Below are positions 1-41,681 of a DNA stretch of 41,681 bases, in pieces. Position 1 is the stretch's first letter. The number at the start of each line of letters is the position of its first letter. The DNA is from a virus, in the IMG/VR virus record IMGVR_UViG_3300037010_001482, positions 1-41,681 of that record; one strand, given 5' to 3'. The notes under the pieces were generated by a model. That model had not been told where the DNA came from, searched no databases, and saw nothing but the letters and a program-made list of their open reading frames with translations. Both the position numbers and the translations under genes were made by a program.

Positions 1-2
1 CG

Positions 3-284
3 AACTTGAGTAACATACAGATTAGGTCATTGCCTTATTTCTCAAAATTATGCGTGCTTGCCACCAAGGCGTTTATTTACAACGAATTTATCGTTCAATT
101 AGACGAAGGTGAAATCAAAGGCGGTCACGTTTTGGGTGTGTTCAGGAATATTGTTGAGAGTTATTCAGAAGCACTTACAGAGTACAATGAGTTCTTAACA
201 ACTACTTGGGCTACTGTTGCTTTCATGAACGACACACGTTCCTACACTGACTATATTCGTATGCAAACTGGCGGTCGTCGCTAA
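3..284 (+). CDS. C-terminal end of an unidentified protein, cut by the window edge
   Basis: The frame is open to the left edge and stops at 284, giving at least 93 residues that end in MQTGGRR. A TTG at position 6 could be read as a start, but no ribosome binding site is visible in the few bases before it, so this is more likely the tail of a longer gene. The sequence is soluble and mixed helix/strand, with no motif I recognise. It lies 30 bases before the next gene on the same strand, probably in one operon with the two genes that follow. A virion role is possible from the neighbourhood but is not shown by the sequence. Confidence 0.6.
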   Translation, partial: NLSNIQIRSLPYFSKLCVLATKAFIYNEFIVQLDEGEIKGGHVLGVFRNIVESYSEALTEYNEFLTTTWATVAFMNDTRSYTDYIRMQTGGRR

Positions 285-314
285 TAACCCTTATTACAAA
301 AGAAAGAGTTTATC

Positions 315-1088
315 ATGAGTTTTATTAAACAAGCTTTGGAAGAATGCAATAGCTGCAGCACTAACCAAGTGAATCAAATAGATGGTTGGAAGGGCGCACC
401 TGACCCTAAAGCTGTTGTCAATACAGGAGCTACCTTTGATGACGGAGATGGCGTTAAAGACACTGTTGTTATCTCTGGACCCCTGTCTCACGCTTACACC
501 CAAGCTCTCCTCTTGACTCTGAAGAAAGAACCTCTTCAGAACAATAAAAAAGAACCAGTAGATGAAGTGAAAGAAGAAAAAGTTGAAGAAACTGATCCTC
601 TTTTGAAAAAGAAGAATGACGATCAGATTGGTATTGCTACCGAAACCATTCAACAAGATGAAGATACCGAATTCTTCATGGCCGCTGAAATGCGAAAGAA
701 TGAACCTGATGTAAGTTATCTGGCTAATAAGTTTGATTTTGTTCACCAAGATCAATTACCTATTAATGTTGTTTGTAAAACAACTCTTATCAGCATGACT
801 GATTTCATGAAAATCGATAAATTCATGGAGTTTACCGAAAACCGAGGTGATGGTTCTGTACAGCATGCTGTTGTGGTTCTACCTGATTCGCTGAATCGTA
901 CTTCTACCAACACTTCTCAGCTTAAGTTTATTGATGTGGTTTCTGTTGATATTGAAGGTGATAACCTGATTAAAGAATTCAAGACAGCTGTTGAAGCTCA
1001 CGTTGAACCAGCTGGTTATAAAGTCTTTATGGGTTTTGAAGATTACTTCAAGTTTCTGCGTACCTTGAGTAAAGATTTGACTGTTTAA
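315..1088 (+). CDS. Hypothetical protein with a charged linker
   Basis: A 257-residue protein I do not recognise. The N-terminal third is ordinary; residues about 75-115 form a Lys/Glu-rich low-complexity linker (KKEPVDEVKEEKVEE), and the last 110 residues look like a compact alpha/beta domain. An ATG follows an AAAGAAAG purine tract. It is followed after only 3 bases by the next gene, so the two are probably translated together. There is no signal peptide, membrane segment or enzyme motif. A two-domain structural or adaptor protein would fit the layout, but no function is claimed. Confidence 0.8.
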   Translation: MSFIKQALEECNSCSTNQVNQIDGWKGAPDPKAVVNTGATFDDGDGVKDTVVISGPLSHAYTQALLLTLKKEPLQNNKKEPVDEVKEEKVEETDPLLKKKNDDQIGIATETIQQDEDTEFFMAAEMRKNEPDVSYLANKFDFVHQDQLPINVVCKTTLISMTDFMKIDKFMEFTENRGDGSVQHAVVVLPDSLNRTSTNTSQLKFIDVVSVDIEGDNLIKEFKTAVEAHVEPAGYKVFMGFEDYFKFLRTLSKDLTV

Positions 1089-1091
1089 ACC

Positions 1092-2321
1092 ATGTCTGAT
1101 GGTCAACTCAAGAAGTTCTTCGATACAACGTTTCCCAATCTAATAGCAACTGAAGCTCTTGTCCAGCGTCTAACTGAATTCCAAATTAAGTTTATCACTA
1201 AAAACCAAGACCATATGGAGTTCTTTGGTGGTAATTTAACTGGTGTTCAGATTGTAAGGTTTACTCCTTCTGACATGGATAAGTTCTTTATGGATGTTTT
1301 AGAGATTGATGAAGACGAAATACGCGATGGGCTTTACGCTTTACCAATTATCTCACGGGAACATAAGGTAGCAAGTGATGCTTTCAATAACACGTGCATG
1401 TATGTCATCCATTTGTTCTTGGCAGATAACAAGTTACCAGAAAAGGTAAGGGCTCAAGGTGCTAAGGCATGCGCTCTTATCTTGTTGTATCGTTACCTTA
1501 CCTCACAGTTGTTTAATGGTTTTAAGTATCCAGCTGACCCACAGGTTGCTGTCGCTACTTACTCCAGTCTTAACAATAAATTTATTCTGAAGCAACTTGG
1601 TTCTTGGAATGCTGTTCTTGAAGCAAGGGTAACAGATCTGATTGAGCCAGGTAAGCTACACCACGAGGTACTTAAACAATACTTTGTTGATAAGAAGATA
1701 CTTTATGCTATCACAGATTCACAAGGTCGTATTCGTGATATCTTTAAAAACATCTATTCTAAATTCATGTTTGTTCATGAACAAGGTATGCGAACTAAGA
1801 GTACGTCTAGTACTTTTAACTTTGAGGGTGATGAGTTCTTAAAGGATAAAACAAAAGGTTTAGTTGTCTATATCAACTACATTAACTCTATCATTGAGGA
1901 TAAGAACAGTTTTATCAAAGACGAACTTATCAGAGTTGTTACTGACATCATTCATACGGCTCCACCAAAATTAGTAGAAGAGTCTTTATCTTGGATGAGT
2001 GAGAATGCAAAGTTCACTAATCAGAGGGAAATTAAAGAATTCACTGATCTTACTTTGGTACATAGCTTCCATTACCTCGAGAACAACCGTACAGTCGCCT
2101 CAAAAACCATTGACCTACTTACCCTAGTCAATAAGCTTAAAGGGGTTTATATGTCTTCTCGTTCAACCGAGGAAGATCTTTTGAAACTTCGTCAATTGGG
2201 AGAGAAGATTCTGAAGAAAGCTATCAATACAAAGAACTCTAGTATTGTGGCTAGTATACGAACTGCTATCATGCTGTATATCGTGATTCGTGCTTTTGCA
2301 ATGGAACACTATAGCAATTAA
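1092..2321 (+). CDS. Hypothetical protein, mostly helical
   Basis: A 409-residue protein, predicted mainly helical from its composition, without recognisable motifs, signal peptide or membrane segments. The start ATG lies 3 bases after the stop of the preceding gene, which suggests translational coupling. It is the last gene of this plus-strand operon: a strong hairpin follows within 20 bases. Large helical proteins without known domains are common among phiKZ-type virion proteins, so a structural role is possible, but this is inference from context only. Confidence 0.8.
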   Translation: MSDGQLKKFFDTTFPNLIATEALVQRLTEFQIKFITKNQDHMEFFGGNLTGVQIVRFTPSDMDKFFMDVLEIDEDEIRDGLYALPIISREHKVASDAFNNTCMYVIHLFLADNKLPEKVRAQGAKACALILLYRYLTSQLFNGFKYPADPQVAVATYSSLNNKFILKQLGSWNAVLEARVTDLIEPGKLHHEVLKQYFVDKKILYAITDSQGRIRDIFKNIYSKFMFVHEQGMRTKSTSSTFNFEGDEFLKDKTKGLVVYINYINSIIEDKNSFIKDELIRVVTDIIHTAPPKLVEESLSWMSENAKFTNQREIKEFTDLTLVHSFHYLENNRTVASKTIDLLTLVNKLKGVYMSSRSTEEDLLKLRQLGEKILKKAINTKNSSIVASIRTAIMLYIVIRAFAMEHYSN

Positions 2322-2338
2322 AAAAAGAAACATATTAA

Positions 2339-2368
2339 CCAAGAGATACCCTTACAGGTATCTCTTGG
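2339..2368 (+). terminator. Rho-independent terminator after the first operon
   Basis: A perfect 12-bp stem (CCAAGAGATACC) with a six-base loop, followed by a T-rich stretch. It closes the plus-strand operon ending at 2321 and also faces the convergent small gene ending at 2392. The flanks (AAAAAAGAAACATATTA before the stem, a TATG shortly after) resemble those of the terminators at 13167 and 16324. Confidence 0.85.
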
Positions 2369-2391
2369 TTGTATGCCTGTTTTCTTTATTT

Positions 2392-2550
2392 TTAAGGCTT
2401 GACAACAACTTCAGCCTTAATACATTGTGCTCTTGAGCTCTGTAGTTGTGCACTTGCTTCTTCACACTTGGCTCGTGTAGTGAATTGAAAAGGAAAAACT
2501 GTAACTGTTGCTTGTGTCATAACCAAAAACCATAATGTAACTGTATTCAT
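2392..2550 (-). CDS. Small exported or membrane-anchored protein with a Cys pair
   Basis: A 52-residue protein. I chose the internal ATG (protein MNTVTLW...) rather than the longer frame, because this start places a hydrophobic segment (residues 3-17) at the N-terminus as a signal or anchor sequence. The rest is hydrophilic with two cysteines (AKCEEA and AQCIKA) 15 residues apart, as in small periplasmic disulfide proteins. The ribosome binding site is weak (an AAAGAAAG tract). I know no family match. It could act at the host envelope, for example in superinfection control, but nothing in the sequence proves this, and a spurious frame is not excluded. Confidence 0.5.
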   Translation of the reverse strand: MNTVTLWFLVMTQATVTVFPFQFTTRAKCEEASAQLQSSRAQCIKAEVVVKP

Positions 2551-2688
2551 TTGAGTATTTCTTTCTTTGTTTGCTTTGCTGTTGACAACCAATTATGCCA
2601 ACGTTATTTTTATTAAAAACTTTTTGTTTTAATATCGTGATTATTATATATCACTGAAAACTTCTACAATATAGTTTAATACAAGGCA

Positions 2689-2728
2689 TATACCCACACC
2701 AAGACCAAAGTCCTGATGTGGGTATATT
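2689..2728 (-). terminator. Terminator hairpin after the Ig-like protein gene
   Basis: An 11-bp inverted repeat (ATATACCCACA / TGTGGGTATAT) with an 18-base loop, just downstream of the minus-strand gene ending at 2744. The run after the stem is only moderately T-rich in the minus direction and more so in the plus direction, so it may work both ways. Confidence 0.6.
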
Positions 2729-2743
2729 TATTAACCTAAGGTA

Positions 2744-3226
2744 TTAACCTTCGGTAGGTGCAGCAGTGGTTTGGTCTGTACCATCACCAACTGGCTGATC
2801 AACTGGAGATTCAGTGGTTGGTTGGTCATCAGGAGCAGCGGTTGTAGTTTGTTCCACAGGTGGTAGAGTAGTGGTTTCAAGAACTGGAGGTTGAGTAGTG
2901 ACCTGAACCAAATCAGAGACGGTACCACCCAAAGAGATGAACGCAGCTTTACCAGCTTTGAAAGTGATCGTAGCTTTGGCAACGATTTCTTCCAGGGCTG
3001 CTTCTGGATCAGCGTCAACAACCAGGTTCACTTCCAGTTCACCAACGTGACCGTTTGGCGACACAACAGCAGTGAAACCATCTTCAGACACTTCCAGAGT
3101 TGCCAGAGTGTTGTCAGACAGAGACCAAGCTGGGACGGAACCCAATTCTTCAACTGCGTTACCGGCAGCATCTTTGAACGCGGGTTTGAATGTGACCTTT
3201 TGGTCAATACGTGCAATGATAGACAT
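2744..3226 (-). CDS. Ig-like (BIG2-type) domain protein with Thr/Pro-rich tail
   Basis: A 160-residue protein starting at MSIIARI; the frame is open further upstream, but AAAGGAAACAAC directly before this ATG decides the start. Residues 1-105 look like an all-beta, BIG2-like Ig fold, with the typical W-S-L-S and VSPNG..G...V..D pattern. Residues about 108-160 are a low-complexity tail rich in Thr, Pro, Gln and acidic residues (TTQPP, TTTAAPD repeats). Ig-like domains in tailed phages usually sit on capsid or tail surfaces and bind carbohydrates weakly, so a decoration protein is the best guess. It is a lone gene with its own long leader and terminator and strong codons, so it is probably well expressed. 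Confidence 0.75.
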   Translation of the reverse strand: MSIIARIDQKVTFKPAFKDAAGNAVEELGSVPAWSLSDNTLATLEVSEDGFTAVVSPNGHVGELEVNLVVDADPEAALEEIVAKATITFKAGKAAFISLGGTVSDLVQVTTQPPVLETTTLPPVEQTTTAAPDDQPTTESPVDQPVGDGTDQTTAAPTEG

Positions 3227-3471
3227 GTTGTTTCCTTTGATTAAAAAACCATTTGGGAGAAAGTAATAAAACTGAATCTCTCTCACCTGCGTGTGAGATC
3301 CATACAATAATGCTCTTAAAAATTTAAGAAAACATTTAAATTCGTTTATTAAAAGAAATAGAAAAGTTGTAAACATAAAGACTCTATAAGTTGTTAATAA
3401 AATATTCATATCATTGAATAGATCATAATGCCCTAGGAAAACCTAACGGAATTCCTAGGGCATTATGATGT
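3227..3471 (-). promoter_or_regulatory. A+T-rich leader and promoter region of the Ig-like gene
   Basis: The 245 bases between the start of the Ig-like gene and the stop of the next minus-strand gene hold the terminator at 3422-3469 and, between it and 3226, about 195 bases of very A+T-rich DNA that must hold the promoter. I cannot point to a promoter motif with confidence. Confidence 0.4.
3422..3469 (-). terminator. Strong hairpin terminator
   Basis: A 16-bp perfect stem (ATCATAATGCCCTAGG and its complement) with a 16-base loop, only 3 bases after the stop of the minus-strand gene at 3472. It separates the 3472-4388 pair from the Ig-like gene downstream. Confidence 0.8.
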
Positions 3472-3933
3472 TTAACAATAATAAAATTGCTCTTTTACCA
3501 GGAAGTCTTCTGTCTTAATGAAAGCTAACTTGTAACGGTCTCTTGGTCCACAAGATCCTCTTACTGATACTTGCGTGGGATGAACTATGGTTTGTCTATA
3601 ACTTACTAAGTCTAGCTTATGGTCAAACCCTTTACTGTTATAGAAACCTAAAACACGTTCTTTTAAGCTATTAAGTTCAAAAGACATTTCTTCTTCAGCT
3701 TTTTCTATGTAGAAAAATACACCTTTGTTAGCAAGAACTTCAATCAGGAAACCAATAGTGGTAACTTGTTTTGGAAATGGTAACAAACATTCAAGGTTAA
3801 GAAGATCTTCGCTAATTGACCAAAACTTTCTGTAATCAACTACTCTTGTTTCTTTATCGATAATATCAGTAAAGGCAGAGAAGATACGAAAACGTGTTTC
3901 TTCATCAATATGAAGTTTTTTATTGTTGGCCAT
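3472..3933 (-). CDS. Hypothetical protein
   Basis: A 153-residue soluble protein starting MANNKKLHIDEETR. No family recognised and no motif seen; the C-terminus is rich in aromatic residues (EQFYYC). It has no clear Shine-Dalgarno sequence and lies 23 bases after the preceding minus-strand gene, so it probably depends on upstream translation. It forms a two-gene unit with 3957-4388, closed by the hairpin at 3422. Confidence 0.7.
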   Translation of the reverse strand: MANNKKLHIDEETRFRIFSAFTDIIDKETRVVDYRKFWSISEDLLNLECLLPFPKQVTTIGFLIEVLANKGVFFYIEKAEEEMSFELNSLKERVLGFYNSKGFDHKLDLVSYRQTIVHPTQVSVRGSCGPRDRYKLAFIKTEDFLVKEQFYYC

Positions 3934-3956
3934 TTTTCAATTATTTTATTTAATTG

Positions 3957-4388
3957 TTACAAAAAGTCAGTAAGATAAGTATTGTAGAACTTAGAACCAT
4001 TGAAACGGATATAGCTACTTGACGTAACTTTTTCTCTTAACACTTCACATATTTTCTTGATTGTTTCACTACTAAGCAAACCACCAAGATCAATGTCGTG
4101 GGTTACAGTGAAAGCTTGTTCACATAACTTTGTCATCTTGACATCAATAATGTACTTAAAATCAGGTGTCTTGTAACGCTCATAGAAGATAATATTACTC
4201 CTGAGTTCGCTAGCAATTATCACGAAGCGTCGACCCTGTGGATCTACACCACTTACAATTTCACCAACATGCAAAATTGGTGCATTAATTCCTTCTGCAG
4301 CATACCGGTAAAGGGTAGCCCACTCAGGATTAAAGTCTATTTTGCGAGATTTCTCTGCAAGCATATTGAACATAGTAGTTTCTAACAT
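3957..4388 (-). CDS. Hypothetical protein
   Basis: A 143-residue soluble protein with no recognised family. The middle (residues about 40-75, HVGEIVSGVDPQGRRFVII) looks like a small beta-barrel or hairpin segment; the C-terminal half is helical. An AAAGG motif lies 10 bases before the ATG. It is the first gene of a two-gene unit whose promoter must lie in 4389-4482, just downstream of a terminator for the structural operon. Confidence 0.7.
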   Translation of the reverse strand: MLETTMFNMLAEKSRKIDFNPEWATLYRYAAEGINAPILHVGEIVSGVDPQGRRFVIIASELRSNIIFYERYKTPDFKYIIDVKMTKLCEQAFTVTHDIDLGGLLSSETIKKICEVLREKVTSSSYIRFNGSKFYNTYLTDFL

Positions 4389-4482
4389 ATTAAAAAAGCC
4401 TTTAAGATAAACTAAGGATTGTTATTGGGTACACATGAATTCAAGATTATTTTTAATGTTAAGATTTTTAGGAAAACACAAC

Positions 4483-4517
4483 ATAAAGCTAGGAACCTTA
4501 AATGGCTCCTAGCTTAT
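4483..4517 (-). terminator. Terminator of the 4533-9785 operon
   Basis: Inverted repeat AGCTAGGAACC / GGCTCCTAGCT with one mismatch and a short A+T loop, 15 bases after the stop at 4533. It closes the three-gene virion operon. Confidence 0.75.
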
Positions 4518-4532
4518 GATATTTACTTAAAA

Positions 4533-6197
4533 TTAAGCAACAAATTTGATAGACAACTCTGTAACAGCTAACATCAAAGTAGTGTTTGCAATATGGCGTT
4601 CCCAACGAACGATCAGATTACTAGCTGTAGTAATGTTAGTAAAGATACTAAACTCTTGGTTCCACTTATCAATGGGGAACGTCTGAGTATTCAGAGGATC
4701 GTTCATGATAGTGAAGTGAGTAGGAATAGGAGGTGAAGCTTCACGATACAAACTGTAAACTGGTTTAGAGTTGAAATACAGTTTATCTAACCACTCATTG
4801 AGAGTAGGAATCGTGTTACCAAGATTAATCAAGTATTCATTTTGATTAATGACAATAGCTTCAGCATTTAAGCCAGTTCCATAGAACTTACCAAAGACGT
4901 TCTCTTGTCCGATTTCCCATACTCCAACATCAGTGTTAGAGCCAACGGGATCGTAGAGTTTCACATATGCTGTTTGTGTATGAATCCAATTAGGCAGAGC
5001 TTGTGAGACTGCATTCAGATTAACACGTATAGACAAGAACTGAACGTGTACATGGTTGTTACCATCAAACACATCACTAGTTTCGTTGTATTGAACAGCA
5101 TTGGTAGCTTCTAGCATGGTGGAACGATTCAGATCCATCAACCACCAACGCATAACGTAGGTAGAAGTAGCTTCATCCCAACGTGGGTAACCCATCAAGA
5201 TCGGAGAGAACATTCCATTCTCATGTGTAGTCACGATGCTGTAAGGTTCAGTGATTTTCTTTCCATCAGCAGAGATAGCACCATAAGCTGCTTCATCATC
5301 ATCAAGACGATAATTCAGAACCAAAGGTACCTTCTGTCCTGGACGTGTTGCCACGAAAGACTCAATGCCAAAGAGACTAAACTTAGAACCATCAATAGCT
5401 ACACGCTTATCAGAACCATCGCTGTAATGCAATACACCCATTACGTTCAAACTAGTAGCAGGAACATTCAGAGGGTAGTTCAACACATAAGGATCGATAG
5501 AACTCAGGAACACAGATTCCAAACTGATGCTGGAGATGTATTTCTGGAACGCATTGACAGGACGAATGAAAGAAGACCGCTCAACAATCAAAGACTTACG
5601 AGAAGTCTCAGCATTTTGTGCATTGTAAATAACAACTGTACAAACTTCACCATTGGGCATGTCGTCCTTTGTATTAAAAGGTGGGACACACTTCTGTGCT
5701 AAGTTGGTATGGTTATCATACGTGGTCAACTCCAAAGGAACTTTATCGTCAAGATAAATAGAACCGTTAAAGAGAGCACTAATAACTTTTCCATTGATAC
5801 CAACATCATAACCACGGAATATCCGAGCATAGGTGTTAGCATCACCATAGATAAAGTGTCTACTGTCCAAACTTGCCTCAAAGGGAAGTTTACTGGTATC
5901 AAGATACAACCTGAAAGAAACAGGTTGCAAACCTTCACCAATCAAAACAGTAGAAGCACTTTGACCATTGTCTTCTGATTCTTCAATCAAAGTAGGAATC
6001 AAAAGATCATCAACAGCAGTAACACGATAAGTTTTCTTATCAGCTAAAGAGCGAACGTAGTCATCTACCTTAGGCACAAACTTGTTAATAGCTTCTGCAC
6101 CAAAATAGATTTCCTCGTATCGCCATGTTTTCCATAGACCGTTAGGGTCGTATTGGGGGATAGCACCATCGCTCCCCCGAATAATGTTTGTAGCCAT
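4533..6197 (-). CDS. Probable virion structural protein (third gene of operon)
   Basis: A 554-residue protein with beta-rich composition, no signal peptide and no enzyme motif. Its start (MATNIIRG) follows AAGGAAG, which overlaps the stop region of the preceding gene; the gap is 15 bases. Together with the two genes before it, it forms an operon divergent from the tail sheath gene. In phiKZ a set of structural genes (gp26-gp28, from memory) lies next to terminase and sheath, so a tail, baseplate or fibre-network role is likely. This is inference from position; I cannot assign a domain. Confidence 0.7.
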   Translation of the reverse strand: MATNIIRGSDGAIPQYDPNGLWKTWRYEEIYFGAEAINKFVPKVDDYVRSLADKKTYRVTAVDDLLIPTLIEESEDNGQSASTVLIGEGLQPVSFRLYLDTSKLPFEASLDSRHFIYGDANTYARIFRGYDVGINGKVISALFNGSIYLDDKVPLELTTYDNHTNLAQKCVPPFNTKDDMPNGEVCTVVIYNAQNAETSRKSLIVERSSFIRPVNAFQKYISSISLESVFLSSIDPYVLNYPLNVPATSLNVMGVLHYSDGSDKRVAIDGSKFSLFGIESFVATRPGQKVPLVLNYRLDDDEAAYGAISADGKKITEPYSIVTTHENGMFSPILMGYPRWDEATSTYVMRWWLMDLNRSTMLEATNAVQYNETSDVFDGNNHVHVQFLSIRVNLNAVSQALPNWIHTQTAYVKLYDPVGSNTDVGVWEIGQENVFGKFYGTGLNAEAIVINQNEYLINLGNTIPTLNEWLDKLYFNSKPVYSLYREASPPIPTHFTIMNDPLNTQTFPIDKWNQEFSIFTNITTASNLIVRWERHIANTTLMLAVTELSIKFVA

Positions 6198-6212
6198 TTT
6201 AAGAATACTTCC

Positions 6213-8801
6213 TTATGCTGTTTTGAGAAATGGTGACAAAACTATACGTCCGTCACAGTAAATTTCAACTACCTTATTCAAGAACCTATAAGCATTAGCA
6301 CTCACACTAACCACAGTAGGATAGCCGTGTGGGTCAACAGCTACAAATCTTTCATCTTGAACATACGGTGACTTGATTGGATCAAATTTGAGTATGTACT
6401 CATAGTTTTTACACAAATCAATAATTTCTTGTTTAGAGAAACCACCTATACGTGTTGGAAGATTCAAAGTTCCAGAACGAATATCAGTAATAAGAGTATT
6501 CATAAAGGGACTGTATACATGATACTTAGTAGGAATAGCCATCACATCACCACGAGGAGGTTGTGGTAATTTCAGTGTTAAGTAATCACTTACGATCTTA
6601 TCAACATCTTTAGAGGCTTGTCTTAAATCATACATGTCGACTACTGTATATGGTTTAACAGGGACCAACATGTCTTTGATCATGTAAGGTAAACCATTAG
6701 AGGGATCGACAATAGATATACCTGTATGATTTTCTGAGAAGATTAATTCACTCTTGGTGTAAAGCTTACCACCAATAATCACACGTTGAACTTTATCATC
6801 TCGTAGATCGTAACGGTTGTTGTTAGACAACAGACCATGCTCAACAAAACCAACATCACCTTCTTCAGCCATCTCTAAGTCTTTGGTAGCAAAGCCACAA
6901 AAACGGATATGGATCTCTTGGTCTTGAGTCTGAGCGTTTACTAAAAACTCTTTGTTAACAATGGTAACTTCTGGGAAGTTTACAAAGTAGTCTAAGTCTT
7001 TAATAAGAGAGTGTCCGTTAAGAATGACATCCATCTGACCCATAGTGAAAGGCATCTTGTAGATACCATCACCTTGAGGACGTAACTGTTGTGTTGTCAG
7101 CATCAACTTAATAGAACCGAACTGAGGACGTACACGATAGTCCTTAGCAAAGAACCGTGAGTCACTCATCACAACAGGATAATCAATAGTCCTAGGAGAA
7201 ACCCAAGTAAACTGATTATTGATGATAGTGTATTTGTCTGAACCAGTGACATCTTCAAAAAGAGGTTGAACAACATTACCTACCAAAGAACCATTGTAGA
7301 TTCTGTAAGTGTATACTTCATTCAACAAAAGAGACTTTGCATTGTGAACTTGGTCTAATCTATCACTGCCTAAACCTACAATAGCTTCTACATAAGCTGT
7401 TAAGAGGTTGTGAGGGCGATAACTCTCTCCAGCCATGTGTTGGTGCCACTCGAGGAATAAACCTTCAGCATCGTACTCATAGACAGTACAGCCATGTTGC
7501 ATACGAATAGGTAACTCTACATCTTGTAAACCAATAGTGGTCAACTTTACAGGTGTGTCACCAACGATCTTCGCAGAAGCATTGTAACCAAAGATCTTTT
7601 CAGCTAACTCTTTAGTTAACTCGTTGTAACTACAACGCATACCTAATGTATAGAAACTTTGTTCTAGAGCAGGAGCAGTCCAGAATGGAACATTAGAATC
7701 AATACCTTGGAAGGCACGAACAATATCAGCACTTGGTAATTTGTAGAGTTCAAATAAACGAGTATGTTCGAAAACAAGAACGTTATTTGTTAAAGCGGGT
7801 CTACGAACATCCAGACGAATAAAGAGACTATCAGCAGGAGCATTTAATACAGGTTCTTTTAAACTCTGAATAACACGTGCTATAGGAGGTAAGTTCTTTG
7901 TACGCAGTCCATAGTCACGATGAGTAAGTTGTCTTACTGAAGCTTCATCATTCTTGTGGAAATAAACTCCACGTAATGGATCATCGTTTTCTTTCTGGAC
8001 AATGTAGACATCAATGTCATCAAAGAAGTCTAAAGTATTGTCACCAGTTACGTGGTGAAGTAAATACTTCTGATCACTGTCCATGATACTGTTATAGTGG
8101 TATAAATCAGCAATAGCAAACTCATACGTCTTATAAAAGGTCTCATCGTAAATGAATTCAATCCAATCACCTACTTCGATGGAGATCTTATCAAGACTGT
8201 CATACCAAATACCATTGTGGTAAATGTTAGTACGTCCACCTACTGGTACAGCATCGATCTTTGTTTGTAAAGCAGTGATGTCAGCAGGTCCAGTTACATA
8301 CGAGCCAGCTGTTTGTATATATGGAGTAGACGAGATTAAAGGAAGTTGAGTTCCATTGACTGATGCACTACTATAAACACGAATAAAAACTTTGTCTTTA
8401 TTGAGATTAGGGATAGTTTTCTTATTTACTTTAAAAGCAAAAATAAGAGATCCAACATCAGTATAACAATAAAAACTATCAAATCTTGGCAGTTCAACAC
8501 CTGAGCTAATGTATGCATTTATGTATACTCCACGATGGTTAGTTGCATCAGATAAAGAAGTCCAACCTGTACACTTCCTAAACAAGTTCAAACTCGTCAT
8601 GGAAACAGGACCAGCATCATAGACATGCCAAGTAGAGGTATCATCAGGTAGACGTATAGTCTCCCACTCTACTGTGACATTTCTTTTTTGTCCATAGTTC
8701 TTGGTGATACGTCCAGGCTCAACGATGAACTGACGATCCAGAGTAGGAACACGCCAGACATCCTTAAGAGCTTGTTTTCTTAAGTAGTCGTATGTTGCCA
8801 T
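6213..8801 (-). CDS. Probable large virion structural protein (second gene of operon)
   Basis: An 862-residue protein starting MATYDYLRKQ, like its downstream neighbour MATNII in length class and beta-rich composition. The start codon lies 3 bases after the stop of the 326-residue gene, and its ribosome binding site (GAGGTC) is inside that gene's last codons, so the two are translationally coupled. I see no catalytic motif or membrane segment. Size, coupling and position beside the sheath gene suggest a baseplate or tail-associated protein. The exact location in the virion cannot be read from sequence. Confidence 0.7.
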   Translation of the reverse strand: MATYDYLRKQALKDVWRVPTLDRQFIVEPGRITKNYGQKRNVTVEWETIRLPDDTSTWHVYDAGPVSMTSLNLFRKCTGWTSLSDATNHRGVYINAYISSGVELPRFDSFYCYTDVGSLIFAFKVNKKTIPNLNKDKVFIRVYSSASVNGTQLPLISSTPYIQTAGSYVTGPADITALQTKIDAVPVGGRTNIYHNGIWYDSLDKISIEVGDWIEFIYDETFYKTYEFAIADLYHYNSIMDSDQKYLLHHVTGDNTLDFFDDIDVYIVQKENDDPLRGVYFHKNDEASVRQLTHRDYGLRTKNLPPIARVIQSLKEPVLNAPADSLFIRLDVRRPALTNNVLVFEHTRLFELYKLPSADIVRAFQGIDSNVPFWTAPALEQSFYTLGMRCSYNELTKELAEKIFGYNASAKIVGDTPVKLTTIGLQDVELPIRMQHGCTVYEYDAEGLFLEWHQHMAGESYRPHNLLTAYVEAIVGLGSDRLDQVHNAKSLLLNEVYTYRIYNGSLVGNVVQPLFEDVTGSDKYTIINNQFTWVSPRTIDYPVVMSDSRFFAKDYRVRPQFGSIKLMLTTQQLRPQGDGIYKMPFTMGQMDVILNGHSLIKDLDYFVNFPEVTIVNKEFLVNAQTQDQEIHIRFCGFATKDLEMAEEGDVGFVEHGLLSNNNRYDLRDDKVQRVIIGGKLYTKSELIFSENHTGISIVDPSNGLPYMIKDMLVPVKPYTVVDMYDLRQASKDVDKIVSDYLTLKLPQPPRGDVMAIPTKYHVYSPFMNTLITDIRSGTLNLPTRIGGFSKQEIIDLCKNYEYILKFDPIKSPYVQDERFVAVDPHGYPTVVSVSANAYRFLNKVVEIYCDGRIVLSPFLKTA

Positions 8802-8804
8802 GTC

Positions 8805-9785
8805 TTAGACCTCAGTCTTGGCATTAGCCACCAGAATCTTCATATTGCGGATAAAGTCATCTCCACCTTTAGATCCCTTGTAACGGTCAGCCACAGTAGC
8901 AACACCGGAGTGTTTCATAGAACGATCTGTGAAAGCAGAGTAGAGAATAGTCAGCCAAGTAGGAGGATGCTCCAAGCTTGCCAAAATCATCTCATGTCCA
9001 TAAGGGCCATACCACATCGAATTGATAATAGTTACCATGGTACCAAGGTTTAGGCTATCAAGACGAGGATTGTCAATAACCTTTTTAATGGTATTGATCA
9101 GATCGTCAAGGTTCTTCAGTTCCAAGATATCGTCAAGAACGCTGTAGATCATATCCACAGGAGCCCTAGTAGCACTAGCAATAGCCTTAGTGACACTAAC
9201 GACTTCATGTTCACTGATGGTAACACCTTCATCAAACAAACGGTAGTAGAAAGCTGCTGCCACGATAGCGATCTTTAATTGCTCACTAGGATCTAAAGCA
9301 AATCGACGCTCAAGAGCATTGGAAATCATAGAAGAGTAAACAGCCATAGGTGCAACACCTAAGAACTTGAAAGCGCTACGGCGTGCAGAGTTGATCCAAG
9401 CATTCGTGAGAATACCATTGACAACAAAGAACTCGTAGTTATCTTTCTGGCGAATATTCAAACTGTTACCAGTCGACAATTGGTTATTAGCCAAGAAAGG
9501 ACGGATGTCAACAACAGTGTAAGATTCACTCTTACGTGTACTTGGAGAACCTGTATCAACAAACATTGGGAAGATCAAAGGTGGAACGTTTACTTCTTCA
9601 AGAGTAAGCAAACTAAGTAAAGCAACTGCTGGGTTGCTGGCATTACCAACATCAACACCATTTAGTAGGTTATTCTTATCAGGAAAATTACTCTGAATAA
9701 TAGAATGTTTCAGAGCTAATGTAATGCCTTCTGTGTTGTAACCGCGGCCTGCTGTGGTGTCATAACCCGTCAAAAAAATAGACAT
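8805..9785 (-). CDS. Probable virion structural protein (first gene of operon)
   Basis: A 326-residue protein starting MSIFLTGYD. Residues about 150-270 are strongly helical; the end is Lys/Gly-rich. It begins an operon of three tightly coupled genes and is read divergently from the tail sheath gene, sharing the 9786-10019 region. The ribosome binding site is weak (AAGAAAG). No family motif is recognised; I infer a virion component from its coupling with two large genes and its position opposite sheath and tube. Confidence 0.65.
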   Translation of the reverse strand: MSIFLTGYDTTAGRGYNTEGITLALKHSIIQSNFPDKNNLLNGVDVGNASNPAVALLSLLTLEEVNVPPLIFPMFVDTGSPSTRKSESYTVVDIRPFLANNQLSTGNSLNIRQKDNYEFFVVNGILTNAWINSARRSAFKFLGVAPMAVYSSMISNALERRFALDPSEQLKIAIVAAAFYYRLFDEGVTISEHEVVSVTKAIASATRAPVDMIYSVLDDILELKNLDDLINTIKKVIDNPRLDSLNLGTMVTIINSMWYGPYGHEMILASLEHPPTWLTILYSAFTDRSMKHSGVATVADRYKGSKGGDDFIRNMKILVANAKTEV

Positions 9786-10019
9786 ATTAAAATACTTTCT
9801 TATGAAAAAGGAATTATTGTAAAAATACCCAAGAAATCTACAGGTAATCTATATAGATATTGAAATATAGAAATATGTAATATTTATGATTAAGGTTCAA
9901 AATCTAAATCGGGCTGCTTTTACTTTTACACAACATTTTAAGCTTGTGTAAAAAAGAATAAAGCAGATGTTTATTTAACTCTCGAGCAATTCAACTTTCC
10001 CACTAGGAGAAAATAAAAG
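9786..10019. promoter_or_regulatory. Divergent control region between the virion operon and tail sheath
   Basis: 234 bases that must hold two outward promoters. The left half is extremely A+T-rich with ATAT runs (about 9840-9900). A 10-bp inverted repeat, TTTTACACAA / TTGTGTAAAA at 9924-9953 with a 10-base loop, lies between the probable promoters and the sheath gene; it may be a 5' leader hairpin, an operator or a terminator for readthrough. The sheath start has a good AGGAGA ribosome binding site. Confidence 0.5.
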
Positions 10020-12137
10020 ATGACTACACAGTCTATCGTGAATGCGGCTCCGATGCACCTAATGTTTGGTACCGAGGATGTCTCTACTCGTGCCTTACAA
10101 TTGGAACCATTGGAGACCCCTTCCCACCTCCCCAAGTTCTACGTATGGTCAAAACGTGGACCAACTTCCCAACAATTAGTAGTCGGTAATAGCCGCACCC
10201 TGATCTTTGGAGATGAGTCTTTCACTATCGGTAGCAACTGGTTTAACCACGCTTCGCTTTATGCGAACGAAGTTAACGCCATGGGCAACTCGCAAATGAT
10301 CGAACGCCTTGTTCCAGTTGATGCAGGTCCAGTTGCAAACATGCTTCTGAGTCTCGAACTCGTGCAAGACATGGTTACTGATTATCAGCGTAATTCTGAT
10401 GGTTCTTACAAACTCACAGCAGGCGGTCTTCCAATTGCTTTGCCTGTCAAGGTTAAAGGTTATCGTGCTGCTTGGCTTAAGACAAGTATCACTGCTTTGG
10501 CCAATGTTGGTAATTTGGGTGCTGCTACTCAAACTACTGGCACTATGGTTGGTGTCGATGATTCTGTCATTCCAGTTCCAACTGTTTCCACTATTTACCC
10601 GATCATGGAGTTCCGTGCTTCGTCTATCGGTAATGACGGTAACAACAGTGCTGTTCGTATCTGGGCTCCTACGGCAACTTCGCCAGGCGCTTTTGATACT
10701 CGTCTGCTGTCACGTGCCAAGTTCTATCCGTTCCGTATTTCGGTGATTCGTCGTCCAGATGCTCAAACTACTGGCCGCCCTGTTACTAACACGTCTGGTG
10801 AACAAAACGTTCTGGTAACTCTGAAACCACGTGGTGTTAACCCAGTAACTGGTGCTAACATTGATGTAGCGACTAACTTCGTTGAAGCTTATCAAAACGT
10901 CAATGACCCTGCATTCCCAGTTCAATTGGGTGACTTCGGTAAGGTAACAGTTTACCAAGCCAACGTTGATGAAGTACTGTCGAAACTCTTCGTGTCAGAA
11001 AGTGCTTACCTGACAGCTAATCCATTGGCTACTGGTGACATCACTCCAGGTGAACTCGATGGCGAGTACAAGATGAACATGTTTGGTGCTTGTAACTACA
11101 GTGGTTCCAAGTATTATAGTTTCGTGCTGGACACAAGTTCCGGTATCGTGATGTCAGAATTCACACAACAGTACGCTGCTGGTGGTTTCGATGGTACGAT
11201 GACCAACGAAGTGTTTGACGAAATGGTTCGTGAACGTATTCAAGATTACGCTGATCCTAACAGCCGTTTGCAATCCATGGCTCTGAACGTTGAAAACACG
11301 TTCTATGATTCTGGATTCAGTTTGGAAACCAAGCTGAAGCTGACAGCGTTCATTGCTGAACGTAAGGATACATTCCTGTGGCTGGCTACCCATGAACATG
11401 GGGCTATTCGTAAGACTGCTTCTGAAGAAAGTTCTACTGCTATTGGTCTGCGTACGCAAGCCCAACTCTACCCTGAGTCGGATTACTACGGTACACCAGT
11501 TATGCGTTGCGCTATCATGGGTCGTGTTGGTAAACTTCGTAGTAGTCTGTGGGACAACGATGTTTCTCCATTGATCGAAGTAGCTGGCAAGATGGCCTGG
11601 TACCTGGGTCGTGGTGATGGCAAGTGGCGTCCAGGTGGTTCCTTCAGTGGAGCTCCAGGTGCTGTCTTGACAAAGATCTACGACATCAATGAGAACTACA
11701 CTCCTGCTGTACAACGTAACCGTGACTGGGAAAACGGTTTGAACTGGGTTGAAGCTTTTGATATGCAGAGTAACTCTATTCCTGCATTGAAAACTGTTTA
11801 CACGAATGATACTTCGGTTCTGACTTCTGTCATGACTGTGTACGCCATTTGTAACCTGGAACGTATCGCTGATGAAGCATGGCGCCAGTTCCGTGGTCGT
11901 GATGACCTCACACGCCTGCAACTGAAGGAGAAAGTGGAAGCTTTCGTCTACCGCCGTGTAGCTAACAAGTTTGATGACCGTTACAAGATCGTACCTGAAG
12001 TGTTCTTCACTGACGCCGACATTGCACGTGGTTACAGCTGGCAGCTGCGCAACAACATCTATGCGAACAATATGTTCACAGTACAGACCTCACACGTCCG
12101 CGCTCACCGCATGGATGATTTCGTAGCAACTACCTAA
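10020..12137 (+). CDS. Tail sheath protein, phiKZ gp29-like
   Basis: A 705-residue protein of the length and style of the phiKZ-family contractile tail sheath. The N-terminal part (MTTQSIVNAAPMHLMFGTED) and the ordered beta-rich domains agree with my recollection of that family; the C-terminal 150 residues form the conserved sheath end domain carrying the ERIADEAWRQFRGR helix. The protein forms the contractile outer tube of the tail and drives the inner tube into the envelope. AGGAGA lies 9 bases before the ATG. Codon use is more GC-rich than in neighbours, as expected for a highly made virion protein. The tail tube gene follows after a hairpin. Identification is by recognition, not by a search. 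Confidence 0.85.
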   Translation: MTTQSIVNAAPMHLMFGTEDVSTRALQLEPLETPSHLPKFYVWSKRGPTSQQLVVGNSRTLIFGDESFTIGSNWFNHASLYANEVNAMGNSQMIERLVPVDAGPVANMLLSLELVQDMVTDYQRNSDGSYKLTAGGLPIALPVKVKGYRAAWLKTSITALANVGNLGAATQTTGTMVGVDDSVIPVPTVSTIYPIMEFRASSIGNDGNNSAVRIWAPTATSPGAFDTRLLSRAKFYPFRISVIRRPDAQTTGRPVTNTSGEQNVLVTLKPRGVNPVTGANIDVATNFVEAYQNVNDPAFPVQLGDFGKVTVYQANVDEVLSKLFVSESAYLTANPLATGDITPGELDGEYKMNMFGACNYSGSKYYSFVLDTSSGIVMSEFTQQYAAGGFDGTMTNEVFDEMVRERIQDYADPNSRLQSMALNVENTFYDSGFSLETKLKLTAFIAERKDTFLWLATHEHGAIRKTASEESSTAIGLRTQAQLYPESDYYGTPVMRCAIMGRVGKLRSSLWDNDVSPLIEVAGKMAWYLGRGDGKWRPGGSFSGAPGAVLTKIYDINENYTPAVQRNRDWENGLNWVEAFDMQSNSIPALKTVYTNDTSVLTSVMTVYAICNLERIADEAWRQFRGRDDLTRLQLKEKVEAFVYRRVANKFDDRYKIVPEVFFTDADIARGYSWQLRNNIYANNMFTVQTSHVRAHRMDDFVATT

Positions 12138-12153
12138 AGCTGCTTGTTTTTGA

Positions 12154-12198
12154 GGGCCAGGTGTTCTAATCTTTAACTAGGTTATTACATCTGGCCTT
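12154..12198 (+). other. Intercistronic hairpin between sheath and tube
   Basis: Inverted repeat GGGCCAGGTGT / ACATCTGGCCT with one wobble pair and a loop of about 22 bases. It has no T-run, so it is more likely an mRNA processing or stability element, or a weak attenuator setting the sheath-to-tube ratio, than a full terminator. The tube gene has its own AGAAGGAA ribosome binding site downstream. Confidence 0.5.
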
Positions 12199-12238
12199 TG
12201 AAGATACCAAAACTTTCATAAAAGAAGGAAATACAAAA

Positions 12239-13120
12239 ATGTCAACTCGTCAAACAGACGCTCTGCTTGAAGGTAAAGCTCAAGGTCAAAGCGTTAACAA
12301 CAACATGCTTGATTTGTCCTATGGTGGACAGATGGGCTATGCCAACAATCTGAAGGAGTGGGTATCCAACGCTGCATACGTGCGTCGTCATATCTTCCCG
12401 ATTCTGATTGCTCAACCTTCGTTCTTTCAGAACACTGCTTTCGGTGACAAACTGACAGCTCAACTGCGTGCACTCGTTGAACGCCACCCAACCCGTATCG
12501 AGGGCTTGAACTCGACACTGGAAGTGGAATTCGCTGAAACACCTGTTGGTGGTGCTGGTGAAGTGCAAGAAGAAGTTACTAACGTTCGTCGTTCGCCTTC
12601 CAAGCCTTCGCATAGTTACTTTGAAAAGTATGGTCGTCCTATCCAAAACTTCTTGGAGTGGTGGATTACTTTCGGTTTGATGGATCCAGATACCAAGATT
12701 GCTAACATTGGTACTTTGGCTAATGCTTCAACTAACGTGTTGCCTGACATGTTGCCTGACCGTTACACAATGACAACTCTGTACATTGAACCTGATGCTA
12801 TCCATGCAAAGGTTGCTAAGAGCTGGTTGTGTGCTAACATGATGCCTCGTGGCACTGGTGAAATCATTGGTTCTGCTGATCGTGCTTCTGCTATGAATCT
12901 GCAAGAACTCAGTATCGAGTTTACAGCTCTGACTCAACGTTCTAACGGCGTTGACTACTGGGCTCAACAGATCCTGAACACAGTGAAGATTACTGATGCA
13001 AATCCGTACATGCGTGATGCATTCTACAAGGATATCACTGCTGACGTTCAACGTGCCACCACTGGCTACGCCAAGAGCGTTGCTGATGTTCGTGATGGTG
13101 CTATCGCTCAGTCTCGTTAA
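12239..13120 (+). CDS. Tail tube protein, phiKZ gp30-like
   Basis: A 293-residue protein directly downstream of the sheath gene, matching the size and place of the phiKZ-family inner tail tube protein. It is soluble, with no signal peptide, has a Gln/Asn-rich N-terminus (MSTRQTDALLEGKAQGQ) and a beta-rich core, and shows the same GC-enriched codon use as sheath. It should polymerise into the rigid inner tube through which DNA passes. AGAAGGAA precedes the start. A strong terminator follows within 50 bases. Confidence 0.85.
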   Translation: MSTRQTDALLEGKAQGQSVNNNMLDLSYGGQMGYANNLKEWVSNAAYVRRHIFPILIAQPSFFQNTAFGDKLTAQLRALVERHPTRIEGLNSTLEVEFAETPVGGAGEVQEEVTNVRRSPSKPSHSYFEKYGRPIQNFLEWWITFGLMDPDTKIANIGTLANASTNVLPDMLPDRYTMTTLYIEPDAIHAKVAKSWLCANMMPRGTGEIIGSADRASAMNLQELSIEFTALTQRSNGVDYWAQQILNTVKITDANPYMRDAFYKDITADVQRATTGYAKSVADVRDGAIAQSR

Positions 13121-13145
13121 ACTTTAGTAGCCTTTAAACAGCTAC

Positions 13146-13206
13146 AAAAAAGAAACAGCATATTATCCAGAGAGGCCGAAAGGCCTCTCTGGGTTTATGT
13201 TCTTTT
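13146..13206 (+). terminator. Terminator after tail tube; copy 1 of a repeated element
   Basis: An 11-bp perfect G+C-rich stem with a GAAA tetraloop (stem arms 13167-13177 and 13182-13192) followed by a T-rich tail. About 60 bases, including flanks (AAAAAAGAAACAGCATATTA before, GGTTTATGTTCTTT after), are nearly identical to 16302-16363 after the terminase gene. A-rich and T-rich flanks suggest that it works in both directions, also ending the convergent gene at 13208. Confidence 0.9.
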
Positions 13207-13207
13207 T

Positions 13208-13867
13208 TCATTTAAGAAGAAAAGCCAAAGCGAGTAATTCTTGTTTAGAGAAGTTACCATTTAACCTAAAGGTAGTTATAAACCCATCATTTTTCATCAT
13301 GGGAATCTTTCTATCTTTACATAACGATAGTGCTTCTTCTTTATTTTTTATTGGTTCTTGTTCGAAGTCTCGTTTACTTTCTTTTCTTAAAGAAAAACCT
13401 TTTTTAGATAATACATCTTTAATTTCTTTCAAGATACTATCACCTATGTATCCTAACTTTAAAAGATCTGACTCAGAAAATTTCAATAAATCATCTAGTG
13501 TGTAAATTTTTCCACGTTCCAGATGAGTGATTATCCTTTGACTAAACTCCAATTTAGAAGATCCAATTCTTGGCGAATCTTTTAAACTATCGATTCTATC
13601 TCTTTCAATTAACTTTAACCAAAACTCCTTATGATCTCTTACTTCCATGATGTTGTTTATAGCAACACGACCTTTGTCTGATTCTCCTTTGTACTTCCCA
13701 AAAACTTCGCCATTTAGCTTGTATTCCTTCAAAAGCTCTTTAGCTACGTTTATGCAAATAATTTTTATGTACTGTCCATTGGTTAAATCGAAGGAACGAC
13801 CAATGTTTGCGTAAGTTTCACCATTAATGAAACGATTGAAAATACTAAGTTTTTGTTCTTTTAACAT
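13208..13867 (-). CDS. Putative transcription factor: HTH plus alpha-CTD-like domain (paralogue 1)
   Basis: 219 residues. Residues 1-50 resemble a sigma-region-4-type helix-turn-helix (NGETYANIGRSFDLT). Residues about 104-162 match the RNA polymerase alpha C-terminal domain: the end IKDVLSKKGFSL compares with E. coli IKDVLASRGLSL. Arg111 falls at the position of E. coli alpha R265, the main UP-element contact, nine residues before the helix-capping GI-like turn; the N268 position holds Thr. A C-terminal motif NGNFSKQELLA is shared with the paralogue at 16857. The start follows AAAGGAAATTCAAA. The gene sits backwards between tube and terminase behind a duplicated terminator, like a movable accessory cassette. 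I infer binding to DNA or RNA polymerase; the target is unknown. Confidence 0.75.
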   Translation of the reverse strand: MLKEQKLSIFNRFINGETYANIGRSFDLTNGQYIKIICINVAKELLKEYKLNGEVFGKYKGESDKGRVAINNIMEVRDHKEFWLKLIERDRIDSLKDSPRIGSSKLEFSQRIITHLERGKIYTLDDLLKFSESDLLKLGYIGDSILKEIKDVLSKKGFSLRKESKRDFEQEPIKNKEEALSLCKDRKIPMMKNDGFITTFRLNGNFSKQELLALAFLLK

Positions 13868-14048
13868 TTTGAATTTCCTTTGATAAAATAGGATGAAAAA
13901 CTACTATGATTAGATTATTCCAACCATGTTCATATCTACTATATACGTTTAAGAACTTCTGGGATATAAATAAAAGAGTAGAGTTAATGTATGTTATGAA
14001 AGTTTAACAAACAAAGTCTTATGGCGTTTAAGGAGAATTAAAATTATA

Positions 14049-16301
14049 TTGTTCAGTCAAGATTGGCAAAAGTATCCTCGAGCTATCGCGGACTTTAACA
14101 CATCTAATAAAACCTTTTTAAAACTAGCTGCTCTTTATAAATCAATGGGAGTTGCTAATCACGCTTTTCCTTTAGCTCTGCACGATACAACATTAGTTGG
14201 TGTTGATCCACATGATTATGAAAATCTTACCCACGAACAGATCATTCGTATTGCTACAGAGTGTCGTGTTAATCCTTGGTATTTTGTACGTGAAGTAGTA
14301 AGAGTACCGGCGGGTTCTGGTGATGATGCGATCCCACTAGAAGCTAATCGTGGTAACATTGCTTTGTTCTGGTATTTCTTTAACCACGTTACTACTTTCC
14401 TTATTCAGATTCGTCAGACTGGTAAGAGTCTTAATTCTGATATCTTGGATTGTTACCTTCTCGATATTCGTTGTACAGGAACAACTATCAATTTGATGAC
14501 AAAGGATGATGCTCTACGTTCTGTTAACATTCAACGTATTAAAGACATCTTCTCAGCTCTTCCTTGGTATCTTAATCAACGCAGTAAGAAAGACTTAGAT
14601 AACACAGAAGTTATTAACGTTGGTGCTCTTGGTAACTGGTATCGTACTGCTTTACCACAGAAGTCGCCCAAAATGGCTCTTAACGTTGGTCGTGGTACTA
14701 CTGCGGCTATTTATAAGAACGATGAGGCTCCTTTCCAACCTAACTGCCATATTTCCATTCCTGCTGCTTTGGCTGCTGGTGGTAATGCTCGTGATCGTGC
14801 AAGAAAGAATGGAGAACCTTACGGTACTGTTTTCACAACAACAGCTGGTAAGAAGGATGAAACTTCAGGTAAATTCGTTTACCAAGAACTATCTTGCGCT
14901 TCAGTACACACTGAACATCTATACGACTGTCAAGATCAAGTGGCTTTAGAGAAAGCTATTCGACAAGCTTCAAGAACTAATACACGTTTGTTCAAGAAGG
15001 AAAACATTTCTGGTGGAGAATATGCTGTTAACATTACTTTGAATCATCGTCAATTAGGTAAAGATGATGCTTGGTTAATGAAGACCATTGAAGAATCAAA
15101 AGCTTCCGGCGATGATGCTAACCGTGACTTCTTTAACTTATGGACTTCTGGTAGTCTTCGCTCTCCTTTCACCCCCACACAAGCTGATAAGATGCGTGCT
15201 AGTGAAGTAGAACCTTTTCACGTTGACATCAGTCAAAGAACAGGTTATCAAGTTCGTTGGTTTGTTCCAAAGAACAAGATAGATGAAGTTATGCAGAATA
15301 ACAAAACGATTATCAGTGTTGATACATCGGATGCTGCTGGCTCTGATGATATTGGTATTAGAATCATCTTAGATAAATCAGGACAGACAATTGCTTCTTG
15401 TAATATCAATGTAACAAATCTGTTGGTTTTCTCTGACTGGTTTGCTCATGAGTTGGTTTTGAAGTTTCCTAACACTACAAGTATCATTGAGCGTAGATCA
15501 AGCGGTGTGTCGTTAATTGACCATTTACTGGTGATACTACCAGCACATGGAGTTGATCCCTTTAAACGCCTGTTTAACCGCATTGTGAACGAAAAGGAAA
15601 CGTATCGTTCTGAGTGGGATGAAATTCAAGCACCAATGAGTAGAAGAGACAGCGATATTTATACTCGTTTGAAGAAACATTTTGGTTTTGCTACTTCAGC
15701 CTACGGTATTACTTCTCGTAGTGATCTCTATGGAACTACTCTTAATTCTGCTGTAGCTATGGTAGGCAATGTTATTTATGACAAAGTTACCATTGATCAA
15801 ATTCTAGGTTTGGTTCAAAAGAATGGTCGTATTGACCATGCTGCTAGTGAACACGATGACATGGTTATTGGTTGGCTACTAGGTCATTGGTTCCTCACAC
15901 AAGGAAAGAATCTTTATTACTATGGTTTAAATGTTGTAGATATTTTCTCAATGATTAAACAAAAAGATGATTTAACAGACCGTGAACGTTTTGAGAGTAA
16001 CAATCAGAAGTTTATTAAGAACGCTATTCAAAAAGCTTTAGAGGAATTAGTTGTTGAAACTGATCCTTTTATTGTTGAACGAAAAGAACATCACATCCGG
16101 ATGCTTCAATCACAACTCAATGAAGCAGATCAAGAACTTTACTCTATTGATGAACTCTTTAATAAAGCTAAAGAGATACGTAAGAAACGAATAGCTAATC
16201 AAGCAACTCGTGGTTACTCTTACGATAACACTTATGCTAAGATAAGAGATCTCAGTTTTGATGATCGTTTCTCTACTTACGATAGCTCATTCTCAAGATA
16301 A
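14049..16301 (+). CDS. terL: Terminase large subunit
   Basis: A 750-residue packaging motor. The ATPase Walker A is QIRQTGKS (residues 120-127), of the terminase Q/R-rich type. The nuclease domain shows D425 in ISVDTSD and the terminal acidic pair D603-D604 in HDDMVIG, the usual last metal ligands. The C-terminal 120 residues are an extended helical tail. It cuts concatemeric DNA and drives it into the prohead. The start is unusual: no ATG lies in frame before M33. TTG at 14049 is 13 bases from AGGAG, while an in-frame ATT at 14043 has ideal 7-base spacing. A duplicated terminator follows. Confidence 0.92.
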   Translation: MFSQDWQKYPRAIADFNTSNKTFLKLAALYKSMGVANHAFPLALHDTTLVGVDPHDYENLTHEQIIRIATECRVNPWYFVREVVRVPAGSGDDAIPLEANRGNIALFWYFFNHVTTFLIQIRQTGKSLNSDILDCYLLDIRCTGTTINLMTKDDALRSVNIQRIKDIFSALPWYLNQRSKKDLDNTEVINVGALGNWYRTALPQKSPKMALNVGRGTTAAIYKNDEAPFQPNCHISIPAALAAGGNARDRARKNGEPYGTVFTTTAGKKDETSGKFVYQELSCASVHTEHLYDCQDQVALEKAIRQASRTNTRLFKKENISGGEYAVNITLNHRQLGKDDAWLMKTIEESKASGDDANRDFFNLWTSGSLRSPFTPTQADKMRASEVEPFHVDISQRTGYQVRWFVPKNKIDEVMQNNKTIISVDTSDAAGSDDIGIRIILDKSGQTIASCNINVTNLLVFSDWFAHELVLKFPNTTSIIERRSSGVSLIDHLLVILPAHGVDPFKRLFNRIVNEKETYRSEWDEIQAPMSRRDSDIYTRLKKHFGFATSAYGITSRSDLYGTTLNSAVAMVGNVIYDKVTIDQILGLVQKNGRIDHAASEHDDMVIGWLLGHWFLTQGKNLYYYGLNVVDIFSMIKQKDDLTDRERFESNNQKFIKNAIQKALEELVVETDPFIVERKEHHIRMLQSQLNEADQELYSIDELFNKAKEIRKKRIANQATRGYSYDNTYAKIRDLSFDDRFSTYDSSFSR

Positions 16302-16363
16302 AAAAAAAGAAACAGCATATTACCCAGAGAGGCCGAAAGGCCTCTCTGGGTTTATGTTCTTTA
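16302..16363 (+). terminator. Terminator after terminase; copy 2 of a repeated element
   Basis: Stem arms 16324-16334 and 16339-16349 around a GAAA tetraloop, with the same flanks as the copy at 13146-13206 (only a few differences in about 60 bases). It ends the terminase transcript and, reversed, the minus-strand operon ending at 16361. Confidence 0.9.
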
Positions 16364-16864
16364 TTTGGTTGCTTCTTCTTTCAAAGCAAGACCATTCTTT
16401 TCCAGTTCCTTTTCCAGTTCTTTCAAAGCCGGTTTATAGAAACCTTTAATATTCAAAAGTTCTGATCTTGTTGACTTGACTATCTGTCCAACATTGTCGA
16501 ATTTGTTAATTGTTAGTTTAAAAATACTCAGAATACTAATTTCTAAGACAGAGATATCTTTATCCAAAATATCTTTTACCTCAATTACTTCGTCTTCTTT
16601 GTTACAGAGATTTAACCAAAAGGCAATGATCTCTTTATTCTTAAAACTAATGGCACTCATTCTTGTGTATTTACGAAACCTCTCTTCCCAATAGATATCG
16701 GGTACTAAACCAGATACGACATATTTCGTATACAGTTCTTTTATAGCTTTTCGTCTCAAAATACTGGCACGACAATAAGTAATGCCTTCTTTCTCAGAAA
16801 TCTCGTTTATTGTTTCACCATTCAAAGATCTCCTGAGATACGACAAGTTTATTTTGTTAATCAT
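16361..16864 (-). CDS. HTH plus alpha-CTD-like protein (paralogue 3, diverged)
   Basis: 167 residues. I start at MINKINL, not at the ATG five codons earlier, because this places the NGET motif exactly 14 residues from the start, as in both paralogues. Residues 1-45 carry the helix-turn-helix (NGETINEISEKEGITYCRA). The C-terminal 40 residues (STRSELLNIKGF to KNGLAL) match the last helices of an alpha-CTD. The position equivalent to alpha R265 is a leucine, so UP-element-type DNA contact is probably lost, and the shared C-terminal NGNF motif is absent. The start overlaps the preceding gene by 8 bases, so the two are co-translated and may act as a pair. Confidence 0.7.
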   Translation of the reverse strand: MINKINLSYLRRSLNGETINEISEKEGITYCRASILRRKAIKELYTKYVVSGLVPDIYWEERFRKYTRMSAISFKNKEIIAFWLNLCNKEDEVIEVKDILDKDISVLEISILSIFKLTINKFDNVGQIVKSTRSELLNIKGFYKPALKELEKELEKNGLALKEEATK

Positions 16865-17546
16865 TCTTGTTTCTCTCATCGATAAAAAGAATGTAAGCCA
16901 TCAATTCGGCTTTTGTAAAGTTACCAACCAAGTAAACTTTAGCTTGAGAACCAGTTCCATTAACGACCGGTTCATTGTTTACATCGCCTTCCATGTGTCC
17001 AGAGTTAAGAAGTATCTTTACAGCTTCTTTCTTCAGAAGAGGATAACGGATGTAATTCCTGACATTGTCTTTTAGCTCAAGACCATGTTTAAGTAAGGAA
17101 GTTTTAATCTTCTCGACACTTACAAAGCTGATGTTCTTGAAACTCAACAGTTTGTTTTCTGTTAAGTTCAACAGATCTTTAACGGTTTTAATACCATTAT
17201 CAAGAAGAGCTTGTTTAGTTCTTTTGTTGAAACCAAAAGATGATATTTCAAGTTCAGATTTTTCTAAAGTAGATCCTTCTTTGTCATCTATTAGTCTCAC
17301 CCAAAAATCACTGTAATGTCTCAACTCCCGCAAGTTGTTGGAATATGGATAAATGCGTTTGGTAATTCCATTGTATTTACCGTAAGGGCAACCATCAACT
17401 TTATATTGTTTGAAAAGATCTATAGCTACTTGTTCGCAAATAGTAGCTATAGTTGTACTAGATACACCAAATCTCTTGGCTATATAAGTAAAAGTTTTAC
17501 CAGACAAGAAAAGAAGAAAAGCATTTCGTTTGTTTTCAATTAACAC
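16857..17546 (-). CDS. Putative transcription factor: HTH plus alpha-CTD-like domain (paralogue 2)
   Basis: 229 residues, GTG start after AAAGGAAACAAC. Residues 15-50 form a sigma-region-4-like helix-turn-helix (SGKTFTYIAKRFGVSS). Residues about 98-160 align without gaps with the last two-thirds of bacterial alpha-CTD: GIKTVKDLLNLTE compares with B. subtilis GINTVQELANKTE, and the end KHGLEL with ELGLGL. Arg109 is at the R265 position; Gln replaces N268. The C-terminus shares VGNFTKAELMA with the protein at 13208. The start overlaps the preceding stop by 7 bases. phiKZ-type polymerases have no alpha subunit, so a separate alpha-CTD-like protein could recruit host or phage polymerase, or compete with host alpha; this is inference. 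Confidence 0.78.
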   Translation of the reverse strand: MLIENKRNAFLLFLSGKTFTYIAKRFGVSSTTIATICEQVAIDLFKQYKVDGCPYGKYNGITKRIYPYSNNLRELRHYSDFWVRLIDDKEGSTLEKSELEISSFGFNKRTKQALLDNGIKTVKDLLNLTENKLLSFKNISFVSVEKIKTSLLKHGLELKDNVRNYIRYPLLKKEAVKILLNSGHMEGDVNNEPVVNGTGSQAKVYLVGNFTKAELMAYILFIDERNKND

Positions 17547-18040
17547 GTTGTTTCCTTTTTTATTAAGACGGGGTTGATGTTTGTTAAAAAACTTAACTTG
17601 TGCTGGATAGCAAACCAGTTTACTCTTGAAGAGTAAAGAATATCAAGTGGATCACTTGGGAGTTGAATATTATTCTTTTTACAGAAACCATAATACGATC
17701 TCATACTAAGTTTCTCATCCAAGAAAAAACCATTATTTGTAATATAGCCTCTTCTGACATTTTCAGTATTTTGTATGTGAAAGATACGAAAACCTTCTTT
17801 GAATAAAAGATATTGAGCAATATTGTCATGAGTGCAATAATGGTAATTAGTTGCCACAATACGTTCATGTGCATCTTCAATTTCTTTAAAGTATACAGCA
17901 CAACCAATAATAGTACCAAAGGCTTCAATGGTGAGTTTGATCTTATCGTCTTCATTGTGTTGAGCAATATAAAAAATCTCGTCCGTTTTTGTTTCACGGT
18001 TTATATAACGTATATTAATCACTGGTTCATTAGTGAGCAC
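17540..18040 (-). CDS. Hypothetical protein, paralogue of 18127-18576
   Basis: 166 residues, GTG start after AAGGAAACATC. It is clearly related to the next upstream gene: both begin ML(T/S)N(E/Q)PV, share GCAVY(F/Y)K, an AT.Y...HDNI-type segment, and (Y/F)ITN.GFFL..KL....Y..FC. The GF.T..G.F..R.EA-type pattern resembles a common class of small phage proteins of unknown function, but here Arg and Glu are poorly kept. There are no membrane segments. It overlaps the alpha-CTD-like gene downstream by 7 bases and is separated from its paralogue by a hairpin. Confidence 0.7.
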   Translation of the reverse strand: MLTNEPVINIRYINRETKTDEIFYIAQHNEDDKIKLTIEAFGTIIGCAVYFKEIEDAHERIVATNYHYCTHDNIAQYLLFKEGFRIFHIQNTENVRRGYITNNGFFLDEKLSMRSYYGFCKKNNIQLPSDPLDILYSSRVNWFAIQHKLSFLTNINPVLIKKETTC

Positions 18041-18080
18041 GATGTTTCCTTATTAAAATGGAAAAGAGAAATGATGATAC

Positions 18081-18110
18081 AAAAACAGAGAGTTTTTATT
18101 CTCTGTTTTT
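18081..18110 (-). terminator. Symmetric terminator between the two paralogues
   Basis: A perfect 11-bp inverted repeat AAAAACAGAGA / TCTCTGTTTTT with an 8-base loop; A-run and T-run on both sides make it bidirectional. It lies between 18127 and the leader of the gene starting at 18040, so that gene may be partly insulated from its upstream paralogue. Confidence 0.8.
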
Positions 18111-18126
18111 AGACCATGTTGTTTTG

Positions 18127-18576
18127 TTAACAATTATTATTATGCTTAAAAAGATAACCCCAGTTAACGTCGTAACTGATGAGTATATCCTTTTCAGGGT
18201 TTTTCATTCCAATCTCTTTTCTAGCGCAAAACTGTTCATAAGACTTCTTTGCAAGTTTCCTGTTTAGAAAAAAACCAGTGTTGGTAATAAAACCATACAT
18301 TGTGTTTTCGTCATCAGTAAGAGAAATATTGATTGGTTCCCCTTCTACGTCGTAATGACTTATGTCACCATGTGAACTGTAGTAACCAGTAGCGTAAATT
18401 ATTTCATCACCTTTACTGGTTTTGTAATAAACTGCACAACCGCATATATCACCAGTTCTGGGGTCAAGAACTCCATCTTTTACAAGTACTTCTTCAGTAG
18501 CAATTATTAAAGCTTCATGAAGACCTTTATCACGGTAAGTGAAGAAGAGATTTGTGACAGGTTGATTTGAAAGCAT
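18127..18576 (-). CDS. Hypothetical protein, paralogue of 17540-18040
   Basis: 149 residues starting at MLSNQPV; the frame is open for 20 more codons upstream, but AAAAGGAAATCAAC before this ATG and alignment with the paralogue decide the start. It shares the GCAVYYK, YATGYYSSHGDI and GFITNTGFFLNRKLAKKSY segments with the downstream gene. The YGFITN.GFFLNRK pattern resembles small phage proteins with a G-F-(V/I)-T-x-x-G-x-F-V-x-R signature, of unknown role. It ends in an Asn-rich tail before a terminator. No function can be assigned. Confidence 0.7.
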   Translation of the reverse strand: MLSNQPVTNLFFTYRDKGLHEALIIATEEVLVKDGVLDPRTGDICGCAVYYKTSKGDEIIYATGYYSSHGDISHYDVEGEPINISLTDDENTMYGFITNTGFFLNRKLAKKSYEQFCARKEIGMKNPEKDILISYDVNWGYLFKHNNNC

Positions 18577-18648
18577 TGTTGATTTCCTTTTAATAAAATT
18601 AGGAGAGATTTTTTGGTTCATCTCTAACCACGACACACCGATTGGTAG

Positions 18649-19686
18649 TTAATACAAACGTGTAGCTTTTGTAACAACAAACGTCATAGGAGCTGACTTT
18701 GTCATGACAAGCTCCATAGAGTAAGTACTACCATTGAAAGCAACTTCTGGAATTACCACATTTCCATTAGCAAAAGCTGCAGCCTGTGGCGCACTATTAG
18801 GAGCAAGACGCGCATTGTACAGAACAAGGGTTAATGGACTCCCTCCTGGTAACAAATCCAAAGAAGCAACATAACGATCCGAACCTACTACGACAGCACT
18901 GAGATTCAAATGACTACCATCAAACACTGCTGGTCTAGCAGTTATGGGATAGAGATCCAAAGGTTGGTTAGCAAAGAAAAAGATACGGTTAGGAACAGCT
19001 GCCAAGACAGAGCCTTGGAAACTATTTAACACCCGATTAGATCTGTATTGCAAAGCCAAATATGTCAGGTAGGTTTCAGCCACATCTTCAGTTGTTGGAT
19101 TATCACGTGCATATGTGGAAATGAAATCTGGATCTGATCTTTGTGCAGCAAGCCAGCCAGGTGCAGAGGCATAACGGGAATCAAGTGAGGTATGAGTAGA
19201 CTCATGTAAAAGAGCTTCTTCCAAAATACCCTGTGATTCGTATTCGTCTGCCATTCCTGTATGGATTAACAGATTGTTATTACCACCACCAAAAGGCATC
19301 CTACCTTGATGTATAGACGAAGTCTTGACATCAGAGCGTAGAACATGTGGTAAGCGACCAATTACAATTGCATACTTCTGTGCTATCACTTGTGCTGCAT
19401 TCACGCTACCAAATTCTGGATTAACCTGGATTTCGATGTGGAGTCCATCATCGTAGTTAGCGTTGAACAGGTAAGGTTGTAGGGTTACATACTTTGCAAC
19501 CCGACGGTCAAACATTTCACGTGTTCCTTGACCAGCATAACTCAGAGAGGCAAAAGCACTCTGGTCGTTGGAAGTCAGGATGAAGGGTTCTATGTGAATA
19601 GTCCCGTTATATGGCGGTGTTGCAAAAGCAGAAACACAGCTTAAAAGAACTGATACCAAGACCAGTAAGATTTTTTTAGTGAACAT
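18649..19686 (-). CDS. Secreted zincin-type metalloprotease
   Basis: 345 residues. Residues 1-22 are a clear signal peptide (charged MFTKK, a hydrophobic core, cleavage likely after AFA before TPP), so the mature protein should be exported by Sec. Residues 160-169 read LHESTHTSLD, containing the zinc-binding HExxH motif (His161, Glu162, His165). A nearby TTEDVAETYLTY helix could give a third ligand, but I cannot name it. The last 120 residues form a beta-rich domain. It would act in the periplasm or outside the cell, on an unknown protein; lysis, receptor removal or virion release are possible. The ribosome binding site is weak. An exported HExxH protease is unusual in this phage group. Confidence 0.78.
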   Translation of the reverse strand: MFTKKILLVLVSVLLSCVSAFATPPYNGTIHIEPFILTSNDQSAFASLSYAGQGTREMFDRRVAKYVTLQPYLFNANYDDGLHIEIQVNPEFGSVNAAQVIAQKYAIVIGRLPHVLRSDVKTSSIHQGRMPFGGGNNNLLIHTGMADEYESQGILEEALLHESTHTSLDSRYASAPGWLAAQRSDPDFISTYARDNPTTEDVAETYLTYLALQYRSNRVLNSFQGSVLAAVPNRIFFFANQPLDLYPITARPAVFDGSHLNLSAVVVGSDRYVASLDLLPGGSPLTLVLYNARLAPNSAPQAAAFANGNVVIPEVAFNGSTYSMELVMTKSAPMTFVVTKATRLY

Positions 19687-19752
19687 TTTAATTATCTTTC
19701 AGTTATGAGAGTTTAAAAAATATATATTGATAAAAAAGAAAAAGAGAGGACA

Positions 19753-19785
19753 TAAAGGAAGAGGGATTTACCCTCTCTTCCTTTA
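19753..19785 (-). terminator. Terminator after the 170-residue gene
   Basis: Read on the minus strand, AAAGGAAGAGAGGG and CCCTCTTCCTTT form a stem with a two-base bulge and a short loop, followed by a CTCTCTTTTTC tract. It lies 25 bases after the stop at 19810 and upstream of the zincin gene. Confidence 0.75.
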
Positions 19786-19809
19786 TTTGTTTTGTGACGT
19801 TAGGTCTAC

Positions 19810-20322
19810 TTACAGATCACGCAAAGCGGCTGCAGCAGATTCCTTGACACTCTTGGCAACGCTACCAAACATGCCAGTATCCTTGTCACCGTACGATGTA
19901 TGGTTGACAGCACGGATGACACCGTAGTTTTGGAAGGTCTGTGTACGGTCTTTGGGATTGACAGTAGAGACTTCACGCTTGGCCTGGATGGTCAGCTTGT
20001 CACGACCGCTGGTTGGGAAGGTAGCGCTGATTTCTTCCAGTTCCTTGTTGGCCTTGAAAGCCTTCACGGAACCTGTACCAACTGCCAGACCAGCTGCCGC
20101 AGCAAACGTTTCACGGAAAACACGGTGTTCTTCATCCAGTTCTTTGGTGATAGAAGCAGGCAGACAATCGATGTAGACGCCTTCCTTGATGATGACAGTA
20201 CCATCTTTTTCGATCGTCAGATCTTTCTTGATGATTTCTGCCATAGCAACAACACGTTCGTCAATGACGATAGGTTTCTTTGTTGCTGTCTTCTCGGCTT
20301 CTTTGGTTTCGACTTTGGACAT
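19810..20322 (-). CDS. Hypothetical protein, probably abundant
   Basis: 170 residues. The N-terminus is charged (MSKVETKEAEKTATKK); the middle holds an Ala/Gly-rich hydrophobic stretch (residues about 92-104, FAAAAGLAVGTGS) and the end is Ala-rich. Codon use is GC-richer than in neighbours, resembling sheath and tube, and AAAAAGGAAAG gives a strong ribosome binding site, so high expression is likely. The short segment TIEKDGTVIIKEG resembles TVEKDGTLVVSKQ in the 62-residue protein at 20684, hinting at a shared small fold. It has its own promoter region and terminator. A virion or internal head protein is possible but unproven. Confidence 0.75.
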   Translation of the reverse strand: MSKVETKEAEKTATKKPIVIDERVVAMAEIIKKDLTIEKDGTVIIKEGVYIDCLPASITKELDEEHRVFRETFAAAAGLAVGTGSVKAFKANKELEEISATFPTSGRDKLTIQAKREVSTVNPKDRTQTFQNYGVIRAVNHTSYGDKDTGMFGSVAKSVKESAAAALRDL

Positions 20323-20427
20323 GATAACTTTCCTTTTTTACAAACAAGAATAACCCATTTTATTAATAGTTGGGTTCTGAACTATATTCTCACACAATAA
20401 CGTAGATGTGTTATTAAATTACTTTTT

Positions 20428-20691
20428 TCAATCTGAACAAAACGTATCTGGATCTTCAGAAGGTGGAACCTTTTTAGGGTAGGTTTGTTGATAACTCACT
20501 GTCACACTAAGAGTTGATGGAAGAGTACACATGCCATGAAAACGTTGCTGATGGATCATTGTTGTCATTTCGTTTTTCACAATAGCCAACATTTGATCAC
20601 GTTCATCATCATTGTGAACAATAGTATCAACAGCTATGGCATCATTCTTCTTAATCGTCAAACGTAAATTATGAAGATGTTCTTCATTCAT
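20428..20691 (-). CDS. Small hypothetical protein
   Basis: 87 residues when started at MNEEHLHNLR; two ATGs lie in this frame, and this one overlaps the preceding stop (ATGAATGA), typical of coupled translation, whereas the upstream one lies deeper in that gene. The protein is hydrophilic with a Pro/Asp-rich end containing a single C-terminal cysteine (DPDTFCSD). Family unknown. It forms a pair with 20684-20872. Confidence 0.6.
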   Translation of the reverse strand: MNEEHLHNLRLTIKKNDAIAVDTIVHNDDERDQMLAIVKNEMTTMIHQQRFHGMCTLPSTLSVTVSYQQTYPKKVPPSEDPDTFCSD

Positions 20692-20872
20692 TTTTTTTAT
20701 CGCCATCAAGATCTTTGTTCAGCTTTTTAAATTGCTGTGCAATGTTGTAACGTTCTTTTGCTGTATCTATTTGTTTACTAACAACAAGAGTACCATCTTT
20801 TTCAACGGTCACTCTACTGACAACATCTTTGATTTTTTCGAGTTCATTAAAAAACTTAGTTTCATTTAACAT
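20684..20872 (-). CDS. Small hypothetical protein
   Basis: 62 residues, start preceded by AAGGATTAAAGA. Its segment RVTVEKDGTLVVSKQ resembles LTIEKDGTVIIKEG in the 170-residue protein downstream; flanking parts are helical and charged. It overlaps the following gene by 8 bases. No function is recognised. Confidence 0.6.
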   Translation of the reverse strand: MLNETKFFNELEKIKDVVSRVTVEKDGTLVVSKQIDTAKERYNIAQQFKKLNKDLDGDKKNE

Positions 20873-20973
20873 TCTTTAATCCTTAACAGAAAAGACGAAG
20901 ACTGAAGGCTTAAGCCATTGGTTCACATTGATGATATATTGCTGTTTTATTTTGGATTCTAGTTATTTAACGG

Positions 20974-21005
20974 CATAAGAGCAGGGTATTATTCCTGCCT
21001 TTATG
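20974..21005 (-). terminator. Probable terminator after the prohead protease
   Basis: Twelve-base arms CATAAGAGCAGG / CCTGCCTTTATG pair except for two adjacent purine mismatches, 10 bases after the stop at 21015. The tail is only weakly T-rich. Confidence 0.5.
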
Positions 21006-21014
21006 TTGTGTGTT

Positions 21015-21779
21015 TTAAAGACTCATGTAACCTGGAGTCTTAACTTGTTTCTTCCAACCAAACTGTTTGAAGATCTGATCACGACTTTGGATGATAGAAG
21101 ATTCAGTAGCTACACCCATACGAACTGCGGAGGCAAACGCTTCTTCAAAATCGTTCTGTGTAACTAGAACTTCGGTACCACGACCAATGGCTTCCAAAGC
21201 AGGGCTCTTGTATTTCTCAGCGATATGGATACCAGGTTCGTTAACATAATCGAATGTCACGATTTCCACGATATCACGGTGAGTCTTACCAGCTACTTTG
21301 TAGTCATCAGTAAAAGAACGGATGGAGAAACAAACATTCTCATTACCGTTCTTTAATTGCTTCTCCAAGAAAGCACCTTTAGAACCACTTGGGGTAAACT
21401 TAGCAAAGATAACCCAAATAGCAGAACCATCGGGATTTTTAGCTACAGTGTTATCCAACCAGATGTCTTTGTATTGAACACAAGTGTTTTCTTCATAGAT
21501 CTGAAAGAGGCGATTAATGAAGTCAGCCTTAGACATACCAGGCATGAATTTAGGATGACCAATTTCACCTCGTAGAACACCGCGGTCCATCTTACGACGA
21601 AGAGTAGAGGAGTTATTGAACAATTCAACAACACTACGTTCAGTTGTATAACGCATATCAGCGCTGTTGTCGATGTTCAAACCACCTATGATTTGTTCAT
21701 AGTAACCTTGACCGTCAGGCTTCAAGATACCTTGCTTACCTTTTGGTTTATTGAGAATAGAAAAACTGATACGTGCCAT
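21015..21779 (-). CDS. Prohead maturation protease, T4 gp21 / phiKZ gp175 type
   Basis: 254 residues. The N-terminal region contains RGVLRGEIGHP (residues 66-76) with the G-E-x-x-H-P signature; His75 would be the catalytic histidine. The catalytic serine is expected in CFSIRS (Ser152 most likely). This is the arrangement of the herpesvirus-assemblin-like fold protease family (T4 gp21, phiKZ gp175). It cleaves scaffold and inner-head proteins inside the prohead before DNA packaging. It is followed upstream by two genes and then RNA polymerase beta, as I recall for phiKZ gp175-gp178. AGAGG precedes the start. Confidence 0.88.
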   Translation of the reverse strand: MARISFSILNKPKGKQGILKPDGQGYYEQIIGGLNIDNSADMRYTTERSVVELFNNSSTLRRKMDRGVLRGEIGHPKFMPGMSKADFINRLFQIYEENTCVQYKDIWLDNTVAKNPDGSAIWVIFAKFTPSGSKGAFLEKQLKNGNENVCFSIRSFTDDYKVAGKTHRDIVEIVTFDYVNEPGIHIAEKYKSPALEAIGRGTEVLVTQNDFEEAFASAVRMGVATESSIIQSRDQIFKQFGWKKQVKTPGYMSL

Positions 21780-21854
21780 ACAAGCCTCTAGTTAAAATAT
21801 ATTAGTGAGAAATCTGTTATCATAGTTATTGTTACAGAAACGCAAGGAATTAAC

Positions 21855-21903
21855 TTCATATACCCACAGAGAGCCTTGTGAGCTTCTCTGTGGGTATATG
21901 AAG
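21855..21903 (-). terminator. Long hairpin terminator
   Basis: Inverted repeat of about 20 bp (ACTTCATATACCCACAGAGA-type arm) with a short loop, 4 bases after the stop at 21907. It separates the structural and RNA polymerase operon from the protease gene. Its ATATACCCACA core is the same as in the hairpin at 2689. Confidence 0.8.
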
Positions 21904-21906
21904 AGC

Positions 21907-22632
21907 CTACTTACGCAGAATAGTCCCAATGGTATCAGGACGTGTGGTTGGGTTAATAAGGGCAGAGGTAACACCCTCATCAAAATACGCACCAGCTAAC
22001 TTGTTGGTGGTATTAGTAGCCGAGTAAGCTACAGATTTCAATGGAACGTAGAAAGGTTTTAGCTTATCCACATCTTCCTTACTCTTGAGTATTGTCCTGA
22101 AGTATTCCATCTTGGCTGAACGCTGTCTACTAATAGAAGCTATCAAAATCTCAACGGTTTCAGGATTCTTACCAATAGAAGTTCCAGCAACTGTTCCAGC
22201 AGTATCAAACAACGAACCAGCGTCATCGTAATCAACATACCAAGGAATATTACCACTACTAATGAATTCATTGAAAACAGAATAGACTAAAGTGTCTTTC
22301 TGAACCAAATTCATAGAAGTGATGACAATGCTATTCTTCTCAAATCTGAATTCAATAAAGTCTTCATCATCAATGATTGTATTCCTGAACTCACTTGGAG
22401 TTAGATATACAAAAGCAATGGCGTTAAAGAGCATGAATTTATTGTCTTCAGTGACAATGGGAAAGATACCTAAACTATAGTTATCGCTTCCCACCTGAGC
22501 AATACCACGCTCAATGAATCGCTTAGGGATGAATATCTTACACCCAGTTGTTGTTACAACTGAACCATCAGGCATTTCCTTAAGAGTTTTCATGACACTG
22601 GCTTTGTCTTTGACAAACTCAGTTGACTTCAC
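21907..22632 (-). CDS. Hypothetical protein, phiKZ gp176 position
   Basis: 241 residues with a GTG start 3 bases after the stop of the previous gene, AAGG 8 bases upstream, so the two are coupled. The sequence is alpha/beta and soluble, without a motif I recognise. By gene order it corresponds to the gene between phiKZ protease and the gp177 structural gene. A virion role is likely but rests on position only. Confidence 0.7.
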   Translation of the reverse strand: MKSTEFVKDKASVMKTLKEMPDGSVVTTTGCKIFIPKRFIERGIAQVGSDNYSLGIFPIVTEDNKFMLFNAIAFVYLTPSEFRNTIIDDEDFIEFRFEKNSIVITSMNLVQKDTLVYSVFNEFISSGNIPWYVDYDDAGSLFDTAGTVAGTSIGKNPETVEILIASISRQRSAKMEYFRTILKSKEDVDKLKPFYVPLKSVAYSATNTTNKLAGAYFDEGVTSALINPTTRPDTIGTILRK

Positions 22633-22635
22633 AAC

Positions 22636-24015
22636 TTACGCCTTGATTTGTGAAACCACAAAGTTAGAGATCTCACCTAATACTGCTTGTGCAAAAGCAT
22701 CATTAGGATCATTACCTTCTTCGCAAAGCTGATCGATCGTTTGCAGGAGTTCGTAGCAATCCATGTAGAAGAAACGTGAATTACAAACAACTTCTGTTAC
22801 ACGACGATAAACATCTTTAACAGTACCCGAACTAACAAGAGCCAACAGATTTTCAAACTTCCGAATAACTTCACTCTTGTCACCAGGGTTCTTTTCAAAG
22901 AAAGAAACTTCATACGAAGACAATTCATTCTTGAAAGCACGCATAAAATTACTACGCAGGCTGTTCACTGTAGCTTGACGTACTTTTTGACGGTACTCAA
23001 TACTACTAGCAGCCTTGATAACACGATAGTCCTTTTCGACTTCTTGTGCTTTCTCCAAGATCTCAGTAACACTGTAATAGTAATTCTGATTATTAGCTGC
23101 ACCAATAATCATTTCAGCTGTACCACCCTTTTGTAGGAAAGTATTGTAGTTCAAAGTGTAAACTTCAATAGCACCATTAGCGTTTGCACGGCTCTTGATC
23201 AGAGTACCATTAACGATAGCTTTGTTGTAAAGGTTCAACTGTTTCACAATGACGAAACCAGCAGCCTCTTTGTATTGAGTACTAGTTGCACGAGAAACTG
23301 ACTGAAGGTTAACAGCCAATTGATAAACAATGATAGCGTAGTCCAAACCAAAATCTGGATTGAGAACAAAACCATTGAAGTCAGCAAAGTTATTGATAGC
23401 GATCTTTGTGCGATCAACGAACAAGCTTTCCCACAAACGGAAAAGATTTTCTTGACCAATACGATTAACTGAAACAGCAATGGCATCATCCAGAACTGTG
23501 TTGCCGCTTTTCAGTTTCTCAAGAATTTCAAGTACTGTCAGGTTGGCTTCTTTAAAATACAAACCAGGGCTGAAGTAAACAGGAGAAGCATTGCGAGTGA
23601 CATCATTCATGAACAAATCAATGTTCACTGCATCACAGATACTGTAACGAACAATGTTGAAGTTGAATTCACTATCACCAAGGGCTGATACATCAGCCAG
23701 AACGCTCTCAGAGATGTTTTTGATAGCAGGGATGACAGTTGTCTTAATAATGTCAATACGGCGGTTCATGACCGCAGCAGCACGTTCTACTACTTCGTTG
23801 GTCCAGCCATTGTGCAAAGAGTTATTAGACTCTTCTGTCAACACAGACAAAGTGTTAACAATATCAGTTTTTGTCAAATCAGTCAAAGGCATAGTGGTTG
23901 TGGTTTTAACCAACTCAGCCAAAGGGGTACCTGAAATAGGGGCAAGAGCAATATCACCACCAATTACATCAGCCAAGAGTTCATCGCTTGGTTTGCAAAC
24001 TTCATTACTGAGCAT
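22636..24015 (-). CDS. Probable virion structural protein, phiKZ gp177 position
   Basis: 459 residues starting MLSNEVCKP. The frame extends 13 codons further, but AAGGAG lies 6 bases before this ATG and the longer form would overlap the preceding gene more deeply. The protein is helical throughout, with no signal peptide and no enzyme motif. It overlaps the 68-residue gene by 11 bases and is followed after 3 bases by 21907-22632. Position between prohead protease and virion RNA polymerase suggests a head protein. Confidence 0.7.
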   Translation of the reverse strand: MLSNEVCKPSDELLADVIGGDIALAPISGTPLAELVKTTTTMPLTDLTKTDIVNTLSVLTEESNNSLHNGWTNEVVERAAAVMNRRIDIIKTTVIPAIKNISESVLADVSALGDSEFNFNIVRYSICDAVNIDLFMNDVTRNASPVYFSPGLYFKEANLTVLEILEKLKSGNTVLDDAIAVSVNRIGQENLFRLWESLFVDRTKIAINNFADFNGFVLNPDFGLDYAIIVYQLAVNLQSVSRATSTQYKEAAGFVIVKQLNLYNKAIVNGTLIKSRANANGAIEVYTLNYNTFLQKGGTAEMIIGAANNQNYYYSVTEILEKAQEVEKDYRVIKAASSIEYRQKVRQATVNSLRSNFMRAFKNELSSYEVSFFEKNPGDKSEVIRKFENLLALVSSGTVKDVYRRVTEVVCNSRFFYMDCYELLQTIDQLCEEGNDPNDAFAQAVLGEISNFVVSQIKA

Positions 24016-24211
24016 TGATGACTCCTTGGATATTGAATTTAGAACGGATGTCACCGATCACCACTTTGGCAATAGTGTCACGTGTAAGATTTTCGCCATT
24101 GACCTGTTCACCCAAGGTGTTGCCAAAAACCTTTGATGCCAAAGCAATGGCCAGGTGTGTGGCATTGAGTACAGTAGTTTGTGCAACAACTGTTTGATTT
24201 TTATCTAACAT
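24005..24211 (-). CDS. Small hypothetical protein
   Basis: 68 residues from MLDKNQ; AAAAAGG 8 bases before this ATG decides the start over an earlier TTG. The protein is Ala/Val-rich with an amphipathic middle helix (THLAIALASKVFG). It overlaps the next gene by 11 bases, so is probably translated with it. It follows the beta-subunit terminator and so begins a new transcription unit. Function unknown. Confidence 0.65.
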   Translation of the reverse strand: MLDKNQTVVAQTTVLNATHLAIALASKVFGNTLGEQVNGENLTRDTIAKVVIGDIRSKFNIQGVINAQ

Positions 24212-24262
24212 GAATACAACCTTTTTGTTTAACAACTAGTAAAAAAGTAAATGCTAAAAAGA

Positions 24263-24297
24263 AGCTGAGTGGAACACAAAATGTATCCACCCAGCTA
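24263..24297 (-). terminator. Terminator of the RNA polymerase operon
   Basis: Read on the minus strand, AGCTGGGTGGA and TCCACTCAGCT pair (one G-T wobble) around a 12-base loop, then TTCTTTTTAG. It lies 13 bases after the beta stop at 24310. Confidence 0.8.
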
Positions 24298-24309
24298 AAA
24301 CTTAATCTA

Positions 24310-25431
24310 TCATTTTCCTCTGTAGAGTTTAAGAGCTTCCTTAGCACCTAACTCCATCAGTACACTTGTTGTACCAATAGTGAAAGCACTATTAACAATC
24401 CGTTTAAAGATTGAGAAAGCTCCGAATAACGCATCGATCTTAACTCCTGATTCACTGACCAATTCATAATCAGCTACCTCAGAAATAATGGACTTCATTT
24501 GATTAGCGAAAACTACCTTGTCTGCAATACCAGCTCTCACTTCTTCAGTGATATAAAACAGTACGCAAAGTGTATCAACTAACAACGGATCTCCATCGAC
24601 TCTATAGGATTCATCAACACTTCCGGTAAATACCTTATCACCTTTAGCTTTGGCAGCTGAAGCTAACAGTTTATCACCATAATTAGCCAGAGCATGAATG
24701 GAATTACTCATGTCTTCTTTGTTGCCATGATAGAAGACTTCAATCTTCTCCACTCTGCCAAGCATCTTAGCCATAGGGGATTGTTGTCTGATACTTGCAA
24801 GAGTAGCAATAGTATCTGCGCTGAAAGCACCAATGTTAGCTGTTAACTCATCCTGGATAAGCATGAGAGGTGTCTCAAAAGAAACATCTGCTCCAACAGC
24901 AACTAAACTAGTGATAACATCTTTAAACTCAAGACGAACTTTCTTAATCTTAGTAAGACCAGTTCTGAGTTTACGTGCAAAATCTTCAGAAAGAGTACAA
25001 GCATCTTCGTGGGTTTGTGGTGTTTCAATCAAAGCTACATTGGCTAAAACACCAGCCTTATAAAGAACTTGTCCTTTGTTAAAGTAGTCAGGTTCAAACC
25101 AACCTTCGTTGTAAGCAATTACATCACCTGTTTTTACTTTCTGACCTACTTCTAACGTGGTTGCCATCGAGTGTGGTATTGTCTGTCCGCCAGCTTTACC
25201 GAAACGTCGTCCTAACAAGAACCCTTGTTTCTTACCACTTTTGTAAACAACAACTCCACCTTTATCATTGATAGATTCAACAATACCATCTTCTTCAGCT
25301 ACAGTACAGTAACCCTCACCAACACGGTGTGAGATCACTTGTTCATATCCAGTACGAACTGGAAGAGCCATGTAGTCGTTACAGGCTACAGTGTGACTGT
25401 TCTGTATAGAAATAAAATTTTGTCTCTTAGG
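24310..25431 (-). CDS. RNA polymerase beta subunit, exon 2 (C-terminal 373 residues)
   Basis: This exon joins in frame to exon 1 (26805-30041) to give a 1452-residue beta subunit. The frame is open 20 codons upstream of the first ATG at 25371, right to the intron end, encoding PKRQNFISIQNSH. Across the junction DD^PKR..N...IQNSHTV aligns with the universal beta motif DDANRALMGANMQRQAV. Downstream, GVVVYK and the HRVGEGY-EEDGIV segments match the sequence after that motif in cellular beta. An ATG-only gene call would lose these catalytic-centre residues. The 3' splice site is placed after the final G of the intron (complement of 25432). Together with beta-prime it forms the phiKZ gp178-type virion polymerase. 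Confidence 0.85.
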   Translation of the reverse strand, partial: PKRQNFISIQNSHTVACNDYMALPVRTGYEQVISHRVGEGYCTVAEEDGIVESINDKGGVVVYKSGKKQGFLLGRRFGKAGGQTIPHSMATTLEVGQKVKTGDVIAYNEGWFEPDYFNKGQVLYKAGVLANVALIETPQTHEDACTLSEDFARKLRTGLTKIKKVRLEFKDVITSLVAVGADVSFETPLMLIQDELTANIGAFSADTIATLASIRQQSPMAKMLGRVEKIEVFYHGNKEDMSNSIHALANYGDKLLASAAKAKGDKVFTGSVDESYRVDGDPLLVDTLCVLFYITEEVRAGIADKVVFANQMKSIISEVADYELVSESGVKIDALFGAFSIFKRIVNSAFTIGTTSVLMELGAKEALKLYRGK

Positions 25432-25437
25432 CTAAAT

Positions 25438-25521
25438 GTTCAGTAGTATTCGTTACTTACTACCCGCAGCATTACCTGCAACGCTGCATGTTTCCATGCA
25501 GAACAGACTATATCTTCTACC
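25438..25521 (-). repeat. 84-base repeat, intron 3' domain, copy A
   Basis: 84 bases identical to 30235-30318 by eye. It covers the P7 3' strand, P9 and the 3' end of the group I intron up to 6 bases before the splice site. The rest of the core is also alike but diverged, with paired changes, for example stem CTTGTC/GACAAG here against CCTGTT/AACAGG in the other copy. Confidence 0.9.
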
Positions 25522-25736
25522 TTCTTAAAGGTAGTTCCCCATTTCGGATCACTTGATCCTACACCCTGATAAGGGGTTAGTCGTTGAACCTTCTTGTCTT
25601 TGACAAGCTTGGCTGCGGATTGTCTCATCTTTGTTTCTTTTACCATACCTGAATAGTTAGTTCAGCCATTACGTGTATCACTACCGTAACTTGGTGCACA
25701 AAGCTCTTAGAGATGTTCCCGTCAATTAGAGGAAAT

Positions 25737-26729
25737 TCATATTATCGATCTCTCGATAAATGGACCATTATTCAAACTATAACGTAAATACTTCTTACCA
25801 TCTTTCCAAAACTTTTCTTGACCAACATCAAGTCTATAATTAAGAGCAGTTGGTTTAAGATCATTGGCTATTGCTGCTTCTTTGGCAGTATTATAAATGA
25901 TCTCAACACTTTTTTTATCAATTACTAGAACTTTTTGTTCATCTGTTTCACTATCTTTCTTTAACTCTATTTCTTTTGAGTCTATCCAATCAGAATTATC
26001 AAACAAACTTTTTACTTGCCATCTTCCGTTGAAAACAGGATGCTTAAATCTATCTAAGTTTATACTAAGAGTTGACAAAGCTATACCTAAGAAATTAACA
26101 ACTTCTGTATGGTTATTATAAACCTTTAGAATATTTTCTTGTAAATCTAAAACTAGTAAACCAGTTGGTGTTTCTCTCTTCATGATTAATTCCATTAAAC
26201 ATGAAGGTTCAGGCCAAGGTTGATTGCTAGCTGGTATTCTAAAAAGTCCAAAATCAAGATGTTCTGTTTGGTTACTAGAAAATGCTCTATAAAGAACTTT
26301 TTCTTTTGATAATCCCAAAGCTTTTGCACAACTAGAAATAGAGGAGAAAGTATAAATCTGATCTGTAACACTACACTTGTATTGACAAGTTCTTGTTTCA
26401 TTTAGACCAGTTCTGAAAGCATGTTTGTGGTTGTTTTCATTTGTCATCCATTCTAAGTTATCTGGATGACAGTCTTCTTTATTACCATTTTTATGATTAA
26501 CAGTTAAATAAGAATGATTTTTTGGAAGTCCGTGACTTAAAGCAGCGATAATACGATGCTTTCTTAAAAATTTAGTCTTACCTAACTTACATGTTAAATT
26601 GTAGTATAAGTAACCATCTTTATTTCTAAAAACAGGACACTCTCTACCGGTACTCTTTACAAACACACGTCCGTCTATAGTGAAGTTATATCTATCAAAA
26701 TCTGTTATATCAGTAAAATGTATTTTCAC
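25737..26729 (-). CDS. HNH homing endonuclease with NUMOD1-like repeats, intron-encoded
   Basis: 330 residues from a GTG with AAAGGA 9 bases upstream; an ATG 13 codons earlier lacks a ribosome binding site. Residues 54-95 carry the HNH fold: KHRI, then VNHKNGN and CHPDNLEWMTNENN, with His79 and the CHPDN loop as likely active-site parts. Three NUMOD1-like DNA-binding repeats follow (around residues 118-155, 195-235 and 265-305, each of the pattern V.D......Y....EA....G....). Such enzymes cut intronless alleles to spread the intron. The gene lies in the 5' domain of the beta intron and ends just before P4, so its translation may compete with folding. Confidence 0.88.
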   Translation of the reverse strand: MKIHFTDITDFDRYNFTIDGRVFVKSTGRECPVFRNKDGYLYYNLTCKLGKTKFLRKHRIIAALSHGLPKNHSYLTVNHKNGNKEDCHPDNLEWMTNENNHKHAFRTGLNETRTCQYKCSVTDQIYTFSSISSCAKALGLSKEKVLYRAFSSNQTEHLDFGLFRIPASNQPWPEPSCLMELIMKRETPTGLLVLDLQENILKVYNNHTEVVNFLGIALSTLSINLDRFKHPVFNGRWQVKSLFDNSDWIDSKEIELKKDSETDEQKVLVIDKKSVEIIYNTAKEAAIANDLKPTALNYRLDVGQEKFWKDGKKYLRYSLNNGPFIERSII

Positions 26730-26804
26730 GGTAATGTATCCTTTTGTATTCCACAAAAGATAATACATCGATATATTTTTATATCACGTTATAGTTAAAT
26801 GTTA

Positions 26805-29800
26805 ATCATCGGTATCTGCACCTACTGCAAGATTAGCAGAGGTTGACATTAATTTAGAAGCATCTATTTCACTATCTGGTACACGGTTGGAAGTCCCACG
26901 TACGGAATTGAAAGATGGATTCGGTACAGTGTAAGTATTGATACCTACATCAGAAGAATCAGAAGTTGCTTCAGAGATAAGACCTTTATTGCTTTCATGG
27001 AAAACACGTGAGGCTGTATTCATGGTCCTAGAAGAACGACCACCAACACCTGAGAACGTAACAGCTTCCATCTCCTTGAGATTATTAACTGGATTGATGT
27101 CTTCAGTAATCTTCACAGCTGGGTCTGTAACAATACGTTTCCATACTGCAAGAGGATTCAAACTGATCTGACTGTTAGCCCTGCCTAAGCTCCTGCGTTG
27201 TTCTCTGATGGATAACACCATCTCAGAATAAACAGCGCCTGCAACGCGCTCGTAGCCACGTACAGTCTGATAATTCATATCAAGAGGATCAACGTATTGA
27301 TCATCCAGCAGAACTTCGGCAGCACGAACTAACAAAGCTCTAAACGTAATGGGTTCTTTCATCAGAATCAAAAGAGACTCAGTGATAGTATCAACAAAGA
27401 TATCATCCAGGAGATCAAACTCACGTACAAAACGTGTGCCTATTTTCTTTTGTTCCAGAACCGAGAGGTAAACACCTTTGTGATCAAACTTGTAAACAGA
27501 GTAGTTCTTCAAGCTCTTACCAAAGTCATTAAAACCTGCCAAGATCAAACTAGCCAACTTATCTTCTTTATTGAATACTAATGTTTCATCAGCAAAGTCA
27601 ATAGACCATTCATGGGTTTGTAAGTTAACACGTTGTCCTACAAGGACTCGTCGAGGTGTAACCTTCAACATGGTTAAAAGTTTATCAAAGCCATAGTAGT
27701 AACCAAGCATAATACCAACAGGGATAGCTTGTCCAAAGACACGACACTCAACAAAAGGTACAGGTGCTTTGAAACTATCTAAACCTAAGAACTCTTCAAT
27801 AGAAGAAATCACCATTGGGTCAGTTTGACCATCAGAACTATAGACAGTATTGTTTTCATCAATTAAGAGAAACGTACCTTTACCATTATCACCAAAGATA
27901 ATATAACCTTGAGAAGCAAACTTCTTTGTCATCTCTGGTGTGTAAAGGATAGAACATTGTTTTACATCAAAGTGTAAAATAAACCCTTGACAAGTAAACT
28001 CACGCAAGAACCTTGAAATACCTGAGTAAGCTGAAGGAGTCTTAGCCAAGTTATTAAAGACATTGCCTGGTTTGATACCAGATATTTTAGAATCTTCAAC
28101 AAGACCAAGATCGGTAATAGAACGAACTAACCAATCAGTATAATCGTTGATACGTTTGTCACTGCGAGAGATAAACACTTTCCCATAATACGAACTCAAT
28201 TGAACTCGGTCATGGGAGATCTTACGAAATGGAAGATCTGTACGTTGTTTACGCATACGGTAGTTGTTACCACCGCTTACAAACTCACCATTGGGTTCTA
28301 TTTTAGGAACCTTGAAATAAAGAGTAGAAGCTTTTCCAACAACTGGATTAACTTTAAAAGAATGGATCTCTTGTGTTCCAAGAATATTCTCGTGTTCTTC
28401 TACTTTGTAGTCTGTGATAATAAACCCGGCTTTTTGAGTAGCCATGGCCATACCAACTGTTTCTTTCCTTAAAGTCTTTTCGATATAGTTCTTATCGAAA
28501 TCCTTCAAAGTACTTTTGAGTTGTTCTTTATCAAGAATAGTTATCCTATCTGGGAAGATAGTTTCTTTGACTCGGAGTTCATCTTCTGAAACTTTAACAT
28601 AGTCAATCATCTTGATACCAGGAACAGGAGATTCTAATTCCTGACTCTTGTCATTGATGGCTAACATACGACGATGTTCAGCACCAGAGAGTAAACCATC
28701 TTTGGCCAACTTGTCAGCCAAATCTTTCACAACAACATGTGGGTCTTTTATGACTTCAAAGTCATGGACAGTGATTGGTTTATTATCAACAATAACAGCT
28801 TGAATCTCATTACGTTTAACTTCGGCAATAGCATCGCCGATATCTTCTTCTTTCTCAATGAGTTCTAATTGTTTTAAGTCTTCATCTAAAGAAGTAAGCT
28901 TAAGTTCAGAAAGAGTTTTATCTCCTTCGTCCGCTTGTTCATTTTCGTTAATAGCACCGTTAACTAATACAGCTGCTTCAGTTACTTCATCAATTTCTGT
29001 ACCTGCACCTTCGACAGTACGGGTTTCCATCAAAGTCATGAGAGAGCGAAGGATACGTTTACGTATCTGAACAGGAATGATCTTGATTTTCTGGCTAGAG
29101 AAGTCTTCAAGACCTAAACTCTCCATGCGATCACAGTAATCCGAGATATCCTCTAAAGCTACATCTCGTGGAAGTACTTTCATGAAGTCTTCAGTTGCAG
29201 CTAAAACAACTGCATCATCTTCAATCTTTTCGCCTTTACTGTGAACAGCTGGAGTAGCTGCTGGAGTAGGCCTATTCTCAGAATAGATCCAATCATCAAG
29301 TAAACCTAGATTGAAGAGAATCCAATGACCAGATTCCTCAAAGATCAAATTGATTTTGTGGTACTGAGTTGGATCAATGTAGTTAAGAGTACTACTTTGA
29401 CGTGTTTCAGGATCTAACCATTTCCATAACTGCAGAATGAAAGCAGAACCAGGGTCAGAGAAAGTCTTGAGCATCAACTGAGATTGCTTTACAGCAAACG
29501 TATTCAATCGAGGAACAGAAGGCAACTGACGTGGAAGATTAAAGATAGCGTATTGGTTACGACCTGTCTCTTTAGCTATCTTACCCATCTGAGTAAAAGT
29601 TGTGGCATTGATATTATACCAACGGTTGTAATCAGAGAATGGTGAGCGAATGTATTTATATGTCTTAGAACACATTGCGTGGTTAACAACAACCAATTGG
29701 TTTTCATCAGTTGGTGCTTTCTCACCAGGACGTATCCAACGATACCTGCGATGTTTGGTTTGATAGTCACGTATCATAGGTAAAGTAGGAATTGACAACC

Positions 29801-30041
29801 TACGTGGATTACCTACCAGACTAGACAACTCAGTGATGTGAATGATAGCTATCTTTTTAACGATATGCCTAAAGTAAAACTCATCAGTGTTAGGTCCAGT
29901 GCTTACGTTATCAACTTGAGTGTAATGATAAGCAGCTCCTTTTGGGAACTCAAGAAAGTCAACTGAATTTATGCGAGGCATAACCAGTTGTTGAGGCATC
30001 TTTACTCCAAACCTCTTAAAAAACATTTGTTCTTGTAACAT
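26805..30041 (-). CDS. RNA polymerase beta subunit, exon 1 (N-terminal 1079 residues)
   Basis: 1079 residues, start after AAAAAAGGAACCC, 13 bases behind the beta-prime stop. Around residue 1000, GVGGRSSRTMN and ESNKGLISEATSDSS..GIN parallel cellular beta GPGGLTRERAG and GRVCPIETPEGPNIG. The exon ends in GADTDD at 26805; the in-frame TAA that follows lies in the intron. Joined to exon 2 the subunit is 1452 residues, a full beta as in phiKZ gp178. It is the catalytic partner of beta-prime in a sigma- and alpha-independent polymerase, expected to be packaged with the DNA and to transcribe early genes. Unspliced mRNA would give an inactive N-terminal fragment. Confidence 0.88.
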
Positions 30042-30054
30042 GGGTTCCTTTTTT

Positions 30055-30228
30055 CTACATATCTGTGATGAGGTTGTTCATCAAGAAGTTAATCGTATCT
30101 GTTTCGACACTAAAAGCAATCTTGCCATCAGTACCAATATAAAACGTATTGTTCAAGAAAGCAGTGTTGATTTCTGCTTTAGCTTCTTCGGTCATAAGAG
30201 TTAACATACTCATCTTATCTCCATCGAA
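30055..30228 (-). CDS. RNA polymerase beta-prime N-terminal subunit, exon 2 (57 residues)
   Basis: A 58-codon exon too short and start-less for ordinary gene calling. It begins FDGDKMSMLTLM, the second half of the catalytic motif, and ends TDM before a TAG. Joined after exon 1 it restores GAD^FDGD, with Asp480, Asp482 and Asp484 as the three magnesium-binding aspartates of all cellular-type RNA polymerases. The total protein is 537 residues; the rest of beta-prime is encoded elsewhere, as in other phiKZ-type phages. The stop lies 13 bases before the beta start codon. Confidence 0.88.
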   Translation of the reverse strand, partial: FDGDKMSMLTLMTEEAKAEINTAFLNNTFYIGTDGKIAFSVETDTINFLMNNLITDM

Positions 30229-30234
30229 CTTGTT

Positions 30235-30318
30235 GTTCAGTAGTATTCGTTACTTACTACCCGCAGCATTACCTGCAACGCTGCATGTTTCCATGCAGAA
30301 CAGACTATATCTTCTACC
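30235..30318 (-). repeat. 84-base repeat, intron 3' domain, copy B
   Basis: Identical by eye to 25438-25521. The copies lie 4.8 kb apart in the same orientation inside two adjacent genes, so they mark recent common descent of the introns and are also possible recombination sites. Confidence 0.9.
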
Positions 30319-30550
30319 TCTCAACGAGGTAGCTTCCTATTTCGGATCACTTGATCCTACACCTTGCTAAGGGGTTAGTCGTTGAACCTTCCTGTTATGA
30401 ACAGGCTTGGATGCGGATTTCCTAATCTTTCTCTTTATTACTATACCTGAGTAGTTAGTTCAGCCACCATGTATGTCACCATCATGGTTTAGTAGAGAAA
30501 GCTCTAAAGGGGTTCCCGTCAATTAAGGAAGATACGATGTAATAGTAAAA

Positions 30551-30760
30551 TTACATCGGACCTAATAAGTTTACTGGTAAACGTAAAGGATAACAAAGGA
30601 AATTATCATCTTCTGATTTTCCATTGTTTTTTAATTCGAAAGTAAAAAGTTGATGATTCTAAATTAATTAAAGAAGCAGACTTTAAGTAACCACAGTAGT
30701 ATTATCTAGAAAATAAAATACTTTCGCATTATCATTACGTTCATCATTATTTTTTAACAT
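30551..30760 (-). pseudogene. Decayed remnant of an intron endonuclease
   Basis: In the 5' domain of the beta-prime intron. An ATG at 30760 behind AAAAGGTGG opens a 25-codon frame (ending YFLDNTTVVT, stop at 30683). A shifted frame continues LKSASLINLESSTFYFRI, and another shift gives FLCYPLRLPVNLLGPM and a stop at 30551. Read across the shifts this resembles the last NUMOD1-like repeat and C-terminus of the HNH protein in the beta intron (KVLVIDKKSVEIIYNTAKEA ... KKYLRYSLNNGPF). The TTTACGTT and GGTCC stretches before P4 also correspond at DNA level. The likeness is by eye and moderate. Confidence 0.4.
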
Positions 30761-30816
30761 ATATTAAACCACCTTTTCATATGACTAGGTAGTCAATATA
30801 CGGCAACTTATTGTTG

Positions 30817-32256
30817 ATCAGCGCCAAGACGAGCCAAATGAGCCGGAGCTGGTGACATGGAATTAAACCATTGACCTACACCTGGAAACTCTGGAGCAAC
30901 ATCTTTACTTGGACTCCAGTCAGTATCAGACAAAGCTATCAGGTTCATGGAATCTGAAGTAGTCTTGAGATAAGGAAGAGAAGGATAGATAGAACCAAAA
31001 CCAGTGATTGGGTAACGTGAAGAGAAAAGTGGGAAAGTTCCTACATCTTTGTAAAGAACAAGATAGAACAGATCACTCAAGCGAAGAGGCCTTACATTCT
31101 TGCGATCGTAACCACCAGCTAACTCTCCTATATCGTAGAAGACTTTAAAACAAAGTTTATCTTGGTAGATAAGAGCAGCGTATTCACCACCAATAGTAAC
31201 TGGTTCATTGCGAATACCTTCAACTGCGAATGTATTAAAAATCTTATCCAAACCTTCGTCCGTCATCCAAAGATCATATTCACTAGGATGAACAGTAATT
31301 TGTTTAGACGTGAAAGTCTTAGCATCTACCACATTCACTGGAAGTTTAGGATCACTAAAGTTCTTACTTAAAAACTCTTTTACCCTGAACCGCATGATAG
31401 GGGCTAAAGACTTAACCATCTGGTAAAGACCAACAATAGTGTTGTTGAATCCAGGATTAGTTTTGTCACCCAGTTTTTGAATCACAACGTCTGTGGTAGT
31501 AATAACATTGCGAGTACTGTCATGAATGGCACGAGTTGCCCATTTACCCATGTAAAGTTTTTTCTTACCCTTAATGGAGTTCATGATCAGATCGTAAACA
31601 TCAACAAAAGTTAATTGAATATTAACCCGTGATTGATTATAAAGCTCTGGAGATAGCTTAAACGAATTAACACTGATCGAATTAGACAAAGATAACATCT
31701 TACGATAAAGTAAGTTAATCTCTTCTTCCTCTTCTTGGCCATTGTCCTTAATCTCGTAATCACGAAGACCAGCAGGCATAACTACCAAGACAGAACAAAG
31801 AGCATTGTCTTTAGATTGTTTGATAAGTTTGATGTTATCACTGCGACTATCGGAATTACTTTCTTTGAAATCAATTTCTCTCCAATATTTCTCGAAGAAG
31901 AAGAAACCAGTTTGACCATCAAGTTGATTAGACTTCACAAAGTCTTTTTCTTCTTTATCCCAAACAGCATAAGACTTACCAGTGATGATCTCAGGATACA
32001 GTCGTTTGAGTTTACCAAAGATGCTGTAAATGATTGGATGAAATACAGGTATCTTGAAGTCAATATAAGAGTAATTAGCAGAACGCTTAGAATCACCTAT
32101 TTTACCAAAGGTTTCTGTGGAGAATAAACCATCAGGATGAAACTGTTTTGTACCACCCTCAAAGATATCCAGGGTCTTTACAGGCCTTATCAACTTGAAA
32201 TCAACAAGTGTAGGAAGTAGTAAAGCCAAGTTAAAAGGAACGGAAGTATCAGACAC
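30817..32256 (-). CDS. RNA polymerase beta-prime N-terminal subunit, exon 1 (480 residues)
   Basis: 480 residues, GTG start after AAGGAAACTCAAATC. Around residue 235, GKWATRAIHDSTRNVIT parallels the beta-prime GKRVDYSGRSVI motif. Around residue 413, RYPITGFGSIYPS takes the place of NRAPTLHRLGIQAF, and the exon ends HLARLGAD, the first half of NADFDGD. The annotated-looking C-terminus QQ-stop is intron sequence. Joined to 30055-30228 the protein is 537 residues, corresponding to phiKZ gp180 by position and content. It is the first gene of the beta-prime/beta operon and is divergent from the giant tail hydrolase. Confidence 0.9.
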
Positions 32257-32427
32257 GATTTGAGTTTCCTTATAAATACTTGTTATAAACCAAAATTAAA
32301 GTTTGAATTGTTATGATTGATTACCGTAACTACTTGTTATGGTTATAACCATTAAAAAAACCGTTAAGAGAATCATGAGAAAACTCTTAGACGTGTTGTC
32401 AAATTATTTTGCCTTAGGAGTAAAAAA
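32257..32427. promoter_or_regulatory. Divergent control region between RNA polymerase and tail hydrolase
   Basis: 171 bases serving both strands. It holds a direct repeat TACTTGTTAT at 32277-32286 and 32331-32340, the second running into a perfect 14-base palindrome ATGGTTATAACCAT (32339-32352). A small inverted repeat TAAGAG/CTCTTA lies at about 32365-32391. The hydrolase gene has TAGGAG 7 bases before its GTG. These are candidate promoter or operator sites; none is a motif I can name. Confidence 0.5.
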
Positions 32428-35400
32428 GTGAGCAAAAAGAAAATGCAGGTTGATAATGTCGACTTGGATAGTAGCTTGGAGTTCAATGACTTTGACATGG
32501 GCTTTCCAGATTTAAGCGACGATAGAACTCCAGTCTCAAAACCTGGTAAAGCTTTTGTAAAAGGTTTAGGTAAAGGTTTATCGGATAAGTCTTTAATTAG
32601 TGATCTGATGAAGAAAAATCTACCAAGAGAATATGGTAGTACTTTTGACATGTTAGATGAAGTTGCTACTGGAGCTAGAAACTTCAGTGCTGACATGGTC
32701 AAGGAATCTAAACCCATCATCGGTAATTTAGCCAATGCAGCTGATAAGTTCTTACCTAGTAGTTTTAAATCTACTAAGGAAAAACTCAGCAGGGTTCGTG
32801 ATTGGGCTGAGAAAGAAGATAGCTATGGTTCTATTTCCAAAGACGAACGGCGCAAACAAGGCACTGGTATCGAACTTGGTCGTATCTTTGAGCAACAACA
32901 ACAGACTCAAGCTATCAACGACAAGATCAGTAAGAAAGAGAAAGACTTCGATCGTGGTTTGGGGATGGCCCAACACAAAGATATTCTTACTGTTCTTACA
33001 CGGCTATCTAACAACACTGAACGTGTAGCTGGTTATACCACTACTATTAATTCAGCTTGGCAACGTAAGAGTTTAGAAACTCAGTTCCATCAGTTGTTTG
33101 TTCTTCAAGATATCTTAGAAGAATCTAAGAAGAGTAATGCTGAAGTTATTAGTAATTTAACTTCCATCGTTAAGAACAGTGCTTTACCTGAATATCGTAA
33201 AACACAAAAGGATGAAGCTTTCTTAGATGAAGCTCGTCGTAGGTTCTCTGGTAAGATTGTTGATGCATCACATAACTTCTTTAAACGTGGTCTTAGTAAG
33301 ATGCGTTCTGATGTTAGTGCTTTTGTTGGTGACATCGCTAGTGTTTCCTCGATGCTCTCTACTGCTGGTGATTTAAACGCATTACAAAATGAGTTTGATC
33401 CCACAACAATGAAAGACAAGTTATCAGGTTTTGCTGGTAATAAAGTTGGTAAATGGGCTTTATCTAAAGTCGGTGGTCATCTTATTAAATCAGCTAAGAA
33501 GAATCCTAAGTATGTCGACAAGATTGCTAAAGGACAAAACTTCTTAAAGTCTTTCCAAATGGATGGCTCTGGTTTAGCCAAAGAGTATCTTGACAGAAAA
33601 GATAAAGATGGTTCTGGTTTGATGAGCATGATTGCTGGGTATCTTAACAATACCTTCGAACATCAGAAACCCAATTACAACTTAGCAACTTACGATGCTA
33701 AGAACATGTATGGTGCTTCTCCTTTTACTAATAAAGTTGCTTACAGTATCACGGATGTAATTCCAGGTTACCTCTCACGTATCTTGCAAGAACAAACCGC
33801 AATGCGTACAGGTGGACAAGCTGAAAGAATTGTATTCGATTATCGTTCTGGTAAATTTGATACTTCTAAAAATATCATTGATTCTATTAAGAAGAGTATT
33901 TCTTCTGATGAATTGAGTAAGTCAAGTTCTGGTCATTTCAATGACATCATGTCAAAGATTGAAGAGACTACTGATCTTTCCGATAAAGAACGTTCTGAGA
34001 TTGCTAAAGTTCTCTTGAAGAAGGGATCTGATGAGTCTTCTATTGATCCTGAGAAAATGACCAGTGAAGATCATTGGAAAGATTTAGTCAGTGATCCCAA
34101 GACTGCAGCTAAGATGTCTCAGTTCATGGAAAACCTTTTTGGTACAAAATCCAATAAAGAGTTTTATGGTTTCAATAATGATCCACAAAAGAAAGCTGAA
34201 GCTAATCAGTGGATTGAACAAGTTAAGAATTTAAAACATCTTCGTAAAGACAAATACAACGATGCTCAGTTCCTTGTTGACAACGGAATGATGGAGCATG
34301 CTCAAAAAGCTGGACTTGTTGATAAAGATGGTAGATACAATAGTGATCTCATTGATCACAATACTACTCAACTTAAAGGATCTTTCAAAGGTAAAGGTTC
34401 TACTGGTGTTGATGTACTAAAAGAAATACGTGAATCAAAGACTGACCTGGGTGGTCATGATGAAGGTGTAGTTGAAGGTGCTTATCAACTTGGTAAGCGA
34501 GCTTTACGTTTAGAATCAGCTGAAGAGCGTGAAAAACGTTTAGGTACTTCTGACATCAACGTTAAAGACCATATCAAAAAGCCAGGTAATGTCTTAGGTC
34601 CTATTTCACGTTTACCTATTAAAGAGTGGCAATACAAACCTGGTCATGAGGATGGTGGTAAGACCAAGAACATTGGTCCTATGGCTCAAGACTTGAATCG
34701 ACAGTTTGGAGAAGAAGTTGCTCCTACTGGTAAAAAGATCGATTTGGTGAATGCTAATGGTATTGCTTTTAAGGCCATTCAAGAACTTAATAGTAAGTTT
34801 GATAAGTTTAAAGATTACTTTAAGAAGACTTCTCCAAAGGTTGTCTCTGAAGAAAAAGATGCTCCATCTAGTGCTCTTCCTCAAAACGTATTAAGTTGCT
34901 TACGTGGTATTTACTACAATACTGGTAAAATGGTTGAACAAGGTTTAGTCAATATCAATCTTAGTACTGAGGGTATTAAGAACATGGCAGCTGCTCTAGG
35001 TCAACAACTAGGTAAAGTTGATTTATCTGGTGCTGGTGACAAAGCTAAAGCAGCTTACGATAAAGCTTCTACTTTTGTTAAAGAGAATTCTGCTTCTTCC
35101 GTTCTAGGTAAAATAGGCGATTTTATTAGTAACACCGGTGGTGATACTGTTAAAAACGGATTACAAAGAGGTAAGTCTATTCTCTCTAGTAGTTTCTCCG
35201 GTGCTAAAAACATAATGAATTCAGTTCGTGAAACAGCTGGTTCTATGTTTGATCACGTTAAAATGCGTGCTTTAGAAACGTTTGATGTTTACATGCCTGG
35301 TGAGAAAGAACCACGTATGATAGCTGTTAAAATGCGACAAGGTTATTACATCGACTTTAAAAAGCAAACTCCAGTTAAAACACGTAAAGATGTACGTGAA

Positions 35401-38400
35401 GCTACAGAAGGTATTACAGAGGTTCAAACCGATGGATCCATGGAGATGATTTTGCAAGGGTCTGAATTACCTGATGCTATCTTTATTAATACTCACAAGT
35501 CTGCTATTGAGAAGGTTATTCAAGGTGGTGCTAATACTGTTAAGAGTGTTTTCAATAACATCCTTAAACCAGGTTTCATTAATGCACAAACTTTGATGAA
35601 GGGTGCTAAAGCTTTAGTATTAAAAACTCTTGATGCCCCAATAGATATTTATCTAAAGAAAGATCCTTCTAAATGCGTACTCTTAGCTAGGGTGATGCGT
35701 GAAGGTGGATACAGAGACCATCAAGATGGTACCATCATTACACGTCCTGGTCAGATCAAAGGTGCTGTCTTTGATATTGCTAAGAATGAAATTGCTGTTT
35801 CTTTAGATGACTTCAGAGATGGCTTAGTTGATATCAATGGTAAGTCTATTACTTTCTCTGCTTTACGTACAGTTGCAGGCGCTGTTATAGGTGCTGGTGC
35901 TTCTATCATGCGTTCTACTATGGATAAGCTCTCTAAAGCTCCTGGTATTCTTGGTAAGTTAGCCAAGAAGGGTACAGACATGATGAAGAGTCTGGCAAGT
36001 AAGCTGGGAATACCAAGTTTTACTTTAGGTAACTTCTTTGGAACTGAAGCTGTAGATATCTTGAAAGATATTAAAAGTATTTTAATGTACCAAGCAGGTT
36101 TGGGTGCTGCACCAGTTATAGGTGGAGTTAAGAGTGCTGTAAAGAGCGCTGTTAGTAAAGCTACCACTTCTGTTTCTGGTAAATTCAAACAAGCTGTAAC
36201 TCCTAGTTTAGAATCTGGAGCTAGTATCATAGCTCCACCTAAAGAAAATGTAAACGCTGTTGATCCTGATAAACCAGTCAGTACAACTGAAGCTAAAACA
36301 GAGTCTTCTGGTATAGGTTCTATGCTAATGAAAGGTGTTGGTGGCGCTGCTTCCTTACTAGGTTCTTTCTTCAAGAAAAAGAAAGAACCTGCCGGTGCTG
36401 GATCTAGTACAGAAGACTCTGAAGACAAGTTAAAGTCTGTAGAGGAAACAAATAAGAGAGAAAATGAGCGAGAAAATAAAATCAGTAAATTATCAAAAAC
36501 TCTTAAAGGGTTTAAAGATAAATTATCAGAGAAGAAAGATAAAACTGTAGATGCCCTTAAGAGAGCTAGAACTATAGCTAAAGATGGCATATCGAGAACC
36601 GCTGATGGACTCAAAGTTGGTTCATGGCAAGAACGTGCTAAGAATGCAATCAATATCAATAAAGAAGTAGCCCGTGATAAAGCTGATGTTAAAGTCTATG
36701 CGACTAAAAACATCTTCACAATGATCGCGGATATGACTAAGACAGTTAGTAAGAAACTTCGTGATTGGTTTAGCAAGAGCGGTGACCCAGCACAAACCGC
36801 AGGAGACATTGCCGATGCCGCTGGTGGTAACGGAAAAAGTAAACCAGGTGGTGGCGGTAAATGGGGCAAGATGGCTAAATTTGCTGGTAGGTTTGCAACA
36901 GGTGCTGGTGCTGCCTATCTTGGAAGTGGCGCTATCGATAATGCTCAAGAAGGTAACTATGGAAAAGCAGCTTTAGAAGGTGCTGGTGCTGCTGCTTTAG
37001 CTGCTCACTCATATGGAGGAATGACAGCTGTAAAAGCTTTAGGTAAAGGAGCAATGAAAATAGGTGGCAAGTTTTTAGGGCCAGCTGGTCTTGCTTACGG
37101 TGCCTATAGCGCATATGACAATGTCAAGAAAGGCAACTACGGAGAAGCAGCGGTAGACGCAGGTCTTACTGTGGCCGGAGGTGCTCTTATGTATGGCGGT
37201 GCAGGTGCCCTGGGTATTACTGCTGGTTCTATCGGTACAGGGCTGTTAGCTGCTGGTGGAACTGCCTTAGCTATTCTGACTTCTCCTGTTACTTTAACTG
37301 CTCTGGCTGTAGCTGGTGCTGCTGCTGTTGTCGGTTATGGTGGTTACAAAGCTTATAAATATTTAACCAGTAAAGACTTCAATCCTACTGAACTCATGCG
37401 TTTCCTTGAGTACGGTTTGCGTGGTGGAGATACTGGTAACCAAAGAACTATTTATGAGTTGGAGCAATACTTAGAAGAAGTATCAACTACTAAACAAGAT
37501 TCTTGGGAAATAGATGATAAGAAGTTCGATCTTAAGAAAGCAATGTCTATTTTTGATATTGACGAGAAAGATCAAAAACGAGCTTCTGATTTCAATCTAT
37601 GGTTCGAAGGACGTTTCAAGCAGATCTTTGGTAAATGGAAACTCCTTATCAAATCAGTAGGTGATACAGATAAAATATCTTGGTTAGAAAAAGCCTCGGA
37701 TGCTAAACTGTTGGAAGTCTACAAAGGCTTCAAACCACACTACACTGCTTATTCAATAAGTTCATCTCCATTCAGTGATATTGAACTCAATACGGATTCT
37801 TCTGTTATTGACAACTATAAACTTGAATGGTCTAAAGGCATTATCGATAGTTCTAAGAAGAACAAAGATAAAGCAACTGAAAAAGGTGCTGTAGAAGCTG
37901 CTGTAGAAGCTGCTAAGAAAGAATTAGCGGACAAGAAAGCCGGAGATAAAACTCCTGGTTCTGAAGCATTACCTGAATCTAAACCAGTTGTTCCTTCTAC
38001 TGACTTTGATAGTAAATTAAAATCAGCTGCTGATTCTTATAAAGCTAGACTAAGTCCTCAAGATATCATTAAAAGTGGAACAGCCGCTGGTGCGCTTGCT
38101 GCACTACCTACTACAGCGCAAGCTGTTGGTGTTGATGAACCTGAAGACAAATCAGTAGGTGACAAAGCTTCTCCGGGTACTCCTCTTCCTAAGACTTCTA
38201 GTCCAGGAGCAGTATCTAGTTTACCAGGAGCAGGTGGTGATCTTTTAACTGGTTCAGGAGCTGACAAGTTCTTAACCATGGGTAAAGATGTTAACATCAA
38301 TGGTTTACATCCTTCAATGAAACGTCTCTTCTTAGGGATGGTTGAAGAGTATGGACAACTTACTGGTAAGAAGATTCAAGTTAATAGAGCTTACAGTTCA

Positions 38401-40113
38401 ACAGAAGAACAAGCAGCTCTTTATAAAGCGAATCCAAACAAAGCAGCCAAGCCTGGAACTTCCTTACACGAATTTGGTTTAGCCATTGATGCTCAGTCTT
38501 CTGACTTGAACGCGATGGAGAAATTAGGTTTAATGAAAAAGTATGGTTTCACTAGACCAATAGGTGGTGAACCTTGGCACATGGAAGCTGCTGGTATCTT
38601 TGACAATGGTGTTCGTCAGAAAGCTAAACGTGATCAAAGCTTTGCAGAAGCTTACATTGAATCTAGTGTTGGACACGGAGGAGGTGGTTTAGGTGCACGT
38701 GGTCGTAGCGATGAAATCAAACGCGATGACATGTATGCTAAGATGTTGTTTAGTGCAGGCACAACACCAGTTGATATAGTTAAGAAAGATGAAGCTCCAG
38801 GAGCTCCCGCTAAAGTTGCAGCCAATGATTCTGGAAAAGGATCTCCTGGATCTCCTGCAATAGGTAAAGCTGGTGCTCCTGATGCAACAGGAGTAACTGA
38901 CAAAGAATCTAAGGGTGGAAAGATCCCTAGTTCTGTTGGAAGTGGTAATGCTTCTAAAGACTCTTTCGATAAAACAGTTAAAGCAGCCAATGATAGTACT
39001 ATGCAAGACAGTAAAGATATTGCACAAGGAACTAGTAAAGGTGGAGCTTACCAGTCATTACCTGATTCAAAAGGGGATGGATGGGAAAACAATAAAGACA
39101 TGATTTTGGCTTCGGCTAAGTTAGTCGGCATTGATCCTGCCTTAGCTGCTGCTATAGCAGCTAAAGAATCAAGTCTTAGACCTGGTGCCCAGGGTGTTAA
39201 CTCTGCTAGTGGTAACAGTACTGCTCAAGGTCTATTTCAATTCATGCCCGATACTTGGAAAGAAATGGTAGCCAAGTATGGTGCTAAGTATGGAATAGCT
39301 CCAGGGACCTCTCCTATGGATGCTAGAGCCAATGTTGTTCTAGGCATGGAGTATCTTAAGTCTTCTATGAATAAAGGGGACGGTAGCCCTCAGGAAGCTT
39401 ATATGGGACACATGTTAGGTGCTACTGGATTAGAACGACTTAAGTCTTTGAAAGATGACGAAGTCGCTGCTAAATCCTTTCAATCACAAGCAGCTAATAA
39501 CCCTAAGGTTTTTTATGATGGTGGTGATGCTAGTAGGCCTTTTACCAAACAACAATTACTCACTAAAGTTAGTGATTCACTCAATAAAAACTTACAAGAT
39601 TTTAATATTCCACTAACTATCAAGAACAGTGTATCTGCTAATGGTAGTTTTGCAGATAAATTAAAAGCAGTTGAAAAATCATACAACGCTAAGTTTAGTC
39701 CTCAGGATGTCATTAAAAATAGTGCTCCAGTTGGAACTACAGAAGTTTCGTTTACTGCTCCTGAAGTTGAAGAGAGTTCTAAACAACAGAATTCCATGGT
39801 TGCCTTGACGAACCAGGCTCCAGTTATTACAAGCGCTAGAACAGCTCCTGTATTGGATAACACCAATAACGGAACTGCACGCATGGAGAAAATTGGTGGA
39901 GATCAGTTACAAGAACAGAAGTTAACTAATTCTATTCTTGTTGATATTAAAGATCTTCTTGCTAAGTCTCTCAATATGGGAACTGAAGCTAAACCTGCAG
40001 AGGCAATTGAACCGGTTGTTCGTAAAACGGAACCAACTACAGCTGCAGCCAATCAATCTAGGGAACCAACTCCTCTACCTCAATCGTACGTTCAGCGTCG
40101 TAGGGTAGCTTAA
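32428..40113 (+). CDS. Giant tail-associated murein hydrolase with embedded S74 chaperone-like domain
   Basis: 2561 residues, GTG start after TAGGAG, phiKZ gp181 position. In order: helical N-terminus; an S74 intramolecular-chaperone-like domain at about 708-790 (SDINVKDHI, IGPMAQDL, AFKAIQELNS; Ser708 at the usual cleavage site); two related beta domains at about 950-1030 and 1068-1135; a Lys/Glu coiled region; a Gly/Ala-rich hydrophobic stretch at about 1485-1645; an M15 peptidase at about 1945-2060 (His2014, Asp2021, His2051 as zinc ligands in SLHEFGLAID and PWHME); and an SLT lytic transglycosylase at about 2225-2390 (catalytic Glu2247 in AAKESSL). It should cut both peptide and glycan bonds of murein and perhaps line the inner-membrane channel during DNA entry. 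Confidence 0.9.
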   Translation: MSKKKMQVDNVDLDSSLEFNDFDMGFPDLSDDRTPVSKPGKAFVKGLGKGLSDKSLISDLMKKNLPREYGSTFDMLDEVATGARNFSADMVKESKPIIGNLANAADKFLPSSFKSTKEKLSRVRDWAEKEDSYGSISKDERRKQGTGIELGRIFEQQQQTQAINDKISKKEKDFDRGLGMAQHKDILTVLTRLSNNTERVAGYTTTINSAWQRKSLETQFHQLFVLQDILEESKKSNAEVISNLTSIVKNSALPEYRKTQKDEAFLDEARRRFSGKIVDASHNFFKRGLSKMRSDVSAFVGDIASVSSMLSTAGDLNALQNEFDPTTMKDKLSGFAGNKVGKWALSKVGGHLIKSAKKNPKYVDKIAKGQNFLKSFQMDGSGLAKEYLDRKDKDGSGLMSMIAGYLNNTFEHQKPNYNLATYDAKNMYGASPFTNKVAYSITDVIPGYLSRILQEQTAMRTGGQAERIVFDYRSGKFDTSKNIIDSIKKSISSDELSKSSSGHFNDIMSKIEETTDLSDKERSEIAKVLLKKGSDESSIDPEKMTSEDHWKDLVSDPKTAAKMSQFMENLFGTKSNKEFYGFNNDPQKKAEANQWIEQVKNLKHLRKDKYNDAQFLVDNGMMEHAQKAGLVDKDGRYNSDLIDHNTTQLKGSFKGKGSTGVDVLKEIRESKTDLGGHDEGVVEGAYQLGKRALRLESAEEREKRLGTSDINVKDHIKKPGNVLGPISRLPIKEWQYKPGHEDGGKTKNIGPMAQDLNRQFGEEVAPTGKKIDLVNANGIAFKAIQELNSKFDKFKDYFKKTSPKVVSEEKDAPSSALPQNVLSCLRGIYYNTGKMVEQGLVNINLSTEGIKNMAAALGQQLGKVDLSGAGDKAKAAYDKASTFVKENSASSVLGKIGDFISNTGGDTVKNGLQRGKSILSSSFSGAKNIMNSVRETAGSMFDHVKMRALETFDVYMPGEKEPRMIAVKMRQGYYIDFKKQTPVKTRKDVREATEGITEVQTDGSMEMILQGSELPDAIFINTHKSAIEKVIQGGANTVKSVFNNILKPGFINAQTLMKGAKALVLKTLDAPIDIYLKKDPSKCVLLARVMREGGYRDHQDGTIITRPGQIKGAVFDIAKNEIAVSLDDFRDGLVDINGKSITFSALRTVAGAVIGAGASIMRSTMDKLSKAPGILGKLAKKGTDMMKSLASKLGIPSFTLGNFFGTEAVDILKDIKSILMYQAGLGAAPVIGGVKSAVKSAVSKATTSVSGKFKQAVTPSLESGASIIAPPKENVNAVDPDKPVSTTEAKTESSGIGSMLMKGVGGAASLLGSFFKKKKEPAGAGSSTEDSEDKLKSVEETNKRENERENKISKLSKTLKGFKDKLSEKKDKTVDALKRARTIAKDGISRTADGLKVGSWQERAKNAININKEVARDKADVKVYATKNIFTMIADMTKTVSKKLRDWFSKSGDPAQTAGDIADAAGGNGKSKPGGGGKWGKMAKFAGRFATGAGAAYLGSGAIDNAQEGNYGKAALEGAGAAALAAHSYGGMTAVKALGKGAMKIGGKFLGPAGLAYGAYSAYDNVKKGNYGEAAVDAGLTVAGGALMYGGAGALGITAGSIGTGLLAAGGTALAILTSPVTLTALAVAGAAAVVGYGGYKAYKYLTSKDFNPTELMRFLEYGLRGGDTGNQRTIYELEQYLEEVSTTKQDSWEIDDKKFDLKKAMSIFDIDEKDQKRASDFNLWFEGRFKQIFGKWKLLIKSVGDTDKISWLEKASDAKLLEVYKGFKPHYTAYSISSSPFSDIELNTDSSVIDNYKLEWSKGIIDSSKKNKDKATEKGAVEAAVEAAKKELADKKAGDKTPGSEALPESKPVVPSTDFDSKLKSAADSYKARLSPQDIIKSGTAAGALAALPTTAQAVGVDEPEDKSVGDKASPGTPLPKTSSPGAVSSLPGAGGDLLTGSGADKFLTMGKDVNINGLHPSMKRLFLGMVEEYGQLTGKKIQVNRAYSSTEEQAALYKANPNKAAKPGTSLHEFGLAIDAQSSDLNAMEKLGLMKKYGFTRPIGGEPWHMEAAGIFDNGVRQKAKRDQSFAEAYIESSVGHGGGGLGARGRSDEIKRDDMYAKMLFSAGTTPVDIVKKDEAPGAPAKVAANDSGKGSPGSPAIGKAGAPDATGVTDKESKGGKIPSSVGSGNASKDSFDKTVKAANDSTMQDSKDIAQGTSKGGAYQSLPDSKGDGWENNKDMILASAKLVGIDPALAAAIAAKESSLRPGAQGVNSASGNSTAQGLFQFMPDTWKEMVAKYGAKYGIAPGTSPMDARANVVLGMEYLKSSMNKGDGSPQEAYMGHMLGATGLERLKSLKDDEVAAKSFQSQAANNPKVFYDGGDASRPFTKQQLLTKVSDSLNKNLQDFNIPLTIKNSVSANGSFADKLKAVEKSYNAKFSPQDVIKNSAPVGTTEVSFTAPEVEESSKQQNSMVALTNQAPVITSARTAPVLDNTNNGTARMEKIGGDQLQEQKLTNSILVDIKDLLAKSLNMGTEAKPAEAIEPVVRKTEPTTAAANQSREPTPLPQSYVQRRRVA

Positions 40114-40129
40114 CCAGTAAAACATATAT

Positions 40130-40171
40130 CCTTTCTCACTCTGAACCTTTTCGGGTAAAGAGTGAGAAAGG
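40130..40171 (+). terminator. Terminator after the giant hydrolase gene
   Basis: A perfect 13-bp stem CCTTTCTCACTCT / AGAGTGAGAAAGG with a 16-base loop, 17 bases after the stop at 40113, followed by GTTTATG rather than a long T-run. Some readthrough into the next gene is possible. Confidence 0.75.
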
Positions 40172-40216
40172 TTTATGCCGTGTCAATTCTATGATGAAAA
40201 AATAAAGGATCTCGTT

Positions 40217-41681
40217 ATGGCTGATTTTAGTTTCTTGAGTGATGAGAGCATTCGTAAAAGTGCAGAGGTGTTATTGAAGGATAGACGAGTGGTTATTGGA
40301 GTAGGTGACGAAGGTAAACCAGATCTTATCAATGATAGCGATTGGGTACGTCAGTCTTTACATGCTAACTCGATAGCTCACACTAGTCGTAAGAAAGATC
40401 TGTTAAGATTTTGGACTAGTGCTGATACGAAGTTTGAAGATACTTCTTTAGGTGGTAATTACGTTGTTAATCCACGTCCACAGTTTACACGTTATGCTGA
40501 TACAAGAGCTTTAGGTATCAGTGGTGATACTGAGAAAGTATCCGTTGGTAAATTCAGTAACCGTTTAGGTATGGGTTTGTATTATGCCGATTCGATTGAT
40601 GATACCCATCAAACAATCCACATGATCTTTGGTCAGGCTGAGTTTAACTCGCTTGGAAATTACTTAACCAATTTCTTTGACCTTGATGCTTCGCGTTTAG
40701 CTAATGGTGGTCGTTGGACGCAAGCTATTGCTACTTTCTTTAAAATAGGTACTACTCTCTTTTTGGGTATTATCTTTTGGCCCATTACTTTAACTCTTTA
40801 TGGATTAAGTAAAGCAGAAGAAATTCTACAGTTCATGATGAGGAAGCCTGCTAGTAAATATTATTACATGCGCTCTAACATGCAGTTGTATTGGTCTACC
40901 GTTAGTTCTATTGTTAACAGAATTGCTACTACTTCAGGTATGACTAAATTTACTGAAGATGGTAACCTTTTAAAAAAAATGAGTGAAACTGGTGATACTG
41001 CACCTAAGGTTAATTCAGGTTACAAGGAAATGCTTTCAGCTCACTTTAAAGATATGTTCAACGATGATGGATATATCAACATTCAACGTGTTGTCAATAG
41101 AGCACAACGTTTAAGAAATGCTCTTGACACTAAGATTGAAGAGAAGATTTCTGCAGGTAGTGAAGAGTTTGCCACTTTTGTTAATGCAGCAATGCGTGAC
41201 CGTAAGGACACGAATATTGGTATGGGCGGTACTTCTTTAACAGCTCTTGCTAAGAGTTTTTATCAAGATGAACGTGAAAAGTTCCAACAACGAATGGATA
41301 CAGCGATTGGTGAGTGGAAAGAAAATGGCGATAAAGGAGGTGAGTTATCAAAAATCTCTCCTCTAGAATCAACTATCATGACTACTAAATCATCAGATAA
41401 AACAAAACTTACACCATCTAAGGGTTTAAACAAAGTCTTATCTTCTTTTGAATCTGAATGGCGTGATGGTTCTGCTTTTGCAACTTTCCGTGTTGACCAT
41501 ACTGGTTCTGTAGATGAGTCTTTTAGTTCAAGTGTTGGTGAGACGGATTTGAGTGCTAGTTTCAACAGTACTTCTGCCCAAGCACGTTCCGCTAAGTTTA
41601 GTTTAGCTGGAGGTAACATTGTTGGTGGTGTTCTAGGTGGAACTATTGGAGCTGTACTCGCAGCTGCAAAAGGCGTAGCAG
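40217..41681 (+). CDS. Probable virion protein with a membrane-type segment, cut by the window end
   Basis: An open frame from an ATG with AAAGGA 7 bases upstream to the last base, at least 488 residues (MADFSFLSDESIRKSAE...), no stop seen. Residues about 176-196 (TTLFLGIIFWPITLTLYGL) form a strong hydrophobic segment in an otherwise soluble protein. The last residues visible are a Gly/Ala-rich stretch (GGVLGGTIGAVLAA), a second membrane-type or glycine-zipper segment. The protein has no recognised catalytic motif. It follows the giant hydrolase and may share its transcript through the hairpin at 40130. A tail or ejected protein that meets the inner membrane is a reasonable guess from these segments; it corresponds by position to the gene after phiKZ gp181. 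Confidence 0.8.
   Translation, partial: MADFSFLSDESIRKSAEVLLKDRRVVIGVGDEGKPDLINDSDWVRQSLHANSIAHTSRKKDLLRFWTSADTKFEDTSLGGNYVVNPRPQFTRYADTRALGISGDTEKVSVGKFSNRLGMGLYYADSIDDTHQTIHMIFGQAEFNSLGNYLTNFFDLDASRLANGGRWTQAIATFFKIGTTLFLGIIFWPITLTLYGLSKAEEILQFMMRKPASKYYYMRSNMQLYWSTVSSIVNRIATTSGMTKFTEDGNLLKKMSETGDTAPKVNSGYKEMLSAHFKDMFNDDGYINIQRVVNRAQRLRNALDTKIEEKISAGSEEFATFVNAAMRDRKDTNIGMGGTSLTALAKSFYQDEREKFQQRMDTAIGEWKENGDKGGELSKISPLESTIMTTKSSDKTKLTPSKGLNKVLSSFESEWRDGSAFATFRVDHTGSVDESFSSSVGETDLSASFNSTSAQARSAKFSLAGGNIVGGVLGGTIGAVLAAAKGVA

Follow-up and report, generated by a model that had tools for sequence, protein, structure and literature searches.

S74 domains and giant tail proteins

In phages, Peptidase_S74 domains, also described as intramolecular chaperone autoprocessing (ICA) domains, are known as disposable chaperones at the tips of fibers. 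In tail spikes and fibers, such as the K1F endosialidase, the T5 L-shaped fiber, and the GA-1 neck appendage, the domain lies at the C terminus after a beta-helix and is discarded, and tail-spike cleavage reports correct folding of the trimer (PMC8326128, PMC3742443). The cutting pair of endoNF, S911 and K916, has been equated with S587 and K592 of MYRF (PMC8326128), and N912 and G956 of K1F, like the corresponding MYRF residues, are important for processing (PMC3742443). The signature is named the "SDxxxK catalytic motif" in PMC10769870, and a change of the serine abolishes cutting of Bd3182 from Bdellovibrio. In MYRF the domain lies in mid-protein and cuts the protein into two trimers (PMC3742443, PMC8326128).

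The giant tail protein of phiKZ-type jumbo phages has been given two roles. In phiKZ, gp181 has been portrayed as a puncturing device shaped like a needle and as a putative trimer (PMC5380687), and papers on SPN3US (PMC10052503, PMC5694885) call gp239 its tail tape measure protein; the distal ends of myophage tape measures are three-fold (PMC10966104). These roles differ, but either would make gp181 a tail component with three-fold or six-fold symmetry. In T4, the trimeric tail lysozyme gp5 is nicked mid-protein during maturation and its pieces stay assembled. S74 domains have been assigned to "group 2" jumbo phages in a review, with no mention found of the domain for the phiKZ group (PMC7824862).

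The window encodes a gp181-type tail protein

The DNA analyzed here (the window) is a stretch of 41,681 nucleotides from the viral metagenomic record IMGVR_UViG_3300037010_001482. It encodes a 2,561-residue protein on the plus strand, from a GTG start codon at 32428 to a stop codon ending at 40113, with a predicted ribosome-binding site (AGGAG, 32416 to 32420, plus strand) 5' of the start. The extent of this reading frame and the S74 signature motifs agreed with the initial annotation when checked against the sequence. The phrog_3201 profile matched residues 5 to 1839 (E = 6.5e-199), and together with blastp it identified the protein as a homologue of phiKZ gp181 over its N-terminal and central parts; SPN3US gp239 also matched. 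Gene order supports this assignment to the gp181-type giant tail proteins (tape measure or tail peptidoglycan hydrolase), since the locus is syntenic with those of phiKZ, SPN3US, and others. Virion RNA polymerase genes (gp178/gp180 homologues) lie upstream on the opposite strand, including a beta' piece homologous to gp180 that marks the locus (30808 to 32256, minus strand; 32 to 40% identity by alignment), and a gp182 homologue (phrog_3181; 40175 to 41681, plus strand) lies downstream and runs off the window end.

Two of the virion RNA polymerase genes are interrupted by group I introns (Rfam RF00028), at 25484 to 25782 (minus strand, 93 bits) and at 30281 to 30614 (minus strand, 66 bits). 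The first comes with an HNH endonuclease reading frame (25737 to 26768, minus strand), and the second sits at the catalytic LGAD/FDGD site, at which phiKZ gp180 and Goslar likewise end.

The first 640 residues of the giant protein (32428 to 34347) form an N-terminal domain that is conserved across all gp181 homologues compared and is mostly helical in a low-confidence AlphaFold prediction, with a long helix at residues 139 to 251. A variable linker (residues 641 to 707, 34348 to 34548) joins this domain to the S74 domain described below. Farther on are a hydrophobic, membrane-like stretch (residues 1581 to 1660, 37168 to 37407; hydropathy peak at 1616 to 1634) and two candidate peptidoglycan hydrolases. 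One is a VanY/M15 peptidase-like domain (residues 1946 to 2060, 38263 to 38607) with the motif residues H2014, D2021, and H2051; its Pfam VanY match at 1961 to 2029 scored 20.2 bits, under the cut-off of 25, and the corresponding match in one homologue (L155) reached 33.7 bits, above it. The other is an SLT lytic transglycosylase domain (residues 2226 to 2333, 39103 to 39426; PF01464, 43.6 bits with a cut-off of 21.3). Together they make up the hydrolase part that had been placed C-terminal of Ser708.

An S74 domain lies in the middle of the protein

The initial annotation had claimed an S74 domain in the middle of a giant tail lysin, with its serine kept. Pfam PF13884 (Peptidase_S74) matched residues 708 to 764 at 30.9 bits; this score and a second of 35.7 bits both exceed the curated cut-off of 22. 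E values were 3.4e-7 for the whole protein, 1e-8 for a fragment, and 1.5e-10 in a search of the record, in which this was the single S74 match. The domain as a whole spans residues 708 to about 801 (34549 to 34830, plus strand) and opens as T-SDINVK. Ser708 (34549 to 34551) is the expected nucleophile, equivalent to endoNF S911 and MYRF S587, and the predicted cut falls between Thr707 and Ser708. Lys713 (34564 to 34566), which had gone unnamed, is the expected catalytic base, equivalent to endoNF K916 and MYRF K592; the serine and lysine of SDxxxK were invariant in 64/64 aligned S74 sequences. Asp709 is the counterpart of K1F N912, and Gly750 (34675 to 34677) aligns with K1F G956 and MYRF G626.

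The fold agrees with the sequence. Monomer AlphaFold models of the S74 region, built from an alignment of the 64 S74 sequences, gave pLDDT values above 90 over most of residues 710 to 800 and of about 50 to 65 over 640 to 705, with a long helix extending the fold to about residue 801. The best Foldseek matches in the PDB were to the ICA domain of MYRF, in its three chains (7dc3; E = 3.4e-3, probability 1.00, TM to target 0.52), followed by the chaperone of the GA-1 neck appendage and, as a weak match, that of the endosialidase. Among viral structure models, the top matches were mostly named S74/ICA or tail-fiber proteins. When a profile of the 64 sequences was compared with the PDB, it matched tail fiber 8jov (3.9e-8), MYRF 7dc3 (9.7e-6), and 3gud (6e-3), a GA-1 appendage chain that starts at its own SDxxxK serine; a phmmer search of the PDB with the window S74 region alone gave no match. 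The structural E values are modest, and the sequence and structure evidence agree. The prediction did not return the outcome named beforehand as contradicting the domain, namely a structure with no relation to the S74 fold.

The score above the curated cut-off, the fold match, and the same position in ten homologues from other contigs exclude a chance match. These data confirm that the domain is genuine by score, serine-lysine pair, conserved glycine, and fold. Because the window comes from a metagenomic record, misassembly was considered together with chance as a source of the arrangement; the same architecture recurs in 12 contigs, in one open frame each and with flanks collinear with the gp181 family, and these independent contigs rule out both.

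The domain thus belongs to the same family as those of tail spikes and fibers, with the same SDxxxK motif, glycine, and fold, and differs from them in its setting. Whereas the tail-spike domain is C-terminal and released, about 1,760 residues follow the domain in the window protein, where it lies after a mostly helical part (predicted at low confidence) and is expected to stay attached to them. MYRF/MrfA is closer in this respect, having a mid-protein ICA domain with a Ser-Lys pair that gives N- and C-terminal oligomers upon cutting, and it is the best structural match. However, MYRF is a eukaryotic membrane-bound transcription factor with a DNA-binding domain and a beta-stalk and has no peptidoglycan hydrolases. 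A MYRF-type DNA-binding domain was absent from a Pfam scan of the window protein, and the likeness is one of mechanism alone.

Eleven gp181 homologues carry the domain

A scan with the S74 domain recovered 80 loci, 79 of which encode proteins of 237 to 629 residues with the S74 domain 4 to 175 residues from the C terminus. All 79 sampled S74 proteins outside the gp181 family thus bear out the earlier statement that the domain is normally C-terminal. The remaining locus (L042) encodes a 2,406-residue gp181 homologue with the domain at the same mid-protein position, and follow-on scans added further carriers (L113, L114, L122, L124, L125, L126, L127, L131, and L155; contig L133 encodes the same protein as L127). 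In total, S74-bearing gp181 homologues comprise 11 distinct proteins on 12 contigs. The domain always comes after the N-terminal domain and is followed by 1,350 to 1,870 residues. S74 profile scores over 39 gp181 homologues were bimodal, with carriers at 68 to 135 bits and all others at or below 1.8. Scans of viral contigs for patterns from one protein at a time (the full-length protein, its S74 region, or gp180) gave no matches, and alignments of all gp181s or all gp180s were too diverse to yield patterns.

At tblastn sensitivity, no S74 domain was found in gp181 of the isolated-phage collection. The 15 isolate homologues examined (phiKZ, 201phi2-1, SPN3US, Goslar, Eowyn, SNUABM_54, LucasX, DT01, sm033, Moabite, FBKp24, FLC6, SURPRISE13, FLC9, and PCH45) all lack it, and 5 of the 15 genomes have an S74 domain in another gene. 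phiKZ gp181 and SPN3US gp239 share with the window protein the N-terminal and central parts, the SLT domain, and the gene neighbors. Two other homologues deserve mention: one (L129:9872-16629) consists of two overlapping reading frames of 1,049 and 1,207 residues, either a true split gene or a frameshift error, and a 2,971-residue homologue without S74 is encoded on a 216-kb jumbo-phage-like contig of a Rhodoferax metagenome-assembled genome (L140, NZ_JAQTXM010000004.1).

Among ten carriers, mean identity was 43% for S74, 40% for SLT, 56% for M15, and 27% for the N-terminal domain; the linkers on both flanks of S74 averaged 16%, and the membrane-like stretch showed 36% identity among carriers. 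Outside the hydrolase domains, S74 is the best conserved stretch, with conservation weakening past residue 790 or so. Nine well-aligned carriers share 15 invariant columns, including S708, D709, K713, and G750. SDxxxK was found in 11/11 carriers, with ambiguous placement in one: in L114, SDINVK lies about 50 extra residues ahead of the rest of the domain. In L155 the motif reads SDINLK. L124 has a second SDxxxK 30 residues upstream of the S74 body, and the L114 and L124 motifs, near residues 672 to 702, are perhaps duplicated or displaced cut sites.

The 79 C-terminal S74 proteins mostly resemble phrog_8003 (head and packaging), virion proteins of DarB-type podophages. This is the nearest S74 class (E = 1.6e-10), reaching up to about 50% identity and likewise having no upstream beta-helix; it differs in that these proteins are about 400 residues long with S74 at the C terminus. 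Such proteins, encoded by loci L033 to L112 (e.g., L014 and L016), keep the catalytic pair, and their upstream part is helical and glycine-rich. The nearness of this class raises the idea that the gp181 domain has no function, being a relic or having come in neutrally from a small virion protein with S74, as does the lack of the domain in two members of the carrier clade (see below). With the catalytic residues kept in 11 deeply diverged carriers and the domain the best conserved non-hydrolase stretch, we consider a relic very improbable.

The domain lies in a variable linker

A gp181 tree built from the N-terminal 640 residues, and thus excluding S74, placed all 11 carriers within one clade of 13 members (support 91/90). 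The other two members, L116 and L128, lack the domain. The tree implies three changes in S74 presence or absence, and 0/500 shuffles gave as few. In a tree of S74 domains, those of gp181 formed one clade (SH-aLRT 90) with one change, and with a smaller set a single carrier clade was not rejected (p-AU 0.12). With three changes on the gp181 tree, a strict history of one gain and no loss is unsupported. A single acquisition followed by losses fits the trees, on which long branches limit certainty. One phiKZ-type jumbo-phage lineage probably gained the domain a single time, in the linker that follows the N-terminal domain, and most of the lineage kept it. Its absence from L116 and L128 indicates that its function can be lost or replaced.

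In other lineages the linker holds other modules (L012, L135, L123, and L119, compared with 34348 to 34830 of the window). "GEAGPEAIMPL"-type segments in FLC6, SURPRISE13, and L135 and a "VPxDMxAxIHxGEAIL" segment in L123 match tail tape measure families, and L119 has 13 collagen-like Gly-X-Y units. Isolate gp181 linkers are short, disordered, or provided with a tape-measure motif. The linker looks like a slot for the swapping of small modules.

These modules bear on the main rival to cleavage, in which S74 is a clamp that holds three gp181 chains in register where the N-terminal piece meets the tape and leaves the chain whole. S74-less relatives have tape-measure motifs in the same linker or a collagen-like stretch that could trimerize, cutting a ruler seems costly, and oligomerization is separable from cutting, since MYRF cleavage mutants still oligomerize (PMC3742443). 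However, a clamp with no use for cleavage should let the Ser-Lys pair drift at about 43% identity, and the unbroken retention of SDxxxK makes this explanation unlikely, though it is the strongest of the alternatives.

A candidate cutting step in the tail

Because the cutting residues are kept in all carriers, a cutting step is likely built into the tail. We infer trimerization, cleavage, retention of both pieces in the tail, and a role in ejection. In the favored model, to which we give a probability of roughly 0.58, S74 trimerizes gp181 before cutting it at 707/708, with both parts staying together. The domain would bring three chains together, and upon closure of the trimer, each chain would be cut between Thr707 and Ser708 by the Ser708-Lys713 pair. 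The products would be an N-terminal trimer of 707 residues and a C-terminal trimer of 1,854 residues, the latter with S74 at its new N terminus followed by the membrane-like segment and the M15 and SLT hydrolases. As with T4 gp5, the pieces would remain together in the tail up to the moment at which the C-terminal part is driven into the envelope of the cell. gp5 itself differs in having no S74, another fold, and another cut site. A more specific, MYRF-like version, in which gp181 is a pre-cut tape whose trimer-triggered cut allows release of the C-terminal part into the envelope, with the N-terminal part remaining in the tail, is possible but more tentative, at somewhat under even odds.

Several findings speak against the favored model. 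The usual S74 client, an upstream beta-helix, is not predicted here: no beta structure was predicted at residues 640 to 707 in the S74-region model (low pLDDT), and a model of residues 1 to 830 was too poor for a fold search (mean pLDDT 52). endoNF requires an Arg in its upstream stalk (PMC8326128). The displaced motif of L114, the two clade members without S74, and the weak conservation past residue 790 also count against it. However, the MYRF ICA domain has almost no contact with its stalk (PMC8326128), so the absence of an upstream beta-helix does not exclude cutting.

Cleavage might also be a folding check alone, leaving a nick without a later role and parts that act as if uncut. Tail-spike cleavage serves as such a report, and T4 gp5 works nicked yet assembled; the predicted cut site, which lies exactly between two large parts, suggests instead that their separation matters, and we regard a mere check as improbable.

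Implications

The initial annotation presented the arrangement as what would be a new use of the domain, a processing switch in a DNA-entry lysin; cleavage and a switch in DNA entry are both putative. As for novelty, part of this holds: no report of S74 within a tape measure or gp181 was found in the freely readable literature, and its use in a phage tail ruler or lysin appears to be new. The domain and its chemistry were already known, and its self-cutting use in mid-protein was known from MYRF. The gp181 clade would be a phage case of such MYRF-like use. If the model is true, it gives a simple route by which a giant tail protein is both trimerized and pre-cut, and how jumbo phages part the pieces retained in the tail from those entering the cell becomes testable with one short recombinant fragment. 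The clade also bears on the origin of mid-protein ICA arrangements such as that of MYRF.
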